NCBI GenBank assembly: GCA_030584185.1
Contig: CP129495.1
Location: forward strand, 703,608 to 767,607
DNA: 64,000 bases
From: Acidimicrobiia bacterium
GTDB taxonomy: Bacteria > Actinomycetota > Acidimicrobiia > Spongiisociales > UBA11373
Reading direction: 5' to 3'
The position numbers and the translations under genes were made by a program. This document shows, in pieces, positions 1 through 64,000 of this stretch. The notes below the pieces were generated by a model that was not told where the DNA came from, did no database searches, and worked only from the letters and a program-made list of their open reading frames with translations. The first letter of the stretch is position 1; every line of letters starts with the position of its first letter.

Positions 1-16
1 GGCCACCCCAATGCTG

Positions 17-22
17 TATGTT
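17..22 (+). promoter_or_regulatory. Putative -10 box of vapB, leaderless arrangement
   Basis: The hexamer TATGTT ends 7 nt before the ATG at 30, so transcription would begin at or next to the start codon. No Shine-Dalgarno sequence precedes this ATG, which fits a leaderless mRNA. No -35 box can be judged because the window begins here. Confidence 0.4.
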
Positions 23-29
23 CTGATGT

Positions 30-251
30 ATGTCGGCGACGCGGACCCAGATCTATCTCACGGAGGAGCAACGGCGGCGGGTAGACGCTCTCGTAGAGGC
101 CGAGGGAGTCACGATGGCCGAGGTCGTCCGGAGAGCGCTCGACGCCTACCTCGAGGACGAGAACCCGGACCCCCGGCCTGCGCTGGCGGCCACCTACGGT
201 GCCGATCCCACACTGGTCGCACCGAGCAGAGACGAGTGGAATCGTGGCTGA
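30..251 (+). CDS. VapB-type ribbon-helix-helix antitoxin
   Basis: A 73-residue protein whose first 45 residues fit a CopG/Arc ribbon-helix-helix DNA-binding fold: a short strand with TQIYLTEEQRRRVDAL, then a helix with VTMAEVVRRALDAYL. The rest is a charged, Pro-rich tail of the kind that occupies a toxin active site. Antitoxins of this class dimerise, neutralise the partner PIN ribonuclease and repress their own operon. The stop codon overlaps the GTG start of the PIN gene by 8 nt, so the pair is translationally coupled. The family is recognised from fold signature and context; the exact VapB subfamily is not. Confidence 0.85.
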   Translation: MSATRTQIYLTEEQRRRVDALVEAEGVTMAEVVRRALDAYLEDENPDPRPALAATYGADPTLVAPSRDEWNRG

Positions 252-588
252 TCTGCTCGTCGACACGGATGTGTTCGTCGATCACCTGAGGGGTGCTCGT
301 GAGTTCGCCCCTCGCAATCACCGGATTCACTACTCCGTGATCACACGTGCCGAACTCCTCGCCGGCACCGCGGCGAGCGACTCCGTGAACATCCTCCTCG
401 GGCCCTTCCGCGAGATCGCCGTCGACCGCGGAGTCGCTGAGCGTGCCGGGCGCATTCGACGCGAGACGGGCGTACGCCTTCCCGATGCACTGATCGCCGC
501 CACGGCCATCGAAGGTGGTCTCGGACTGGTGACCCGCAACCGGGGCGACTTCGATCGAATCCGCGGACTCCGAGTTCGGACTCCGTAG
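244..588 (+). CDS. VapC-type PIN-domain ribonuclease toxin
   Basis: A PIN-domain protein of 114 residues. The four acidic positions expected to hold the catalytic metal are visible: D7 (in LLVDTDVFVDHL), E37 (in SVITRAELLAG), D81 (in LPDALIAATA) and D102 (in TRNRGDF). VapC toxins cut tRNA or rRNA once freed from the antitoxin. I chose the GTG at 244 rather than the in-frame ATG at 199 because it overlaps the antitoxin stop by 8 nt and begins directly with the first PIN strand. All catalytic acids are present, so the toxin looks intact. Target RNA cannot be read from sequence. Confidence 0.88.
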   Translation: MADLLVDTDVFVDHLRGAREFAPRNHRIHYSVITRAELLAGTAASDSVNILLGPFREIAVDRGVAERAGRIRRETGVRLPDALIAATAIEGGLGLVTRNRGDFDRIRGLRVRTP

Positions 589-641
589 GCCACTGACGGC
601 CGACACCCCGGGCGAGGCCAACGCCACCTCAGTCGCGAGAA

Positions 642-655
642 TGAGGTTGACCTCA
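642..655. promoter_or_regulatory. Short perfect inverted repeat, possible operator
   Basis: TGAGGT and ACCTCA face each other across two bases, in the 180-base gap between the PIN toxin gene and the M15-like remnant. The rest of this gap (589-768) holds no convincing gene. The repeat could be an operator or a weak hairpin behind the toxin gene; nothing ties it to a known regulator. Confidence 0.25.
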
Positions 656-768
656 TATCGGTTGAGGCTTATATCGTCCTAGTGGGGGAGGTCGGGTACA
701 CCGATGAGTTCGAGGGTTGGTGCAACAAGTTCTCCCCTGACCAACAGGAGGCACGGGCCTGATGCACG

Positions 769-1029
769 ATGCCCGGGGGAGGCGGATACACGACCAGATT
801 TCAAGAGGCGTACGATCAGGCGGGAACGACTCGGCAGATCCAGTACTTCCTAGAAGCCGCGAGTCAGAACGCGGGCGACAACCGATGGATCAAGCTGATC
901 TACTTCAACGATCCCTACGTCATCGGACTGTACGGACCCAAGGTTCGCTCGTATTCGGGACACGACGACCACTTCCACGTGCTCTTCTGCGGTGCGTACT
1001 ACCCAGGAGATGCAAGCTATGACTGTTAG
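769..1029 (+). pseudogene. C-terminal remnant of an M15/MepA-like murein peptidase
   Basis: An 86-residue frame that ends like LAS-type (M15, MepA) zinc murein peptidases. H65-D-D-H68-F-H70-V matches the conserved DDHFHV zinc-site motif near the C-terminus of these enzymes, preceded by FNDPYVIGLYG, which also fits. The N-terminal half, with the other zinc ligands, is missing. Reading upstream in the same frame meets a TGA at 760-762, and only 180 bases separate it from vapC, too few for the lost part. The last 11 bases overlap the next gene. It is most simply a 5'-truncated gene, but a short expressed protein cannot be excluded. Confidence 0.5.
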
Positions 1030-2188
1030 CACACGACGGGGGCTTCTCTATTCAGGGCTTGCAGCACTCGCCGCGGTCGGATTGACCCTGACTGTCGTGC
1101 TGGCCTCGCTCGGCGAGAAGGTCGGTGGAGGGACCGACACGACACCGCCCGGCGACCTGTCCACTGCCTCGAGCTCAACCAGTACAGCACCCACGGCGGA
1201 GACGACTATGGCCGGTGGTCTGGTCGACTTGTTGGTGATCAGTGGGCATTCCGTCATCGACTCCGAGTTCAGGGTCGACTTCGTCTTGTCCTACTCGGGT
1301 GACTACTGGTTCAAGGACCCGCGTGGGATGGCGGCGTTCGACGCATCAACCCTTACTCTGCAGAGCTCGTCGGAGCTCGGCGACGTGATCGTCCAGGGCG
1401 TTTCGCCGGCGGGGCCTGATTTCGACCACGCACACCTTTCATACGTCCGGGCTGACACGATGGCTTGGTCCATCGAGGTGTTGACAAGCGGCTTGGGAAC
1501 ACCGACGGAATACCTGGGTGAGCATGAAACGCTTTGGGTGGCGCAGTCCCTCGGTGACAGCCCAGGAGCTGAGGTTACCGTGATCGCCGATTCGGAGACC
1601 GGCCTCCCCCTCCTCGTGTCGGAGGCCGGGGAGCACGGTTCCACCTGGGAGATGACCTACAACGGGACCGCTTTGGTTCCTAAGACCACGTTCGACCTCG
1701 GCATCCGCCCGGAAGGTGCAGACCACCGGCGTGACATGGGATTCCGCCTGGTGGGCCTGGAGTCGCTCGACGCATCGGCGGGATACCTGGTCCCGCTTCC
1801 GAAGTGGCTGCCTCCGGGATTCGAGGTCTCCAGTGTCGCCTTTGCCGAGGCACCGATCACTGGGGTCTCCATCTACAACCCGCCCTCGGAGAAGGTCGCC
1901 GTCGTCACCTACCGCAATGGGCTGCGCGCGTTGACAGTGACGACCCGGCTGGCCACCGAGGAGTACCTCTATGAGCCGACAGGGGAGAAGCTTGCCTGGA
2001 CGGACCCCTACTGCACGTGGCCGCCATGTTCGGCCACACTCAGCGTGTCCACGGCCGGGACCGAGTTTCTTGTGAGCGCAGGCCCGTACCAGCCCACCCA
2101 CGCCTGGGGATTGCTCAACGGGCTGATCGTGACCGTTGGCGGGGACGTGTCGATCGCTGACCTGGAGGCGATTCTGGCGAGCATGTAG
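1019..2188 (+). CDS. Membrane-anchored secreted protein, LolA/RseB-like fold possible
   Basis: A 389-residue protein with an uncleaved-looking N-terminal hydrophobic segment (residues about 8-30), a Ser/Thr/Pro-rich linker to about residue 60, and a long beta-rich outer domain. The ATG at 1019 has AGGAG nine bases upstream and is preferred over the earlier in-frame GTG at 992. The middle part, with alternating beta strands and a remark-like TGLPLLVSEAG turn, resembles LolA/MucB-type lipoprotein-carrier folds. The C-terminal part, beginning LPKWLPPGFEVSSV, resembles the outer domain of some anti-sigma or DUF4367 proteins. These are fold impressions only; no catalytic residues are evident. Confidence 0.65.
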   Translation: MTVSTRRGLLYSGLAALAAVGLTLTVVLASLGEKVGGGTDTTPPGDLSTASSSTSTAPTAETTMAGGLVDLLVISGHSVIDSEFRVDFVLSYSGDYWFKDPRGMAAFDASTLTLQSSSELGDVIVQGVSPAGPDFDHAHLSYVRADTMAWSIEVLTSGLGTPTEYLGEHETLWVAQSLGDSPGAEVTVIADSETGLPLLVSEAGEHGSTWEMTYNGTALVPKTTFDLGIRPEGADHRRDMGFRLVGLESLDASAGYLVPLPKWLPPGFEVSSVAFAEAPITGVSIYNPPSEKVAVVTYRNGLRALTVTTRLATEEYLYEPTGEKLAWTDPYCTWPPCSATLSVSTAGTEFLVSAGPYQPTHAWGLLNGLIVTVGGDVSIADLEAILASM

Positions 2189-2294
2189 CGAGTGGCCTCC
2201 TTTCTTCTCACATGCCATTCCCGCACCCTGGCCGGGGGAGTGCCCTCACACTCGAGCTGGTCAGGCGTACCCTGGCGATCCGAAGGATCCCACC

Positions 2295-2522
2295 GTGATA
2301 CCGACCGTCTTGCTGATCGCGTTGGTCGGGGCGATCTTGATTCCTCGTCACTCGCTTTGGGTTGGGCTTGGAGCGACCATCGCCTGGGCCGTGATCGTTC
2401 TCTTCGAGGACTCGTCCGAGTCGCTGGTCGGGCTCCTCGGGATGGTCGCTCTCGGGGCAGCGAACGCTGCGGTGGCGGTGGCCGGTGTGTGGGTCGTTCG
2501 CAGGGCGGCCCTCACCAATTGA
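2295..2522 (+). CDS. Small two-helix membrane protein
   Basis: A 75-residue protein starting at GTG 2295 with GAAGGA eight bases upstream. It is almost wholly hydrophobic, with two or three predicted membrane passes separated by short charged turns (PRHS and EDSSES), and ends in RRAALTN. No family is recognised. It stands alone, between an anchored protein upstream and a convergent kinase gene downstream. The 106 bases before it hold no other gene. Confidence 0.55.
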   Translation: MIPTVLLIALVGAILIPRHSLWVGLGATIAWAVIVLFEDSSESLVGLLGMVALGAANAAVAVAGVWVVRRAALTN

Positions 2523-2563
2523 AATCACGTGGTGACATCCCCGGCGGCAGCCCGACAGGCCCG

Positions 2564-3433
2564 TCATCGCCCTTCGTGGAGCCAGCGGGCGGTCTCCAGA
2601 TGGCGTGGCAGCAGGCGGCGACCTTCGAACGCCCAGGCCAGCGTCTGGCCCATTGCCCAGCCCCGGGCACGCTCCGGATCGAACCCGAACCGGTCGACCA
2701 GGAAGTCGAGACGGTGCCACACCTCCCGCCGGGAGTGCCCGAACTCGTAGGACCTCACCACCGGAGCCACGGCGAAGGCGGGATCTCCGACCAGCGGCTT
2801 GGGATCGATCGCCAGCCAGGGCCGGCGCTCGGCCGACAACACGTTGTCGCCATGGAGGTCCTGATGGAGCAGCACCGGCTCCGCAACCGGTGCCCGGGCC
2901 AACTCGAGCAGCACACCGACGGCGCCGTCGATGAGCATGACCTCGAACGGTCGTCCGGCGGCCTCCCACATCCCGCGGAGGCCGTTCGCCCAATCCAGCG
3001 CCTCGTCGGCCAGTGACCGGAACGGAACACCTGCCGGTATGGAGAGGCGCGCGATGAGACCGGCCATCACCTCCAATCCGGCCTGAGGGTCGATCGTGGA
3101 GAGGGCGACACCCGTCCGGCAGCGTTCCAGGAGGAGGGCGTGGCGTTCGGCGTCGTGATCCAGCAGGCGAACCGCCCCGTCACCGTCCCATGCCGCCAGT
3201 GCCGCCGCCTCGTGCTCGCTCTCCGGATGCGGCCACTGGATCTTGAGCACCGCCTCGTCGCCCCCGGGCAGGGACGCCGGAAGCACCAGCGACACGAAAG
3301 ACCCCGGAAACGGTTCCCCCAGCGTCAGCGACCACCGTTCGGCACAGGCGGCGGCCACCGCCGGCACCGCCTCCCGCCACTCCCTGGCGGCGGGGTCCCG
3401 GGTCATCCAGTCGAGGGAGACGGGCACCTGCAT
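2564..3433 (-). CDS. Aminoglycoside/streptomycin phosphotransferase-like kinase
   Basis: A 289-residue small-molecule kinase with a protein-kinase-like fold. Visible are a likely ATP-binding lysine in AVLKIQWPH (K64), the catalytic loop HQDLHGDN (residues 190-197, with D192 as probable base and N197 as metal ligand) and the metal-binding LAIDPKP (D210), the APH(6)/hydroxyurea-kinase pattern. Such enzymes phosphorylate aminoglycosides or other small alcohols. The ATG at 3433 was chosen; a GTG at 3478 would add 15 residues. Chromosomal copies outside resistance islands often have unknown substrates, so resistance should not be assumed. It is divergent from the FGGY kinase gene. Confidence 0.82.
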   Translation of the reverse strand: MQVPVSLDWMTRDPAAREWREAVPAVAAACAERWSLTLGEPFPGSFVSLVLPASLPGGDEAVLKIQWPHPESEHEAAALAAWDGDGAVRLLDHDAERHALLLERCRTGVALSTIDPQAGLEVMAGLIARLSIPAGVPFRSLADEALDWANGLRGMWEAAGRPFEVMLIDGAVGVLLELARAPVAEPVLLHQDLHGDNVLSAERRPWLAIDPKPLVGDPAFAVAPVVRSYEFGHSRREVWHRLDFLVDRFGFDPERARGWAMGQTLAWAFEGRRLLPRHLETARWLHEGR

Positions 3434-3490
3434 GCCCCCAAGGATGACAGCCCGGCGAAGCCGTGGCCGCGGCGACACCCGGCCTTCGGG

Positions 3491-3496
3491 TAGCTT
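3491..3496 (+). promoter_or_regulatory. Putative -10 box of the FGGY kinase gene, leaderless arrangement
   Basis: TAGCTT ends 8 nt before the ATG at 3505 and no Shine-Dalgarno sequence precedes that start. No good -35 box is seen. Confidence 0.4.
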
Positions 3497-3504
3497 GCCG
3501 TCCC

Positions 3505-5058
3505 ATGGAGCACTGGGCGCTCGCCATCGATCTGGGCACCGGCGGACCCAAGGTCGGCCTGGTGTCGAACACCGGCCGGATCCTGGGGGGCGAGTTCGAG
3601 CCGGTGCCGCTGCATCTGCTTCCCGACGGGGGCGCCGAGCAGGACCCGGACGACTGGTGGCGGGCCATCTCCATCGCCGCCACCCGGGTCACCGCAGCCC
3701 ATCCGCGAGAGGCGGAGAGGGTCTCCGTTGTCGGGGTGACCGCCCAGTGGTCGGGCACGGTTCCGGTCGACGACCAAGGTGCCCCGGTGGGCAGGGCCAT
3801 CCTGTGGCTCGATCACCGGGGCAGCCGCCACGTGGGGCGCATGATCCGGGGCCCGATCCGCGTGCAGGGGTACGGCATCGGCAAGCTGATGCGCTGGATC
3901 CGGCTCACCGGCGGCGCCCCCGGGAGGTCGGGAAAGGACCCTGTGGCCCACATCGCCTGGATGAAGGCGGAGCGTCCCGACCTCTACGCCGCCACCGCCA
4001 CCTTCCTCGAGCCGAAGGACTACCTCAACCTGCGCCTCACAGGCCGGGCCGTCGCCACCCACGACTCGATCACGCTGCACTGGGTGACCGACAACCGCAA
4101 CCCGGCTGCGGTCACCTACGACGACGGGCTGCTCAGGACCGCCGGCGTCGACCGGGGCAAGCTCCCAGACCTGATCGGCGCCCTCGACGTCGTCGGGCCA
4201 CTCACCGCCGCGGCGGCGTCCGCCCTGGGCGTGCCCCCCGGAATCCCCGTCATCGGCGGCACACCGGACGTCCACTCGGCGGCGGTGGGCGCCGGGGCTG
4301 TGGCCGACTTCGCCGCCTTCCTCTACCTGGGCACCTCGGGGTGGATCTCGTGCCATGTCCCGTTCAAGAAGACCGACCTGATGCGGAACCTGGCCTCGAT
4401 CCCTTCACCGGTCCCGGGCCGCTACCTGATCGCCGACGAGCAGGAGACCGCTGGGGCCTGCCTCGACCACCTGGCCGGCCTGCTCCACGGCGCCCCGACC
4501 CGCGACCCCGAGGTGTTCGCCCGTTTCGACGAGGCGGCGGCACGAGCGCCGGCCGGAGCCAACGGCCTGATCTTCACCCCCTGGCTCAACGGGGAGCGCT
4601 CCCCGGTTGAGGACTCCTCGCTTCGGGGTGGCTTCTTCAACCAGTCGCTGCGCCACGACCGCGACGACCTGATCCGCGCCGTGTTCGAAGGCGTGGCCCA
4701 CAACGCCCGGTGGCTGCTCGGCGCCGTGGAGCGCTTCGCCGGGCGCAGGCTGGATCCGATCACCGTGGTCGGCGGCGGGGGGCGCAGCGACGTCTGGTGT
4801 CAGATCCACGCCGACGTCCTCGGCCGCACCGTGCGGCAGGTCGACCGGCCCGTCCTGGTGAACGTCGCCGGTGTCGGCTGGCTGGCGCTGGCCGCCCTCG
4901 GCCATCTCGACCTCGACGAAGTGGAGTCCCTGGTGCCGGTGACCGCCACCTCTCGGCCCGATCCTGAGGCCGCAGCGGTCCACGATGCCGATCACGCGAC
5001 GTTTCGCGCCATCCACCGCCGCACCCGGCGCTTGTACGCCCGTCTCAACGCGCCCTAG
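3505..5058 (+). CDS. FGGY-family carbohydrate kinase, xylulokinase-like
   Basis: A 517-residue sugar kinase of normal family length. The N-terminal phosphate-binding turn [14 protein letters not shown], the loop [21 protein letters not shown] and the C-terminal adenosine site [20 protein letters not shown] are all present. FGGY kinases phosphorylate sugars or polyols (xylulose, glycerol, ribulose). The overall arrangement looks most like xylulokinases, but the substrate is not fixed by what I can see. The ATG at 3505 follows a TAGCTT box by 8 nt. The gene ends one base before the start of a PLP-dependent lyase gene, suggesting one transcript and perhaps one catabolic route. Confidence 0.85.
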
Positions 5059-5059
5059 C

Positions 5060-6583
5060 GTGCCCCAGGTGAAGCCCGATCCAGCAGAGCGCATCCTCCG
5101 CCGCCTGCCTTCCGGGTTCCGAGAGTGGCTGTATCGCCGGGCCCGCCGAAGCCGGCGACTGGCCGTGCGTCTCGACCGCAAGTACGAGGAGATGCTCGAC
5201 GGACTGGGCGAAGGCCTGCCGGCCTCCACCGAGGCTGTGGCGGCGCGCCTCCCTTCGACCGGCCTCCCTGCCCAGGAGGTCCTCGCCCGGCTCGAAGCAC
5301 TGCTCGGCGAACCGGAGAGGCGCGTCGAGGATGGCTACGCCTCGGGAGCCGTGTATCACGGGGGGCGGGAACACGTCGACCTCCTGAACCGGGCGTACTC
5401 CACCCACGCCCAGAGCAACCCGATGCACGCCGACCTCTGGCCGGGGACGGTCCGCATGGAGGCGGAGATCGTGGCCATGACCGCCAGGATGCTCAACGGG
5501 CCGAAGGCGGTGGGGACGGTCACCTCGGGAGGCACCGAGTCGATCCTCCTCGCCATGAAGGCGTACCGCGACCAGGCCCGGCAGGACCGGGGGATCGGCC
5601 GTCCCGAGATGGTCCTCCCGGTCACCGCCCATGCCGCCTTCCTCAAGGCGGCGGAGTACTTCGGCATCGAGCCGGTCCTGGTGCCCGTCGACTCCGGCTG
5701 CGCCGCCGATCCACAGGCGATGGCGAACGCCATCACCCGCCGCACGGCGGTGGTGGTCGGTTCGGCGCCGTCGTTCCCCCACGGGACCATCGATCCGATC
5801 CCGCAGCTCGCCGCCGCCGCCGCCCGGGCCGGGGTGGGCATGCACGTCGATGCCTGCCTCGGCGGGTTCCTCCTCCCCTGGGCCGAGCGTCTCGGCCACG
5901 AGATCCCACCGTTCGACTTCCGCGTGGAGGGCGTCACCTCGATGTCGGCCGACACCCACAAGTACGGCTACGCGGCGAAGGGAACCTCGGTGATCCTGTA
6001 CCGGGAGCGGAGCCTGCGCCGGCACCAGTACTTCACCGCATCCGACTGGCCCGGCGGGCTATACGCCTCGCCGACGCTGGCGGGAAGCCGGCCCGGCGGG
6101 CTGAGCGCGGCGTGCTGGGCGGCGATGATGTCAACCGGGGAGCAGGGATACCTCGACGCCACCGCCAGCATCCTCGAGACGGCCGCCAGAGTTCGGCGAG
6201 GAATCGAGTCGATGCCCGGGGTGCGCCTGCTGGGCAACCCCCTGTGGGTGATCGCCTTCACCTGCGACGACGCCGACGTGTACCGGGTTCAGGAGGAGAT
6301 GACCCGGCGCGGCTGGAGCCTCAACGGCCTGCAGAGGCCGCCTGCGGTGCACCTGGCGGTCACCCTTCGCCACACCGAGCCCGGCGTGGCGGAACGCTTT
6401 CTCGAGGACCTGGAGGCGGCTGTCGCCGCCGCAGGCGCCGCCGAGCGAGACCCCGACGCAAGCGTCCCGATGTACGGGGTGGCGGCCTCGTTCCCGGTGC
6501 GGGCCGCCGTCGACGACCTCCTGGAGCACTACCTGGATCGTCTCTACGACCTGCCAGACCGCCAGGAGGGCGAGCCGGCCTGA
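5060..6583 (+). CDS. PLP-dependent lyase/decarboxylase, sphingosine-1-phosphate-lyase-like
   Basis: A 507-residue fold-type-I PLP enzyme of the group II decarboxylase family. [28 protein letters not shown] and [20 protein letters not shown] carry the phosphate-binding, ring-stacking and Schiff-base elements; K301 in the last should bind PLP. The HKYGYAAKG context and the N-terminal extension are closest to sphingosine-1-phosphate lyases rather than glutamate decarboxylases. Bacterial relatives include phospho-aldol lyases of uncertain substrate. The GTG at 5060, one base after the kinase stop, is preferred. Coupling to an FGGY kinase suggests cleavage of a kinase-made phosphate ester, an inference only. 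Confidence 0.78.
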
Positions 6584-6590
6584 GACCCTC

Positions 6591-8225
6591 TCACCTGGCG
6601 CTGCCCGCCGCCTCCCTGGCGTGATAGGACGACCTCACCAACGGTCCGCTCTCCACGTGGCGGATCCCCAGACCCTCCCCGTGGGCCTTGTACTCGCCGA
6701 ACTCGTCGGGGTGCACGTAGCGGTCGACCCGCCGGTGTCGGGTCGTCGGCCGCAGATACTGACCGATGGTCACCACATCCACCCCCACCGCCCTCAGATC
6801 GGCGAGGGCGCCGAGGACCTCCTCCCTGGTCTCCCCCATCCCCACGATGAGACCCGACTTCACCAGCGACGACGGGCGCATCCACCGGGCGCGGGCAAGC
6901 AGGGCGAGGGACCGCCCGTAGTTGGCCGCCGTCCGTACCTCACGCTGCAGGCGCAGGACGGTTTCGGTGTTGTGATTGAGCACGTCGGGGCCAGCCTCCA
7001 TCACCGTCGCCAGGGCCTGGCGATCCCCCTTGAAGTCGGGGATGAGCACCTCGACGTCGCAGGAGCGCCGAGCTCGGATCTCGGCGATGGTGGCGGCGAA
7101 GACCGCCGCTCCCCCATCCCCCAGGTCGTCACGGTTGACCGAGGTGAGCACGGCATGGGTGAGGCGCATCTCGGTGACCGCCTCGGCGACGCGCTTCGGC
7201 TCGTCGGCGTCCACGGCACCGGGACGACCCGTGGCCACATCGCAGAACCCGCATGCCCGGGTGCAGACGTCACCGAGAAGCATGAAGGTGGCGGTGCCGC
7301 TCCCCCAGCACTCGTAGATGTTGGGGCAGCCCGCCTCCTCGCACACCGTGTTCAGGTCGAGCCCGTCGACGAGGCGCTTCAGATCCCGATACCCGGGCCC
7401 CAGGTCGAGGCGGACCCTCATCCACTCCGGCTTCTCGGGCTCCCCCTCCAGGCGGCCCCTCACCGTCGACGGTGGGGCCGATCTCGCCTCGGGAGAGAAG
7501 GTGCCGGTAGCCAGCAGCCGGTCGACGTCGAACTCCCCTGCCGACCGCCCGGAGCCCCGGGTGAACGCCGCCCGCTGTTCCTCGACCTGGTCGTACCCGA
7601 AGGCGGAAGCGAACCTGGGCACCAGCAGGTCGACCACCTCCTCGATCGACACCCGCCGGGCCAGGATGGATGAGATCGTCGTGACCGGCCGATCAGGGAT
7701 CCCGCAGGGGACGATGTGCCCGAAGTAGGCGGGGTCGGGATCCACGTTGAGGGCGAACCCGTGCATGGTCACGCGACGCGAGGTGCGCACTCCGATGGCG
7801 GCCACCTTGCCGCCGGCGGTCCAGACACCGGGGAAGGCGTCCTCGCGCCAGGCCTCGATGCCGAGATCCCCCAGCGTGGCGATGATCGCCTGCTCCATGC
7901 GGCGGACGTGGCCGGTGACGTCGGGTCGCGAGCCCAGGTGCCGGATCGGGTATCCGACCAGCTGCCCCGGTCCGTGATAGGTGACGTCTCCGCCGCGATC
8001 CACCCGATGGATCTCGGCGCCCACGGCTGCGGCGAACTCCGGCGTGATCAGCACGTTGGCGCCGTCGGAGAACCTCCCCACCGTGTACACGTGGGGGTGC
8101 TCCAGCAGGAGCAGGTAGTCGTCCTCGGTGCGTCCGGCGACGCGGCCTTCGTGGAGGGCGCGCTGCAGGTCCCACGCCTCCTCATAGGGCAGCCGGCCGA
8201 GCCAGCGTGCCCGCAGCCGGGTCAT
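6591..8225 (-). CDS. lipB-lipA: LipB-LipA fusion: octanoyltransferase joined to lipoyl synthase
   Basis: A single 544-residue protein holding both enzymes of de novo lipoylation. Residues 1-215 are LipB: RGGDVTYHGPGQLVGYP near 77-93, K140 in AGGKVAAIGVR and C174 in VPCGIPDRPVTT are the acyl-transfer Lys/Cys pair. After a linker (216-262) comes LipA: an auxiliary Fe-S cluster motif C295-x4-C300-x5-C306, the radical-SAM motif C321-x3-C325-x2-C328, and the C-terminal RSSY at 531-534. LipB moves octanoyl from acyl carrier protein to the target lysine; LipA inserts two sulfurs. The ATG at 8225 overlaps the E2 stop (ATGA), placing the fusion last in the dehydrogenase operon. I see no stop or frameshift between the halves. 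Confidence 0.96.
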   Translation of the reverse strand: MTRLRARWLGRLPYEEAWDLQRALHEGRVAGRTEDDYLLLLEHPHVYTVGRFSDGANVLITPEFAAAVGAEIHRVDRGGDVTYHGPGQLVGYPIRHLGSRPDVTGHVRRMEQAIIATLGDLGIEAWREDAFPGVWTAGGKVAAIGVRTSRRVTMHGFALNVDPDPAYFGHIVPCGIPDRPVTTISSILARRVSIEEVVDLLVPRFASAFGYDQVEEQRAAFTRGSGRSAGEFDVDRLLATGTFSPEARSAPPSTVRGRLEGEPEKPEWMRVRLDLGPGYRDLKRLVDGLDLNTVCEEAGCPNIYECWGSGTATFMLLGDVCTRACGFCDVATGRPGAVDADEPKRVAEAVTEMRLTHAVLTSVNRDDLGDGGAAVFAATIAEIRARRSCDVEVLIPDFKGDRQALATVMEAGPDVLNHNTETVLRLQREVRTAANYGRSLALLARARWMRPSSLVKSGLIVGMGETREEVLGALADLRAVGVDVVTIGQYLRPTTRHRRVDRYVHPDEFGEYKAHGEGLGIRHVESGPLVRSSYHAREAAGSAR

Positions 8226-9655
8226 GCCAGCTCCTGCTCCCAATCCCAGGTGTGCAGGTTGTTCCGGATCCGGTCCAGGAAGCGAACTGCCGTCGAGCCG
8301 TCGAACGCCCGGTGGTCCCAGGTGAGGCCCAGATAGCCGATGTGATGGATGGCGATGGCGTCGTTGCCGTCCCTGTCGGTCACCACCACGGGCCGCTTGA
8401 CGACGGTCTCGGTGCTGAGAATGGCCACGTTGGGAACGTTGATGATCGGCACCGACATGAAGGAGCCGAAAGGCCCCGGGTTGGTGATGGTGAAGGTCGA
8501 ACCGGTCACGTCGTCGGGCTCGATCTTCCCCGACCGGGCCTTCTCCGCCACCCGGCGCACCTCGCGCGCCAACCCCCTCATACGAAGACCGTCGGCTCCG
8601 CGAACCGTCATCACCAGCAGCCCGTCCTCGTCGAGATCCACTCCGTATCCGAGGTTCACCGAGGAATGCATCGTGCGCTGACGGTTCTCGAGATCGAAAG
8701 ACGAGTTGACCACCGGGAACGCCCCGAGGGCGTCCACCGTCGCCCGGCTGATGAACGGCAGGTAGGTGAGAGAGAAACCCTCCCGCTCCTTGAAAGGCTG
8801 GCGATGCCTCTGTCGAACACGCTCCACGTGTTCGTAGTCGACCTCCACCGACGTGAACACATGGGCGGCGGTCTGCTTGGAATGGATCATGTTCTCGGCG
8901 ATCCGAACCCGCAGGCGCGACAGGTCCTCCACGCGATCGCCGGTCGCCGGGACCGCCCGCTCGACGGGCCTCTCCGAAGCGAACAGGGCGTGATCGGCAG
9001 GCTCTTCGTGGATCAGGTCCTGGATGCCTCGTCCCAGAGCCGAGCGTGGCGTCTCGACCACCCGGGCGGCGACAGGAGCCTCGGCGACCGGTGCGGCAGG
9101 CGCCTCCTCGGTGGCCCCGCCACCCTCCACAAAGGCCTCCACGTCGCGTCGTGTGATCCGACCGCCGGAGCCGCTGCCGGAGACATGGGACAGGTCGATC
9201 CCGTGCTCGGCGGCGAGGCGCCTCACCACCGGCGAGAGCATGCCGATGGCGGCGGGAGCCCCCTGCTCGGCCCGGGCGGCAGGGGCCGACGGAACCGGTT
9301 CCGGCGGAGCCGGGGAAGGCGCTGCTTGGGTCGCCGGCGTGGCAGCCACACTCTCGGCCGGTGTCGCCTCGGTCTCGCGAGCGGGTGGTTGAACCTCGGC
9401 TTTCCCCGGAACCTCACCGGGCTCACCGATAACCACCAGCGGGGTGCCGACAGCGACCGTCGCCCCTTCGGCGACCAGGATCTCGAGGATCGTCCCGGCG
9501 GCCGGAGAAGGCACCTCGGTGTCCACCTTGTCGGTGGAGATCTCGAGGAGGACCTCGTCCTCCGAGATGGCGTCACCCGGCTGCTTGGCCCACCGGAGGA
9601 TGGTTCCCTCGGTGACCGTCTCGCCCAGCTGGGGCATGGTGACCGTTAGCGACAT
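8222..9655 (-). CDS. 2-oxoacid dehydrogenase E2 (dihydrolipoamide acyltransferase)
   Basis: A 477-residue E2 with one lipoyl domain (residues 1-78, lipoyl lysine K43 in TDKVDTE), an Ala/Pro linker to about 135, a peripheral-subunit-binding domain (SPVVRRLAAEHGIDL to RITRRDVEAF), a second flexible linker, and the catalytic core ending in HHIGYLGLTWDHRAFDGSTA with the His/Asp active site. It forms the core of a pyruvate, branched-chain or related dehydrogenase and passes acyl groups to CoA. The lysine is the natural target of the LipB-LipA fusion encoded by the next, overlapping gene. Which 2-oxoacid is used cannot be settled here. Confidence 0.93.
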   Translation of the reverse strand: MSLTVTMPQLGETVTEGTILRWAKQPGDAISEDEVLLEISTDKVDTEVPSPAAGTILEILVAEGATVAVGTPLVVIGEPGEVPGKAEVQPPARETEATPAESVAATPATQAAPSPAPPEPVPSAPAARAEQGAPAAIGMLSPVVRRLAAEHGIDLSHVSGSGSGGRITRRDVEAFVEGGGATEEAPAAPVAEAPVAARVVETPRSALGRGIQDLIHEEPADHALFASERPVERAVPATGDRVEDLSRLRVRIAENMIHSKQTAAHVFTSVEVDYEHVERVRQRHRQPFKEREGFSLTYLPFISRATVDALGAFPVVNSSFDLENRQRTMHSSVNLGYGVDLDEDGLLVMTVRGADGLRMRGLAREVRRVAEKARSGKIEPDDVTGSTFTITNPGPFGSFMSVPIINVPNVAILSTETVVKRPVVVTDRDGNDAIAIHHIGYLGLTWDHRAFDGSTAVRFLDRIRNNLHTWDWEQELA

Positions 9656-9668
9656 TTGTCTGATTCTC

Positions 9669-11657
9669 CTACCCGGCGGCGAGTCTGCTCACCGCATCGA
9701 CGACATCATCCACCTGCGGAACGAAAGCGTCCTCCAGCACGGCGGCGTAGGGGATGTGGGTGTGGGGCGGCGTGACCCGCACCACCGGCCCGTCCAGGTC
9801 CCAGAACGCCTCCTGGGCGACACGGGCCGCCACCTCCGAAGCCACCGAGGCGAAGGGTACGTCCTCTTGGAGCACCACGAGTCGGGAGGTCCTGGCGACC
9901 GATGCGAAGACGGCCTCCCAGTCGAGCGGAACGATCGACTGCAGATCGATGATCTCGACCAAAACGCCCGCCATCTGGTCGGCGGCGGCGATGGCGGTGT
10001 GCACCATGGCGCCCCAGGTGACGATGGTCACGTCGGTTCCGCTCCGCACCGTCCGTGCCTTTCCGAGCGGCACCTCGTAGTCGCCGGCAGGGAGGGATTC
10101 CTTGATGCTGCGGTACAGCTTCTTGTGCTCCAGGAACACCACCGGGTTGGGGTCGCGTATCGCCGCCAGCAGCAGCCCCTTGGCGGCGGTCGGAGTGCTC
10201 GGGACCACGACCTTGATCCCGGGATGATGGGACAGCAATCCCTCGGGACTGATGGAGTGGAAGGGCCCGGCCCGCAGCCCGGCGCCGCTCGGCCCCCGCA
10301 GCACCATCGGGACCGAGCGGCCACCCTTCCACAGGTACTTGGCCGCCTCGGTGACCAGCTGGTCCATCCCGGGGTAGATGAAGTCGGTGTACTGCAGCTC
10401 GGCCACCGGACGCCGCCCCATCAACGCCGCACCGACCGACGCCCCCACTATCGCCGACTCGGCGATCGGAGTGTCGATCACGCGCTCCGGGCCGTACTTC
10501 TCGAACAGCCCCTTGGTCACCTTGAAGGCTCCGCCGAAGCTCCCGATGTCCTCCCCGAGGAGGAACACCCGATCGTCGCGCTCCATCTCCTCGTCGAGGG
10601 CCTGGGTGATGGCGTCGAGCATCGTCACCGGCTCGCCCGATGCCGGCCCCGGCTCCGGCCCCGGGGCCTCCCTCACGGCGAAGAGGTCCGCCGTGACCGT
10701 CGACGGATCCGGATCCGGCTGTGCCTCGGCCCACACGATCACCGATCGAATGCGCTCGTCCACCCGATCGTGGACCTCGCTGCGTCCGGCCTCGTCGAGG
10801 AGCCCGCGCTCCTCGAGGAACTCCTCGAAACGAGGGATGGGGTCCTTGGCCATCCACTCGGCGCGATCGTCGGGGTCCACGTAGTCGGCCGGATCGTGTC
10901 CCGCATGGCCGAAGTGCCTGAAGGTGATCGCCTCGATGATCGTCGGACCCTCGCCGCGGCGGGCACGGTCCACCGCCTCGCGTGCGGCGGCGTAGCACTC
11001 GAGGACGTCGTTGCCGTCGACGACGACGCCGGGGATTCCGTAGCCGTCGGCGCGATGCCCGGCGTAGGCGAGGTTGAACTCGCGCTCGTTCGGCGTCGAG
11101 TAGGCCCACTGGTTGTTCTGGATCAGGAACACCACCGGAAGCCGCAGCACCGCAGCCGTGTTCACCGCCTCGTGCCAGGTGCCGGTGGCGGTGGCCCCCT
11201 CCCCGGAGTCGACCATCGCCACCCGGTCGCTCCCGGTCTGGCGGAAGGCGATGGCGGCGCCCACGGCCACGGGGTACGAGTCTGGCAGCGGGGAGACCAC
11301 CATGAGCGTCCCCCTCTCGAAGACACCGAAGTGGGTGTTGCCGTCACGTCCCTTGGAGGGGCTATCGGCCTTGCCGTAGAAGTTGAGCAGCGCCTCCTCG
11401 AGCGTCACCCCCTTCATCAGCTGGGCGGTGAGATCGCGATGTGTGGGGCCGAAGACGTCGCCCTCCTCGAGAGCGGAGACGAACCCGACCTGGGCGGCCT
11501 CCTGCCCCACCCCGGGGTACACCGCCCCCGGGAGCCGCCCCGCCCGGTACATGTTGTGGAGACGGGTCTCCAGCAGTCGCCCGGTGACCATCACCTCGTA
11601 CATGGCGAGCAGCCGCTCGTCGCTCAGTTCCTTGGCGTGCCCCTGCGCCTCGATCAT
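9669..11657 (-). CDS. 2-oxoacid dehydrogenase E1, alpha and beta subunits fused
   Basis: A 662-residue thiamine-diphosphate enzyme in which the alpha part (to about 330) and the transketolase-like beta part (from about 350, EPVTMLDAITQALDEEMERD) form one chain. The ThDP/Mg motif is DSGEGATATGTWHEAVN followed by LIQNNQWAYS; GPTHRD and HFGHAGHDPADY are alpha landmarks. The beta part has LLGEDIGSFGGAFKVTKGL and RVIDTPIAESAIVG. It decarboxylates a 2-oxoacid and loads the E2 lipoyl arm. I chose the ATG at 11657, with GAAGGAA upstream and 13 bases after the lpdA stop; a longer frame to 11741 would run into lpdA. Fused E1 chains are known in other bacteria. Confidence 0.93.
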   Translation of the reverse strand: MIEAQGHAKELSDERLLAMYEVMVTGRLLETRLHNMYRAGRLPGAVYPGVGQEAAQVGFVSALEEGDVFGPTHRDLTAQLMKGVTLEEALLNFYGKADSPSKGRDGNTHFGVFERGTLMVVSPLPDSYPVAVGAAIAFRQTGSDRVAMVDSGEGATATGTWHEAVNTAAVLRLPVVFLIQNNQWAYSTPNEREFNLAYAGHRADGYGIPGVVVDGNDVLECYAAAREAVDRARRGEGPTIIEAITFRHFGHAGHDPADYVDPDDRAEWMAKDPIPRFEEFLEERGLLDEAGRSEVHDRVDERIRSVIVWAEAQPDPDPSTVTADLFAVREAPGPEPGPASGEPVTMLDAITQALDEEMERDDRVFLLGEDIGSFGGAFKVTKGLFEKYGPERVIDTPIAESAIVGASVGAALMGRRPVAELQYTDFIYPGMDQLVTEAAKYLWKGGRSVPMVLRGPSGAGLRAGPFHSISPEGLLSHHPGIKVVVPSTPTAAKGLLLAAIRDPNPVVFLEHKKLYRSIKESLPAGDYEVPLGKARTVRSGTDVTIVTWGAMVHTAIAAADQMAGVLVEIIDLQSIVPLDWEAVFASVARTSRLVVLQEDVPFASVASEVAARVAQEAFWDLDGPVVRVTPPHTHIPYAAVLEDAFVPQVDDVVDAVSRLAAG

Positions 11658-11670
11658 CTGCTTCCTTCCC

Positions 11671-13044
11671 TCAATGGAGGCTCCGGCCGGAGGCCGCCAG
11701 CAGGCTCTCACCCACCGCCTCGGAGAGGGTGGGATGAGCATGCACGAACGCAGCCGCCTCGGCCGGGAGCGCCTCCCATCCGACTGCGTACATCAGCTCG
11801 TGGATCATCTCTCCGGCGGCGGGCCCGACCACGGTCGCCCCGAGTATGGGGCCGTTGCGCCGCACCACGAGCTTGACCAACCCCTGGGTCTGGCCCTTGA
11901 TGATGGCCCGCCCCACACCGGCGATGCCATGGTCGTGGGTTTCCACGGGGTACCCGGCATCGATCGCCTGCCGCTCGGTGAGGCCAACCTGAGCGACCTC
12001 CGGCGAGGCGTACACCACCAGCGGGATCGCCCGGTACTCGACCGGCGCCGCGGTGCCGGTGGCGATGTGGGTGATCGCCGCGATCCCCTCGGCGAAGGCG
12101 GCGTGGGCCAGCTGCGGCGTACCGCCGACCACGTCACCTACTGCGTACACCCCGGGAGCATCGGTGAGCATCGTCGCCAGATCGGCCGCAATGAAACCGC
12201 CGTTCAGCTTCACCCCGGCCTCCTCCAACCCGATCCCGGCGGTGACCGGCGCCCGTCCCACCGCCACCAACACCGCGTCCACCTCGACCGAATCGCCTCC
12301 GAAGGGCACCACCACCGAATCGGTGCCCAACGAAGGCGGATCGACCGCAGTCCCGGCGTGCACCTTCACTCCTCGGCGCTCCAACAGCCGCTGCAGCAGC
12401 CGCGCCGCCTCGGGCTCGAACCCGGGCAGCACCTGTTCCATCACCTCGAACAGGTGGACCTCGGAGCCGAGGTCGGCAAGCATCCCGGCGAACTCGACGC
12501 CGATCGCTCCGGCACCGATGATCGCCACCCGACCGGGCATCCGATCCCAGTCGAGGGCGTGGTCGGAGGTGACGATCAGCCGCCCATCCGGTTCGTACCC
12601 CGGAATGGCCCTCGGCGCCGAGCCGGTGGCGACGATCACCTTGCGGGCCTCCAGCCTGGAGGCGGCGCCGTCGGCCCCGGTGACGTCCACGACCCCGGGT
12701 CCGGCGAGGCGGCCGGTGCCGGCGATGACCTCTACCTTGCGAGCCTTGAGCAGACCCTGCAGGCCCTTGTGCAGCTGGGACACCACGGCGTCCTTGCGCT
12801 CCCGCGCCCGATCCCAATCGACCTGCGGCGCCGAAGTGACGACGCCCACCTCTGCGGCGCCAGCGACCTCCTGGAACACCTCGGCGGTGTGCAACCATGC
12901 CTTGGCGGGTATGCACCCACGATGCAGGCAGGTGCCTCCGACCGCTCCCGATTCCACCAGGGCGACCGAGAGCCCGAAGTTGTGGGCGTACAGCGCAGCG
13001 GCGTATCCGCCAGGCCCACCCCCGATGATCGCGACGTCGTGCAA
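11671..13044 (-). CDS. lpdA: Dihydrolipoamide dehydrogenase (E3)
   Basis: A 457-residue flavoprotein with FAD-binding GGGPGGYAAALYA near the N-terminus, the redox disulfide C39-x4-C44 in GGTCLHRGCIPAKAW, an NAD-binding GAGAIGVEFAGML, a second FAD contact YAVGDVVGG, and the C-terminal catalytic HAHPTLSEAVGE (His/Glu pair). It reoxidises the E2 dihydrolipoyl arm with NAD. The start is TTG (TTGCACGACGTC) with GGAGG four to five bases upstream; a TAACCT box further upstream may be the operon promoter. It is the first gene of the four-gene operon E3-E1-E2-lipB-lipA. Confidence 0.95.
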   Translation of the reverse strand: MHDVAIIGGGPGGYAAALYAHNFGLSVALVESGAVGGTCLHRGCIPAKAWLHTAEVFQEVAGAAEVGVVTSAPQVDWDRARERKDAVVSQLHKGLQGLLKARKVEVIAGTGRLAGPGVVDVTGADGAASRLEARKVIVATGSAPRAIPGYEPDGRLIVTSDHALDWDRMPGRVAIIGAGAIGVEFAGMLADLGSEVHLFEVMEQVLPGFEPEAARLLQRLLERRGVKVHAGTAVDPPSLGTDSVVVPFGGDSVEVDAVLVAVGRAPVTAGIGLEEAGVKLNGGFIAADLATMLTDAPGVYAVGDVVGGTPQLAHAAFAEGIAAITHIATGTAAPVEYRAIPLVVYASPEVAQVGLTERQAIDAGYPVETHDHGIAGVGRAIIKGQTQGLVKLVVRRNGPILGATVVGPAAGEMIHELMYAVGWEALPAEAAAFVHAHPTLSEAVGESLLAASGRSLH

Positions 13045-13119
13045 GTGCCCTCCAGTCGGTGCCGCCCGAGGTTAGCCCGGGGCCGTTTCCCATCCCAGGG
13101 GCGGTACCCTCCGCCTCCC

Positions 13120-13212
13120 GTGCAAACCCGGTACTTGATCCTCGCCGCCCTGGCCACCGCCCTGCTGATCCTCGGCGCATCGATGGTGTGGCTCCTCCGG
13201 CTGTTCTCGTGA
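13120..13212 (+). CDS. 30-residue single-pass membrane protein
   Basis: A 30-residue frame starting at GTG 13120: VQTRYLILAALATALLILG and then SMVWLLRLFS, one hydrophobic helix with a short basic end. Its stop overlaps the GTG start of the hydrolase gene (GTGA), which supports translation of both. TACCCT lies nine bases upstream of the start, compatible with a leaderless or nearly leaderless mRNA. Function unknown. The case for a real gene rests on the overlap, the promoter-like box and the coherent hydrophobic translation. Confidence 0.5.
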   Translation: MQTRYLILAALATALLILGASMVWLLRLFS

Positions 13213-13859
13213 CCCGCATCACCACCTCGGACGGTGCGATCCTCGAGGCCGAGTGGACCCCGGCAACCGGAGAGCGACTCGGAGCGGCCGTCCTCTGTCA
13301 CCCGCACCCACTCGACGGCGGGTCGATGCGAGCGCCCCTGATCGTGCGGGTGGCACGGGTCCTCGCCGACGCCGGGCTGGCGGTGCTGCGCTTCAACTTC
13401 CGAGGCGTCGGCGCCTCGACCGGTTCCTGGGGTGGCGGCATCTCCGAGAAGGAAGACGTCGCCGCTGCGGTGGCGACGGCAAGCGACGAGGGCGATTTGG
13501 TCGGTCTGGCGGGATGGTCGTTCGGGGCCACCACCTCGCTCCTCTGGCAGGCCGAGGCCGGGTCCACCCTGCCCTGGGCCGGGATCGCTCCCGGCATCAC
13601 TCCGTATCGCGGGCACCAGGCCCCGGAGCCCGACGACCTTCGACCGGCCCGCCGGCTGGTGATCGCCGGCGACCGCGACCAGTTCGCCTCCGTCGCCGAG
13701 TTCACCGCCTTCTCCGAACGAATCGGAGCCGGCATCGAACTGCTCCCGGGATCAGATCATTTCTTCGTGTTCCGAGAGCGGAGGGTGGGCGCCCTGGTGG
13801 CGGAACACTTCGGGGGTCGCCCCCCACCGGAAGAGGCCGAACCTCAGCGCGGAGGGTGA
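13209..13859 (+). CDS. Alpha/beta-hydrolase fold protein
   Basis: A 216-residue alpha/beta hydrolase of the compact type (YdeN/CocE-like small hydrolases). LCHPHPLDGGSM sits at the oxyanion-hole position, FNFRGVGASTG follows, GLAGWSFGATTSL is the nucleophile elbow (GWSFG, serine), IAGDRDQFAS supplies an acid and GSDHFF the histidine. The triad is therefore complete. The start at GTG 13209 is fixed by the four-base overlap with the 30-residue gene; longer frames to 13059 would run through that gene. The 3' end overlaps a convergent gene by 16 bases. Substrate unknown. Confidence 0.82.
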   Translation: MTRITTSDGAILEAEWTPATGERLGAAVLCHPHPLDGGSMRAPLIVRVARVLADAGLAVLRFNFRGVGASTGSWGGGISEKEDVAAAVATASDEGDLVGLAGWSFGATTSLLWQAEAGSTLPWAGIAPGITPYRGHQAPEPDDLRPARRLVIAGDRDQFASVAEFTAFSERIGAGIELLPGSDHFFVFRERRVGALVAEHFGGRPPPEEAEPQRGG

Positions 13860-14050
13860 AACCCCCGGTTGCGCGCCTCTTCGATGGTGTCGGGCCCGAA
13901 CGTCCCCAGGTCCAGCCGTCGGAGCGCCTCGCCGCCTGCGGTCCGCTTCTCGATGGCCGCCAACTGCTTCGGATCGTCGCAGTCGTAGACGGTCATGGTC
14001 GACCTGATGCCGACGAAGCGGTTGTCCGGGAAGCGGCGCAGCCGGGCCAT
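13844..14050 (-). CDS. Small conserved-looking hypothetical protein
   Basis: A 68-residue soluble protein beginning MARLRRFPDNRFVGIRST, followed by TMTVYDCDDPKQLAAIEKRT. It starts at ATG 14050, overlapping the stop of the upstream lipoprotein gene (TGATG), and a GTG three bases earlier is an alternative. The tight coupling argues that it is translated with the lipoprotein. No family recognised and no catalytic motif seen. Confidence 0.55.
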   Translation of the reverse strand: MARLRRFPDNRFVGIRSTMTVYDCDDPKQLAAIEKRTAGGEALRRLDLGTFGPDTIEEARNRGFHPPR

Positions 14051-14466
14051 CACGCCGTGTTGATGGTCACCGCCACCTGCGATGCCGTTCCTTGCGGGCT
14101 CACCACCACCGTTCCCACCACCTCACCGCGGCGGAACCCGATCTCCCACCTCAACTCGTCGCCGTAGGAGCTCTCCAGCACATAACCGGCCGACACCAGG
14201 CTCAGGGTGAAGAACTGCACGGTGGTCACGAAGTCGGAACCGGTGCTCAGGTTCATCTCGCTCTTGTGGTTGGGCGGATCGATCAGGGTGAGGCCGATCA
14301 CGGAGTTGCCCGGAATCGGGAAGTCGTCGGGGAATGTGGCCGGCACCTCGCCCTCCCCGAACACGACCGCCCCAGCCGTCGTCGAGGAGGATGCGTCGTC
14401 GTCGCCGCAGGCGGAGACGACCATGAGCGTTGCCAGCAGCAGAACGGGAAGACGGGAGGAGGTCAT
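14050..14466 (-). CDS. Lipoprotein of unknown function
   Basis: A 138-residue lipoprotein. The signal peptide MTSSRLPVLLLATLMVVSAC ends in the lipobox VSAC, followed by an acidic and Ser/Thr-rich spacer (GDDDASSSTTAG) and a small beta-rich domain starting VPATFPDDFPIPGNSVI. The ATG at 14466 is preferred over longer frames because it opens the signal peptide exactly; TACCAT lies ten bases upstream. It is translationally coupled to the small gene after it. The domain FPDDFPIP-to-TGSDFVTTVQFF recurs in secreted actinobacterial proteins of unknown role; I assign no function. The 186 bases upstream (14467-14652) hold no convincing gene. Confidence 0.72.
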   Translation of the reverse strand: MTSSRLPVLLLATLMVVSACGDDDASSSTTAGAVVFGEGEVPATFPDDFPIPGNSVIGLTLIDPPNHKSEMNLSTGSDFVTTVQFFTLSLVSAGYVLESSYGDELRWEIGFRRGEVVGTVVVSPQGTASQVAVTINTA

Positions 14467-14652
14467 CGGGTGGGCGATGGTAGTGGGCTGGAAACGATGC
14501 CCTCTCTCGACCGGATGCCGATCATCGGATGCCCCACGGGAAGCACCGCGGCGGGAGGGGGGTCGATCGTCCACGGCAGGATCGATCCCGAGCCCAGGGA
14601 GAGTGTCGAGTAGAGGACGAACCGAGCGGTGGCGGCACGAAGCGATCCTCGA

Positions 14653-16290
14653 TCAGACACGAGGGGGCTCCCGGTATCCGCCGAACACCTGCTTCATGGC
14701 GGCGGTGATCTCACCGACGGTGGCCCGGGCACGCGCCGCGTCGACCAGCACCGGCATCAGGTTGGATCCGTCGGAGGCGGCCTCGGCGAGCGCCGCCAGC
14801 GCCGCCGCCACCTTCGCCGGGTCCCGCCGTTCCCTGACAGATGCGATGCGATCCCGCTGGATGGACTCCACCTCGGAGCCGATCCGCAGGATGTCCAGCT
14901 CGTCCTCGTCGGTGCCGGCGTACTTGTTGACCCCGACGATCACCCGCTCACCCGAGCCCAGGGCCTTCTCGTACTGGTACGCCGAGTCTGCCAGCGCCCC
15001 CTGGAACCAGCCTTCCTCGATGCCACGAAGGACGCCATCGAGCATCGATCCGTTGCCCATGCGATCGATCTGAGCCAGCAGGGACTCGACCCGCTCCTCC
15101 ATGCGGTCGGTCATCTCCTCCACGAACCATGAGCCGCCCAGCGGATCGATGACGTCCCCCACCCCGGTCTCCTCGGCAAGCACCTGCTGGGTGCGCAGGG
15201 CGATCTCGGCGGCGCGCTCGGTGGGCAGGGCGTACACCTCGTCGAGCGCATTGGTGTGAAGCGACTGGGTGCCGCCCAACACGGCGGCGAGCGCCTCGAC
15301 CGTGGTGCGGACCACATTGTTGTCCGGCTGTTGGGCGGTGAGCGACACCCCGGCGGTCTGGGTGTGGAAGCGCAGCTTCCAGGAGCGCTCGTCTGCGGCC
15401 CGGTAGCGGTCGCGCATCCAACGGGCCCAGATCCGGCGCCCCGCTCGGAACTTGGCGATCTCCTCGAAGAAGTCGAGGTGTGAGTCGAAGAAGAACGACA
15501 GTCGCGGTGCGAAGTCGTCGATCGCCATGCCGGCACGGGTGGCGGCCTCCACGTAGGCGAATCCGTCGGCCAGAGTGAACGCCAGCTCCTGATGGGCGTT
15601 GGCCCCCGCCTCCCGAATGTGATATCCGCTCACGGAGATGGTGTTCCACTGAGGTACGACATCGGCACAGAACGACATCATGTCTGTGATCAGGCGCAGA
15701 TGGGGCTGCGGCGGGTAGATCCACTCCTTCTGCGCGATGTACTCCTTCAGGATGTCGTTCTGCAGGGTGCCGCGCAGGTCGGCCCAGGCGACGCCCTGCT
15801 CCTCGGCGGCGACCAGGAAGAAGGCGAACAGCGCCTGCGCCGGACCGTTGATCGTCATCGACACCGAGACATCCCCCAGCGGAATCCCCTTGAAGAGGTC
15901 GGCCATGTCGTCGGCGGTGTCGATGGCGACCCCGCAGTGTCCCACCTCCCCCAAGGCCATCGGGCTGTCCGAGTCGAGGCCCATCAGGGTCGGCATGTCG
16001 AACGCCACCGAGAGGCCGTGCTGACCCTCGGCGAGCAGGTGACGGAAACGAGCATTGGTTTCGGCCACACCGGCAAACCCGGCGAACTGCCGGATGGTCC
16101 ACTGCTTGCCGCGATACCCCGACACATGGATCCCCCGGGTGTACGGGAAGGCGCCCGGGTATCCGATGCGCTCGGGCGGCTCTCCCTCGGGAACGCCGAT
16201 GGGTGGCAGATCCTCGAATGAAAGCGTGACCCACCGGTCGCGTCGCTTCGGTGCCGCCTGGTACGCCGCCTGCCATTCGTCGCGGTTCAT
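14653..16290 (-). CDS. Methylmalonyl-CoA-mutase-family large (substrate) subunit
   Basis: A 545-residue acyl-CoA mutase barrel without a B12-binding domain. PYTRGIHVSGYRGKQWTIRQ, FAGFAGVAETNARF, GLSVAFDMPTLMGLDSDSP and LTAQQPDNNVVRTTVEAL are family landmarks. Enzymes split this way need a separate cobalamin-binding small subunit, which is not in this window. Members rearrange methylmalonyl-, isobutyryl-, 2-hydroxyisobutyryl- or ethylmalonyl-CoA; the AFDMPTLMG version is closer to archaeal-type methylmalonyl/2-hydroxyacyl mutases, so the substrate stays open. The start at ATG 16290 overlaps the zinc-ribbon gene stop (ATGA), making it the third gene of an operon. Confidence 0.9.
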   Translation of the reverse strand: MNRDEWQAAYQAAPKRRDRWVTLSFEDLPPIGVPEGEPPERIGYPGAFPYTRGIHVSGYRGKQWTIRQFAGFAGVAETNARFRHLLAEGQHGLSVAFDMPTLMGLDSDSPMALGEVGHCGVAIDTADDMADLFKGIPLGDVSVSMTINGPAQALFAFFLVAAEEQGVAWADLRGTLQNDILKEYIAQKEWIYPPQPHLRLITDMMSFCADVVPQWNTISVSGYHIREAGANAHQELAFTLADGFAYVEAATRAGMAIDDFAPRLSFFFDSHLDFFEEIAKFRAGRRIWARWMRDRYRAADERSWKLRFHTQTAGVSLTAQQPDNNVVRTTVEALAAVLGGTQSLHTNALDEVYALPTERAAEIALRTQQVLAEETGVGDVIDPLGGSWFVEEMTDRMEERVESLLAQIDRMGNGSMLDGVLRGIEEGWFQGALADSAYQYEKALGSGERVIVGVNKYAGTDEDELDILRIGSEVESIQRDRIASVRERRDPAKVAAALAALAEAASDGSNLMPVLVDAARARATVGEITAAMKQVFGGYREPPRV

Positions 16291-16565
16291 CCATCCCCTC
16301 CGGAGCCGGAGGAGACCGTAACCGGTTCGCCGCAGTTGGGGCAGGGCGCCTCGCCGACGTCTCCCACGATGAAGGTGAAACCACATGAACCGCACGCGAC
16401 CCGTGGCGAAGGTGCCGGCGGCTCGGGCGGCGGTGGAGGTACCGACAGCCCCGGGTCGGGCTGGCGTCCGCGCACCTCGTTGACCGTTCCGCAGGTGGGG
16501 CAACCGTGACGACCGGGGCCACTCACCTCGAACCCCGCCCCACACCGTCCGCACTTCACGATCAC
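16287..16565 (-). CDS. Protein with two zinc ribbons joined by a Pro-rich linker
   Basis: A 92-residue protein. The N-terminal ribbon has KCGRCGAGFEV then HGCPTCGTV; after PPPPPEPPAPSP comes a second ribbon with ACGSCGFTFIV and APCPNCGEPV. Each provides four cysteines for one zinc. The GTG start at 16565 overlaps the upstream stop (GTGA) and the stop overlaps the mutase start (ATGA). Zinc ribbons of this sort bind nucleic acids or proteins; here the operon suggests some role with the mutase or the membrane protein, but nothing in the sequence proves it. Confidence 0.72.
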   Translation of the reverse strand: MIVKCGRCGAGFEVSGPGRHGCPTCGTVNEVRGRQPDPGLSVPPPPPEPPAPSPRVACGSCGFTFIVGDVGEAPCPNCGEPVTVSSGSGGDG

Positions 16566-16981
16566 GATCCGTCCTCCTCCACAGGCTTGCCCACGGCGCC
16601 TATGGCTAGCAGGTATTCGACCTCGGCAGCCATCACCTCGGCTACGTCGAGCGGCTCCACGCCGTACCCGGCGGCCTCCGCCTTCTCGAGCACATACTCC
16701 AGCGCCTCGCCACTGCCTATCACCGCAGTGTGCCCGTGCGTGCGGGGTGCCTCCACCTGCTGGTACTCGATCTGCCACTCCAGCAGGCGCTTCACCTGAT
16801 CGCGATCGAGGCGGCTGGCGGCACCTTCGGACAACGCACCGTGGACGAAGTGGGCGGCGTCCTCGAGGAAGTAGACGGCGGAGTCGCCGCCGGCGCGACC
16901 GCTCAGACCCTGCCAGGCGAGAGCGGCGAGTATGACCATGAACAGGGTCCCGAGAAGGACGACGGCGAGCACCGGGCTCAT
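16562..16981 (-). CDS. Membrane-anchored hypothetical protein
   Basis: A 139-residue protein with one N-terminal membrane helix (MSPVLAVVLLGTLFMVILAA) and a soluble, acidic, helical remainder containing RDQVKRLLEWQIEYQQV. No family recognised. It is the first gene of an operon with the zinc-ribbon protein and the acyl-CoA mutase, each junction being a four-base overlap. The ATG at 16981 follows a TACGAT box by six bases, so its mRNA is probably leaderless. It diverges from the DsbB-like gene. Confidence 0.6.
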   Translation of the reverse strand: MSPVLAVVLLGTLFMVILAALAWQGLSGRAGGDSAVYFLEDAAHFVHGALSEGAASRLDRDQVKRLLEWQIEYQQVEAPRTHGHTAVIGSGEALEYVLEKAEAAGYGVEPLDVAEVMAAEVEYLLAIGAVGKPVEEDGS

Positions 16982-16987
16982 GGCATC

Positions 16988-17043
16988 ATCGTACCGAAGG
17001 TGCCCAGGCACTCGTCCTCGAATCATCCGCCGCCGGTTAGCCT
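16988..17043. promoter_or_regulatory. Divergent -10 boxes between the mutase operon and the DsbB gene
   Basis: On the minus strand TACGAT (16988-16993) lies six bases before the ATG at 16981. On the plus strand TAGCCT (17038-17043) lies ten bases before the ATG at 17054. Both starts lack a Shine-Dalgarno sequence. The two promoters would face away from each other inside a 72-base gap. Confidence 0.4.
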
Positions 17044-17053
17044 GCTTCCCACG

Positions 17054-17632
17054 ATGACCGTCGATGCCGTATCCACCTTCCTCGCCGTGGGCTCGCTGCT
17101 CCTCCTCGCCTGCGTCGTGGCCGTCTGGGTGGTGCGCCTGTTGGCGCTGGCCTCGGAGCGCTCCCGGCGGGTGTGGGAGTCGGTGCTCGCCTCGATGTCG
17201 GGGCAGGGCGCCCGCCTCGCCCTGCTGATGGCCACCGTGGCGATGCTGGGAAGCCTCTACTTCTCGGAGATCGCCGGATTCATCCCCTGCGAGTACTGCT
17301 GGTACCAGCGCATCGCCATGTACCCGCTGGTGGTGATCCTCGCCGTCGGCCTGATCGGCAGGGACGAGAGGGTCCATCGCTACGTCTACCCCCTGGCCTC
17401 GATCGGCGCACTCATCGCCGCCTACCACTACTCCATCCAGCGGTTCCCCGATCTTGCCTCTGGCGCCTGCTCCACCCTGGTGCCGTGCACCACCGCCTAT
17501 GTCTGGAAGTTCGACCTGGTGTCGATCCCGTTCATGGCGTTCGTATCGTTCGCGGTGATCATTACCGTGTTGCTGCTCGACAGGGGCGAGACCGTCCCGC
17601 AACCGGAGCCCGAGGAGGACCCCGTCACATGA
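17054..17632 (+). CDS. DsbB/BdbC-type membrane thiol oxidase
   Basis: A 192-residue four- to five-helix membrane protein. C79-x-x-C82 in IPCEYCWYQRIAMYP is the classic DsbB active-site pair with its arginine; a second pair, C139 and C145 in GACSTLVPC, sits in the second outside loop. DsbB-type proteins pass electrons from a thioredoxin-like oxidase to quinones. Two N-terminal helices precede the core, making it a little longer than the usual 140-180 residues. It overlaps the next gene, a thioredoxin-fold protein, by four bases, so the two form an oxidative folding pair. Confidence 0.88.
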   Translation: MTVDAVSTFLAVGSLLLLACVVAVWVVRLLALASERSRRVWESVLASMSGQGARLALLMATVAMLGSLYFSEIAGFIPCEYCWYQRIAMYPLVVILAVGLIGRDERVHRYVYPLASIGALIAAYHYSIQRFPDLASGACSTLVPCTTAYVWKFDLVSIPFMAFVSFAVIITVLLLDRGETVPQPEPEEDPVT

Positions 17633-18258
17633 CAACGCGCAAGCCGGCGCAGGCCAAGAAGTTCCCGTTGCTCCCGGTCCTGGCCGGCCTGGGCACCGTG
17701 GCACTGATCGCCACAGTGCTCCTCACCATGAACACCGGGGTCACCGACGAGTACGGCGATCCCTCGATCATCGGCGACGCACTGCCCCGCGCCGGAGCGG
17801 CGGTGGACCCGGCGCTGGGCCTGGTGGCACCGGAGGTGGATGGCGCCGACTTCGAGGGCAACGCCGTGTCGATCAGCCACGACACCGGGGACGCCAAGAT
17901 CCTGATCTTCCTCGCCCACTGGTGCCCCCACTGCCAGGCCGAGGTGCCGGTCGTCCAGCAGTGGCTGGAGGACGATCGCCTTCCGGCAAACGTCGAGCTG
18001 ATCGGCATAGCCACCAACACCTCGTCGACGCGGCCCAACTATCCGCCCTCGGAGTGGCTGGATCGGGAGGGCTGGACGTCGCCTGTGATCGTCGACGACA
18101 CCGGCTACTCGATCTCGGCCGCCTACGGGCTGGACGCCTTCCCGTTCTGGGTGTTCCTCGCTCCCGACGGGACCGTCGTGGCGCGCGACTCGGGCGAGCT
18201 GCCCGTTGAAACCCTCGACCAGATCGCCCAGACCCTGGCGGCGCTGGTCACCGAGTAG
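17629..18258 (+). CDS. Membrane-anchored thioredoxin-fold protein (TlpA-like)
   Basis: A 209-residue protein with an N-terminal membrane helix (residues about 12-34), a short linker and a thioredoxin domain with the redox pair C99-P-H-C102 in FLAHWCPHCQAEVP. The CPHC dipeptide is typical of oxidising DsbA/TlpA-type proteins. Later AFPFWVFLAPDGTVV contains the cis-proline region. It starts at ATG 17629, overlapping the DsbB-like stop (ATGA). The likely role is disulfide formation outside the membrane with the DsbB partner, although reductive roles exist in the family. Confidence 0.85.
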   Translation: MTTRKPAQAKKFPLLPVLAGLGTVALIATVLLTMNTGVTDEYGDPSIIGDALPRAGAAVDPALGLVAPEVDGADFEGNAVSISHDTGDAKILIFLAHWCPHCQAEVPVVQQWLEDDRLPANVELIGIATNTSSTRPNYPPSEWLDREGWTSPVIVDDTGYSISAAYGLDAFPFWVFLAPDGTVVARDSGELPVETLDQIAQTLAALVTE

Positions 18259-18356
18259 CGACCGGGACGCATCGGCGGCGGTCACGACCGCACGGGTGCT
18301 GCTCGGTGTCGTCCGTGGCCGACTCCTGTCGCTTCGCAGACCATCCGTGAACGGGG

Positions 18357-19196
18357 TCAGCTGCTGCGATCGGCGGCGAGCACCCGACGATGGATCACCG
18401 CGGCCAGCACGACGAACGCCAAGGCGAACCCGGTGAACAGAATCGAGTTCACCAGGGAGGCGGTCGGGTCGTCGTTGATCTGCATCACTATGGCCATGCC
18501 CGCCACCGCCGAGCCGAGCAGCGCTCCCCAACCCACCACGGCGTACATCACCTTGGTGGCCGAGGCGGTTCGGCGAACGAGGCCCAACCCGGTGGCGATC
18601 GCCGCCGGAACGACGATGCCCAGGTCCATCAGCTTGACCACCCAGTACACCGTCGGGCTGTCCACGTATGCAAGGTCGTACGGCTCGCCGCCGACGATGT
18701 CGATCAGACCGGGGAGGTGAAGCCCCAGGGCGAGGAACCCCGCCAGCACGAAGACCACTGTCACCACTATCCGGCGTACCAACCGTGAGGGCTCCGGCAG
18801 CATCGCTTCGCTCACCGCAGACCATGCCCGGACGAGTCCGAGCCCGGCGAGCAGGAACATCGCCAGGAACAGCGGGAAGAACCGCTCGCTGTTGCCTGGC
18901 TGCACCCCGAACTCGCCGCCGATCGCCAGCTGCACATAGGTGTAGACGCCGAAGGCTGTGGGCGCCAGCGCCACCACGGCGCCACTGTGCTGCCCGCCAA
19001 GCAGCAGCGTCCCGGCCAGCAGGGCGGTGGGAGCCACCAGGAACAGCGCCGCCACATCACCGCCGATGATCTGCCACTCGACCGACTCCACGACGTGGTA
19101 GCGAATGACATCGGTGGCGAGCGGGCCGAGCACAGCCACGGCCGCCACCCCGGCGCCGTAGACGATCAGAAGGATTCCCAGTCTTCGCATCGGCAT
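18357..19196 (-). CDS. Polytopic membrane protein of unknown function
   Basis: A 279-residue hydrophobic protein with about eight predicted membrane helices, starting MPMRRLGILLIVYGAGVAAV. An alternative ATG two codons in gives MRRL. No transporter or enzyme motif is visible. The 98 bases between its end and the convergent thioredoxin-like gene hold nothing I can name. Upstream (19197-19348) there is a GGGTGG-AAGC-CCACCC hairpin at 19229-19244 and no gene. Confidence 0.65.
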   Translation of the reverse strand: MPMRRLGILLIVYGAGVAAVAVLGPLATDVIRYHVVESVEWQIIGGDVAALFLVAPTALLAGTLLLGGQHSGAVVALAPTAFGVYTYVQLAIGGEFGVQPGNSERFFPLFLAMFLLAGLGLVRAWSAVSEAMLPEPSRLVRRIVVTVVFVLAGFLALGLHLPGLIDIVGGEPYDLAYVDSPTVYWVVKLMDLGIVVPAAIATGLGLVRRTASATKVMYAVVGWGALLGSAVAGMAIVMQINDDPTASLVNSILFTGFALAFVVLAAVIHRRVLAADRSS

Positions 19197-19348
19197 CACC
19201 CCGTCGTATCCCGGGATCGTACCGCCATGGGTGGAAGCCCACCCGGGCCGGAGATCACGCCTCCGACCAGGGCGCCCTTCGACGCCGCCAAGCAACCGGT
19301 GGCGCCGACGGCGATCCTCGGCCCACCGGGTTGCCGCTCACCGGAGGA

Positions 19349-20071
19349 TCACACGCAGCCCTCCGACAGGTGGATCATGTCCCAGAACCCGGCGTACACC
19401 CGGGTGACCGGGCCGGTGCTGTCGGCGAACTCGAACCGGTACCCGTGGGCCCCGGATTCGTAGTAGAGGTTGCGCTCGGTCTCCACGTACGCCCCGGCGA
19501 GGTCCTCCGTCGGAGTGCCGAGGGCCGCGATCACCTCGGCCGCAGTGGAACCCACCCCCAGGCCCTCGGGGGTCCGGATGGAGGAATCGACGCTGAAGAC
19601 AACGGCGACCCACTCGAACAACTGGACGTCGACGCCGGTGTTCGGCCCCGCACCCTGGGCCCAGCCGCACTGGTATCCGTCATTGGCCGTGGTGAAGTCC
19701 CACGACGGCGCCGTGATCTCACCGGCGGCGGCCAGGGCGTTGTGGTCGGCTCCGGCAACCAGGTTGCCGAAGCCATCAGGCAAGAGGTAGAGGGCTGCCG
19801 TCGTGGTGGTGGTCGCCGGAACCGTCGTGGCAGGCGGAGCCGTTGTGGCCGCAGGCATGGTCGTGGAGGCTGACGCCGTCGTCTCCACCGGTGTAGTGGT
19901 GGGCGGCACCAGCGTCGAGTCTGACGCCGGAACGGTTGTGGCACCGGAACCCGCCGAGCCGTCCCCAGAGTCGCCTCCCACGAGAATCAAGATCAATACC
20001 AGCAACAGGGCGGCAATCAGCCCCAGCAGCCACGGAACCCAACGCAGCAACCTGCCATCCACCTTCGTCAT
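19349..20071 (-). CDS. Anchored secreted protein with a Thr/Pro-rich stalk
   Basis: A 240-residue protein: one N-terminal membrane helix (WVPWLLGLIAALLLVLILIL), a low-complexity Thr/Ala/Pro stalk (about residues 40-93) and a C-terminal domain of about 145 residues with two widely spaced cysteines (GYQCGWAQG and the last CV) that could form a disulfide. Function unknown. The AAGGAG ribosome site directly abuts the ATG at 20071, an unusable spacing, so the GTG three codons in (20062) may be the real start. Confidence 0.65.
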   Translation of the reverse strand: MTKVDGRLLRWVPWLLGLIAALLLVLILILVGGDSGDGSAGSGATTVPASDSTLVPPTTTPVETTASASTTMPAATTAPPATTVPATTTTTAALYLLPDGFGNLVAGADHNALAAAGEITAPSWDFTTANDGYQCGWAQGAGPNTGVDVQLFEWVAVVFSVDSSIRTPEGLGVGSTAAEVIAALGTPTEDLAGAYVETERNLYYESGAHGYRFEFADSTGPVTRVYAGFWDMIHLSEGCV

Positions 20072-20121
20072 CTCCTTACGGCGGCCGCAGCGACACTAGC
20101 CGCTGCCCCCCAGCCTGCGGA

Positions 20122-21252
20122 TCAGAGCCCGAGGCGATCAGCGAGAACGGCGCGGTGTTGCGCCGGTGTGCCGAAGAGCAACTCGTCGGTCTTGGCACGC
20201 TTGAAGTAGAGATGGGCGTCGTGCTCCCATGTGAACCCGATGCCGCCGTGGATCTGGATGTTCTCGGCGGCGCAGAAGAAGTAGGCCTCCGAACAGTATG
20301 ACTTGGCGAGTGGGGCCACCATCGGGACCTCGTCGCTGTCCTCGGCCACCGCCCACCCGGCGTAGTACGCAGCCGACTTGGCGGACTCGACCTTGACCAG
20401 CATGTCGGCACACTTGTGCTTGATCGCCTGAAAGGAGCCGATCGGGCGGCCGAACTGGACCCGCTCCTTGGCATAGGCGACCGACATCTCCAGACACTTC
20501 TGGGCGCCGCCCACCTGTTCGAACGCCAGCGCCACCACCGCCCGTGCGATGGTGCCCTCCAGGTCGCCCCATCCGGCCGACCCCAACACGGCGGACTCCG
20601 GCACCCTCACCCCGTCGAAGACGATCTCCGCCTGCTTGCGGGTCATGTCCATGGTCTCCAGGCGACGCCGGGTCACGCCGTCGGCGGCACCGTCCACCAC
20701 CACCAGGGCCACGCCGTCGTCACCTCCGCCATTGGCGGTGCGCACCGCCACCAGGAGAGTGTCGGCGGTGTGTCCGTCCAACACGAACGACTTGATCCCG
20801 TTCAGGATCAGATCCGATCCGTCGCGCTTGGCCGGCATCGTGATCCCGGCGGCATCCCAGCGACCGGTCTCCTCGAGGTGGGCCAGGGCGACCCGTCGCT
20901 CCCCCGAGGCGATCCCGGGCAGGAGCTCCTGCTTCTGCTCCTCGGTCCCGGACCGGAGGATGAGGTCGGCGGCGAGAACGACCGACGACAGATAAGGGAC
21001 TGGAAACAGGGCGCGCCCCATCTCCTCCATCAGGATGCCCTGCTCCAGGAAGGTGAAGCCGGCGCCCCCGTACTCCTCGGGTATGGCCATCGCCTGCCAT
21101 CCCTGGGCGGCGATCTCCTGCCACAGTCCGGGATCGAATCCATCATCGGTTTCCATCAGCGACCGCACCACCGAAGAGGGCGCCTTCGTGTCGAGGAAGC
21201 GCCTCACGGTCTGGCGGAGCATCTCCTGCTCCTCGCTGAAGGCGAAGTCCAT
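20122..21252 (-). CDS. Acyl-CoA dehydrogenase family protein
   Basis: A 376-residue flavoprotein of normal length. MDFAFSEEQEMLRQTVRRFL opens the N-terminal helical domain; AIPEEYGGAGF, YAKERVQFGRPIGSFQAIKH and ENIQIHGGIGFTWEHDAHLY are family landmarks of the middle and C-terminal domains. It oxidises an acyl-CoA to the 2-enoyl-CoA; the chain type is unknown. GGAGG lies five bases before the ATG at 21252. The region looks like the subgroup often called FadE in actinobacteria with weak catalytic-base conservation, and I did not place the base with certainty. It diverges from an F420-type oxidoreductase. Confidence 0.88.
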   Translation of the reverse strand: MDFAFSEEQEMLRQTVRRFLDTKAPSSVVRSLMETDDGFDPGLWQEIAAQGWQAMAIPEEYGGAGFTFLEQGILMEEMGRALFPVPYLSSVVLAADLILRSGTEEQKQELLPGIASGERRVALAHLEETGRWDAAGITMPAKRDGSDLILNGIKSFVLDGHTADTLLVAVRTANGGGDDGVALVVVDGAADGVTRRRLETMDMTRKQAEIVFDGVRVPESAVLGSAGWGDLEGTIARAVVALAFEQVGGAQKCLEMSVAYAKERVQFGRPIGSFQAIKHKCADMLVKVESAKSAAYYAGWAVAEDSDEVPMVAPLAKSYCSEAYFFCAAENIQIHGGIGFTWEHDAHLYFKRAKTDELLFGTPAQHRAVLADRLGL

Positions 21253-21351
21253 GGTTGCCTCCGTGCCGTATTCGGTGCCAGGGTAGTGAGACGCGCGAGT
21301 GGCACCGCCGACGGGACGGTGGCAGAGTCCCGCCGACGAACGGGAGGTGTC

Positions 21352-22287
21352 GTGGAGTTCGCCTTGATGACCGAGCCCCAACTGGGGATGAGCTACGACA
21401 CGCAGAGAACCCTGGCCGCCTTCGCTGAGAGACGCCGGCTGGCCGCCTTCGCCCGCTCCGATCACTACTCGTTCCAGGGGGTGACGGCACCGCACGCCAC
21501 CGACGCCTTCGCCTCCCTCGCCGGACTGGCAGCCGAAACCTCCTCGGTCGGCTTGGTGGTGCTGGTCAGCCCGATCACCTTCCGACATCCGGCGGTGATG
21601 GCCAAGAACGCCACCACGATCGACGAGATCTCGAACGGCCGGTTCTCGCTCGGTGTGGGGACCGGCTGGATGGAGCTGGAGCACTCGGAGTACGGGATCG
21701 AGTTCTTCGACACCGGCACCCGGTTCGATCGGTTCGAGGAGTCCCTGGCCTATTTGCATCATGCGTTTGGCCGCAGGAAAGGGCCGTTCGAAGGCAGGCA
21801 CTACTCGCTGCTCGCCGAGGAGGTGCGCCCCCTGCCCACCGGACCCCTCCCGATCGTGGTCGGGGGTTCAGGCGAGCGGCGCACGCCGCGCCTGGCCGGC
21901 ACCTTCGCCGACGAGTACAACCTCACGATCCGGCCCCGGGACGAGATCGTGAAGCGGATCGAACGCGCCCGGGAGGCGGCCGTCGCCGCCGGGAGGGAGC
22001 CATCGGACATCCGCGTCTCCGTGATGACGGCGGTCGTGGCCGGACACGATGGCGCCGCCTACGAGCGGAACCTGAAGCGGATCGCCGCCGCCGATCCCTT
22101 TCGACGCGACGCCGGCACCATCGCCGCGCGTTACCGAGAGCGAGGACTTCCCATCGGCGACTCCGACTCGGTGGGCGAGGCCGTGGCCCGGCTGGCCGAG
22201 ATCGGGGTGGATCGGATCTACCTGCAGCACTTCGGCCCGCACGACGAGGATCTACTCGACGAGGCCTTCGACGCCCTGGGGGCCTGA
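21352..22287 (+). CDS. Luciferase-like (LLM) F420-type oxidoreductase
   Basis: A 311-residue TIM-barrel protein of the luciferase-like monooxygenase family. ARSDHYSFQ, VSPITFRHPAVMAKNATTID and SNGRFSLGVGTGWMELEH are typical of the F420-dependent branch, as is the PIVVGGSGERRTPRLAGTFAD loop. Such enzymes use F420 or FMN; the substrate is unknown. The GTG at 21352 has GGGAGG six to seven bases upstream and fits the usual N-terminal strand (EFALMTEPQ). A second, distant member lies at 60138. Confidence 0.83.
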   Translation: MEFALMTEPQLGMSYDTQRTLAAFAERRRLAAFARSDHYSFQGVTAPHATDAFASLAGLAAETSSVGLVVLVSPITFRHPAVMAKNATTIDEISNGRFSLGVGTGWMELEHSEYGIEFFDTGTRFDRFEESLAYLHHAFGRRKGPFEGRHYSLLAEEVRPLPTGPLPIVVGGSGERRTPRLAGTFADEYNLTIRPRDEIVKRIERAREAAVAAGREPSDIRVSVMTAVVAGHDGAAYERNLKRIAAADPFRRDAGTIAARYRERGLPIGDSDSVGEAVARLAEIGVDRIYLQHFGPHDEDLLDEAFDALGA

Positions 22288-22329
22288 GCCGACTCCGACA
22301 ATCCTTTTCGGTAGGGGGATGGGCCCCGA

Positions 22330-22335
22330 TATCCT
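22330..22335 (+). promoter_or_regulatory. Putative -10 box of sufC1, leaderless arrangement
   Basis: TATCCT ends eight bases before the ATG at 22344. There is no Shine-Dalgarno sequence in the intervening CAGCCACC. No SufR-like operator could be recognised in the 56-base gap. Confidence 0.4.
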
Positions 22336-22343
22336 CAGCCACC

Positions 22344-23096
22344 ATGTCCGCCCCGCTCCTAGAGATCGACGACCTCCACGCCGCCGCCGGTGGCGTCGAG
22401 ATCCTCAAGGGCGTCTCGCTAACCATCGCCGAGGGCGAGATGCACGCCCTCATGGGCCCCAACGGGTCGGGGAAGTCGACCCTGGGTAACGTCCTCATGG
22501 GTCATCCCGGCTACGAGGTGACGGCGGGCAGCATTCGCTTCAAGGGTGAGGACGTCACCGCCTGGGCGCCCGACGCCCGGGGCCGAGCGGGGATGTTCCT
22601 CGCCTTCCAGTATCCGGAGGAGATCCCGGGGGTGACCGTCGTCAACTTCCTGCGATCGGCCCTCAGCAATCGCACCGGGGTCGACTACACCGTCCTCGAG
22701 ATGCGCCTCAAGGTCGCCGACGCCATGGCCGCCCTGGGCATGGATGCCTCATTCGCCGACCGATACCTGAACGAGGGATTCTCCGGAGGCGAGCGCAAGC
22801 GCAACGAGGTGTTGCAGATGGCAGTGCTGCAACCCGAACTGGCCATCATGGACGAGACCGACTCCGGACTCGACGTCGACGCCCTGACCATCGTGGCCGA
22901 AGGGGTGCAGCGGCTGCAGTCGCCGCATCGGGGCTTCCTCGTGATAACGCACTATCAGCGGTTGCTCGAGTACTTCTCACCCGATCGGGTGCACGTCTTC
23001 GTGGGTGGCCGTGTCGTGGAGAGCGGCGACGCCGACCTGGCCCGGCGAGTCGAGGTCGACGGCTACGACGCCTACCGCGCCGGCGTCGAAGCATGA
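22344..23096 (+). CDS. sufC: SufC, Fe-S assembly ATPase (copy 1)
   Basis: A 250-residue ABC-type ATPase. Walker A GPNGSGKST is at 38-46, the signature FSGGERKRNEVLQMA is close to the canonical SufC form, and Walker B is AIMDETDSGLDVDAL. SufC drives the SufB-SufD scaffold on which Fe-S clusters are built. This copy heads a plus-strand operon with sufS and sufU, but its usual partners sufB and sufD are at distant minus-strand loci. A second copy with a more divergent signature accompanies sufD at 27955-28704. This copy looks like the orthodox one by sequence. Confidence 0.93.
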   Translation: MSAPLLEIDDLHAAAGGVEILKGVSLTIAEGEMHALMGPNGSGKSTLGNVLMGHPGYEVTAGSIRFKGEDVTAWAPDARGRAGMFLAFQYPEEIPGVTVVNFLRSALSNRTGVDYTVLEMRLKVADAMAALGMDASFADRYLNEGFSGGERKRNEVLQMAVLQPELAIMDETDSGLDVDALTIVAEGVQRLQSPHRGFLVITHYQRLLEYFSPDRVHVFVGGRVVESGDADLARRVEVDGYDAYRAGVEA

Positions 23097-23130
23097 TGCT
23101 CTCCGGCCCTGGCCCCTGCGCGACGATCGC

Positions 23131-24363
23131 ATGACCACCGACCTCTCACACCTCCGCAAGGACTTCCCCATCCTGGAGCGCGAGGTGAACGGCAAGCCGC
23201 TGGTCTACCTGGACAGTGCCGCCACCACCCAGAAGCCGGTGCAGATGCTCGACGCCGTGGACGAGTACTACCGCCGCCACAACGCCAACGTGCATCGCGG
23301 CGCCTACCGACTCGCCGAGGAGGCCACCGACCTCTACGAGGGCGCCCGCGGCAAGGTGGCGCAGTTCATCAACGCCTCCTCCCCGCGCGAGGTGGTCTTC
23401 ACCCGGGGGACGACCTCGGCGATCAACGCCATCGCCTATGGATGGGGCCTCTATCACCTAGCGCCCGGCGACCGGGTGCTGCTCACGATGATGGAGCACC
23501 ACGCCAACGTCGTTCCCTGGCAGCTGATCAGCCGCCACACCGGCGTCGAGCTGGTGTACCTCCCGCTCACCGGAGATCATCTCGTCGACCTCACCGGACT
23601 CGATCGGGTGATCGACGACAGGGTGAAGGTGGTGGCGTTCTCGGGGATGTCCAATGTGCTGGGGACGATCGGACCCCTCGCCGAGCTCGTGGCGGCAGCT
23701 GCGACTGTGGGAGCGATCACCGTCGTCGACGGCGCCCAACTGGTGCCGCACTCCCCCACCGACGTCCAGACGATGGGGGCCGACTTCCTCGCCTTCAGCG
23801 CACACAAGATGCTGGGACCGACCGGCATCGGCGCACTGTGGGGCCGCCTCGACCGCCTCGAGGAGATGGAGCCCGCCGAGGGTGGCGGGGAGATGATCCG
23901 CGACGTGATGCTCCACGAGTCCACCTGGGCTGACGTCCCCCACAAGTTCGAGGCCGGGACCCCACCCATCGCCCAGGCGGTCGGGTTCGGCGCCGCCGTC
24001 GACTATCTGAGCACCGTGGGAATGGACGTAGTACGCCGGCACGAAGCCGAGCTCACGCAGTACGCCCTGGATCGCCTGGCGGAGATCCCCGACCTCACCG
24101 TCTACGGCCCCGGCGACGTGACGCTTCGCGGGGGAGCCGTCTCCTTCACCCTGGCCGACATCCACCCCCACGATCTGGCCACCATCCTCGACCAGCAAGG
24201 GGTGGCGGTGCGCGCCGGGCACCACTGCGCCCGACCGCTGATGCGCCACCTGGACGTTCCCGCAACCGCCCGGGCCTCGTTCTACCTGTACAACGAGATG
24301 TCCGATGTGGACTCCCTGGTGGCGGCGCTGCACGAGGCGCGGAGGATTTTCGGTGTCGCTTGA
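23131..24363 (+). CDS. sufS: SufS, cysteine desulfurase (group II)
   Basis: A 410-residue PLP enzyme that takes sulfur from cysteine for Fe-S assembly. The PLP lysine is K226 in AFSAHKMLGPTGIGALWG, and the persulfide-forming cysteine is C366 in VRAGHHCARPLM. YLDSAATTQKPVQML and the MEHHANVVPWQ block are typical SufS. The ATG at 23131 lies 34 bases after the sufC stop; a longer frame back into sufC is not needed. Its 3' end overlaps sufU by 11 bases, matching the SufS-SufU sulfur relay used in Gram-positive bacteria. Confidence 0.95.
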   Translation: MTTDLSHLRKDFPILEREVNGKPLVYLDSAATTQKPVQMLDAVDEYYRRHNANVHRGAYRLAEEATDLYEGARGKVAQFINASSPREVVFTRGTTSAINAIAYGWGLYHLAPGDRVLLTMMEHHANVVPWQLISRHTGVELVYLPLTGDHLVDLTGLDRVIDDRVKVVAFSGMSNVLGTIGPLAELVAAAATVGAITVVDGAQLVPHSPTDVQTMGADFLAFSAHKMLGPTGIGALWGRLDRLEEMEPAEGGGEMIRDVMLHESTWADVPHKFEAGTPPIAQAVGFGAAVDYLSTVGMDVVRRHEAELTQYALDRLAEIPDLTVYGPGDVTLRGGAVSFTLADIHPHDLATILDQQGVAVRAGHHCARPLMRHLDVPATARASFYLYNEMSDVDSLVAALHEARRIFGVA

Positions 24364-24808
24364 CGATCTGTACCGCCAGGTGATCCTCGACCACTACCGC
24401 AGCCCCCGTCGCGCCGGGCGATTGGACCACCCTGACGCCCACGCCGACGGCAGCAATCCCCTGTGCGGCGACGAGCTCAGCATCGACCTCGCAATCGACG
24501 GCGGGACCGTCACCGACGTCCGCTTCACCGGAAGGGGCTGTTCGATCAGCCAGGCTTCGGCATCGATGATGGCCGACCGGATCGTGGGCCAGACCCTGGA
24601 GGAGGTGACCGAACTCTCCCATCGCGTCAAGCGGCTGCTGGACATCGAGCCCGGTGAACCCGGGATCGACCCCGATCGGCCGGGCGCGGCCCTGGGGGAC
24701 ATCGAGGCACTGGCCGGGGTCCGCCGCTTCCCGGTTCGCATCAAGTGCGCCGATCTGCCGTGGACGACGCTGATGGAGGCCCTGGGCGGCGACGCCGGGA
24801 CCGGCTAG
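24353..24808 (+). CDS. sufU: SufU, zinc-dependent sulfurtransferase
   Basis: A 151-residue IscU-like protein. The four zinc/sulfur-handling residues C38 (with D40, in NPLCGDEL), C63 (in GRGCSISQAS) and C132 (in IKCADLPW) are in place, and the insertion of about 20 residues before the last cysteine marks SufU rather than IscU. SufU accepts persulfide from SufS. The GTG start at 24353 has GGAGGA six bases upstream and overlaps the sufS end by 11 bases. Confidence 0.94.
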   Translation: MSLDDLYRQVILDHYRSPRRAGRLDHPDAHADGSNPLCGDELSIDLAIDGGTVTDVRFTGRGCSISQASASMMADRIVGQTLEEVTELSHRVKRLLDIEPGEPGIDPDRPGAALGDIEALAGVRRFPVRIKCADLPWTTLMEALGGDAGTG

Positions 24809-24816
24809 GCACTGCC

Positions 24817-25740
24817 ATGACGATCGCCGGGCGCCCCCGCCGCACCTCCGACCTGCCCGCCACCAGCCATGGGATCAGCAGGGATGCGTTCACCACCGGC
24901 GACTGGGGGCTCCTCACCGGGATAGCCGCCATCTGGGGCTCCTCGTTCCTTTTCATGGCCGAGGGCCTCGATGCTTTCGAACCGGGGGTGGTGACCCTCG
25001 CTCGGATCGGGCTGGGAACGCTGGCCCTGGCGCTGATTCCGCGGGCCCGGACACCGATCGCTCGGTCGGATCGGGCCCGGGTAGCGCTTCTCGGAGTGAC
25101 CTGGTTCGCCCTGCCACTGATCCTGTTCCCCGTCGCCCAGCAGTGGATCGACTCGTCGGTGGCGGGGATGATCAACGGGGCGGTTCCCATCACCACCGCC
25201 GTGTGGGCAACCGCCCTGATGGGCGCCCTTCCCGGTCGCCGCCAGCTGCTCGGGATCGCCATCGGCTTCGCCGGCGTCGCCGCCGTATTCCTCCCCGAGA
25301 TCCAGGACTCGTCGGCAACGGCGCTCGGCGCCGGCCTCATCCTGGTGGCGGTGACCCTCTACGGCCTGGCGGCCAACATGGCGGTCCCCCTCCAGCACCG
25401 GTACGGCGCACTCCCGGTTCTGTTGCGGGCCCAGTTGGTAGCCCTGGCCCTGGTCACACCACTCGGCCTGGCGCAGCTTCCCGGCTCGTCGTGGGCCTGG
25501 AGCTCGGCGCTGGCGATGTTGCCGCTGGGAATGCTGGGCACCGGACTTGCTTTCGTCCTGATGACCACCCTCGTCGGCCGGGTGGGCGGCACCCGAGGAG
25601 CGATCTCGATCTACTTCGTTCCGATCGTGGCCGTAGCTCTCGGCTTCCTGGTTCGCGGCGAGACGATCCATCCGCTGTCTCTGCTGGGCACTGCCCTGGT
25701 CCTCGTCGGTGCCTGGTTCACCAGCCGTCGGGAGGCGTGA
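24817..25740 (+). CDS. EamA/DMT-family transporter
   Basis: A 307-residue membrane protein with ten likely helices in two EamA repeats: WGLLTGIAAIWGSSFLFMAE opens the first and LGAGLILVAVTLYGLAANMA the second. These drug/metabolite transporters export amino acids, nucleosides or drugs; the substrate is unknown. It starts eight bases after sufU and may ride on the same transcript, but there is no functional reason to link it to Fe-S assembly. Beyond its end a CGGCG-GGC-CGCCG hairpin (25751-25763) lies in the gap to convergent fumC. Confidence 0.82.
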   Translation: MTIAGRPRRTSDLPATSHGISRDAFTTGDWGLLTGIAAIWGSSFLFMAEGLDAFEPGVVTLARIGLGTLALALIPRARTPIARSDRARVALLGVTWFALPLILFPVAQQWIDSSVAGMINGAVPITTAVWATALMGALPGRRQLLGIAIGFAGVAAVFLPEIQDSSATALGAGLILVAVTLYGLAANMAVPLQHRYGALPVLLRAQLVALALVTPLGLAQLPGSSWAWSSALAMLPLGMLGTGLAFVLMTTLVGRVGGTRGAISIYFVPIVAVALGFLVRGETIHPLSLLGTALVLVGAWFTSRREA

Positions 25741-25774
25741 GGCTCCCTAGCGGCGGGCCGCCGAACCACCCCGG

Positions 25775-27163
25775 TCAGCCGGCGATGCCGCCCTCGGTCA
25801 TGTGGCGGAGGTCGAGCGCACGATCTAGCTCGTCCTCGGGAAGGACGCCCATCTCTAGAGCGACCTCCTTCACCCCGCGGCTGGTGGCGAACGACTTCTT
25901 GGCGATCTCGGCCGACTTGTCGTATCCGATCAAAGGCGCCAGGGCGGTGACGATGATGATGTTCTGCGAGAGCAGCCAGGCGGCACGCTCCTCGTTGGCC
26001 TCGAGACCGACCACGCACTTCTCCCGGAAGGCGTCACACACCGCCCCCAGCAGCTCGGCAGCCTCGATCAGGTTGTGGGCCAGCACCGGCATCATCACGT
26101 TGAGCTCGAAGTTGCCGTTGGCCCCCGCCCAGGTGATGGCGGCGTCGTTGCCGATCACATGCGCCGCCACCTGCATGACCGACTCGGCCATGACCGGATT
26201 CACCTTCCCGGGCATGATCGAGGACCCGGGCTGGGTCGCCGGCAGCACCAGTTCGCCGATGGCGGTACGCGGTCCCGACCCGAGCCAGCGAACGTCGTTG
26301 GCGATCTTGAAGAGTGAGACCGCCACGGTCTTGAGTGCTCCCGAGGCGAACACGGCTGCGTCCTTGGCCGCCTGGGCTTCGAAGTGGTCGTCGGCCTCCC
26401 GGAACGGGTGGCCCGTCCTCTCGGCGATTCTGGCGATCACGCCGGCGGCGAAGCCGGGCGGAGCGTTGATGCCGGTCCCCACGGCGGTTCCACCGAGTGC
26501 CAACTCCTCCAGTCCGGGAAGGGCCGCCCGCAGCCGCTCAACCCCCTTGGCGACCTGGGAGGCGTACCCGCCGAACTCCTGGCCGAGGCGAACCGGCGTG
26601 GCATCCATCAGGTGGGTCCGGCCCGACTTGACGATGTGGTCGAACTCCTCCGCCTTGGCTCGCAGCGCCGCCTCGAGGCGCTCGAGTGCCGGGATGGTCT
26701 CCTCCCGCAGCGCTCCCACGGCGGCGATGTGGATCGCCGTGGGGATCACGTCGTTGGATGACTGCGAGGCGTTGACGTGATCGTTGGGATGGACGGTCCG
26801 GCTGCCCCGGTCGACTCCGAGGATCTCGGCCGCCCGGTTGGCGATCACCTCGTTGGCGTTCATGTTCGACGAGGTCCCGGACCCGGTCTGGAAGAGGTCG
26901 ACCACGAACTGGCCGTCGAGGGAGCCGGAGACCACCTCGTCGGCGGCCCGCCTGATGGCGGCAGCGACCTCCTCGGGCACGAGACCCAGGGAGGCGTTCT
27001 CCTCGGCGGCGGCACCCTTGACGAGTCCCAGGGCCGCCACCACACGCCGCGGCAGGCGCAGGTTCGAGATCGGGAAGTTCTCCACCGCCCGCTGGGTGGA
27101 TGCTCCGTAGTAGGCGTCGTCGGGGACCTGCATCTCCCCCATCGAGTCTCTTTCGATGCGCAT
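25775..27163 (-). CDS. fumC: Class II fumarate hydratase
   Basis: A 462-residue member of the fumarase/aspartase superfamily. TGSGTSSNMNANEVIANRA, HPNDHVNASQSSNDVIPTA, SGRTHLMDATPVRLGQE and the signature GSSIMPGKVNPV are all present, with the active-site loop serine in GSSIMPGK. Fumarase converts fumarate and malate in the citric acid cycle without Fe-S. The ATG at 27163 has GGAGG upstream; the frame runs to 27205 but this ATG best matches family starts (MRIERDSMGEMQVP). It is the last gene of the minus-strand run beginning at sufD, 13 bases after the hydrolase. Confidence 0.95.
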   Translation of the reverse strand: MRIERDSMGEMQVPDDAYYGASTQRAVENFPISNLRLPRRVVAALGLVKGAAAEENASLGLVPEEVAAAIRRAADEVVSGSLDGQFVVDLFQTGSGTSSNMNANEVIANRAAEILGVDRGSRTVHPNDHVNASQSSNDVIPTAIHIAAVGALREETIPALERLEAALRAKAEEFDHIVKSGRTHLMDATPVRLGQEFGGYASQVAKGVERLRAALPGLEELALGGTAVGTGINAPPGFAAGVIARIAERTGHPFREADDHFEAQAAKDAAVFASGALKTVAVSLFKIANDVRWLGSGPRTAIGELVLPATQPGSSIMPGKVNPVMAESVMQVAAHVIGNDAAITWAGANGNFELNVMMPVLAHNLIEAAELLGAVCDAFREKCVVGLEANEERAAWLLSQNIIIVTALAPLIGYDKSAEIAKKSFATSRGVKEVALEMGVLPEDELDRALDLRHMTEGGIAG

Positions 27164-27176
27164 CGGTGCCTCCGGG

Positions 27177-27965
27177 TCAGGTCGGCTGATCGGCGTTCCC
27201 GCCAAGCGTAGGCGGCCGCTCGATCCCGCCGATCACCCGGGAGACGTATGCCTCCCAAGCATCGGAGTCGCGATGTGCCGAGTGGCTGGAGCCGGGGATG
27301 ATCTGGTATCGGATCCGCGGGTTGGTCGCTGCGAGCCACTCACCGAGGGCGACCGGCAACAGCCCTCCGGTGGCGGGATCGGAGCCCAGGAGCAAAGTCG
27401 GTACCGGAATCGCCGCCGCCTCATCGATCAGGCGCCACGGCCAGTTCGCCCGGACGGCGTCCTCGATCGTCGCCGGGCCGGCGCTCACCAGTGCCCTCGC
27501 CTTGGCGGCGGCGTCCTCGGGCAGCCACCGCGGGTTGTCGGACGCCAGACGATCGGCGGTGATCGGGCCGGCGAACTCGGCGAGCAGCCACTCGAGGACC
27601 TGGTCCATCGACTCCGGCATCAGCAGGGCCGGGTCCTGGAGGATGAGCGATCTCGTCCAGCCGGGGTTGGAGACGGCGAGCAGGGTGGCCACCGCGCCGC
27701 CCATCGAGTGGCCGACCACCGCCTCCCACCCGTCACCGAGTGCCTCGACGTCGGCTGCCACGTCGACGAGCGCCATCGAGTCGCCCCTGGGACTGTCGCC
27801 ATGGCCCCTCAGGTCGGGAGCCACCACCTCGAACCCGGCATCGGCCAGCGCCGAAGCCAGGCGCCACCAGCCCTCGGCCGAGGCTCCGAGGCCGTGGAGC
27901 AGCAGTACCCGGCGCCCGCCTCCTCCCCAGTGGAGATGTGCCAGAGGAACCGGCTCAGAGGCCAC
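27177..27965 (-). CDS. Alpha/beta hydrolase
   Basis: A 262-residue alpha/beta hydrolase. LLLHGLGASAEGWWRL is the oxyanion loop, VVGHSMGGAVATLLA the nucleophile elbow with its serine, LLLGSDPATGG the acid region and GSSHSAHRD the histidine region. The substrate is unknown. The GTG at 27965 overlaps the end of sufC2 by 11 bases and lacks an obvious Shine-Dalgarno site, so coupling to the ATPase gene is likely. It could act in ester or lactone hydrolysis; no link with Fe-S assembly can be shown. Confidence 0.82.
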   Translation of the reverse strand: MASEPVPLAHLHWGGGGRRVLLLHGLGASAEGWWRLASALADAGFEVVAPDLRGHGDSPRGDSMALVDVAADVEALGDGWEAVVGHSMGGAVATLLAVSNPGWTRSLILQDPALLMPESMDQVLEWLLAEFAGPITADRLASDNPRWLPEDAAAKARALVSAGPATIEDAVRANWPWRLIDEAAAIPVPTLLLGSDPATGGLLPVALGEWLAATNPRIRYQIIPGSSHSAHRDSDAWEAYVSRVIGGIERPPTLGGNADQPT

Positions 27966-28704
27966 TGAGGAAGTCGTCGCCGGTGGCAGCACCCCCCGCC
28001 GCCACGCCGCGGTAGCCCTCTGCATCGAGGCGATCGGCGAGCGACCGATCGCCGGACTCCACTATGCGGCCCCCTACCATCACGTGCACCCGATCCACGG
28101 TGAGGTGGGCCAGGATTCGGGTGTAGTGGGTGATGACCAGGATCCCCATGTCGGGGCTCCGCATCCCCTCCACCGCGGCGGCCACGGTGCGGACGGCATC
28201 GACGTCGAGCCCGGAGTCGATCTCGTCGAGGATCGCCATCCTGGGCGCCAGGGCGAGCAGCTGGGTCATCTCGGAGAGTTTCTTCTCGCCGCCTGACAGG
28301 CCGGCGTTGATCGCACGCCCCAGGAACGGTGCCGCCCCCAGGAGCCGGGCTCCGGCGGCGGCACGCTCCCGTACCTCTTCACCGAGAGAGAACGCCATCT
28401 CGTCGATGAGATCGGCCAGGGTCACCCCGGGCACCTCCACGGGGTACTGGAAGACCTCGAAGAGACCGGCGCGGGCTCGACCGGCGGTGTCCAGCCCCAG
28501 GATGGGAATGCCGCCGACCTCGGCCGCGCCACGGGCTTCGTAGCCGGGACGCCCCATCAGGCCGTGACACAGGGTCGACTTGCCCGACCCGTTCGGGCCC
28601 ATGAGAACATGTACCTCGCCGTACGGCACCTCGAGATCGACGCCGTCGACGATCGTCCTCTCCCCTAGGACCACATCGAAGCCTTTCAGCCGCAGGGCGC
28701 TCAT
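27955..28704 (-). CDS. sufC: SufC-like ATPase (copy 2), beside sufD
   Basis: A 249-residue SufC paralogue. Walker A GPNGSGKST is at 36-44, Walker B is MAILDEIDSGLDVDAV, and the signature is LSGGEKKLSEMTQLLALA, which departs from the usual FSGGEKKRN form. The C-terminal VITHYTRILAHL and VHVMVGGRIVESG are typical SufC. Its ATG at 28704 overlaps the Rieske gene stop (ATGA). Because it is co-transcribed with sufD it may be the copy that serves the SufB-SufD scaffold, while copy 1 travels with sufS and sufU; the sequence alone does not decide. Confidence 0.88.
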   Translation of the reverse strand: MSALRLKGFDVVLGERTIVDGVDLEVPYGEVHVLMGPNGSGKSTLCHGLMGRPGYEARGAAEVGGIPILGLDTAGRARAGLFEVFQYPVEVPGVTLADLIDEMAFSLGEEVRERAAAGARLLGAAPFLGRAINAGLSGGEKKLSEMTQLLALAPRMAILDEIDSGLDVDAVRTVAAAVEGMRSPDMGILVITHYTRILAHLTVDRVHVMVGGRIVESGDRSLADRLDAEGYRGVAAGGAATGDDFLSGL

Positions 28705-29030
28705 TGCCCGTCCTCGACCGGCTCGAGATCGGTGAACACCTCGCCGTCCACGATCTCCAACTCGTAGACGGCGACCGGTCTTGTGGCGGGGAGGGTTCCG
28801 GGAACGCCGGTGACCAGATCGAACTCCGAACCGTGCCGCGGGCACTCGACGGTACGGTCGTACACCTCGCCTTCGGAGAGCGAGGCCTCGGCGTGACTGC
28901 AACGGTCACCTACGGCGTACACGGCATCGTCGATACGGAACAGGGCGATGCGATGCCCGGCGACCTCCACGCGATGCCCGCGCCCCATGGGCAGGTCGGC
29001 GAGAGCGGCGAGCCGGACCCGGACGCTCAT
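28701..29030 (-). CDS. Rieske-type [2Fe-2S] ferredoxin
   Basis: A 109-residue Rieske protein. The cluster ligands are C44-x-H46 in GDRCSHAEASL and C63-x-x-H66 in VECPRHGSEFDL. No membrane anchor and no oxygenase domain are present, so it is a soluble ferredoxin-like protein of the NirD/BphF type. It lies between sufD and sufC2 with four-base overlaps on both sides, a position also seen in some actinobacterial suf operons, where it may carry electrons for cluster assembly. Confidence 0.92.
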   Translation of the reverse strand: MSVRVRLAALADLPMGRGHRVEVAGHRIALFRIDDAVYAVGDRCSHAEASLSEGEVYDRTVECPRHGSEFDLVTGVPGTLPATRPVAVYELEIVDGEVFTDLEPVEDGQ

Positions 29031-30256
29031 CCCACCACCCCCTCGTACTTGGTCATGGCGGCCTCTCGCAGCATCGGCTCGAACCGGAGGTCGGGGAACC
29101 GCAGCAGGGCCTCCTCGAAGAAGCCCTTCACCTGGAGCCGATCCGCCCTGGGCCGCTCCAGGCCGCGGCTCATCAGGTAGTAGCGCTGGTCGTCGTCGAG
29201 CGGGCCCACCGCAGACCCGTGGCCGCAGCGCACGTCGTCGGCGAGGATCTCCAGGTTCGGGACGGAATGCGCCTCGGCGCCGTCGGAAAGCACAAGGTTG
29301 CGGTTGGTCTGATGGGCGCTCGTCTTCTGGCCTTCGATCTCGATGCGGATCAGGCCGGTGAACACGGATCGCGAGTCCCCGGCGACGGCCCCCTTCAAGA
29401 ACATGTCCGAGGTGGTTCCCCGAGCCGCATGCCGCATGAAGTAGCGGTAGTCCAGAGTCTGCTCGCCGTCACCGAAGTAGGCGCCGACGACCTCGGCGGC
29501 GGAGCCGTCACCCTCCAGATCGGCGGTGAGATGCAGGCGCGAGTACCTTCCCCCCAGGCCGGCCTCGGCAAGTCGGACCGTGGCATCCCTTCCCAGCCGG
29601 TAGGCGTGTCGGGCGACCGCACGGGTGTCGCTCCCCCACTGCTGCACGACGGTGAGCGTCACCGTTGCACCGTCGCCGGCCTCCACTTCGACCCGCGGGA
29701 CCACCAGGATCGGCAACCCATCGGGTGAACGCTGCACGAGCACGACGCCGACATGGGAGGAGCGGCCGGCAACGATGCGCACCCTCGGCGCCGATGCGGT
29801 CCCGCCAGTGGTCGCCTCGACGTCGATGACGACCGAGTCGGCAGGAGAGGCCCCGGGGTGAGCCGTGACCAGGACCCCGTCATGGCAGAAGGCCTCGTTA
29901 AAGGCTTCCAGCTTGTCCGCCGTCGACGGCGGCTGGCCGTGCCCGGCGGCCTCCCGCAAGGGAACCACTTCGACGCCATCGCCACCCGACGCTTCGACGG
30001 TGAACCCGTCGACGACACGCGCCCCGAGCCTCACCTCCACCGGATGAGACGCCCTCGATGCCGGCGATCCCGGTGCATCCCTGAACGAGTACTCCGCCAT
30101 GTCGATCCCGGGATCGACGTATCGCCAGTTTTCCTCGACCTCGGCGGGCATGGGTAGGGCCGTAAACGCCTTCCAGCCTGCCTCGACGCGTCGGCGACCC
30201 TCCGGGGAGAATGCCCCGGCGGCGCGTCTGCTCGCCTCTTCGCCTATCGGGAACAC
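29027..30256 (-). CDS. sufD: SufD, Fe-S scaffold subunit
   Basis: A 409-residue beta-helix protein of the SufB/SufD family. The C-terminal core shows SARQTN-type features (KTSAHQTNRNLVLSDGAEAH), then LEILADDVRCGHGSAVGPLD and YYLMSRGLERPRADRLQVKG. The short N-terminus and the absence of the long SufB-specific block identify it as SufD rather than SufB. SufD pairs with SufB on the SufC ATPase dimer. It is first in the operon sufD-Rieske-sufC2-hydrolase-fumC; its sufB partner is about 14 kb away at 44024. Confidence 0.93.
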   Translation of the reverse strand: MFPIGEEASRRAAGAFSPEGRRRVEAGWKAFTALPMPAEVEENWRYVDPGIDMAEYSFRDAPGSPASRASHPVEVRLGARVVDGFTVEASGGDGVEVVPLREAAGHGQPPSTADKLEAFNEAFCHDGVLVTAHPGASPADSVVIDVEATTGGTASAPRVRIVAGRSSHVGVVLVQRSPDGLPILVVPRVEVEAGDGATVTLTVVQQWGSDTRAVARHAYRLGRDATVRLAEAGLGGRYSRLHLTADLEGDGSAAEVVGAYFGDGEQTLDYRYFMRHAARGTTSDMFLKGAVAGDSRSVFTGLIRIEIEGQKTSAHQTNRNLVLSDGAEAHSVPNLEILADDVRCGHGSAVGPLDDDQRYYLMSRGLERPRADRLQVKGFFEEALLRFPDLRFEPMLREAAMTKYEGVVG

Positions 30257-30289
30257 CGGGACGGGACCTCGGTTCGACGACGGCGAATG

Positions 30290-31003
30290 CTAAAGCGGTG
30301 GGTGCGCCAACCCAAGGTCGACCGCCTGGGAGAGGATCGCCACCATCATCTCGGTGGTGAGCCTCCCGGTGAAGGTGTTCTGCTGGCTCGGGTGGAAGCA
30401 TCCGATCACCGTGTAGCGACCCGCCGTGAACACGGCTCCGTGGCCGAAGGCCGGCCGGGGACGCGGCAGGGAAGAAACGGCGGCGGCGAGATGCCGAAGC
30501 ACGGCGGCCCAGGCGAACCCTCCCAAGCACACCAGGACCCTCGCTTCCGGGAGGAGTTCCAGTTCCTCTGTCAGCCAGGGCAGGCAGCGGTCGCGTTCTT
30601 CGGGGGTCGGCCGGTTGGCCGGTGGGGCGCAGCGCACGGCAGCGGTCACCCAGGCGCCGGTGAGGGCGAGCCCGTCGTGGCGGTGGCGAGAGGCCGGAAC
30701 CGATGCCAGACCCACCTCGTGCATGGCCCGGTAGAGGAAGTCGCCCGATCGGTCGCCGGTGAACATCCGCCCGGTTCGATTGGCGCCATGTGCTGCCGGG
30801 GCGAGACCGATGAGGACGACCCGGGCGGCGGGATCGCCCCAGCCGGGGACCGGCCTGCCCCAGTACTCCTCGCCTGCGAAGGCGCGTCGCTTCTCCCGGG
30901 CACACCGCTCTCGCCACTCCACCAGGCGCGGACAGGCGCGGCATGCGGCGATCCGGTCGGCGAGTGTCTCCATCTGCCCCCAGCCTCGCCGGACATCTGC
31001 CAT
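30290..31003 (-). CDS. udgB: Family 5 uracil-DNA glycosylase
   Basis: A 237-residue Fe-S uracil-DNA glycosylase. Motif GLAPAAHGANRTGRMFTGD is the family 5 (UdgB) active-site motif A, lacking the Asp/Asn water-activating residue of families 1-4, and HPSQQNTFTGRLT is motif B. The four candidate cluster cysteines are C21, C24, C125 and C140. It removes uracil, hypoxanthine and similar lesions from DNA. ATG 31003 is used; METLADRI at 30973 is an alternative start. The gene lies just downstream of the sigma factor gene, 17 bases apart, likely in one transcript. Confidence 0.9.
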   Translation of the reverse strand: MADVRRGWGQMETLADRIAACRACPRLVEWRERCAREKRRAFAGEEYWGRPVPGWGDPAARVVLIGLAPAAHGANRTGRMFTGDRSGDFLYRAMHEVGLASVPASRHRHDGLALTGAWVTAAVRCAPPANRPTPEERDRCLPWLTEELELLPEARVLVCLGGFAWAAVLRHLAAAVSSLPRPRPAFGHGAVFTAGRYTVIGCFHPSQQNTFTGRLTTEMMVAILSQAVDLGLAHPPL

Positions 31004-31020
31004 CGGGCAACCGCCGCCGG

Positions 31021-31953
31021 TCAGAGAAGCGATTCCAGGTCGAACCCACTCGACGGGTGGCGCAGCTTGGCCAGGGCGCGGCCCTCGATCGATCGGACCT
31101 TCTCGCGTGTGAGCTCGAACACCTTGCCGACGTCGGAGAGGGTCCGAGGCGCCGCTCCGTCCAGGCCGTACCTCAGGGCGATGACCACCCGCTCCTCCTC
31201 TTCGAGCATCGCCATGGCACTGCCGATGTGGTCTCTGGCCGAAGCCTCGACCACCAGCTCGAAGGGATCGACGACTCCGCCATCCTCGACGAAGTCGCCC
31301 AGCTCGGCATCTCCGTCGGATCCCACCGGCCGCTCGAGAGAGACCGTCTCACCAGGGGCGGCCAGCGCCAGGTCCACCCGGTCCGGATCGAGCCCCGAAG
31401 CGTCGGCGATCTCCTCGCGTGTTGGAGAGCGCCGCAGTCGCTCGCCCAGTGAGAGGACGGTCTCCTGGACGGTTCGGACCACGTCGACCATGTGTACCGG
31501 AAGCCGAATCGTCCTCCCCTGGTTTCCGAGTCCCCGGGTGACGGCCTGTCTGATCCACCAGGTGGCGTAGGTGGAGAACTTGAACCCCTTGCGCCAGTCG
31601 AACTTCTCGACTGCCCGGATCAACCCGAGGTTGCCTTCCTGAACCAGGTCGAGAAGTTCGAGCCCGCGGCCGGTGTAGCGCTTGGCGATCGAGACCACGA
31701 GCCGGAGGTTGCAGCGGATGAACTCCGACCTGGCGTCTTCGCCCTCTCGTACCAACCGGTACAGACGAGCCCTCTCCGAGGAATCGAGGCCGGTGGCGGT
31801 GTCGAGGCGGGATCGTGCCCGCCTTCCCGCCTCCATGGACCGGGCCAGCCTGACCTCGTCCTCGGCGGTCAACAGCTCGTGACCCGAAACCGAATCCAGG
31901 TACATCCCGATGGCATCCGACACCGGAGCCGAGTCCTTGAGCCGCCTGGCCAA
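31021..31953 (-). CDS. Group 2-like sigma-70 factor
   Basis: A 310-residue sigma factor with regions 1.2 (SDAIGMYLDSVSGHELLTAE), 2 (NLRLVVSIAKRYTGRGLELL and FSTYATWWIRQAVTRGL), 3 and 4 (ERVVIALRYGLDG and LTREKVRSIEGRALAKLR). Region 2.4 is intact, so it should read -10 boxes. The size and the lack of a long N-terminus make it a non-essential (group 2, HrdB-like) factor rather than the primary one. The start is TTG with a purine run (GAAGGGGG) about six bases upstream. The 176 bases before it hold the DnaA-box cluster. Confidence 0.9.
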   Translation of the reverse strand: MARRLKDSAPVSDAIGMYLDSVSGHELLTAEDEVRLARSMEAGRRARSRLDTATGLDSSERARLYRLVREGEDARSEFIRCNLRLVVSIAKRYTGRGLELLDLVQEGNLGLIRAVEKFDWRKGFKFSTYATWWIRQAVTRGLGNQGRTIRLPVHMVDVVRTVQETVLSLGERLRRSPTREEIADASGLDPDRVDLALAAPGETVSLERPVGSDGDAELGDFVEDGGVVDPFELVVEASARDHIGSAMAMLEEEERVVIALRYGLDGAAPRTLSDVGKVFELTREKVRSIEGRALAKLRHPSSGFDLESLL

Positions 31954-32017
31954 GCAGTACCCCCTTCGAGGAGAGGCGTCGCGACGCTATCACCACCGCC
32001 GATGGTCTCGCAACAGG

Positions 32018-32115
32018 TTCTCCACAGGTCCTGTGGACAACTGCTGGGGCCAGGCTGCGCCCAACCGGCAACAGGGAGGCGGCTCCGATCGGTCGCCCGG
32101 ACCAGGTTGTCCACA
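32018..32115. promoter_or_regulatory. Cluster of three DnaA-box-like 9-mers, two forming a palindrome
   Basis: TTCTCCACA (32018-32026, plus) and TTGTCCACA on the minus strand (32032-32040) face each other. Their core TCCACAGG-T-CCTGTGGA (32021-32037) is a perfect 8-base inverted repeat. A third, exact TTGTCCACA lies at 32107-32115. TTGTCCACA is the preferred DnaA box of actinobacteria. The cluster occupies the 176-base gap (31954-32129) between the end of the SbcC-like gene and the start of the sigma factor gene, so it sits in the sigma promoter region. The palindrome could alternatively be a transcription hairpin. Confidence 0.55.
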
Positions 32116-32129
32116 GCGAGGACCGCGGA

Positions 32130-34559
32130 TCAGAGCGCGGGGAGTTCCTGGAAGCGGTCACGTTCGCCCAGAAGGTTGGCCTCGGCCCACGAGCGCACCT
32201 CGTCCTCCTGGGAGAAGAGGATGATCTGGGTGTCGGCACTGAGGCGATGCATCAGTTCGAGCAGGGCGATGGTCCGCTCGGTGTCTGACTGGACGGTGAG
32301 GTCGTCGACCACCAGGAACGGCTTCTCTCCCTCCGCCACGAGCACCTCCGCCAGGGCCAAACGCAGAAGGAAATAGATCTGCTCCGTGGTTCCGTGGGAC
32401 AGCAATCCGGCGTCCTTCCATGCGCCACCGGGTGTCCGGACCGTGATCGACAGCGTCCTGGCGTCGACCCCCACCTCTCGATAGCGGTCGGAGGTGATCG
32501 CCGGGAGGCGGGCCTCGATCGCACCCTTGAGGATCGGCGCCGCCGTGGCGAACACCGCCTTCTGCGCCTCCTCCAGCAGCGCTCGCGCCTTCTCGACGAC
32601 ACGCTGGCGGCGGAGGAGGCGCCCAAGTCGATCCTGGGCCACTGCCAGGTTCTCCTCGAGGGTGGGGACGTCCGGAGCCTTCTCCTCGAGCACACCGACC
32701 TCCCCGGCGAGACCATCGAGGCGGGATCGGGCCTCCTCGACACCCGCTTCCGCCGATCTCAGAGCCGCCTGAGGGTCGGCGGGTCGTTGCCCGGCAGGCC
32801 GACCGCCGAGATTCGCCACCGCCGCTTCTGCGACTGTTAGGCGACGCTGCCAAGAGGCGACGTCTTCGCCGGCGAGCAGGGTGCGCAGACGGGACCAGGC
32901 CTCCAGTTCCGCCTGGGCGGCCAGGCGCTGAGCATCGAGCTCGGCGGCGGCCCCTTCCACGGCCGCCACCAGGGTGCCTACGTCATCACCTGATGGCTCG
33001 ATCCCGAGGGCGCGGGCGCTGCTGCGAAGGGTGTCCAACACCTCCCGGCGGCGCTGGGCCTCCGCCCGCCGCGCCCTTGCCGCACGAACGGCGCACTCCC
33101 CCCGGTACCTCTCCATCGCAACTTCGACCGGCTCCCCTGGTGTCGGTTCGAGGCGGCCCCGCAGCGCTTCGAGCAGCGCTTCCTCGGCTCGACCCACCGT
33201 CGCCACGGCCTCGGCCAACTGATCCTCCTCTGCGGCACCGGGCCTTCGACGATCGGAGTCGCCACCGGCGATCTCCCGGCGCACCAGCCAGAGCACACCG
33301 GCGGCAGCGAGAACGACGGCACCGAGCGCCACCAGCGCGATCCCGGTGGCGGCACTCCCGATGGCAAACGCCACTCCACCGCCGACCACAGCCGCGGCCC
33401 CGGCTCCGGCGAATCCTCCAAGCCTCGCTCGCCTTGCGGGAACACCGCCCGCAGCAGGGGCCACCGCCCGCACCCGCTGCTCCAGGCCGGCATGGATCCG
33501 GCGGGCGGCGCGCAGCTCGGCCTCGGCCTCGATCGCCGCTGGGTGAGGGGTGACATCCCCTTCGATCGGAACGCCGGCATCCTCTTCCGTCGGCAGGTCA
33601 GGCGCACCTTCGGGTTCGGCACCCAGACGCCTCCAATCCTGGAGCGCCTGCTTCGCGGCCAGAACCAGATCCTCGCGGCCGGATGTCGACAGTGGCCGCT
33701 CCAGGTCGGGGAACCTGTTCGCCAACTCGGTGATCTCGGCAACTGCCTCGCCCAGGCGCTCCGCCTCCTCGACGGCGACCCAGGCGCGCGCCTCCCGAAG
33801 TCGCCGGTTCGCCGCCGCCAGTTCGGCGTCGGCGGTGGCAAGCGCCTCGTGGCGGGCATCGATCTCGGCGTGTGCCTCCCGGGCGCGCGCCATCTCCGCG
33901 GTGGCCTCCTGCTCCTGGTCCATGGCGATCCGCAGCGGCTTGGTGTGGGCACGAACGGTGCCCACGTCATCGGCCAGGTGCCTGGCGAGTCGCTCGAGGG
34001 CACGGTTCACATTGGCGTCGCCGGACCGCGAGTCGAACGCCTGCTCCAGCGGTCCCTGGAGCAGGCTCCCGGCAAGCGGGACCCTCTCGGCTCCGGGCTT
34101 GCGCTCCACGAAGGCGGCGTACACATCGGCCTGCCGGATGAACAGGGTCGGCCACAGCAGCTCCCGCCTGAGCCCCAGGAGTACCGATCCGTCGGGACAC
34201 CCTTCGTGCATGTGCTCTGCCGAGAGGTCCCTGGCAGTAGTCAGCTCGACGATGTGGCACCCGCGGTGACCTCCGAGGTCGTGCCGGATCTCATACTCGG
34301 TTCCGTCATCGGCCACCACCCGCACTGCGACTTCCCAGGGTGTGTCGTTCCAAGGACGATGTCGGCTCTCGAAGGCGGCGTCGAACGCCGTTGACCCCTG
34401 CGCTCGCCGCCGACCGCCCAGCCCTGCGTAGAGGGCGGCGTGCCAGGCGGACTTTCCTGCCTCGTTGGGACCTACGAGCACGTTGAAGCCCTCGGCGAAC
34501 TCGAGCGACCGCCCGGAGATGGCACCGAATCCGGCCACATCGATTCTTCGGAACCTCAC
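32130..34559 (-). CDS. SbcC/Rad50-like ATPase, YhaN type, with central membrane hairpin
   Basis: An 809-residue protein. The N-terminal ATPase half has FAEGFNVLVGPNEAGKS (P-loop 30-37); long Ala/Arg/Glu-rich coiled coils follow. A hydrophobic pair of helices lies at about 383-427, and the C-terminal half closes with PFLVVDDLTVQSDTERTIAL (Walker B). Rad50/SbcC proteins work on broken DNA ends with an Mre11-type nuclease. The internal membrane hairpin in place of a zinc hook is the feature of Bacillus YhaN. It starts at GTG, overlapping the nuclease gene stop (GTGA). Confidence 0.85.
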   Translation of the reverse strand: MRFRRIDVAGFGAISGRSLEFAEGFNVLVGPNEAGKSAWHAALYAGLGGRRRAQGSTAFDAAFESRHRPWNDTPWEVAVRVVADDGTEYEIRHDLGGHRGCHIVELTTARDLSAEHMHEGCPDGSVLLGLRRELLWPTLFIRQADVYAAFVERKPGAERVPLAGSLLQGPLEQAFDSRSGDANVNRALERLARHLADDVGTVRAHTKPLRIAMDQEQEATAEMARAREAHAEIDARHEALATADAELAAANRRLREARAWVAVEEAERLGEAVAEITELANRFPDLERPLSTSGREDLVLAAKQALQDWRRLGAEPEGAPDLPTEEDAGVPIEGDVTPHPAAIEAEAELRAARRIHAGLEQRVRAVAPAAGGVPARRARLGGFAGAGAAAVVGGGVAFAIGSAATGIALVALGAVVLAAAGVLWLVRREIAGGDSDRRRPGAAEEDQLAEAVATVGRAEEALLEALRGRLEPTPGEPVEVAMERYRGECAVRAARARRAEAQRRREVLDTLRSSARALGIEPSGDDVGTLVAAVEGAAAELDAQRLAAQAELEAWSRLRTLLAGEDVASWQRRLTVAEAAVANLGGRPAGQRPADPQAALRSAEAGVEEARSRLDGLAGEVGVLEEKAPDVPTLEENLAVAQDRLGRLLRRQRVVEKARALLEEAQKAVFATAAPILKGAIEARLPAITSDRYREVGVDARTLSITVRTPGGAWKDAGLLSHGTTEQIYFLLRLALAEVLVAEGEKPFLVVDDLTVQSDTERTIALLELMHRLSADTQIILFSQEDEVRSWAEANLLGERDRFQELPAL

Positions 34560-35665
34560 GGCTCCCCCAGCGGATGGCCTTCGAGCGCTCTGAGCCCGAC
34601 CAGGAGCACCTCCCTCGACTCCGCCTCGTCGAGGCCTGCGTTCCTCACCCTGCGAACGAACTCCCCGCGGATGGACTGCTCTTCAGCAAGCGATTCCAGG
34701 TCATAGGAAGGGATGAGGGCGCCGGACACCACCTGTAGGGCGTCGAGATCGGGCCCGAGGGTTCCCAGCGCCGTCAGGTCGAGTTCCAGGGCCGGATCGA
34801 TCTCGCCGACAACCGTGAGCCGAACCGACCCCTCGAGCGACGCCAACAGCTCCCTGCCCCTGTTCGCCAGGGCGGTGGCATCGGTCAGGCCGGTCACATC
34901 GAGCTCGACGTCGGCGACCCGCGAGGTGGCCACCGAGATCCTCGACACCGCCACCTTGCCGTCGCCACCGACTTCGGCGATCACCAGCCCGGCGTTCTCT
35001 CGCTCCCCGAACGACAGCGGATCGGGGTTTCCGGGGTACAGAAAGGTCGCCTCGTCCCGGGCCCGGTGATAGTGCCCGACAAAGGCGAACTTCAGCCCGC
35101 TCTCGGCGACCGCCTCCGGCCGGAATGGGGCATGGCCGGCCTTGGGACGACCGGCGTGGTCGCGGTCTTCGGTTGCGATCCCGCCCAACGCCGCCCCGTG
35201 GAACAGTCCGATGTGGACCCCCGAGTCCGGGGCCGAGAAGCCCTCGAGGAAGCCGGGGGTACCCGCAGGGGCGCGATGTGCCGCCCCCCACAAGGTGAGG
35301 CCGTCGGCGAGCTCGAAGGGGGTCAGCCGGGCCTCCTCGAACACGTGGACGTTCGGGCTCCACTCCCCGCGGGCGTAGAGGCTCGCCGGCCCGAACCAGT
35401 CGTGGTTGCCCGGAGCCACCAGCACCGGCACATCCACAGAGGCGAAGGTTCGCTCGAGGAACCGCAGGGTGTCCTGGCCGGACCGCTCGTGCTCGTAGAG
35501 GTCGCCGCCGCAAAGGATGGCGTCCACCCTTTCTGCCGCTGCCGTTTCGAGAATTCGGGTCAGGGTGGAGCGGATGTTGTCGCGACGCCGCCTGCCGGCA
35601 TCGCCCAGGTTGGCGAAGGAGGCATCCAAATGGAGGTCGGCGAACATCGCCAGCTTCACGCTCAC
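34556..35665 (-). CDS. SbcD/Mre11-like metallophosphoesterase, YhaO type
   Basis: A 369-residue nuclease-type metallophosphoesterase. The five metal motifs are visible: FADLHLDA, CGGDLYEH, APGNHDWFG, GLFHGAAL and FVGHYHRA. A C-terminal capping region follows. It should form a complex with the YhaN-like ATPase encoded by the overlapping next gene and cut or trim DNA. The GTG at 35665 is close behind GAGG; GTG 35659 (residue 3) gives a better ribosome-site spacing and may be the real start. Confidence 0.88.
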   Translation of the reverse strand: MSVKLAMFADLHLDASFANLGDAGRRRRDNIRSTLTRILETAAAERVDAILCGGDLYEHERSGQDTLRFLERTFASVDVPVLVAPGNHDWFGPASLYARGEWSPNVHVFEEARLTPFELADGLTLWGAAHRAPAGTPGFLEGFSAPDSGVHIGLFHGAALGGIATEDRDHAGRPKAGHAPFRPEAVAESGLKFAFVGHYHRARDEATFLYPGNPDPLSFGERENAGLVIAEVGGDGKVAVSRISVATSRVADVELDVTGLTDATALANRGRELLASLEGSVRLTVVGEIDPALELDLTALGTLGPDLDALQVVSGALIPSYDLESLAEEQSIRGEFVRRVRNAGLDEAESREVLLVGLRALEGHPLGEP

Positions 35666-35759
35666 ACCTCGATCGGTCGGATCCGTGGGACCGGATCACG
35701 CTACCAGCGGCATGTGACGGTTCCGCGAGACGGCCAGGACACCCGGACCCCGGGGAGGA

Positions 35760-36425
35760 TCACACCTCGAACAGCCTCGGGGCCCGGCCCTCCAGCCCGC
35801 GCAGCAGGTCGTAATCGACCTCGACCCACCCGATCCCGCGATCCGCCGCCAGCACGCGCGCCTGGGGCACGACCACGGTGGCCGCCAGGATCCCTCGGAC
35901 CGGAGCCAGCGTCTGATCCTTGTTGAGGGCGGCGAGATACCGGGTCAGCTGCTCGACGCCGTCGATCTCCCCCCTTCTCTTGATCTCGACCGCCACCACC
36001 TGGCCGTCGGGGTCACGACAAAGCAGATCCACAGGTCCCACCTCGGTCCGATACTCCCGCTCCAGGATCTCGAGGCCCTCTTCGATCACGGCGAGGCGCT
36101 CGGCGATCAGTGCCTGCAGGTTCCGCTCGACGCCGTCCTTCTCCAGACCGGGGTCCGGGCCCAGGTCGTGGGACAGGTCGACCAGTATCTCCTCCACGAG
36201 GATGGTGAGGGTCTCCCCCGACGGGTTGGTCACCACCCACCGATCCTCGCCCTCCTCCAGATGGTTCGGTGCGTTCATCCAGTTGAGCGGCTTGTAGGCG
36301 CCACCGTCGGCGTGAACGGCGACGCAGCCGTCGGCCTTGACCATGATCAGGCGTACCGCCGATGGGAGGTGGGCATCGAGTCGCCCGGAGTAGTCGACCG
36401 AGCAGCGGGCGACGAGGAGCCTCAT
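35760..36425 (-). CDS. nucS: NucS/EndoMS mismatch endonuclease
   Basis: A 221-residue protein of the NucS family, which replaces MutS-MutL mismatch repair in most actinobacteria and many archaea. The C-terminal nuclease core has [19 protein letters not shown] and [16 protein letters not shown], giving the PD-(D/E)xK acidic residues and lysine; the N-terminal part ([20 protein letters not shown]) is the DNA-binding and dimer domain. The ATG at 36425 follows TAGCCT by eight bases with no ribosome site. The longer frame upstream of this ATG is not coding. It diverges from galU. Confidence 0.94.
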
Positions 36426-36433
36426 GGACGGCG

Positions 36434-36477
36434 AGGCTAACGGGGTTCGCCGCCCGGCCCTCGCCGTCGGGTAGCGT
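36434..36477. promoter_or_regulatory. Divergent -10 boxes for nucS and galU, both leaderless
   Basis: TAGCCT on the minus strand (36434-36439) lies eight bases from the nucS ATG at 36425. TAGCGT on the plus strand (36472-36477) lies six bases from the galU ATG at 36484. Neither start has a Shine-Dalgarno sequence. Neither box has a recognisable -35 partner. Confidence 0.45.
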
Positions 36478-36483
36478 GCCGTC

Positions 36484-37311
36484 ATGAGCGCCGTGACCGT
36501 GGCGGTCGTCCCCTGTGCCGGAGCGGGAACGCGAATGCGCCCGGCCACCCGGGTGGTCGCCAAGCCGATGATTCCCGTGGTCGACCGCCCCGTCATCCAG
36601 TACGTCGTGGAGGAGGCCGTCGAGGCCGGGATCACCGAGGTGATCCTGGTGGTCGATGAACGACCGGGGAACCCCGTGCTCTCCCACTTCACCGAAGGAC
36701 CGGCGATGGCCGGGCTGGAGCAGGTGTCGTTCGTGGCGGTAACACAGTCCCAGCCCATGGGCCTGGGCGACGCCGTGCTCACGGCGCGCTCGGCCGTCGG
36801 AGACCGGCCGTTCATGTGCCTGCTCTCGGACATGTTCCCGCGCCCCGGCCGTTCCTTCAGCGGCCGCCTGGCGAGCCAGTTCGACGGCAGGCCAGTGCTT
36901 GCGGTGCGCCGGGTTCCGCCCGACTTCTTCGATCGCTACGGGATCGTCACCCCTGCCGGGGAGGCACAGGACGGAGTGCTGGAGGTGGCTGCCGCCGTCG
37001 AGAAGCCCGGGGCCGGAGCCGCCTCCGACCTGGCGATCGTCGGAAGGTACGTGTTCTCCCCTGAGATCTTCGACGACCTGGAGGCGATCCCGGCCGGCCA
37101 CGGAGGCGAGATCCAGCTGACCGACGCCATCGACCGCGCCGCCCGCCGCAGCGGGGCCCGCGCCGTGATCGTCGGCGACGACCTGCTCGACGTGGGGATG
37201 CCGTCGGGGCTGCTCGAGGCGACCGCCGCCGTCGGCCTCTCCCGACCCGAGCTGGCCGCAGACTTCCGCCAGGCTCTCCACCGTCTGCTCGACGAGGACC
37301 GACCCACCTGA
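36484..37311 (+). CDS. galU: UTP-glucose-1-phosphate uridylyltransferase
   Basis: A 275-residue nucleotidyltransferase of GalU length. [22 protein letters not shown] is the nucleotide-binding loop with the catalytic Arg and Lys; [20 protein letters not shown] and [19 protein letters not shown] are GalU landmarks, and [11 protein letters not shown] closes the site. It makes UDP-glucose for cell-wall sugars and glycolipids. Its stop codon forms one arm of a hairpin shared with the convergent DinB-like gene. Confidence 0.9.
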
Positions 37312-37326
37312 GCCCGGACGGGCTCA
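37309..37326. terminator. Bidirectional hairpin built from two opposing stop codons
   Basis: TGAGCCCG (37309-37316) and CGGGCTCA (37319-37326) are perfect reverse complements separated by GA. The left arm begins with the galU stop TGA, and the right arm ends with the reverse complement of the DinB-like gene stop TGA. No T-run follows on either side, so efficiency as an intrinsic terminator is uncertain. Confidence 0.45.
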
Positions 37327-37809
37327 AATGACCTTGTCGGACCGCCCTGCCAGCTGCCTGATGAGATCGGTCTGCCCGGTGTGATAGGTGTCGTGGAACA
37401 GGTAGAACATCAACTGGCTGAGCCGGGGCAGCACCTTGCCCTCCTCGGATGGGATCTCCTCGGCCAGGAAGTCGGCGTCGGCCGCCGCCAGCGCCGCCTC
37501 GATCCGGTCGGAGGACTCCGCCAGCATCTCGAGCAGACGCTCGAAGCGGATCACTCCCGGGCCGTCGCCCCGGATCGGGTCCGACTCCCGTTGGTAGCGC
37601 TCCTCGTCGGCGTCGGTCATCACCGGCTCCGCCCCAAGGACACGCAGCACCCGGCCGCGCCCTGCCACCAGATGCCCCAGCACCCAGTTGAAGCAGTTGA
37701 CGTTGTAGGGCACGACCGTCAACGCCTCTTCGTGCGTGATGCCCTCGGCCTGCATGGCGACGATCCGCTCGTTGCGCCGGAAGGATCGCGACAGGAGGTC
37801 GGGCTGCAT
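37324..37809 (-). CDS. DinB/YfiT-fold protein
   Basis: A 161-residue four-helix-bundle protein of the DinB-like superfamily. Metal-binding histidines are expected in NWVLGHLVAGRG (first helix) and FHDTYHTGQTDLIRQL (C-terminal helix), both of which are seen. Members are metal-dependent thiol S-transferases or have unknown roles. The ATG at 37809 follows a TACCCT box by seven bases. It is convergent with galU and shares its terminator-like hairpin. Confidence 0.8.
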   Translation of the reverse strand: MQPDLLSRSFRRNERIVAMQAEGITHEEALTVVPYNVNCFNWVLGHLVAGRGRVLRVLGAEPVMTDADEERYQRESDPIRGDGPGVIRFERLLEMLAESSDRIEAALAAADADFLAEEIPSEEGKVLPRLSQLMFYLFHDTYHTGQTDLIRQLAGRSDKVI

Positions 37810-37816
37810 GGTGCCC

Positions 37817-37822
37817 AGGGTA
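37817..37822 (-). promoter_or_regulatory. Putative -10 box of the DinB-fold gene, leaderless arrangement
   Basis: TACCCT (read on the minus strand) lies seven bases upstream of the ATG at 37809, without a ribosome site between. Confidence 0.35.
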
Positions 37823-37887
37823 CCCCGGGTCGTCCCGGTCGTGACCCTGGCTACGATCCGAGGCCAGCGACCTCGGGAGTGGTTCCG

Positions 37888-38094
37888 ATGCCCGGCATCC
37901 TCTACGGCCTGCTTGCCACGGCGCTGCTGGTGATCGCCATCACCCTGTTCGATCTCAGCCGCAACCGGGTCCGCCACCTCCCCAAATGGGCCTGGGCGAT
38001 CATCATCGTGTGCAGCGTTCCCCTGGGCGCCATCGTCTACGCCACGGTCGGGCGGGTGTCGCCTCACGAGTTCGATCCACTGCGGGACGCATGA
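37888..38094 (+). CDS. Small PLDc_N-like membrane protein
   Basis: A 68-residue protein with two membrane helices. PKWAWAIIIVCSVPLGAIVY with the following TVGR resembles the N-terminal membrane module of phospholipase-D-type proteins (PLDc_N), here as a free-standing protein. Its stop overlaps the ABC ATPase start (ATGA), so it is the first gene of that transporter operon. The ATG at 37888 has GGGAG eight bases upstream; a GTG at 37879 is possible. Role in the transporter is not known. Confidence 0.65.
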   Translation: MPGILYGLLATALLVIAITLFDLSRNRVRHLPKWAWAIIIVCSVPLGAIVYATVGRVSPHEFDPLRDA

Positions 38095-38972
38095 CCCTGG
38101 CCATCGCCACCGAAGGCCTGAGCAAGGCTTACGGGCAGACCCTGGCCCTCGACCGCGTCGACCTCGCCGTTCCCGAGGGAAGCGTGTTCGGCCTCATCGG
38201 TCCCAACGGAGCCGGCAAGACGACGCTCCTCTCGATCCTCGCCGGGCTGCGCAGGCCGACTTCGGGTCGGTTCCGCCTCGCGGTGGAGCGGCGGCACCTG
38301 GCGGTGCTGGTGGACACACCCATGTTCGAACCGTGGCTGACCGCCGCCGAGGTGGTGGATCTGGCTCGTGGCCTCGTGGCCCCGGATCTCCCCCGACAGC
38401 GGGTGACCGACGCCCTGGAGGCCGCCGGACTCGCCGCGGTTGCCGACCGGCGTGTCGGTGGGTTCTCCCGCGGAATGACCCAGCGCCTGGGGATCGCCGC
38501 CGCCCTGGTGGGCGACCCGAAGGTGCTGATACTCGACGAGCCGTCGTCGGCGCTCGACCCGGCGGGACGAAAGGATGTCCTCGACCTGATCGGCGGCCTC
38601 GGCGGAGCGATCACCATCGTGCTCTCCACCCACATCCTCTCCGACGTCCAGCAGGTCTGCGACACGGTCGGGGTGATCGACCGGGGGGTACTCCGCTTCC
38701 AGGGCGACCTCGAGAGACTGCTGGAACGCACGTCGGGCGTGCTCTTGGTGCATGTCAGGCCACCAGTAGGCGAAGCCCGCCGGATGCTCGAAGCCGAGCC
38801 GTGGGTGACCTCCATAGTCGAGCCCGCCCCGGGGAGGATGCGGATCGCGGTGTCCTCACCCGACGCCGCCGAGCGCCGCATCGCCGGAGTGCTGGCGGAG
38901 GCCGGTGCGGCCGTGGTCTCGATCCAGCCGGCCACCGACCTCGAGACCGCCTTCCTGGAGCTCACCTCATGA
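38091..38972 (+). CDS. ABC exporter ATPase
   Basis: A 293-residue ABC-2-type ATPase. Walker A is GPNGAGKTT, the signature FSRGMTQRLGIAAAL, Walker B LILDEPSSALDPAGRKD, and the switch histidine is in LSTHIL. A C-terminal accessory domain of about 80 residues follows, as in drug and antibiotic exporters. It overlaps both neighbours by four bases: the small PLDc_N-like gene before and the permease after. Substrate unknown. Confidence 0.88.
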   Translation: MTLAIATEGLSKAYGQTLALDRVDLAVPEGSVFGLIGPNGAGKTTLLSILAGLRRPTSGRFRLAVERRHLAVLVDTPMFEPWLTAAEVVDLARGLVAPDLPRQRVTDALEAAGLAAVADRRVGGFSRGMTQRLGIAAALVGDPKVLILDEPSSALDPAGRKDVLDLIGGLGGAITIVLSTHILSDVQQVCDTVGVIDRGVLRFQGDLERLLERTSGVLLVHVRPPVGEARRMLEAEPWVTSIVEPAPGRMRIAVSSPDAAERRIAGVLAEAGAAVVSIQPATDLETAFLELTS

Positions 38973-39715
38973 ACCTGTGGAGGGTGGAGCTCGCCCGCCT
39001 GCTTCGGACCAACCGCTGGATGCTGCTCGCCGGGGTGTTCGCAACCTTCGGCCTCCTGGGACCGCTCAGCGCTCGCTACCTGGGCGAGATCATCGCCCGA
39101 TTCGGGGGCGAGATCGAGGTCACCTTCCCCGATCCGAAACCAATCGACGGGATCGCCCAGTTCGCCGCCAACTGGAGCCAGCTGGGCGTGCTGGCGGTTG
39201 TCATCGTTGCGGCGAGCGCCCTCGCCATCGACGCTCGCCCCGAGATCTCGGCGTTCTATCGCACCCGGGTCGAGAACGCCTGGCAGGTCGTCGCCCCCCG
39301 GTACTGGGTTCCACTTGCAGCTTCGGCTCTGTCGTTGATCGTCGGGACCTTCATGGCCGTGATCGCCACCGAGATCCTGATCGGGCCGCTCGACACGGTC
39401 GGGGTGGCGCTCGGCACGGGGCTGGCCGTGATCTACCTCGGGTTCCTGGTGGCGTTGGTGGCGGCGATCTCCACCTTCACCGCCGGCACGACCACCACGA
39501 TCTTCGCCGCGCTCGCCACCGCCATCGCCATCCCGGCGGTGGGCTTGATCGCCGCCGTGGAGCCCTGGCTTCCCAGCGAGCTGGTCGGTGCCGCCATGGA
39601 TCTTGCGAGCGACGCTGAGCCTTTGGACTTCTTGCGTTCCACGGTCAGCGCCCTCGCTTCCACAACCCTGCTGCTCCGGGTGGCGGTGCTGCGAATCGAC
39701 CGACGCGAGATCTGA
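38969..39715 (+). CDS. ABC-2-type permease
   Basis: A 248-residue membrane protein with about six helices (for example WMLLAGVFATFGLLGPLSA and a run near ALATAIAIPAVGLIAAVE). It starts MNLWRVELARLLRTNRW, a typical ABC-2 permease beginning. The ATGA overlap with the ATPase gene makes it the partner subunit. Together the three genes would export an unknown molecule. Confidence 0.85.
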   Translation: MNLWRVELARLLRTNRWMLLAGVFATFGLLGPLSARYLGEIIARFGGEIEVTFPDPKPIDGIAQFAANWSQLGVLAVVIVAASALAIDARPEISAFYRTRVENAWQVVAPRYWVPLAASALSLIVGTFMAVIATEILIGPLDTVGVALGTGLAVIYLGFLVALVAAISTFTAGTTTTIFAALATAIAIPAVGLIAAVEPWLPSELVGAAMDLASDAEPLDFLRSTVSALASTTLLLRVAVLRIDRREI

Positions 39716-39787
39716 TCGCTCCGGCGCCATGGGTACGGTTGTCCCTGTCGGCCGCTCCCCTTTGCGGCCGCGAACGGGCGGTGTCAG

Positions 39788-40939
39788 GTGCGCTGGTTCA
39801 CCGAGAGGCTGGCGTCATGGGCCTCGACGATCGACGAGGCGACCGTGGCACAGGCCATGGAGACGGCCTCGCTCCCCTTCATCGCCGGCCACGTCGCCCT
39901 CATGCCCGATGCCCATCTCGGCAAGGGAGCCACCGTGGGCTCGGTGATCCCCACGATCGGGGCGATCGTTCCGGCCGCCGTGGGCGTGGACATCGGGTGC
40001 GGGATGATCGCCGTGGAGACCGACCTCGACCGCGACGATCTCCCCTCCGACCTGGAACCTCTGCTGCGACGGATCGGCGACCTGATCCCGGCGGGCGTGG
40101 GGCGAGGCCAGGCTGCAGTCCGGAGTGGCCAGGAGTGGTTCCGCTCCCACCCCAACCTCTCGGTGAGCACCCTCGGGTTGGAGCGACGCGCCGTCGAGCA
40201 GTTCGGCAGCCTCGGAGCCGGCAACCACTTCGTGGAGGTCTGCCGGGATCCATCGGGAACGGTGTGGACGGTGCTGCACTCCGGCAGCCGGGGGGCAGGC
40301 AACCGGCTCGCCGAGCACCACATCGCTATCGCCAAGCACCTGTGCCGAGGCGTCTCCCTCCCCAACGCCGACCTGGCCCACCTCGAGGAGGGGACCGAGG
40401 AGTTCGACCGCTACCTGGAGGATCTCCACTGGGCCCAGGACTACGCCTTCGCCAATCGGGCGCGGATGATGGACCTGCTCCTCGACGGCATCGGTGGGGT
40501 GGCGCGACGGACCCCGGGCGAGATCCGCAGGATCAACTGTCACCACAACTACACGGCCCTTGAGCGTCACTTCGGTCGAGACGTGTGGATCACCCGAAAA
40601 GGGGCGATCCGAGCCGGTGCCGGCGAGATGGGGGTGATTGCCGGATCGATGGGAAGCCCCAACTACATCGTGCGCGGCAAGGGGAGTCCGCTCAGCTTCG
40701 AGTCGTGCGCCCATGGCGCCGGGCGTCGGATGAGCCGCAGCAAGGCCCGCAAGACCCTCACCGTCGAGTCGCTCGACGAGGCCATGAAGGGCACCGTCTG
40801 GCTGGAGGCGCACGCCGCCACTCTGGTGGACGAGTCGCCCGAGGCCTACAAGGACATCGACCAGGCGATGCTCGACCAGGAGGATCTGGTGGAGGTGGAC
40901 ACGGTGCTCACCCAGTTGGTGAACTACAAGGGCACCTGA
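39788..40939 (+). CDS. rtcB: RtcB-type RNA ligase
   Basis: A 383-residue RtcB family protein. Metal and GMP site motifs include [51 protein letters not shown] and [11 protein letters not shown]; the guanylylated histidine is H309 in [12 protein letters not shown]. RtcB joins 2',3'-cyclic phosphate or 3'-phosphate RNA ends to 5'-OH ends, in tRNA splicing or repair of cut RNA. At 383 residues it is the shorter, intein-free form. No rtcA or archease gene lies beside it; it sits between two ABC exporter operons. The GTG at 39788 is used; TACGGT at 39733-39738 may be its -10 box. Confidence 0.9.
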
Positions 40940-40985
40940 TCGCCGCTCTCGCCGGGGGGCGTATCGTGTGCGTCCGGAGGAACCA

Positions 40986-41882
40986 ATGAGCGCAGCCATC
41001 GAGATCCACGGGCTGGCCAAGAGCTACGGCCGGACTCGCGCCCTGGACGGCCTCGACCTGACGGTGCGCACCGGAGAGGTACACGGCTTTCTCGGCCCCA
41101 ACGGGTCCGGAAAGACCACCACGATCCGGATCCTCCTCGGCCTGATCCGGGCCGATGCAGGATCTGCCCGCCTGCTGGGCGGCGACCCGTGGCGCGATGT
41201 GGTTGCCCTCCATCGGAGGCTCGCCTACGTCCCCGGTGACGTCAGTTTGTGGCCGTCCCTGTCCGGCGGCGAGGTGATCGACCTCCTCGGTCGCCTCCGC
41301 GGTGGCCTCGACCCACGCCGCAGGGCCGACTTCATCGAGCGCTTCGACCTCGATCCCACCAAGAAGTCACGCACCTACTCGAAGGGAAATCGTCAGAAGG
41401 TGGCCCTGGTGGCAGCGCTCTCGTCCGATGTGGAGCTGCTCATCCTCGACGAGCCCACCTCGGGACTCGACCCGCTGATGGAGGCCACCTTCCGGGAGGT
41501 GATCGGAAGCGAAGCCCGCAACGGCCGGACGGTGCTGCTCGCCAGCCACGTCCTGGCCGAGGTGGAGGCAATCGCCGACCGGGTGAGCATCATCCGGGAT
41601 GGCCGCAACGTGGAGTCGGGCACCCTCGTCGAGCTCAGGCACCTGACCAGGACCTCGATCGACGTGACCGTCTCCGCTCCGCCTGAGTTCCTCGCCGGCA
41701 TGGAGGGTGTGCACGACCTGGTGATCGACGGTCGTCGTGCCCGCTTCGAGGTGGACGGCGACGCCCTCGGCGAGGTGCTCTCCCGGCTGGCGCCGCTGGG
41801 GATCGTCTCGCTGGTGAGCAACCCTCCGACGTTGCAGGAGCTCTTCCTGCGCCACTACGCAAGTCCGGCGGAGAGCGGGTGA
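40986..41882 (+). CDS. ABC exporter ATPase
   Basis: A 298-residue ABC-2-type ATPase: Walker [10 protein letters not shown], signature [15 protein letters not shown], Walker [17 protein letters not shown], and [20 protein letters not shown]. The C-terminal domain is that of multidrug exporter ATPases. The ATG at 40986 has GGAGG six bases upstream, and TATCGT about 20 bases upstream can serve as -10 box. Its stop overlaps the permease start (GTGA). Confidence 0.88.
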
Positions 41883-43480
41883 TCGGGCTCACCGGTCTCG
41901 GCACCCTGGTCCGCCTGATCCTGCGACGTGATCGCTGGCTGTTGCCGATATGGATCCTGCTCCCGGCCGTGCTGGTCGGAGCGACGGCATCCGCACTCGG
42001 CGACCTCTACCCGACCGAAGAGGCGCGCCGGCAGTTCGCCACCATGATGTCGGCCAACCCCGGCATCACGGCGTTCCTCGGCCCCTTGTACGGATCATCC
42101 GTCGGAGCGCTGACCGCCTGGCGAACCGCCATGTTCGGCGTCGTCCTCGGAGGCCTGCCGGCGCTGTTCTCCGTGATCCGCCACACCCGCACGGAGGAGG
42201 AAGCGGGCCGCCGAGAGCTGATCGGCTCCGCCGTCGTCGGCAGGCACGCCCCCCTAACGGCGGCGCTCCTGGTCTTGTCCATCCAGGCGATGCTGATGGG
42301 CGGGGGCGTGGCGATGGCACTTGTCGTCGTCGGTGAGGCGACCGCAGGTGCGGTCGCCACCGGATCGGCATGGGCCGGGCTGGCGCTCTTCTGTGCCGGC
42401 CTGGGGGCCCTGATCGCCCAACTCGTGGAGAACCCCCGAACGGCACGCGGCATCGGCGGCGCCGCCATCGCCGCCGCCTACCTGATACGGATCGCGGGCG
42501 ACCTCGGGGGCGACGACTGGTCGTGGCTGTCCTGGCTGACACCCGTCGGGTGGCTGCACGCCGTCCGGCCCTTCGCCGGCGAGCAGTGGGGAGTGCTTGC
42601 CCTGCTCGGTGCCGGGGCGGTGATCTTCGGGTTCCTCGGCTACTTCTTGTCGGGGCGCCGCGACCTGGACGCCGGCCTGATCGCTCCCCGGCTGGGACCG
42701 CCCCTGGCGTCGAGGCGGCTGCGCAGCCCGCTGGCACTGGCGGGTCGGCTCCACCGGATGTCGATCGCCGGATGGACCGCCGGGATCGCCGTCTACGGAT
42801 TGATCGTTGGCGGGCTCGGGCCGAGCATCGTCGACGTCTTCGACGACAACCCTCAGCTACGCGAGATGTTCGAACGCCTGGGGGGCGAGGGTGCACTCAT
42901 CGACATCTTCCTCTCGGCCGGACTGGGGATGCTCGGGCTGTTGGCGGCCTCGGCGGCGGTGCAGGCGGCGCTCCGACTGCGATCCGAGGAGCAGAGCGGA
43001 CATGCCGAGGCCCTGCTCGCCACCTCGGTCGACCGCTCCCGGTTCATGGCCTCGCACGCCATCCTGGTCGCAGCCGGACCGTCGTTCGCCATGATCGTCG
43101 GCGGCCTGGTCACGGGGATCGCCTACGGCGCCACCACCGGTGATGTCCCATCACAGGCCGGCCGCCTCCTCGCCGCCGCCATGGCACAGATTCCGGCGGT
43201 GCTGGTCCTGGGCGGGATGACGCTTGCCCTGTTCGGATTGGTCCCCCGGTTCGCGATGGGAGCCTGGGGACTGCTCACCGGGTTCCTCGTCCTCGGCCAG
43301 CTCGGGGCGATCCTCGGTCTTCCCCGATGGGTGATGAACCTGTCGCCGTTCGCCCACGTGCCGGCGGCTCCCAGTGTGGCGGTGAGGATGACCCCTCTCC
43401 TCCTGCTCACCGCCGCCGCAGCCGCCCTCACGGTCGCCGGATTCCGCGGCTTCGAACGGCGGGACCTGACCGGGGTCTGA
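41879..43480 (+). CDS. Large ABC-2-type exporter permease
   Basis: A 533-residue membrane protein with about twelve helices in two similar halves, the size of a fused permease dimer as in tetronasin/antibiotic exporters of actinobacteria. The halves begin near [20 protein letters not shown] and [19 protein letters not shown]. It is read after the ATPase gene with a GTGA overlap. Substrate unknown; antibiotic or lipid export are the usual roles. Confidence 0.85.
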
Positions 43481-43500
43481 GCACCCGTCGGCCGGCGGCC

Positions 43501-44010
43501 CTACCGGGTGAGGTCCTGGGAGGCGAACCCCGTCAGAATCGCCTCCATCTCCTGCCGCTGATCGTCCGGGATCAAGGACAACATCCGCTCCGGCAGGGGC
43601 ACGAACACGCCGGAGCCTTCTGCGAGAGTCGCCTCCGGGTCGGCGGCGGCCCACATCCTGGCGATCAGCCGCACCCGATCGGCCTCGAGATCGTCATCGA
43701 GCTCCGCCTCGGCCACCAGCGGGATACCGACCCGTACCGGCCGCCGCAACCGCTGCTCCATCGACACGGTCACATGGAACCGGCGGCGATAGCGAAGCAG
43801 GCACCACATCATCACCTCGTCGAACACCACGGCGACGATGCCACCGTGGAGGATCGATCCCATGCCGGCGTGATCCTCGGATGCGACGAACTCGGTGCGA
43901 ACCCGATCGGGCCCGGGGACGGTGAAGGTGAGGCGCAGGCCGCCGTCATGCCCGGGAGAACAGCCAAAGCAGCGCCAGGTTTCCAACGGCGGAATGGCGC
44001 CCTCGGCCAT
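43501..44010 (-). CDS. Hotdog-fold thioesterase, PaaI-like
   Basis: A 169-residue hotdog-fold protein. GSILHGGIVAVVFDEVMMW is the catalytic helix region of PaaI-type acyl-CoA thioesterases, with the Asp of FDE. An N-terminal CFGCSPGHDGGLRL is the Cys-rich start common in this subgroup. It hydrolyses an unknown acyl-CoA. It lies 13 bases downstream of sufB and is probably transcribed with it. Confidence 0.82.
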   Translation of the reverse strand: MAEGAIPPLETWRCFGCSPGHDGGLRLTFTVPGPDRVRTEFVASEDHAGMGSILHGGIVAVVFDEVMMWCLLRYRRRFHVTVSMEQRLRRPVRVGIPLVAEAELDDDLEADRVRLIARMWAAADPEATLAEGSGVFVPLPERMLSLIPDDQRQEMEAILTGFASQDLTR

Positions 44011-44023
44011 CGGGCCGCTCCTC

Positions 44024-45427
44024 TCAGCCGACCGACCCCTCCATCTGCAGTTCGATGAGGCGGTTCAACTCCACAGCGTATTCCATGGGGAGCTCCTTGA
44101 CGATCGGCTCGATGAACCCGGCCACCACCATCGCGGTCGCCTCGGCCTCGGAGAGCCCGCGGCTCATCAGGTAGAAGAGCTGATCGTCGCCCACCTTGGA
44201 CACCGTGGCCTCATGGCCGATCTGAGCGTCGGCCTCCTCGATCTCCATGTAGGGGTAGGTGTCGGACCGGCTCTTGTCGTCGAGGATGAGGGCGTCGCAG
44301 CGCACGAAGGACTTGACGTTCTCGGCGCCGTGCTCCACCCGAACCAGGCCGCGGTAACCCGCCCGTCCGCCGCCACGCGACAGCGACTTGGAGGTGATCA
44401 GAGACGTCGTGTTGGGGGCGGCGTGGACCATCTTCGCCCCGGCGTCCTGGTGCTGCCCGGGTCCGGCGAAGGCGATCGACAGCACCTCGCCGTGCGCCCC
44501 CTCCTCCATGAGCCACACCGCCGGGTACTTCATGGTGAGCCGGCTCCCTATGTTGCCGTCCACCCACTCCATCGTGGCGTTGCGGTACGCAGCGGCCCGC
44601 TTGGTCACCAGGTTGTAGACGTTGTTCGACCAGTTCTGGATCGTCGTGTACCGGCAGCGTCCGCCCTCCTTGACCACGATCTCGACGACGGCCGAGTGGA
44701 GGGAGTCGGTGGAGTACACCGGTGCCGAGCAGCCCTCCACGTAGTGACAGAACGCCCCCTCGTCGATGATGATCAGCGTCCGCTCGAACTGGCCCATGTT
44801 CTCGGCGTTGATGCGGAAGTACGCCTGCAGCGGCTGATCCACGTGCACGCCAGGCGGCACGTATATGAACGATCCGCCCGACCACACCGCAGAGTTGAGG
44901 GCGGCGAACTTGTTGTCGTTCGGCGGGATGATGGTCCCGAAGTACTGCCGCACGATGTCGGGGTAGTCCCGCAGGGCGGTGTCCATGTCGCAGAAGAGGA
45001 CCCCGAGGCCTTCGAGATCCTCGCGGTTGCGGTGGTATACGACCTCGCTCTCGTACTGGGCGGTGACTCCGGCCAGGTACTTGCGTTCCGCCTCGGGGAT
45101 GCCCAGCTTCTCGTAGGTGTCCTTGATCGACTCCGGGACCATGTCCCAGTCCTTGGCCTGGCCATCCATCGGCTTGATGTAGTAGTAGATGTCGTCGAAG
45201 TCGATCTCGTCCAGCGCACCACCACCGCCCCACTTGGGCATCGGCTTGCGCAGGAACCGCTGGTACGCCTTGAGCCGGAACTCGAGCATCCACTCCGGCT
45301 CGCCCTTCATCCGCGACATCTCGCGGATGATCTCCTCGTTCAAGCCCTTCTTGGGCTTGAAGATGTAGTCCTCCTCGTCGTGCCAGCCGAGCTGATACTT
45401 TCCGAGGTCGATGTCGACGGTGGCCAC
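44024..45427 (-). CDS. sufB: SufB, Fe-S scaffold subunit
   Basis: A 467-residue SufB. The long N-terminal SufB block ([30 protein letters not shown]) is followed by the beta-helix with [31 protein letters not shown], and the C-terminal [20 protein letters not shown] and [20 protein letters not shown]. SufB forms the nascent-cluster scaffold with SufD and SufC. GTG 45427 is preceded by GGAGGGG at about eight bases. It is separated from sufD, both sufC copies and sufS-sufU by 14-20 kb, an unusual scatter for this system. The 188-base gap upstream (45428-45615) shows no second gene. Confidence 0.95.
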
Positions 45428-45615
45428 GCGGTGTCCCCTCCGATGAGTGCCTGCGCCCGATTGTGGCAGGTGCCCGCACCGAGACAAGGGGAAAAGCAGC
45501 GAGCGGGCAGCGCCGGCACGGACTGGGGAGTGGGGGAAGACCGACCCGTGCCCGGCGCCGACCGCTCGTCGCCATTACAACATCTCTGGCGCGTTATGCA
45601 TGCCATTCTTCGGAC

Positions 45616-46095
45616 ATGCCAACGATCGTCATCGGTGCCGACACGCCCGTGGGGGTGGCCACGATCGAGGCGATTCGACCACGCACGATCGAGCTGCGCG
45701 CCTTCGTATCGACCCAAGAGGCGGCAGCCGGCCTTCGTACCGGTGGCGTGATCGCCGCCGTGGGCGATGTAAGCGACGGTTCCCATGTTGCCGGGGCGGC
45801 GTTCGGTGCCTTCTGCGCAGTGTTGGTGAACGCCGCCGCCACCGACGGCCGAGAGACCCACTTCGCCCCTCCCGACGACGTCGTTGCCGTCTGGCTGAAG
45901 GCGATGGTGGACGCAGGAGTGACCCGGGTGATCCTCGTGAGTGATACCCCCGTCGATGTGCCCCCGGCCATCCCCGAGTCCGCCGTCGTCGCCACCGCAG
46001 GACGACTGCCCGAGGAGGTGGCAGAGGTGGTGGCGTTCCTGGAGGATGCGGCTGCCCTCCCGTTTGACCAGATGCCCACCGAGTGGGAGAGTTGA
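45616..46095 (+). CDS. NAD(P)-binding Rossmann protein, NmrA/SDR-like
   Basis: A 159-residue protein. The opening MPTIVIGADTPVGVATIEAI is a Rossmann strand-turn-helix with a modified glycine motif (GADTPVG). The rest resembles the core of atypical short-chain dehydrogenases but stops before a substrate domain; no Tyr-x3-Lys catalytic pair is seen. It could be a small redox-sensing NmrA-like protein. The ATG at 45616 is used; the gap upstream contains no clear ribosome site. Confidence 0.6.
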   Translation: MPTIVIGADTPVGVATIEAIRPRTIELRAFVSTQEAAAGLRTGGVIAAVGDVSDGSHVAGAAFGAFCAVLVNAAATDGRETHFAPPDDVVAVWLKAMVDAGVTRVILVSDTPVDVPPAIPESAVVATAGRLPEEVAEVVAFLEDAAALPFDQMPTEWES

Positions 46096-46135
46096 CCCGT
46101 AGGGGCGTGCCGCGCCCCCCGGTTGGGAGCACCCC

Positions 46136-46363
46136 TTGCCCAAGCAGGACGATGTCGTACGCGTTCAGGGGACGGTCGTCGAGGCCCTCCCCAACGCCAT
46201 GTTTCGAGTTGAGATCGAGGGCGGCCTCGAGGTACTGGCGCGCGCCTCGGGCAAGATGCGCCGCGGCCGCTACATCCGCATCCTCCCTGGGGACAAGGTG
46301 GACCTCGACCTGTCGGTGTACGACCCCAGCCGGGGCCGCATCGTCTGGCGCTACAAGAACTGA
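46136..46363 (+). CDS. infA: Translation initiation factor IF-1, TTG start
   Basis: A 75-residue S1-like OB-fold protein. [20 protein letters not shown] and [19 protein letters not shown] then [11 protein letters not shown] match IF-1 along its whole length. IF-1 fills the ribosomal A site during initiation. The start is TTG with GGGAG about five bases upstream. It stands alone, not between map/adk and rpmJ as in the usual ribosomal cluster, and its central segment ([13 protein letters not shown]) departs from the common HISGKMRKNY, so it may be a second copy. Confidence 0.9.
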
Positions 46364-46441
46364 TCACCGTTCCCGACCACCACCGGCGAAGCCAACGCCG
46401 GGGGCGGCTCTCAGGGTGATCGATCTGCGGCGGGCCTGCTC

Positions 46442-47011
46442 CTAGGCGGGATCACGCGACTCGACCAGGTGACGCTCCAACACCACGAGCGGCACCCGCT
46501 CCCCGTCGAATGACACCGTGGTCTCACCCACCTCGTCGAACCCGTGGGACCGGTAGAAACCGATGGCGGCGGCGTTGTCGACCTCGGTGTGCACCTCGAT
46601 CCTGAGGCATCCCTCTTCGACGGCCTGGGCAACTGCCGCCTCGAGCAGCTGGGTGCCGATGCCGCCCCCGAGCATGCTCTGCAGGACGATGATCCCCGAG
46701 AGCTCGATGGAGCGACCTTCCATGAGGCGGGTGGCGGCGAAACCGACGGGCCTCCCGTCCGCTGTGGCCATGAACATACGCTGCTGCGGCCCTCCGATCC
46801 GGGAGAGCAGAGCCTCCGAGGTCGAGATCTCGGCGATGGTGGCGTCGTCGGCACCAGACCAGCCGGGAGCGCCGGGGCCGGCCTCGTCCCACGCCTCCCT
46901 GATCAGGCGTCCCAACCGCTCGACTTCACCGGGACCCACCTCGGCGACGTCGACCGACGAGATCTCAGACCTCCTGGAAGAGGTAGCGACGCAGCGACTC
47001 GAGACGATCAC
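46442..47011 (-). CDS. GNAT-family N-acetyltransferase
   Basis: A 189-residue protein with a GNAT core: FMATADGRPVGFAATRL, the acetyl-CoA loop VLQSMLGGGIGTQLLEAAV (Q/R-x-x-G-x-G/A form) and VDNAAAIGFYRSHGFDEVG. It transfers acetyl groups to an unknown amine. The start is uncertain: GTG 47011 has GGAGAT upstream but overlaps the upstream gene by 47 bases; GTG 46939 would remove the overlap but has no ribosome site. Confidence 0.8.
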   Translation of the reverse strand: MIVSSRCVATSSRRSEISSVDVAEVGPGEVERLGRLIREAWDEAGPGAPGWSGADDATIAEISTSEALLSRIGGPQQRMFMATADGRPVGFAATRLMEGRSIELSGIIVLQSMLGGGIGTQLLEAAVAQAVEEGCLRIEVHTEVDNAAAIGFYRSHGFDEVGETTVSFDGERVPLVVLERHLVESRDPA

Positions 47012-48020
47012 CGGGATCTCCGTGCAGGTACCAGAGGGTGGCGGCGATCGAGGACAGCAGGGCGTTTCCGTCCTGCGGCGTGAAGCAGAACCCGACCAGC
47101 TCGTTGCCGTTGCGCACCGTCAGGGTCTCCATCGGGACCACCGTCTGGCTGAGGATCCGCCCGTAGTACCCGTGGTCCCGGCCGAAGGAGAAGATCTGGT
47201 TGGCCGACCGCTTGTGGGTCAGGGCCACCCGGGGGTTGGCCGCCAGCAGGTCGATCGCCTCGCCGGTCGTCATCTCTCGATCGAGCTCGAGCGAGAAATG
47301 CAGTGCGTGCATGTACTGGGTGTTCAGCTTGACCGCCGATGAGAACACCGGCATGTCGTATCCGAGGGTCTCGAACAGGTGATGGGCGTCCCGAGCGTGG
47401 TGGGTACCGAAACGGGGATCGTCGTGGCGTCCGACGCTGGGACTCGGGATGAACGAGCCGTCCTGGCTGATGTCGTTGGCCCGCCGCATGCACAGGAACC
47501 GACCGCTCGAGAGGTGCGAGGTCCCGTCTTCGTCCATCGCCAGCGTCTTGATCAGCACCGAGATGTTGTGCGTGTTGCACGACACCACCTGTATGAACCG
47601 ATCCTGGTCGTGAACCAGGGCGGCGTCGTTGATCCCACGGGCGTACATCTTGCCGAAGCCGAACTCGGAGCCCTGCGCCAGGAACCCCTTCGGACCCCGC
47701 GCCCGCTCGTAGTACTCCACCTTGTTGGCGTTGCCCGCAGGAGTGCAGTCGATCACCACGGCGGCCCGCTCGATCGCCTCGACGGATCCCAGCTTGGGCG
47801 AGTGGCCGATCTCCTCGAACGAGACACGGCGATCGTCGTCGACGGCGAGCACCGCCCCCCGGCTCACCAGGTCACGTACCTTGGCTCGCTCTTCGATCAT
47901 CGGGGTCCGCTTGTGGAAGGTGACCTCGTCGATACCGAAGTCGGCAGAGTGATCGGCGAGAAGGCCTATCAAGGGCTCTCCGATCGTGCCGGTGCCGACC
48001 ACATGGACGATGTTGGACAT
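46965..48020 (-). CDS. Archaeal-type (class II) GAPDH-like protein
   Basis: A 351-residue protein. The N-terminal Rossmann start is IVHVVGTGTIGEPLIGLL; VVIDCTPAGNANKVEYYE and FLAQGSEFGFG follow, and the catalytic cysteine is C148 in QVVSCNTHNISVLI, which matches the VVSCNTT active site of archaeal class II glyceraldehyde-3-phosphate dehydrogenases rather than the ASCTTN of the bacterial enzyme. A second half with LDREMTTGEAIDLL and FSFGRDHGYYG completes it. The true substrate may differ from GAP because THN replaces the usual TTG/TTN. ATG 48020 has GGGAG upstream. Confidence 0.7.
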   Translation of the reverse strand: MSNIVHVVGTGTIGEPLIGLLADHSADFGIDEVTFHKRTPMIEERAKVRDLVSRGAVLAVDDDRRVSFEEIGHSPKLGSVEAIERAAVVIDCTPAGNANKVEYYERARGPKGFLAQGSEFGFGKMYARGINDAALVHDQDRFIQVVSCNTHNISVLIKTLAMDEDGTSHLSSGRFLCMRRANDISQDGSFIPSPSVGRHDDPRFGTHHARDAHHLFETLGYDMPVFSSAVKLNTQYMHALHFSLELDREMTTGEAIDLLAANPRVALTHKRSANQIFSFGRDHGYYGRILSQTVVPMETLTVRNGNELVGFCFTPQDGNALLSSIAATLWYLHGDPGDRLESLRRYLFQEV

Positions 48021-48110
48021 CTGGAGACTCCCGGGATTGGTGGGGGGCCAATGCTATCCGGAGAGTGGCAGCCTCATGCGAGCCGTGCCCGGTTCTGGGA
48101 CACTTCCATC

Positions 48111-49133
48111 ATGAGGGCTCTCAGGTTCCACGGACCGGGTGACCTGCGCCTCGAGTCGGTGCCCGAGCCCGAAGCCGGTGCGGGCGAGACCGTCGTCGAG
48201 GTTGACGCCTGCGGGGTCTGCGGGTCCGACCTCCACTTCCTGGACGGCACGGCGCGTACCGCCCGGCTCCCGATGACGCTGGGGCATGAGGTGGCCGGTC
48301 GTGTCCTCGGTGAGAACACCGCCGGGCTGAGTGCGGGGGCTCGCGTGGTGCTGCGTCCCGGCGCCTACTGCGGCCGCTGCCGACCCTGTCTCGAGGGCCG
48401 TCCCAACATCTGTGAGCGAACGGTCGTCCTGGGCATCGATTCCGACGGCGGCCTCGCCGAACGGGTGGTCGTGCCCGTCGAATCGATCATCCCGATGCCC
48501 GATGGCCTCGATCCAGCCGAAGCGGCCACGGCGGTGGACGCAGGGGCCACGGCGCGCCATGCCGTGATGAGAACCGGCGGAGTGCGCGCCGGGGACGCTG
48601 TCCTGATCCTCGGCGTCGGCGGGCTCGGCGGCTATGCGGTGCAGATCGCCCGCAACGCCGGTGCCGGGCCGGTGATCGCAGCCGACATCTCCCCGTCCGC
48701 TCTCGACAGGGCGACCCAACTGGGCGCTGATGAGACCATCCTTGTCGAGCCAGGCGTCTCGCTGGGCCGCCAGGTGAAGATGATCACCGATGGGGGTGCC
48801 GACGTGGCACTCGAGTTCGTCGGCCGGGCGGCAACGGTCGACGCCGCCGTCAAGTCGCTCCGACCCGGAGGCCGAGCCGTGGTGGTCGGGGTCGGTGTGG
48901 AACCGGTGGCGACGCTACCCGCAGTTCTGTGGTCGAACAACGAGTACACGCTCGCCGGGTCGTACGGAAGCCTTCCCGGCGACGTGGAACTGGTGCTGGC
49001 GGCTCTCGCCACCGGCGATCTGATCCCACCGCAGGTCGAAAGGGTCCCGCTCGACGAGGCGGTCTCCGTGATCGAGGCCGCCTCGCGCGGGGATCTGCAC
49101 CTGGACGGACGCCGCCTGGTCGTGGTGCCCTAG
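48111..49133 (+). CDS. Zinc-dependent alcohol dehydrogenase family protein
   Basis: A 340-residue medium-chain dehydrogenase. DACGVCGSDLHFLDG and GHEVAGRV give the catalytic zinc ligands, the four structural zinc cysteines are in YCGRCRPCLEGRPNIC, and LILGVGGLGGYAVQIARNAG is the cofactor Rossmann motif. The substrate (alcohol, polyol or amino-acid derivative) is not determined. The ATG at 48111 is the best start; no strong ribosome site is seen. Confidence 0.87.
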   Translation: MRALRFHGPGDLRLESVPEPEAGAGETVVEVDACGVCGSDLHFLDGTARTARLPMTLGHEVAGRVLGENTAGLSAGARVVLRPGAYCGRCRPCLEGRPNICERTVVLGIDSDGGLAERVVVPVESIIPMPDGLDPAEAATAVDAGATARHAVMRTGGVRAGDAVLILGVGGLGGYAVQIARNAGAGPVIAADISPSALDRATQLGADETILVEPGVSLGRQVKMITDGGADVALEFVGRAATVDAAVKSLRPGGRAVVVGVGVEPVATLPAVLWSNNEYTLAGSYGSLPGDVELVLAALATGDLIPPQVERVPLDEAVSVIEAASRGDLHLDGRRLVVVP

Positions 49134-49147
49134 GAGGGCCCCGAACC

Positions 49148-50626
49148 TCAGGCGGAGCGGCGGCCGGGCTCGGCGGTTCTCACCGTCAGCTCGCGTCCAC
49201 CCATGGTGGATCCGTGCAACGCCTCGATGGCGGCGCCGGCGACCTCCCCGGGCATGAGCACGAACCCGAAGCCGCGGGACCGTCCGCTGCGACGATCGAC
49301 GATGACCGTGGCCTCGTCGACCTCACCGAACGGCCTGAACAGCGAACGCAGGTCCTTGGATGTGGCGCCGTATGGCAGGTTGGCCACATAGATGCTCTCC
49401 CCGTCGACCGAAGGCCGCTGTGGCCGCCTCTCACGATGCGTGGCCTCCACCGAAGGCGCCGGGGTCGGAGAACGCCGCGGCGCCGCAGCCGGCGGGCGAC
49501 CGTCGCGAAGTGCTCCAAGACGCGGCGCCTCGATCGGCACCTGCATCCCCAGGGCGCGCTGCATGCGCCGGACCAGGTTCTCCTGGCCCCCGGTGACCAG
49601 CGTCACGACGTCGCCGCCGGCGCCGGCACGAGCGGTACGCCCGGAGCGATGCAGGTAGTCCTTGTGGTCGGCGGGCACGTCGAAGTGGACCACCGCTTCC
49701 ACGGCGTCCACGTGAATTCCGCGTGCCGCCACGTCGGTGGCGATCAGTGCCCGGGCCCGGTCTGCGGAGAACGCCTCGATCGCCCGGTTGCGCTGGCTCT
49801 GCGAACGGCCGCCATGGATGGCGGCGGCATCGATGCCCTCACCGGCGAGCTGCTTGGCGAGCCGGTCGGCGCCGTGGCGGGTCCGGGTGAAGACGATCGT
49901 CCTGCCGGCCTCGGCGATGAGGCCCGCCGTGTGGCGCACCCGATCGTGGTTGTTCACCTTCCAGAAGTGATGGCGGGCCGGAGTGGCATGAGGCTCGATC
50001 GATCCCGCCTCGAGACGAACCGGCTTGCGCTGGTGGTCCCGGATCAGGACCGCCACGTCGCCATCGAGCGTCGCCGAGAACAGCAGGGTCTGTCGGCGCT
50101 GCGGAGTCTGACCGAGGATGCGCTTCACTGCGGGGAGGAACCCCATGTCGGCCATGCGGTCTGCCTCGTCGATCACCACGACGTCGACCTCGGCCAGAGA
50201 CAGCGCCTGCTGTTCGATCAGGTCTTCGAGGCGGCCCGGAGTGGCCACCAGGACATCGGCGCCGCCGCGCAGAGCGCCCTTCTGGGGTCCGTAGCCGACT
50301 CCCCCATAGACGGCGGTGACCCGTCGGTTGACGACGGATGCCAGCGGAGCCAGCTCTTCCTTGATCTGCTCGGCGAGCTCGCGCGTCGGGGCGAGGATCA
50401 GGGCCCGCGGTCGGCGCGGGCCTGCCTTCTCCAGACGAGCAAGCAGCGGAAGCCCGAATGCGAGCGTCTTGCCGGATCCGGTCGGAGCCCGCCCGGCGAC
50501 ATCATGGCCGGAGAGGATCTCGGGGATGGCGGAGGCCTGGATCGGGAATGGACTGGTTATCTGGCGCCGCCGCAGGACGGCGATCAGCGGTTCGGGAAGC
50601 CCGAGATGGGCGAAGTCGATGGTCAT
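49148..50626 (-). CDS. DEAD-box RNA helicase with a C-terminal RRM domain
   Basis: A 492-residue protein. The helicase core (1-365) has motif I APTGSGKT (47-54), DEAD (153-156), SAT (185-187) and HRSGRTARAG (326-335). After a Pro/Arg linker (370-408) comes a full RRM: RNP2 IYVANL (412-417) and RNP1 RGFGFV (451-456). Bacterial cold-shock helicases often carry a DbpA-type RRM, but here the RNP1/RNP2 signature is the canonical one found in cyanobacterial and eukaryotic RNA-binding proteins. The start at ATG 50626 has GAGGAG six bases upstream; a long leader precedes it. Confidence 0.92.
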   Translation of the reverse strand: MTIDFAHLGLPEPLIAVLRRRQITSPFPIQASAIPEILSGHDVAGRAPTGSGKTLAFGLPLLARLEKAGPRRPRALILAPTRELAEQIKEELAPLASVVNRRVTAVYGGVGYGPQKGALRGGADVLVATPGRLEDLIEQQALSLAEVDVVVIDEADRMADMGFLPAVKRILGQTPQRRQTLLFSATLDGDVAVLIRDHQRKPVRLEAGSIEPHATPARHHFWKVNNHDRVRHTAGLIAEAGRTIVFTRTRHGADRLAKQLAGEGIDAAAIHGGRSQSQRNRAIEAFSADRARALIATDVAARGIHVDAVEAVVHFDVPADHKDYLHRSGRTARAGAGGDVVTLVTGGQENLVRRMQRALGMQVPIEAPRLGALRDGRPPAAAPRRSPTPAPSVEATHRERRPQRPSVDGESIYVANLPYGATSKDLRSLFRPFGEVDEATVIVDRRSGRSRGFGFVLMPGEVAGAAIEALHGSTMGGRELTVRTAEPGRRSA

Positions 50627-50844
50627 GGTTCTCCTCACCCCGCGAAGGGGCAGTCGGTTGGTTGCTTGGTCTCGCTCGAGACGCGACGACGAACGAAGCG
50701 GGTTCGAGAGTCGGTCGACGAGGCAATCCAACCGGTGAGAACTACGGGCCGTTGGTTCACCGGGGAAGCGACTTGGCGCTGGCCTCCACCCGGTGCGGTG
50801 AGGTCAAGTTAGCAGTCGTGTGCCTCGATGCGAATCGACCACGC
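50627..50844 (-). promoter_or_regulatory. Long leader region of the DEAD-box helicase gene
   Basis: Between the YihY gene end and the helicase ATG there are 218 bases with no coding frame I can support. A small hairpin CCCC-GCGAA-GGGG (50638-50650) sits just upstream of the ribosome site GAGGAG. Cold-inducible helicase genes commonly have long structured leaders; I see no named riboswitch here. Confidence 0.3.
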
Positions 50845-51654
50845 TCAAGACTGGCTCTCACCACTCACGAGAGCGGCTCCGGCGAGGATCGCCACCGCTC
50901 CCAGGTAGAGCCAAGTCAGGATCACGGCGACGGTCCCGAGGGTTCCGGCGTAGACACCGAGCGACCCGACTCGCGAGAGGTACAGCCCGAAGCCGAGGCT
51001 GAGCGCCAACACCCCGACGGTCCCGATCGTGGCTGCCAGCGTCGCCCGGGGCATCGGCCGTGGTGGGCCGAAGCGGTAGCAGGCGATGAGGAACCCGAAC
51101 AGCCCGGCCGTAGCGACGGGAACACTCAGCCAGGCCCACAGGCCCAACAGCCCGGGGATCCCACTCCATCCTTCCAGGAAGGCGAAGAAGGTCCGCCCTC
51201 CCACGAGCACGGTCCCGGTGATCAGCAGGACGACACCGCCCGCCGCGGTGAGCCCGATGGCCACCAGGCGGAGCCGGGCGCCCTGGCGAAGCTCCAGGGT
51301 CCCCTGCACCGCCGCCAGGGCGCGCTGGAGCGCAACGACGGCACGAGCGCCGAGAAACAGGGAGACACCGACCGACACCGCCACCACCCACCACTCTCCG
51401 GCGATCCGCCGTTCCGACTCGGCCAGCACCCCGGCGATGAACTCGACGAATGCCTCGGGGGCGATCGGAGACAGCGCCCCCAGGACACGCGCCACCGCCC
51501 CCTGATCCCTCCCGATCCAGGCGGCGAAGCCGAGCAGGGCGAAACCGAGCGGGATGATGGCGAAGAAGGTGTGGAAGGCGACCGCCGCACCGTTCAGCGT
51601 GAGATCGGCGCGCCTCAGCCGATTCCATGTCGCCTTCAGTATCTCCCGATCCAC
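50845..51654 (-). CDS. YihY/BrkB-family membrane protein
   Basis: A 269-residue membrane protein with six or so helices. DREILKATWNRLRRADLTLN, then AAVAFHTFFAIIPLGFALL and VAVILTWLYLGAVAILAGA are typical of the YihY/virulence-factor BrkB family, whose role may be export of lipids or envelope precursors. It starts at GTG 51654 with GGGGGAGT upstream. It diverges from the beta-propeller gene. Confidence 0.85.
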   Translation of the reverse strand: MDREILKATWNRLRRADLTLNGAAVAFHTFFAIIPLGFALLGFAAWIGRDQGAVARVLGALSPIAPEAFVEFIAGVLAESERRIAGEWWVVAVSVGVSLFLGARAVVALQRALAAVQGTLELRQGARLRLVAIGLTAAGGVVLLITGTVLVGGRTFFAFLEGWSGIPGLLGLWAWLSVPVATAGLFGFLIACYRFGPPRPMPRATLAATIGTVGVLALSLGFGLYLSRVGSLGVYAGTLGTVAVILTWLYLGAVAILAGAALVSGESQS

Positions 51655-51737
51655 TCCCCCAGTATCGGCGTCGCCAGCCCCTCTCCGGAGGCAATGGCGG
51701 TTCGTTGCCTCGGGCCCGCCATACACTCGGCGCCTCG

Positions 51738-53336
51738 ATGCCGAGGCCTCCCCACCGTCCGATCCACGTCGGCGCCGCCCTCGCTCTCCTCCTGGGGAGC
51801 ATGAGCGTGCTGCTCTTCTGGCTGTTCGCCGGAGGAGGCGAAGGGACGGCAACCGTGGGTTCGACCGCGGTGGGCGACCCCTCGACCATGTCCGAAACGG
51901 CTGCCACCTCCACCACCGGTTCCACGCTGGTGGCCTCCACGGTGGTCGTGGTGACCGCTCCGACCACGACGGTCCCAGCCTCTCCGATGCACGCATGGAG
52001 TGACCGGAGGCAGGTCGGTGAGCCGTACGGCGACGCCGTCGAGGGTTTGCTCACCTTCCGCGGCAACCCGACGCGCACCTACTACGGGAAGGGCCCCTTG
52101 CCGAGCACTCCCGAGGTGAAGTGGAAGTACCCCAGCACCCCCATGTGCTCCACCTCCACCGACCTCGGGGTCACCTCCACGTGGTGCGGCAACGGCTGGA
52201 CCGGGCAGCCGGTGATCTGGGAACGGCCCGACGGGACCACCGAGATGATCTTCGGAGCCTACGACCGGAAGCTGCACTTCGTGGACGCCGACACCGGCCG
52301 CCCGACCCGCTCCCCCATCCTCACGGGGGACATCATCAAGGGGACGCCGACCATCGACCCCGATGGCTATCCGCTGGTGTACTTCGGAAGCCGCGACAAC
52401 AAGATCCGGGCGGTGGCGCTCGACCGCAACGAGCCGGTGGTGCTCTGGGAGTACGACGCCGCCGGCAAGGGCCGCTGGAACGACGATTGGGACGCCAGCC
52501 CCCTGATCATGAACGACTACATGTTCGAGGGCTCGGAGAACTCGATCTTCTACATCTTCGATCTCGACCGGAGCTACGACGACCTGGGGCTGGTCCAGGT
52601 CGATCCGCAGGTCGTGTACGAGCTGGAGACATGGAATCAGGAGCTCCTGGATGCGATCGGGCCCTCGTACCCGGCGGTGAGCGTGGAGAACTCCACCGCC
52701 ATGTACGAGGGCAGGATCTACTTCGCCAACTCCGGGGGCAGGGTGATTGGGCTCGACATCACCGGAATCGACGACGGTCGGATCGAGATGGTGTTCGACT
52801 ACTGGGTCGGCGACGACGTGGACGCCACGATCTTCGTCGACGACGAGGGGTACATCTACGTGTCGGCCGAGTACGAGCGGTACCTGACTCGGGCCCAGGA
52901 GGTGGGCCAGCTGGTCAAGCTGGACCCGTACACAGACGGTGACCCCGTGGTGTGGGGCATGTACTCGCTCACCGAGCCGCCCTACAAGGGTGGCCTGTGG
53001 TCGACGCCCGCCCTCGGCGACGGCGTGATCTACGCCGTCGTGAACAAGGGGTACCTGATCGCCGTCGACCAGGAGACCGGCGAGGAGCTGTGGGTGGTCG
53101 ACATCGGAGCCGGGTCCTGGTCGTCCCCGGTGATCGTCGACGACCGCCTCCTGGTGGCGGCCAACACCGGCTACCTCCGCTCGTTCTCACTCGCCGACCC
53201 GCGTCAGCCGCGCCTGGAGTGGACCTTCAAGGTGGGTGAGAGCCACATCGAGGCCACGCCGGCGGTGTGGAAGGGGATGATCTTCGTGGGGAGCCGTGAC
53301 GGGTACATGTACGGAATCGGCGAGGCGGACAACTGA
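51738..53336 (+). CDS. Membrane-anchored PQQ-like beta-propeller protein
   Basis: A 532-residue protein: an N-terminal anchor helix (PIHVGAALALLLGSMSVLLF), a Ser/Thr-rich stalk (about 32-85), then propeller blades with repeated Trp-docking-like motifs such as VVLWEYDAAGKG, LIAVDQETGEELWVV and IYAVVNKGYLIA. It is not a PQQ dehydrogenase: no catalytic region is seen. It probably acts as an extracellular scaffold or binding protein. TACACT lies ten bases upstream of the ATG at 51738. It is followed 40 bases later by an M3 peptidase gene. Confidence 0.8.
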   Translation: MPRPPHRPIHVGAALALLLGSMSVLLFWLFAGGGEGTATVGSTAVGDPSTMSETAATSTTGSTLVASTVVVVTAPTTTVPASPMHAWSDRRQVGEPYGDAVEGLLTFRGNPTRTYYGKGPLPSTPEVKWKYPSTPMCSTSTDLGVTSTWCGNGWTGQPVIWERPDGTTEMIFGAYDRKLHFVDADTGRPTRSPILTGDIIKGTPTIDPDGYPLVYFGSRDNKIRAVALDRNEPVVLWEYDAAGKGRWNDDWDASPLIMNDYMFEGSENSIFYIFDLDRSYDDLGLVQVDPQVVYELETWNQELLDAIGPSYPAVSVENSTAMYEGRIYFANSGGRVIGLDITGIDDGRIEMVFDYWVGDDVDATIFVDDEGYIYVSAEYERYLTRAQEVGQLVKLDPYTDGDPVVWGMYSLTEPPYKGGLWSTPALGDGVIYAVVNKGYLIAVDQETGEELWVVDIGAGSWSSPVIVDDRLLVAANTGYLRSFSLADPRQPRLEWTFKVGESHIEATPAVWKGMIFVGSRDGYMYGIGEADN

Positions 53337-53362
53337 GCGGCCAACCGTTCCCGACCGGGCGG

Positions 53363-53368
53363 TAACCT
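53363..53368 (+). promoter_or_regulatory. Putative -10 box of the M3 peptidase gene, leaderless arrangement
   Basis: TAACCT ends eight bases before the GTG at 53377. The intervening CCTCGACC carries no ribosome site. This is the only leaderless candidate of the set whose start is GTG and that follows another gene closely, so it may be a local internal promoter. Confidence 0.35.
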
Positions 53369-53376
53369 CCTCGACC

Positions 53377-55320
53377 GTGCTGCACGACTACACCACCACC
53401 ACACCGGACTCCGTGCGCGGCGTCGTCGAGGACGCCATCACCCGCGGGGAGGATCTGGTCGCCGCCGCAGTCGGCTCCCGTCCCGACCCCTCATGGGAGT
53501 CGACGATGCTCCCCCTGGACCGGCTGGCAGCGAACCTCGTACAGGCCTATGGCCAGGGCCCTTTCATGGCGCGCGCCCATCCCGATCGGGAAGTGCGCAA
53601 TGCCGCCCAGGAGGCCGAAGAGCGGCTCTCCAAGTGGCGATCCGATCTGGTCTTCCGACGCGACCTCTACGAGGCGGCAGAAGCATTTGCCGCCACCCAA
53701 GAGGCCGCCGGGCTGGCTGGCGAGGAACAGCGGTTCCTGGAGCACATCCGGAGGGACTTCCGCCGGGCCGGCCACGCCCTCTCGGACGAGGCGCGAGCGG
53801 CGGTGCAGGAGCGGCGGACCCGTCTCGTCGAACTGGATGTTGCCTTCAACCGCAATCTCGACGAGTTCGAGGACGGCCTCGACCTGACCAGGGAGCAACT
53901 CGACGGCCTCGACGATTCGGCCATCGAACGCTACTCCCCGGGAACGACCCCGGGCACCTTCCGGGTGAGTCTCGACTACCCCGACTACTACCCGTTCATG
54001 GACCAGGCGAACGATCGCGACCTGCGACGCGCCCTCCAGTTCAAGTTCTACAACAAGGCGGTGGAGGCCAACCGACCCATCCTCGAGGAGGCGGTGCGGC
54101 TGAGAGCCGAGATCGCCTCCATCTTCGGGATGCCTTCGTGGGCGCACTACGCCATGGAGGAGAAGATGGCCAAGCATCCGGGGGCGGTGGAGGACCTGTA
54201 CGCCGGGATCGTCCCCGCCCTCACCGCCAAGGCGAGCGAAGAGTTGGACGACCTGCGGGCCGCCCTCGGCGACGACGACCTCCAGCCGTGGGATCACCGC
54301 TTCCTCCACACGGCGATCAAACGGGAGCGGTTCGGCGTCGACCCGACGACCGTGGCCGGCTACTTCCCGCTGCAACAGGTCGTGGACGGCATGTTCTCCA
54401 TCACCGGCGAGGTCTTCGGACTGGCCTACGAGAGGATCGACGATCCGAAGGCGTGGCATCCGGATGTGACCGCCTACCAGATCCGCGACTCGGCCGACGG
54501 CAAGCTGCTCGCCACGTTCTACATGGACCTCTTCCCCCGAGAGGGGAAGTTCGGGCACGCCGCCGCATTCGACCTCATCGCCGCCCATCAGGGCGACGAG
54601 GGATATGTGCTCCCCCGCACCGCCATCTTGTGTAACTTCACCAAACCGACGGCCGATGCACCGTCACTGCTGCGCCACGACGAGGTGACCACGCTGTTCC
54701 ACGAGTTCGGCCATGTCCTGCACAACAGCCTGGGCCACACCCGCCTCGCCCGATTCAGCGGCTACAACACCGAATGGGACTTCGTCGAGGCCCCGTCACA
54801 GATCATGGAGCACTGGTGCTGGAACGCCGACGTGCTGCGTCGCTTCGCTCGCCATCACGCCACCGGGGAGCCGATCCCCGATGCCCTGGTCGACGAGCTG
54901 GTGGCGGCGAGGAACCTGCACGTCGCCCTGGCCATGCTGCGCCAGGTGTCGTTCGGCATGCTCGACATGGAGTTCCACGGTGCCGGCCAACCCAAGGACT
55001 TGGACGAGATCACCCGACGCACCAGTGAGATCGCCGGATTTCCGTTCCACGAGGGAACCTTCTTCCCCGCCTCGTTCGGCCACCTCTTCGGATACGACGC
55101 CGGCTACTACGGGTACATGTGGGCCAAGGTGTTCGGTGACGACATGTTCAGCCGGTTCGAGTCGGAGGGGGTGCTCGATCCCAAGGTGGGAGCCGACTAC
55201 CGCAACCTGGTGCTCACCCCCGGCGGCTCCAAGGACCCCATGGAACTGCTGCGGGATTTCCTGGGCAGGGAGCCGGACCAGCAGGCGTTCCTCAGGTATC
55301 TGGGGATCGAGGGCGCCTGA
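53377..55320 (+). CDS. M3-family oligopeptidase (oligopeptidase A/PepF-like)
   Basis: A 647-residue metallopeptidase. H442-E-F-G-H446 in TTLFHEFGHVLHNSL is the zinc motif, and the third ligand region is NTEWDFVEAPSQIMEHW. FYMDLFPREGKFGHAA and YMWAKVFGDDMFSRFE are family landmarks. These cytoplasmic peptidases break short peptides. GTG 53377 is preferred over longer frames because the first helix begins there (LHDYTTTTPDSVRGVV). Confidence 0.93.
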   Translation: MLHDYTTTTPDSVRGVVEDAITRGEDLVAAAVGSRPDPSWESTMLPLDRLAANLVQAYGQGPFMARAHPDREVRNAAQEAEERLSKWRSDLVFRRDLYEAAEAFAATQEAAGLAGEEQRFLEHIRRDFRRAGHALSDEARAAVQERRTRLVELDVAFNRNLDEFEDGLDLTREQLDGLDDSAIERYSPGTTPGTFRVSLDYPDYYPFMDQANDRDLRRALQFKFYNKAVEANRPILEEAVRLRAEIASIFGMPSWAHYAMEEKMAKHPGAVEDLYAGIVPALTAKASEELDDLRAALGDDDLQPWDHRFLHTAIKRERFGVDPTTVAGYFPLQQVVDGMFSITGEVFGLAYERIDDPKAWHPDVTAYQIRDSADGKLLATFYMDLFPREGKFGHAAAFDLIAAHQGDEGYVLPRTAILCNFTKPTADAPSLLRHDEVTTLFHEFGHVLHNSLGHTRLARFSGYNTEWDFVEAPSQIMEHWCWNADVLRRFARHHATGEPIPDALVDELVAARNLHVALAMLRQVSFGMLDMEFHGAGQPKDLDEITRRTSEIAGFPFHEGTFFPASFGHLFGYDAGYYGYMWAKVFGDDMFSRFESEGVLDPKVGADYRNLVLTPGGSKDPMELLRDFLGREPDQQAFLRYLGIEGA

Positions 55321-55347
55321 GCCGACCCGGCAGCGGCGGCGCCGAGA

Positions 55348-56691
55348 TCAGGTTGTGCAGGGGTCGGGTCGGATCACTGGGGCGAGCACACCATTGATCG
55401 CCCCCCCGTCCATCAGGGCATGGAAGAAGTCCGGCTGCTCGAAGAGGTCCCAGGTCCAGAAGATCCAACCGTCGAACCCGAGCAGACACGACTCCACCTG
55501 CCAGTCGCGCATGGCGAGCGCCGCCGCCGACGTCGACGGGAACCGGGAAACCTCGCCCCCGAACTCGCCCATGACGATGGGCCGTTCCTCCATCCCGTCC
55601 ACGCCGAAGTTCTCCACGTGTTCGGGGAGGTCGAGCTCGAAGCCGGTGTAGGCGTGCAGGTCGACGAAGTCCAGCGTCGACTCCCAGATGATCGGCCCGG
55701 ACACGACGAGGCGGGGGTCGCCGACCCGCACCGAGTTGGGGCCGTGGGGTACGAACAGTCCGACGCTGACGAGCACGCTGGGATCGACCTCGCGGATGGC
55801 GGCCGCCACGGAGTCCACGAAGAAGATCGCACCCTCCCTGATCATCGCCTCGCGCTCCGCCGCAAGCGACATGTCATAGGAGCTCCCGTTGGCGGTGGTG
55901 AACACCCCCGCCGAGAAGGAGAGTGGCGGCTGGTCGGAGTCGAAGAACATCTCGTTGCGCACCTGATAGGCCATCACGTGCTCCACCGCCGCCCCGCGAT
56001 CGATCAGCTCGGAGGCGAAGTCGCGGAAGAACGCCTGGTTGGCGGCCACTCCCGCCGGCGGCAGGAAGTTGGCGTTCATGAGGGCGAACTCGTCGCAGCA
56101 GTCGGCATTGAGGATCTCGCCGTACCGGCCACCGGGGAGCCAGTCGAGCGTGAAGATGACGTACATCTCCGTATCGCGGGAATGCCCGAGGAAGTCGACC
56201 ACATTCTTCATGTACTCCGGCGAGAGCCCGCCACTTTCGGCTCCCAAGGTGTCCGGGCTCAGAAAGACACGCACCACGTTGTACCCGTCGACGTGCATGC
56301 GGGCCAGATCTGCGGCGACCGTCGCCGCGTCATACCGGCCAGGGTCGAAGAGGGCGTGGCCGAAAGTGCTGGACCCATCGGCGGTCGTCTGCTGGCCGAG
56401 GCGAACGTAGTTGTTGCCGCGGGGAACGAACTCCTCGCCGGTGAGTCGGTTGTAGAACCGGCCTGCACCGTCGACGGTACGCACACCGATGTGATGCTCG
56501 GGAGGAGCAGGAGCCGTGGTGGTGGCTGCGATCGCGGCGGAGGTCACCGTCGTGGGCGCGGTGATCGTCACCGAACTCGTGATACTCGAGGTGCCTGGAG
56601 CGGTCGTGGCGGTGCCACCGCCTTCCTCACAGCCGGAGAGGCCCAGCGCCAGGGCGAGCAGAAGGGCCGCCCCGACTCTGGGCCGGCGCAT
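55348..56691 (-). CDS. GH5-like glycoside hydrolase lipoprotein
   Basis: A 447-residue lipoprotein. The signal peptide ends at C21 in LALGLSGC, followed by a Ser/Thr-rich stalk to about 60. The TIM barrel has the GH-A (GH5 type) catalytic acid in YQVRNEMFF (N246, E247) and the nucleophile in IVMGEFGGE (E376); VPRGNNYVRLG and VDLHAYTGFELDLP are further landmarks. It should cleave a beta-linked glycan outside the cell. The start ATG 56691 overlaps the stop of the FAD oxidoreductase gene (ATGA). Confidence 0.82.
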   Translation of the reverse strand: MRRPRVGAALLLALALGLSGCEEGGGTATTAPGTSSITSSVTITAPTTVTSAAIAATTTAPAPPEHHIGVRTVDGAGRFYNRLTGEEFVPRGNNYVRLGQQTTADGSSTFGHALFDPGRYDAATVAADLARMHVDGYNVVRVFLSPDTLGAESGGLSPEYMKNVVDFLGHSRDTEMYVIFTLDWLPGGRYGEILNADCCDEFALMNANFLPPAGVAANQAFFRDFASELIDRGAAVEHVMAYQVRNEMFFDSDQPPLSFSAGVFTTANGSSYDMSLAAEREAMIREGAIFFVDSVAAAIREVDPSVLVSVGLFVPHGPNSVRVGDPRLVVSGPIIWESTLDFVDLHAYTGFELDLPEHVENFGVDGMEERPIVMGEFGGEVSRFPSTSAAALAMRDWQVESCLLGFDGWIFWTWDLFEQPDFFHALMDGGAINGVLAPVIRPDPCTT

Positions 56692-57950
56692 CAGGCAAGG
56701 ACCGCCTTCTGCTCCAGCACGATCGGCGACCGCTCTATCGAGAAGTAGTCCATCGGCGCCTCGGTGTCCCACTCGTCCGGCTCCACACCGGTGAGGAACC
56801 GGGCCAGCATCGACCCGACGCCGGGCGACTCCTTGAAACCGTGGCCGCTGAAGCCGTTGGCCACGATGAAGCCATCCAGGGAGGTGGGCCCGATCACGGG
56901 GTGCACGTCCTCGAAGTTCATGGTGTACATGCCGGCCACCCCGGTGATCTGGCCCCGGTAGGGCAGGGAGGGGATGCGGTGGTGCAGGGCGTGGATCTTC
57001 ACGTCGCGGAAGGCGGCGTCGATGTTCCCGTTGAAGACATCCGGGTCGGCGACGAGCTCCTGCTCGTCCTCCTCGCGGATCGAGCCGACCAGGATCTGCT
57101 GGCCGCTCGCCTCGGGACGGAAGTAAATGCCGCCCGAAGAGTCCGCCACCACGGGCAGCGGCCCGGGAACCACGTCGCGCGGCCACTCCCGATAGATCAC
57201 CTGAGCCCGGATCGGGGCGATGGTCCACCCGTTCGTCTTGTAGTCGAACCCGGCAAGACCGGCGAGACGCGGCGCCCACGGCCCGGCAGCGTTGACCAGG
57301 ACGGGGGCGTCTATCCGCGTGCCGTCGGCCAGATCGACACCCTTGATCGCACCGCCCGAAGAACGCACGCCGGTCACCTGGGCCCTGAACCGGACGTCGA
57401 CGCCGTTGCCTCGCACGGCCTCGAGCAGGTCCTGGGCTGCGGATACCGGGTCGAAGAACCCGCTCTCGGTCTCGAAGAGGAAGGCGTCGTGGTCCTGGCA
57501 TTCGTGCTCGGTCTCGAAGGTCAGGTCGAAGGGGCGGTTGCAGGCGCTCAGAGCCGGAAAGCGCTCCCGGACCCCGGCGGCGTCGAGAACCTCGACGCCG
57601 ATACCCAGTCCGGCCATCTTCGCCCGGCCCTGCTCGATCGCCGCGGCCGACTCCCCCATCATCCACAGCACACCCGAGTGATGGAACCGGGCTCGGGGCT
57701 CGACAAGGCCGGTGTAAGCGGACCAGTTGCGATGGGCGCGCAGCCCGTCGCGAGCGACTGTGATCGCCTCGGGGTGGGTGTAGCGCTGACGGAGGATGGC
57801 GCACGAGGCGCCGGTGCTCCCCTCGGCAACGTTGAGCGCCTTCTCGAGCACGACGATACGGGCGTCGTGGCGGCGACTGATCTGGTGTGCCACGGACAGC
57901 CCGATGATCCCCGCCCCTACGATCACGATGTCTGCGGTTTGACGGCTCAC
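56691..57950 (-). CDS. FAD-dependent amine/sarcosine oxidase-like oxidoreductase
   Basis: A 419-residue flavoprotein of the DAO family. IVIVGAGIIGLSVAHQIS is the FAD-binding Rossmann motif, LVNAAGPWAPRLA the second FAD contact, and MYTMNFEDVHPVIGPTSLDG with FIVANGFSGHGFKESPGVG the C-terminal flavin/substrate region. It oxidises an amino acid or N-methyl amine. Stop and start overlap with the GH5-like gene, suggesting a shared transcript, but the reaction link is unclear. Confidence 0.85.
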   Translation of the reverse strand: MSRQTADIVIVGAGIIGLSVAHQISRRHDARIVVLEKALNVAEGSTGASCAILRQRYTHPEAITVARDGLRAHRNWSAYTGLVEPRARFHHSGVLWMMGESAAAIEQGRAKMAGLGIGVEVLDAAGVRERFPALSACNRPFDLTFETEHECQDHDAFLFETESGFFDPVSAAQDLLEAVRGNGVDVRFRAQVTGVRSSGGAIKGVDLADGTRIDAPVLVNAAGPWAPRLAGLAGFDYKTNGWTIAPIRAQVIYREWPRDVVPGPLPVVADSSGGIYFRPEASGQQILVGSIREEDEQELVADPDVFNGNIDAAFRDVKIHALHHRIPSLPYRGQITGVAGMYTMNFEDVHPVIGPTSLDGFIVANGFSGHGFKESPGVGSMLARFLTGVEPDEWDTEAPMDYFSIERSPIVLEQKAVLA

Positions 57951-58064
57951 ACCTCTCCTTGTCCTCGTGCGGCGAGTCTACGACGGTGGCCCTGCGGGTC
58001 GAAAGGCCTGGTGAAGGCGGTGCCGCGTTTCGTAGACTCGGGGCAGAAGACGAGGGGAGGAACG

Positions 58065-58772
58065 ATGTCCGGACACGAGATCACCTGGCTGGGGCACGCC
58101 GCCGTGCGAATCCGCCTCACCGACGGCACCACCTGCCTCATCGACCCCTGGCTGTCCGGAAACCCGGCGTGTCCCGCCGCGTTCCACCAGCCCGACAGGG
58201 CCGATGCCATCTTCATCACCCACGGTCACTTCGACCACATCGGCGACACCGGCGGCCTGGCGGAGGCTCACGACCCCAAGATCTTCGCCATCCACGAGGT
58301 CTCGGCGTACCTCGAGTCGAGAGGCGTCGGCAACTGCGTGGGTCTCAACAAGGGCGGGGCCGTCGAGGCGCCGGGAGGCATTCGCGGGCACCTGGTGGAA
58401 GCCGTGCACTCGTCGGGGATCTCGGGCGATGGAGGGATCGTCCCCGGCGGCGAAGCGGCGGGTTGGGTCCTGGAGCTGCCCGGTGGGCCCACCATCTATC
58501 ACGCCGGCGACACGGCGGTCTTCTCCGACCTGGCCCTCATCGGCGAGCTGTACTCGCCCGAGGTGGCCTTTCTCCCCATTGGTGGTCACTACACGATGGG
58601 CCCGGACCACGCCGCTCGGGCCGCCCGCATGCTTGGAGTGAGCGCGGTGGTCCCCATCCACTTCGGCACCTTCCCCATCCTGGCGGGTACCCCGACGGCG
58701 CTCGCCACCGCCCTCGAGGGCTCGGGGATCCGCATGGTGGAGGCGACCCCTGGGGATCCGGTCGAGCTCTGA
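58065..58772 (+). CDS. UlaG/UPF0173-type metal-dependent hydrolase
   Basis: A 235-residue metallo-beta-lactamase-fold protein. HEITWLGHAAVRIRL opens it, IFITHGHFDHIGD is the H-x-H-x-D-H metal motif, and YHAGDTAVFSDLALIGELYS and PIHFGTFPIL supply the other ligands. These are UPF0173/UlaG-like hydrolases of unknown or lactonase function. The ATG at 58065 follows GGGAGGAACG. Confidence 0.85.
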   Translation: MSGHEITWLGHAAVRIRLTDGTTCLIDPWLSGNPACPAAFHQPDRADAIFITHGHFDHIGDTGGLAEAHDPKIFAIHEVSAYLESRGVGNCVGLNKGGAVEAPGGIRGHLVEAVHSSGISGDGGIVPGGEAAGWVLELPGGPTIYHAGDTAVFSDLALIGELYSPEVAFLPIGGHYTMGPDHAARAARMLGVSAVVPIHFGTFPILAGTPTALATALEGSGIRMVEATPGDPVEL

Positions 58773-58790
58773 GGGGAAGGCGCCACCCGC

Positions 58791-58796
58791 TAGCGT
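58791..58796 (+). promoter_or_regulatory. Putative -10 box of the M20 peptidase gene, leaderless arrangement
   Basis: TAGCGT ends seven bases before the ATG at 58804; the gap CGCGGCC carries no ribosome site. Confidence 0.4.
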
Positions 58797-58803
58797 CGCG
58801 GCC

Positions 58804-60141
58804 ATGCACGAAGACCTCGCCCGCGCCGTAGACGACCTCTTCCCCTCGATCCGCGCCGACCTGGAGGCACTGGTGCGCATCCCGTCGGTGAGCGCCACCG
58901 GGTTCGATCCCTTGGAGGTACGCCGCAGTGCCGAGGCGGTCGCCGGCCTCCTCGAGGCGAGCGGGTACCAGGGAGTCCGCCTCCTCGAGCTCGAAGGTGC
59001 CCACCCGGCCGTGTTCGGCGAGATACCGGGGCCGCCGGGCGCCCCCACCGTCCTCTTATACGCTCACCACGACGTGCAGCCGCCGGGCGACGACGACGGA
59101 TGGAGCGTCCCTCCGTTCCAGCCGGAAGAGCGCGACGGGCGTCTCTACGGACGTGGCGCAGCCGACGACAAGAGCGGGGTCGTGACCCACGTCGCCATGG
59201 GCCGGATCTTCGGAGCGAACCCCCCTGTGGGGGTCAAGGTGTTCGTGGAAGGCGAGGAGGAGGTCGGGTCCGCCCACCTCGCCGGGTTCCTCGAGGAGCA
59301 CCTCGAGACCCTGCGGGCCGATGTGATCGTCATCGCCGACTCGGGGAACTGGAGGGTCGGGGTCCCCGCCATCACCACCTCGCTTCGCGGCCTGATCTCG
59401 GTCGTGCTCGAGGTGCAGGTCCTGGAGGCGGGCGTCCACTCCGGACAGTTCGGTGGGGCGATACCCGACGCCCTCACCGTCCTCGCCCGAATCCTCGCCT
59501 CCCTGCACGACGCTGCGGGAAATGTCACCGTTCCCGGGCTGCTCTCATACGAGTCGGAGGCGCTCGACCTCACCGAGGCCGAACTGCGCGCCCAGTCCGG
59601 CGTGCTGCCCGAGGTGGAACTGATCGGCAGCGGAAACCTCACGTCGCGGCTCTGGTCCCGTCCGGCCGCCGCCGTCCTCGCCGTCGACGCACCGCCGGTG
59701 GAACGAGCCATCAACCAGCTGCTCCCCAAGGCGCGGGCCAAGGTGAGTGTCCGCCTCGCCCCGGGGGACGACCCGGGCACCGCCATGGAGGCCCTGGTCC
59801 GCCACCTCGAATCACAGCCCGCCTGGGGGGCCAGGGTGACCGCCACCCCCCTCGAGTCGGGGTGGCCGTTCCAGCTGGGTGATGCCGATCCCCGGCTCGA
59901 CGCCTTTCGCGCCGGGTTTGCCGCCGCCTGGGAGCACCCGGCGGTGGACGTCGGAATGGGCGGCTCGATCCCGTTCGTGGCCGTCTTCTCCGAGCTGCTG
60001 CCCGACGCTGCCATCGTGCTCACCGGCGCTGCCGATCCGGAGTGCCGAGCACACGGCCCCGACGAGAGCCTGGACCTCGACGAGCTGCGGCGCTTCGTGC
60101 TCGCCCAGGCGGTGTCGCTGCGGGAGCTGGCGGCACGATGA
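58804..60141 (+). CDS. M20-family dipeptidase/deacylase
   Basis: A 445-residue M20 metallopeptidase. Zinc-site motifs are LYAHHDVQPPGDDDGW (His/Asp), GRGAADDKSGV, EGEEEVGSAHLAGFL (catalytic Glu), IADSGN and a C-terminal AHGPDESLDLDEL (last His). Family members cleave dipeptides or remove acyl groups from amino acids. It overlaps the next gene by four bases. Confidence 0.9.
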   Translation: MHEDLARAVDDLFPSIRADLEALVRIPSVSATGFDPLEVRRSAEAVAGLLEASGYQGVRLLELEGAHPAVFGEIPGPPGAPTVLLYAHHDVQPPGDDDGWSVPPFQPEERDGRLYGRGAADDKSGVVTHVAMGRIFGANPPVGVKVFVEGEEEVGSAHLAGFLEEHLETLRADVIVIADSGNWRVGVPAITTSLRGLISVVLEVQVLEAGVHSGQFGGAIPDALTVLARILASLHDAAGNVTVPGLLSYESEALDLTEAELRAQSGVLPEVELIGSGNLTSRLWSRPAAAVLAVDAPPVERAINQLLPKARAKVSVRLAPGDDPGTAMEALVRHLESQPAWGARVTATPLESGWPFQLGDADPRLDAFRAGFAAAWEHPAVDVGMGGSIPFVAVFSELLPDAAIVLTGAADPECRAHGPDESLDLDELRRFVLAQAVSLRELAAR

Positions 60142-61028
60142 GGCTCGATGCCCCGGTGCCCGCCCTGGGGAAGGTGGGTGTGTGGTCCTGGTCGCTGGTC
60201 GACCGCCCGGCCCCCGAGGTGCGCTCCGCCGTCGTCGCCATCGAACAGATGGGCTTTCGCGCCGTGTGGTTCCCGGAGAGCCGCGGGCGAGAGGCCTTCA
60301 CCACGGCGGCGATCGTGCTCTCCGCAACCGAACGGCTCGCCGCCGTCACCGGGATCGCCAACGTCTGGGCGCGCGATCCCGACGCCGCCACGGGGGCCGC
60401 CGTAGCCCTCGGCGAGGCGTGGCCGGGGCGCTTCGTGCTCGGCCTCGGCGTAAGCCACGCGCCATCGGTGGCGGCGCGGGGCGGTTCGTATCGCAGACCT
60501 ATGGAGCAGATGATCGGCTACCTCGACGGGATGGAGAGGGCGCGCTTCGTGGGACCGGAGGCCGACCCGCCGGTGCCGGTGGTCCTCGCCGCCCTGGGGC
60601 CGAAGATGCTGCGGCTGGCCGCCGAGCGCACCGCCGGGGCCCATCCCTACTTCGTCCCGGTGGAGCACACCCGCTTCGCCCGCCAGGTCATGGGGCCCGG
60701 AGCCTGGCTGGCCCCGGAGCAGGCGGTGGTGCTCGAGACCGATCCCGGCCTCGCCCGTGCCCTGGCGCGCAACCACATGGAGCGCTATCTGCTCCTCGAC
60801 AACTACCGGCGCAACCTGATTCGCCTCGGCTGGAGCGAGGCGCAGATCGACGCCGGGGGCTCCGACGACCTGGTCGACGCCATCGTCGCCTGGGGAGACG
60901 CCGACGCCATCGCCGACAGGGTGCGATCACACCTGGAGGCGGGCGCCGACCACGTCGGGATCCAGGTGCTCTCCGAAAAGGCCTTCCCTCTGGACGATCT
61001 GGCGACCCTCGCCAACCGGCTGCTCTAG
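60138..61028 (+). CDS. Luciferase-like (LLM) F420-type oxidoreductase
   Basis: A 296-residue TIM-barrel protein of the LLM family. VGVWSWSLVDRPAPEVRSAV opens a first strand; FRAVWFPESRGREAF, TGIANVWARDPDAATGAAVA and GRFVLGLGVSHAP are family landmarks, and PVPVVLAALGPKMLRLAAER is the cofactor-binding turn. This is the F420-dependent branch with a conserved-hypothetical subfamily look. It starts at ATG 60138, overlapping the M20 stop (ATGA), and ends overlapping the convergent lipoprotein gene by four bases. Confidence 0.83.
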   Translation: MRLDAPVPALGKVGVWSWSLVDRPAPEVRSAVVAIEQMGFRAVWFPESRGREAFTTAAIVLSATERLAAVTGIANVWARDPDAATGAAVALGEAWPGRFVLGLGVSHAPSVAARGGSYRRPMEQMIGYLDGMERARFVGPEADPPVPVVLAALGPKMLRLAAERTAGAHPYFVPVEHTRFARQVMGPGAWLAPEQAVVLETDPGLARALARNHMERYLLLDNYRRNLIRLGWSEAQIDAGGSDDLVDAIVAWGDADAIADRVRSHLEAGADHVGIQVLSEKAFPLDDLATLANRLL

Positions 61029-62608
61029 AGGTCGCAGAACCGACCGCCCACCACCGCCCCGACCACCACATCGAGGTCGGTGGGAAGAGCGGCGGTCGGT
61101 GCCAGCGCTCTGAGCCAGGCATCGCTGCCCGGAGGCGACGATACGAACACGTCGATCCCACCCTGCAGCCCGACGGTGGCCACGGCGTGGGGATGGGCGT
61201 CGAGGAAAGCGCCGATCGTCGCCCCCGGCCCCGCACCGGAGGCGGTGGCGAGGGGGAAGGCGCCCGAGGTCGCCCGATACGCCACCAGGTGGCGCCCGCC
61301 TTCGGGTTTCCAGGTGCTCGGGCCGTCGGAGAAGTACAGCGTCAGGTTGTCGATCTCGACCACCCGCACCTCGGATGTTCCGGCGACACACGCTCCATAG
61401 GGATTGTCTTGCGGATCGACGGTCTGCCAGCCGGAGTCCACGCTCGGGGCGGCTCCGGGCATCGCCTGGCGCACGGCGGCGATCGCCGTGTCATCGGCGA
61501 CCCCGAACTCGATCACGCCCAGCCCGTCGTTCTCCAGGACGATGGAGGTGGCGGCGCCACCGGTACAGGGCACGGCCGAGCGGAGGAAGTCGAACGAGAT
61601 GGCGACCGCCTCATCGGCGATCCGCTGCGTCCCCAGGAGGAAGACCGGGGCCGATCCAATGACCCTTTCCCCCACCTCGACGGTCAGGTCCCGGGCGAAC
61701 CCCACGTAGCCAGGCGATCCGTCCCGATAGACGAACTCGACGGGGGCGCCGATGCCACCCTGCGTGCCGGTGAACTCTCCAGGCGCACCGGTGGCGACGG
61801 CGAGAAAACCGGCAGCGGTCTCGGCCACGAACGCAGCCTCGCCTGTGGTGTCGACACACACCGACGACACCGCCGCTTCCGTCCCATCGACCAGCACGGT
61901 GCCCGGTGCGGCGGCCTTCATCGGAGGTCTCGCCTCAGGCCTGGTGGAGACGAACAGGCGGAAGGTGACGTCGCCGCCGATGGAAACCACTCGAACCGCT
62001 TGATCCTGGTCGGGTGCCACCGTCGCTGCCACCGCCGCCGATCCGCTGGCGATCACGGTTCCGTCGAGTGATGCGATCTCGATGGAAGCCACACCCCCCT
62101 GACCCGCCGCCACGACTGCCAGCCGCCCGCCTTGATCGGCGCGCACGAAGAACAGCTCCGGGTCATCAGAACCGGCGTTGCCAAATGAGACACCCAGACC
62201 ATCGACCGTCTCCACGCGGCGTGAGTCGTCGCACTGGCGGGACAGGATGCGCAGCATGTCCTCGTCTGCGGCACCGGTGACCTCTCGCTCCATCGCCTCC
62301 TGTGCGGCCTCGACGGCGGCTCTCGTCGCCGGACCGAAGGCCCCGTCGACCTCGAGTGGGCCGAGACCGGCGCAGTTGAGCAGGAACTGGAAGGCGGCGG
62401 CCACCTCGTTGTCGTCTCCGGGGGAGGCGATCGGGGGGCCGTTGGGAGTGGGGGCCGGTGTCGTCGTCGTGGTCACCTCGATCGTCGTGCTCGCAGCCAC
62501 GGTCCCTGAACCGGTGGTGCTGGTGGTTGCGGCGTCATCGTCCGAGCAGGCGGCGAGCACCAGCATCAAGCCTGCCGCCGGCAGGAGGCGGCATCGCCAC
62601 CCGGTCAT
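61025..62608 (-). CDS. Lipoprotein with a peptidoglycan-binding-type domain
   Basis: A 527-residue lipoprotein: lipobox LAAC with C21, Thr-rich stalk to about 58, then a PG_binding_1-like segment (LGPLEVDGAFGPATRAAVEA) and about 400 residues of beta-rich, unrecognised sequence with several cysteines (VSSVCVD, VPCTGG, GACVAG, RFCDL). It may anchor to cell wall. TAGCCT lies six bases upstream of the ATG at 62608, inside the end of the neighbouring gene. Confidence 0.75.
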   Translation of the reverse strand: MTGWRCRLLPAAGLMLVLAACSDDDAATTSTTGSGTVAASTTIEVTTTTTPAPTPNGPPIASPGDDNEVAAAFQFLLNCAGLGPLEVDGAFGPATRAAVEAAQEAMEREVTGAADEDMLRILSRQCDDSRRVETVDGLGVSFGNAGSDDPELFFVRADQGGRLAVVAAGQGGVASIEIASLDGTVIASGSAAVAATVAPDQDQAVRVVSIGGDVTFRLFVSTRPEARPPMKAAAPGTVLVDGTEAAVSSVCVDTTGEAAFVAETAAGFLAVATGAPGEFTGTQGGIGAPVEFVYRDGSPGYVGFARDLTVEVGERVIGSAPVFLLGTQRIADEAVAISFDFLRSAVPCTGGAATSIVLENDGLGVIEFGVADDTAIAAVRQAMPGAAPSVDSGWQTVDPQDNPYGACVAGTSEVRVVEIDNLTLYFSDGPSTWKPEGGRHLVAYRATSGAFPLATASGAGPGATIGAFLDAHPHAVATVGLQGGIDVFVSSPPGSDAWLRALAPTAALPTDLDVVVGAVVGGRFCDL

Positions 62609-62614
62609 GGCCGG

Positions 62615-62620
62615 AGGCTA
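62615..62620 (-). promoter_or_regulatory. Putative -10 box of the 62608 lipoprotein gene, leaderless arrangement
   Basis: TAGCCT (read on the minus strand) ends six bases before the lipoprotein ATG and overlaps the stop codon (TAG) of the upstream TolB-like gene. It would give a separate leaderless transcript even though the two genes look like an operon. Confidence 0.35.
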
Positions 62621-63802
62621 GTCAGGGGGTGGTGCCGGCGGCGGGGGCGGCTCGAGAGGCGGCGTCGTCGGCATCGCCAGACGCCTGCCGACGACGATTC
62701 CACCGGTGAAGGCGACCACCAGGCCCATGAGAACAGCCAGGGTGAGCACCAGCGCACGGTTGGAGCTCGACTCCTCGGCGTCGGCTGCATAGGGACCATC
62801 ACCGGGAGCCACATCCGCCAGGGTGGTCGTCTTCTCCTCGGGTCCGCCGGCGGCGGTGGTCACGGCCTGTGCCTGAGTCGTGGTCGAAGCGAGCGGCTCG
62901 GCGGCAACGGGCGGGATGGTGGCTGCCCACCACATCGGGTACTCCCATCGGAAGTCGCCGAAAGGAGCCGCCAGCAGATCGACTGGTGCACCCCCACCGA
63001 CCGGCACGATCCGGATCAGGGCGGTCTCGTCGGCGATCGCCTCATAGACGATTCTGGACCCGTCAGGCGAGAATCGCGGGGCGAAATCGTTGCTTCCGGT
63101 CTCGAACGGTGTCTGACCGGAGCCGTCCGGGTTCATCAGGTACATGGTGGCGATCGACTCCTCCCGGGAGGAGCGAAACACGATGCGGCTGCCATCGGGT
63201 GCCCAGGAGGGATCCGAGCCGTTCTCGGCCAGCAGGGTCACCGATCCATCGACAGACGAGACCAGGCTCACCCGTGTCAGGGTTCCAGTCGGATCACGGT
63301 GCTCCACGACGATGCTGGCACCGTCGGGAGAAACATCGGGGTACAACGCAGTTCCCTCCAACTCGGCCAGGAGGCGCGGCTCTCCCCCGAAACGGGACAC
63401 TGCGAAGAGCTCAGAGCCCGAGGTGTAGACGATCTCCATGCCATCGGGTGTCCAGGTCGGGCTGTACACCGCCCCCTCGACCACGACCCTGGGGTTGCCC
63501 CCGTCGACGTCGATGAGGGTCAACTGACGCGTATAGCCCTCGCCGTACCGGATGAAGGCGATGGCGGTTCCATCAGGTGAGATCTCGGGGTCGGGGTATC
63601 GCCCTGCCCCACCGGTCAACACCCGACGGTCGGTCCCGTCGGGGCGCATCAGTTGGACCTCGTACTGCTCGGCCTCGAAATGGTCGTAGCCGAGCACGAT
63701 CCACTCCAAGTCGAGGACGGGGGGTCCCTCCTGGCCGGCGACAGGCGGGGTCGCCGCAACCAGGATGGCCGCAACCAACAGCACCGCTCGGATGGGCGTC
63801 AT
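62618..63802 (-). CDS. TolB-like PD40 beta-propeller, signal peptide and C-terminal anchor
   Basis: A 394-residue protein with an N-terminal signal peptide (AVLLVAAILVAATPPVAG), five PD40-type repeats (ISPDGTAIAF, WTPDGMEIVY, VSPDGASIVV, WAPDGSRIVF, FSPDGSRIVY), a Thr/Ala-rich stretch (about 300-345) and a C-terminal membrane helix (ALVLTLAVLMGLVVAFTGG) with a Pro-rich tail. TolB-like propellers mediate protein contacts; in this Gram-positive-type envelope it is an exported membrane protein, not a Tol system part. No enzymatic motif. Confidence 0.8.
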   Translation of the reverse strand: MTPIRAVLLVAAILVAATPPVAGQEGPPVLDLEWIVLGYDHFEAEQYEVQLMRPDGTDRRVLTGGAGRYPDPEISPDGTAIAFIRYGEGYTRQLTLIDVDGGNPRVVVEGAVYSPTWTPDGMEIVYTSGSELFAVSRFGGEPRLLAELEGTALYPDVSPDGASIVVEHRDPTGTLTRVSLVSSVDGSVTLLAENGSDPSWAPDGSRIVFRSSREESIATMYLMNPDGSGQTPFETGSNDFAPRFSPDGSRIVYEAIADETALIRIVPVGGGAPVDLLAAPFGDFRWEYPMWWAATIPPVAAEPLASTTTQAQAVTTAAGGPEEKTTTLADVAPGDGPYAADAEESSSNRALVLTLAVLMGLVVAFTGGIVVGRRLAMPTTPPLEPPPPPAPPPD

Positions 63803-63860
63803 CGTTCATCCTTGCCGTCGACCGGATATCCGAGTGGTATCGGAGCTCGGCCCGCCTGCC

Positions 63861-63888
63861 TTGACCCAGAACACCGACACCGTAGCCT
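63861..63888 (+). promoter_or_regulatory. Promoter of the heliorhodopsin-like gene, leaderless
   Basis: TTGACC (63861-63866), a 16-base spacer and TAGCCT (63883-63888) form a complete -35/-10 pair, with the -10 box seven bases before the ATG at 63896. It is the most convincing complete promoter in the window and predicts a leaderless mRNA. The rest of the 93-base gap from the TolB-like gene holds nothing else. Confidence 0.5.
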
Positions 63889-63895
63889 GCCGGCC

Positions 63896-64000
63896 ATGAC
63901 CGTTGCCATCGCACCCGAAGTCTCGAGACGCCTCCGCCGCACCAACCTGATGCTGGGAGTGCTCCATCTGGTCCAGGGGATCGCCATCCTCCTGCTGGCC
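63896..64000 (+). CDS. 5' end of a probable heliorhodopsin gene (cut by window edge)
   Basis: Only the first 35 codons are in the window: MTVAIAPEVSRRLRRT then NLMLGVLHLVQGIAILLLA. The second part is a membrane helix whose pattern N-x4-G-x-x-H-L-x-Q-x4-L-x-L-A matches the first helix of heliorhodopsins (NRIAGVFHLLQMLAVLALA-like), a family common in Actinomycetota. The basic cytoplasmic-side start RRLRR fits as well. Heliorhodopsins are retinal proteins with inverted topology and no clear pump activity. With one helix visible, the retinal lysine in helix 7 cannot be checked, so this is a pattern match only. Confidence 0.5.
   Translation, partial: MTVAIAPEVSRRLRRTNLMLGVLHLVQGIAILLLA

Follow-up and report, generated by a model that had tools for sequence, protein, structure and literature searches.

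The window, as we call the whole stretch of 64 kb analysed here, comes from an Acidimicrobiia genome that consists of one contig of 2,211,559 bp (2.21 Mb). In a gap of 176 bp between an SbcC-like gene and a sigma-70 family gene, both on the minus strand, it holds three 9-mers of DnaA-box form and the predicted core promoter of the sigma gene. The features are:

30290..31003, minus strand: uracil-DNA glycosylase (UDG) superfamily gene (Pfam UDG), 17 bp 3' of the sigma gene
31021..31953, minus strand: sigma-70 family gene, 310 aa, SigB/HrdB-like (Pfam, NCBIfam and structure match)
31984..31989, minus strand: predicted -10 TAGCGT with an upstream TG (GTGATAGCGT), 18 bp from the -35, kept in the family and the order
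32008..32013, minus strand: predicted -35 TTGCGA, which aligns in box-bearing and box-free family orthologs alike
32018-32026, plus strand: DnaA box TTCTCCACA, the half of the inverted pair nearer the promoter, 4 bp 5' of the -35
32021-32037, no strand: 17-bp palindrome TCCACAGG-T-CCTGTGGA, made by the inverted box pair
32032-32040, minus strand: DnaA box TTGTCCACA, the other half of the inverted pair
32107-32115, plus strand: distal DnaA box TTGTCCACA, which reads TGTGGACAA in the direction of the sigma gene
32130..34559, minus strand: SbcC/Rad50-like ATPase gene, 5' of the intergenic region (context only)
34556..35665, minus strand: SbcD-like phosphoesterase gene (context only)

The boxes and their rarity

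The sigma gene starts with TTG at 31953. Its product has regions 1.2, 2, 3 and 4 and no region 1.1, which places it in group 2 (SigB/HrdB-like); it scores 347 bits against the NCBIfam SigB subfamily, under the cut-off of 464, and its nearest solved structure is SigB 7pp4. The genome has two paralogs that are about 47-50% identical to it. Read along the sigma gene, the order is distal box, 66 bp, the inverted pair with its gap of 5 bp, 4 bp, the -35, 18 bp and the -10, and the three boxes together span 98 bp. All three fit the right-clade form TT(G/C)TCCACA, the strong DnaA box of high-GC organisms (PMC4285127). The intergenic region has no further box at up to 2 mismatches, and the locus has no tandem partner box at 2-3 bp spacing with fewer than 3 mismatches. 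A sequence-only reading of the window had reported the three 9-mers and a palindrome formed by two of them; each was found again with the same sequence, position and strand.

That reading also held that such clustering is unlikely by chance, and the counts bear this out. The window has three TTNTCCACA sites, all in this cluster, whereas shuffles of the window give 0.52 on average and reached three in 1 of 100. Genome-wide there are 26 sites; among them no other three fall within 98 bp, which makes the cluster unique in the genome, and the sole close pair elsewhere is just 5' of dnaA. When 26 sites are placed at random, the probability is about 1e-5 for a trio within 98 bp and about 0.03 for a pair. 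The genomic total is a modest excess over the 18 sites of a reversed-pattern control, and single boxes inside genes occur at background frequency. Each of two nearly identical tuf genes, which lie about 18 kb from one another (L021 and L022; genome C1:1683842 and 1702013), contains an intragenic TTATCCACA.

Conservation at the sigma promoter

Orthologs of the sigma gene were collected by protein search over 14 family genomes, and their promoters were compared in 11. The distal box and the proximal inverted pair are present at the sigma promoter in seven of the 11 (G000, G001, G003, G004, G008, G010 and G011), at a sigma identity of about 72-75%. Most of the related genera thus keep the cluster. 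The conserved blocks in the alignment are the boxes and the core promoter. In all seven genomes the distance from TCCACA to the -35 is 22-25 bp, while the flanks diverge, and the boxes follow the sigma promoter irrespective of the upstream gene. There is variation in detail: the half-site gap of the proximal pair is 5 or 6 bp depending on the genome, one half-site is degenerate in several, the proximal element is rearranged in G011, and the distal box of G008 has the opposite orientation. A helical phasing rule between distal and proximal boxes was sought, and the distances (65, 77-79 and 100 bp) give no clean one. Palindromes of the form TCCACA-N4-7-TGTGGA number nine in the 14 family genomes (34 Mb); six are at the sigma promoter, against 0.0007 expected in those promoter stretches. 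Among the sites listed for G000, G001, G003 and G004, spacing within 200 bp occurs only at dnaA and the sigma gene. The upstream DNA of paralogous sigma genes (18 loci, 12.6 kb searched) has no boxes. Two more close box pairs occur in a fragmented relative, G002 (L162:1253-1328 and L163:1454-1569), with no clear gene start nearby in a quick ORF call.

The remaining four family orthologs (G005, G006, G012 and G013) lack the boxes and keep the core promoter. The sigma tree groups the box-bearing orthologs in a single clade (support 78/81), which is consistent with a single gain of the boxes in the family. The order-level comparison covered orthologs from 119 genomes and included upstream DNA. 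Other families of the order retain a similar -35/-10 core, nearly all without boxes; since this holds for them and for four orthologs within the family, DnaA control would not be essential to the sigma gene. In family f3, 13 of 20 orthologs carry a strict box close to the sigma gene, usually TTTTCCACA lying over the -10, a position that would suit repression. One member, G022, has an inverted pair 5' of the -35, as at the present locus. Because f3 also carries boxes there, a box was probably placed at the orthologous sigma gene more than once. The f3 sequence over the sigma-gene -10 is TAGTTTTCCACA, a strict DnaA box seen in many genera (e.g., L126, L134 and L150).

The sequence-only reading had proposed that DnaA could regulate a sigma/udgB operon and so link replication to DNA repair. 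The first half of the regulatory proposal is supported, as the boxes are sited to regulate the sigma gene; the operon is not conserved. In the present genome the UDG gene is probably co-transcribed with the sigma gene. In relatives its position near the sigma gene differs (upstream, divergent or about 2 kb off), while the boxes remain at the sigma promoter, and a conserved sigma/udgB operon was rejected. A link to repair through UDG is thus weak.

Other genes with the box and its candidate reader

The same box marks a few other promoters. At dnaA it is present in 13 of 14 family genomes; the contig of the 14th, which is short, shows none. The dnaA sites of the family form a triplet, TTCTCCACA...TGTGGATA...TGTGGAGAA, and the dnaA promoter of the present genome has TTCTCCACAGTTGTGGATAGTCCTGTGGAGAA. 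A MerR-type regulator gene has the box in all 12 family genomes compared, with eight positions fixed and A, G or T at position 3. Its site (L300 upstream, genome C1 about 205364-205386) is TTNTCCACA-N5-TGTTGACAA, the right half of which holds a TTGACA -35. Against solved structures this gene gave generic MerR matches only. It follows a bifunctional nuclease gene, and Rv1830 (McdR) we take to be the MerR gene after the nuclease; the gene order suggests that the box-bearing gene is the counterpart of McdR. An order of FtsR, nuclease and MerR is described in Actinobacteria (PMC6683498), and mycobacterial McdR functions in both division and DNA repair (PMC9040748). The McdR-like target would offer a better, though indirect, link to repair than UDG.

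Single boxes are found at two more genes. The gene nrdJ for a B12-dependent ribonucleotide reductase has one in eight of 12 family genomes; in the present genome (L320 upstream, C1:1603162-1603170) it lies beside NrdR-like repeats. The nrdJ frame is much longer in the present genome and G004 (1999 and 1565 aa) than in most others (about 1140-1210 aa), and in both it has an intein N-terminal splicing match. Among family orthologs of an orphan DNA methyltransferase gene, 10 of 13, G003 included, have a single box, which lies just 5' of a -10-like TACGGT. In the present genome this site is a palindrome, TTGTCCACAGACCCTGTGGA, about 40-50 bp 5' of the gene (L066:1501-1520, genome C1:1147238-1147257). 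A divergent gene that adjoins the methyltransferase gene (L066:2620-3017) has a long GDQDDT-type acidic repeat tail. A wider regulon, built from single boxes in G001-G004, was considered and dropped, as only the methyltransferase, nrdJ and MerR genes recurred and most other boxes were single or intragenic.

The DnaA of the present genome keeps the DNA-binding signature GGRDHTTVLHG. Since these sites are found at dnaA and at a gene for ribonucleotide reductase, the reader of the boxes is most simply taken to be DnaA. One caution concerns arrangement: E. coli DnaA prefers tandem boxes at 2-3 bp spacing (PMC11317965), whereas those at the sigma promoter are inverted. The boxes in the lineage's own dnaA promoter are also inverted.

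A candidate DnaA-regulated sigma promoter

In our judgement the locus is quite likely a DnaA-regulated promoter of the SigB/HrdB-like sigma-70 gene, inside a small DnaA regulon that would comprise the sigma gene, dnaA itself, nrdJ, the McdR-like MerR regulator and the orphan methyltransferase. We infer that DnaA would bind the inverted pair directly 5' of the -35, together with the distal box some 75 bp farther up, and that bound DnaA would alter transcription of the sigma gene. From a predicted start at about 31977, the pair is centred near -52 and the distal site near -134, a geometry that would fit a regulator contacting RNA polymerase from upstream. Activation appears somewhat more likely than repression, at a little over even odds, because the boxes lie 5' of the core promoter without overlapping it. 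E. coli offers precedents both ways, with nrdAB regulated up or down and rpoH down (PMC8203912). Sigma supply may track the level or nucleotide state of DnaA and hence the replication cycle, and the cell probably ties a switch in sigma-gene transcription to that cycle.

Other explanations for the same sequence have to be weighed against DnaA control. An inverted repeat beside a -35 is a common form of operator, and a dimeric regulator distinct from DnaA might read the palindrome, its likeness to DnaA boxes being incidental. A half-site gap of 5 bp in some genomes and 6 bp in others would be unusual for one fixed dimer, and the nrdJ, methyltransferase and distal sites are single 9-mers. The occurrence of the same 9-mer at the dnaA promoter, and variation at the MerR gene in position 3 alone, as in DnaA boxes, argue further for DnaA, and we regard a different factor as unlikely. 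The repeat could also act in RNA, as a hairpin that terminates the SbcC-like gene, with the box likeness due to chance: it has 7-8 bp arms and lies between a same-strand upstream gene and the sigma promoter. No U tract follows it, however, it is kept in G004 where the upstream neighbour is divergent, and the distal box is conserved as well, so that a terminator is hardly credible. Nor does a chance cluster with no function deserve more weight. Intragenic single boxes do occur at the background rate and the genomic total only modestly exceeds the control, but the low probability of the trio, and its retention upstream of orthologs in seven genomes at the sigma identity given above, speak against coincidence and leave it next to no probability.

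The cluster might instead serve mainly in replication control. An origin at this locus, which the sequence-only reading had already discounted, was rejected: dnaA and dnaN are at 1.356-1.359 Mb, about 0.62 Mb away. GC skew, sampled in 8 kb stretches of the genome, has negative values between about 0.24 and 1.32 Mb and, beyond 1.40 Mb, mostly positive ones (the stretch at 1.84 Mb departs from this); since it switches there, the origin is placed at or near dnaA. A datA-like titration site or a DARS-like site that reactivates DnaA, with little effect on transcription, is another reading. Like the E. coli sites DARS1 and DARS2, the locus is intergenic, away from oriC, and has three boxes of which two are opposed, as are DARS boxes I and II (PMC8682772); its distance from dnaA and the skew switches suggest a roughly mid-replichore position. 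Set beside the DARS core (PMC8682772), the layout is not compact: the opposed boxes are 5 bp apart and the third is 66 bp away. The tandem double box with 2-3 bp spacing that is listed for DARS1 and DARS2 (PMC11317965) is absent, no partner being found under 3 mismatches, and no IHF or Fis is shown for the locus. The boxes are fixed relative to the sigma -35 and stay when the upstream gene changes. As for titration, which had been offered as an option from the sequence, the locus has three strict boxes in a comparison with datA, just 3 of the genome's 26, and their place relative to the promoter is fixed, so that it is improbable as the main role. Altogether we consider a site of either kind very unlikely.

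Work on the role of DnaA in transcription has centred on E. coli, B. subtilis and Caulobacter. The nearest precedent for the proposed DnaA-regulated sigma promoter is E. coli rpoH, likewise a sigma-factor gene whose promoter region holds DnaA boxes. DnaA represses it (Wang and Kaguni, 1989, cited in PMC8203912), and its promoter has a DnaA ChIP-seq peak (PMC11317965). It differs in encoding a heat-shock sigma and in that the E. coli site as listed holds a tandem pair, where the present gene is SigB/HrdB-like, has an inverted pair 5' of the -35 and belongs to the Acidimicrobiia. Autoregulation of dnaA is named for Streptomyces and mycobacteria in the same review (PMC8203912); there too actinobacterial DnaA boxes lie in a promoter, as does the triplet at the present dnaA, but the gene targeted here encodes a sigma factor and is 0.62 Mb away from dnaA. 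The E. coli nrdAB promoter, which DnaA activates or represses (PMC8203912), resembles nrdJ in having DnaA boxes at a ribonucleotide reductase gene, of which nrdJ has one; nrdJ differs in being class II and B12-dependent, with its box next to NrdR-like repeats, and the main target here is the sigma gene. No relevant paper came up in a literature search on whether DnaA controls sigB-type genes.

In Caulobacter, the DnaA-CcrM cell-cycle circuit puts regulators, a DNA methyltransferase included, under replication-linked control. The set of genes proposed here has that likeness, although the match of the present methyltransferase to CcrM is weak (59 bits, where the cut-off is 830). It is possible, if doubtful, that DnaA heads a replication-linked circuit in this deep actinobacterial lineage with direct control of the principal-like sigma factor, the McdR-like MerR regulator, the orphan methyltransferase and the ribonucleotide reductase, forming a DnaA-sigma-methyltransferase cascade independent of that in Caulobacter.

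For an uncultured lineage, the sigma gene, dnaA, nrdJ, the methyltransferase gene and the McdR-like gene make a short, testable candidate DnaA regulon. A DnaA site kept in different genera at the promoter of a SigB/HrdB-like sigma gene would provide a route whereby replication status could reset global transcription.
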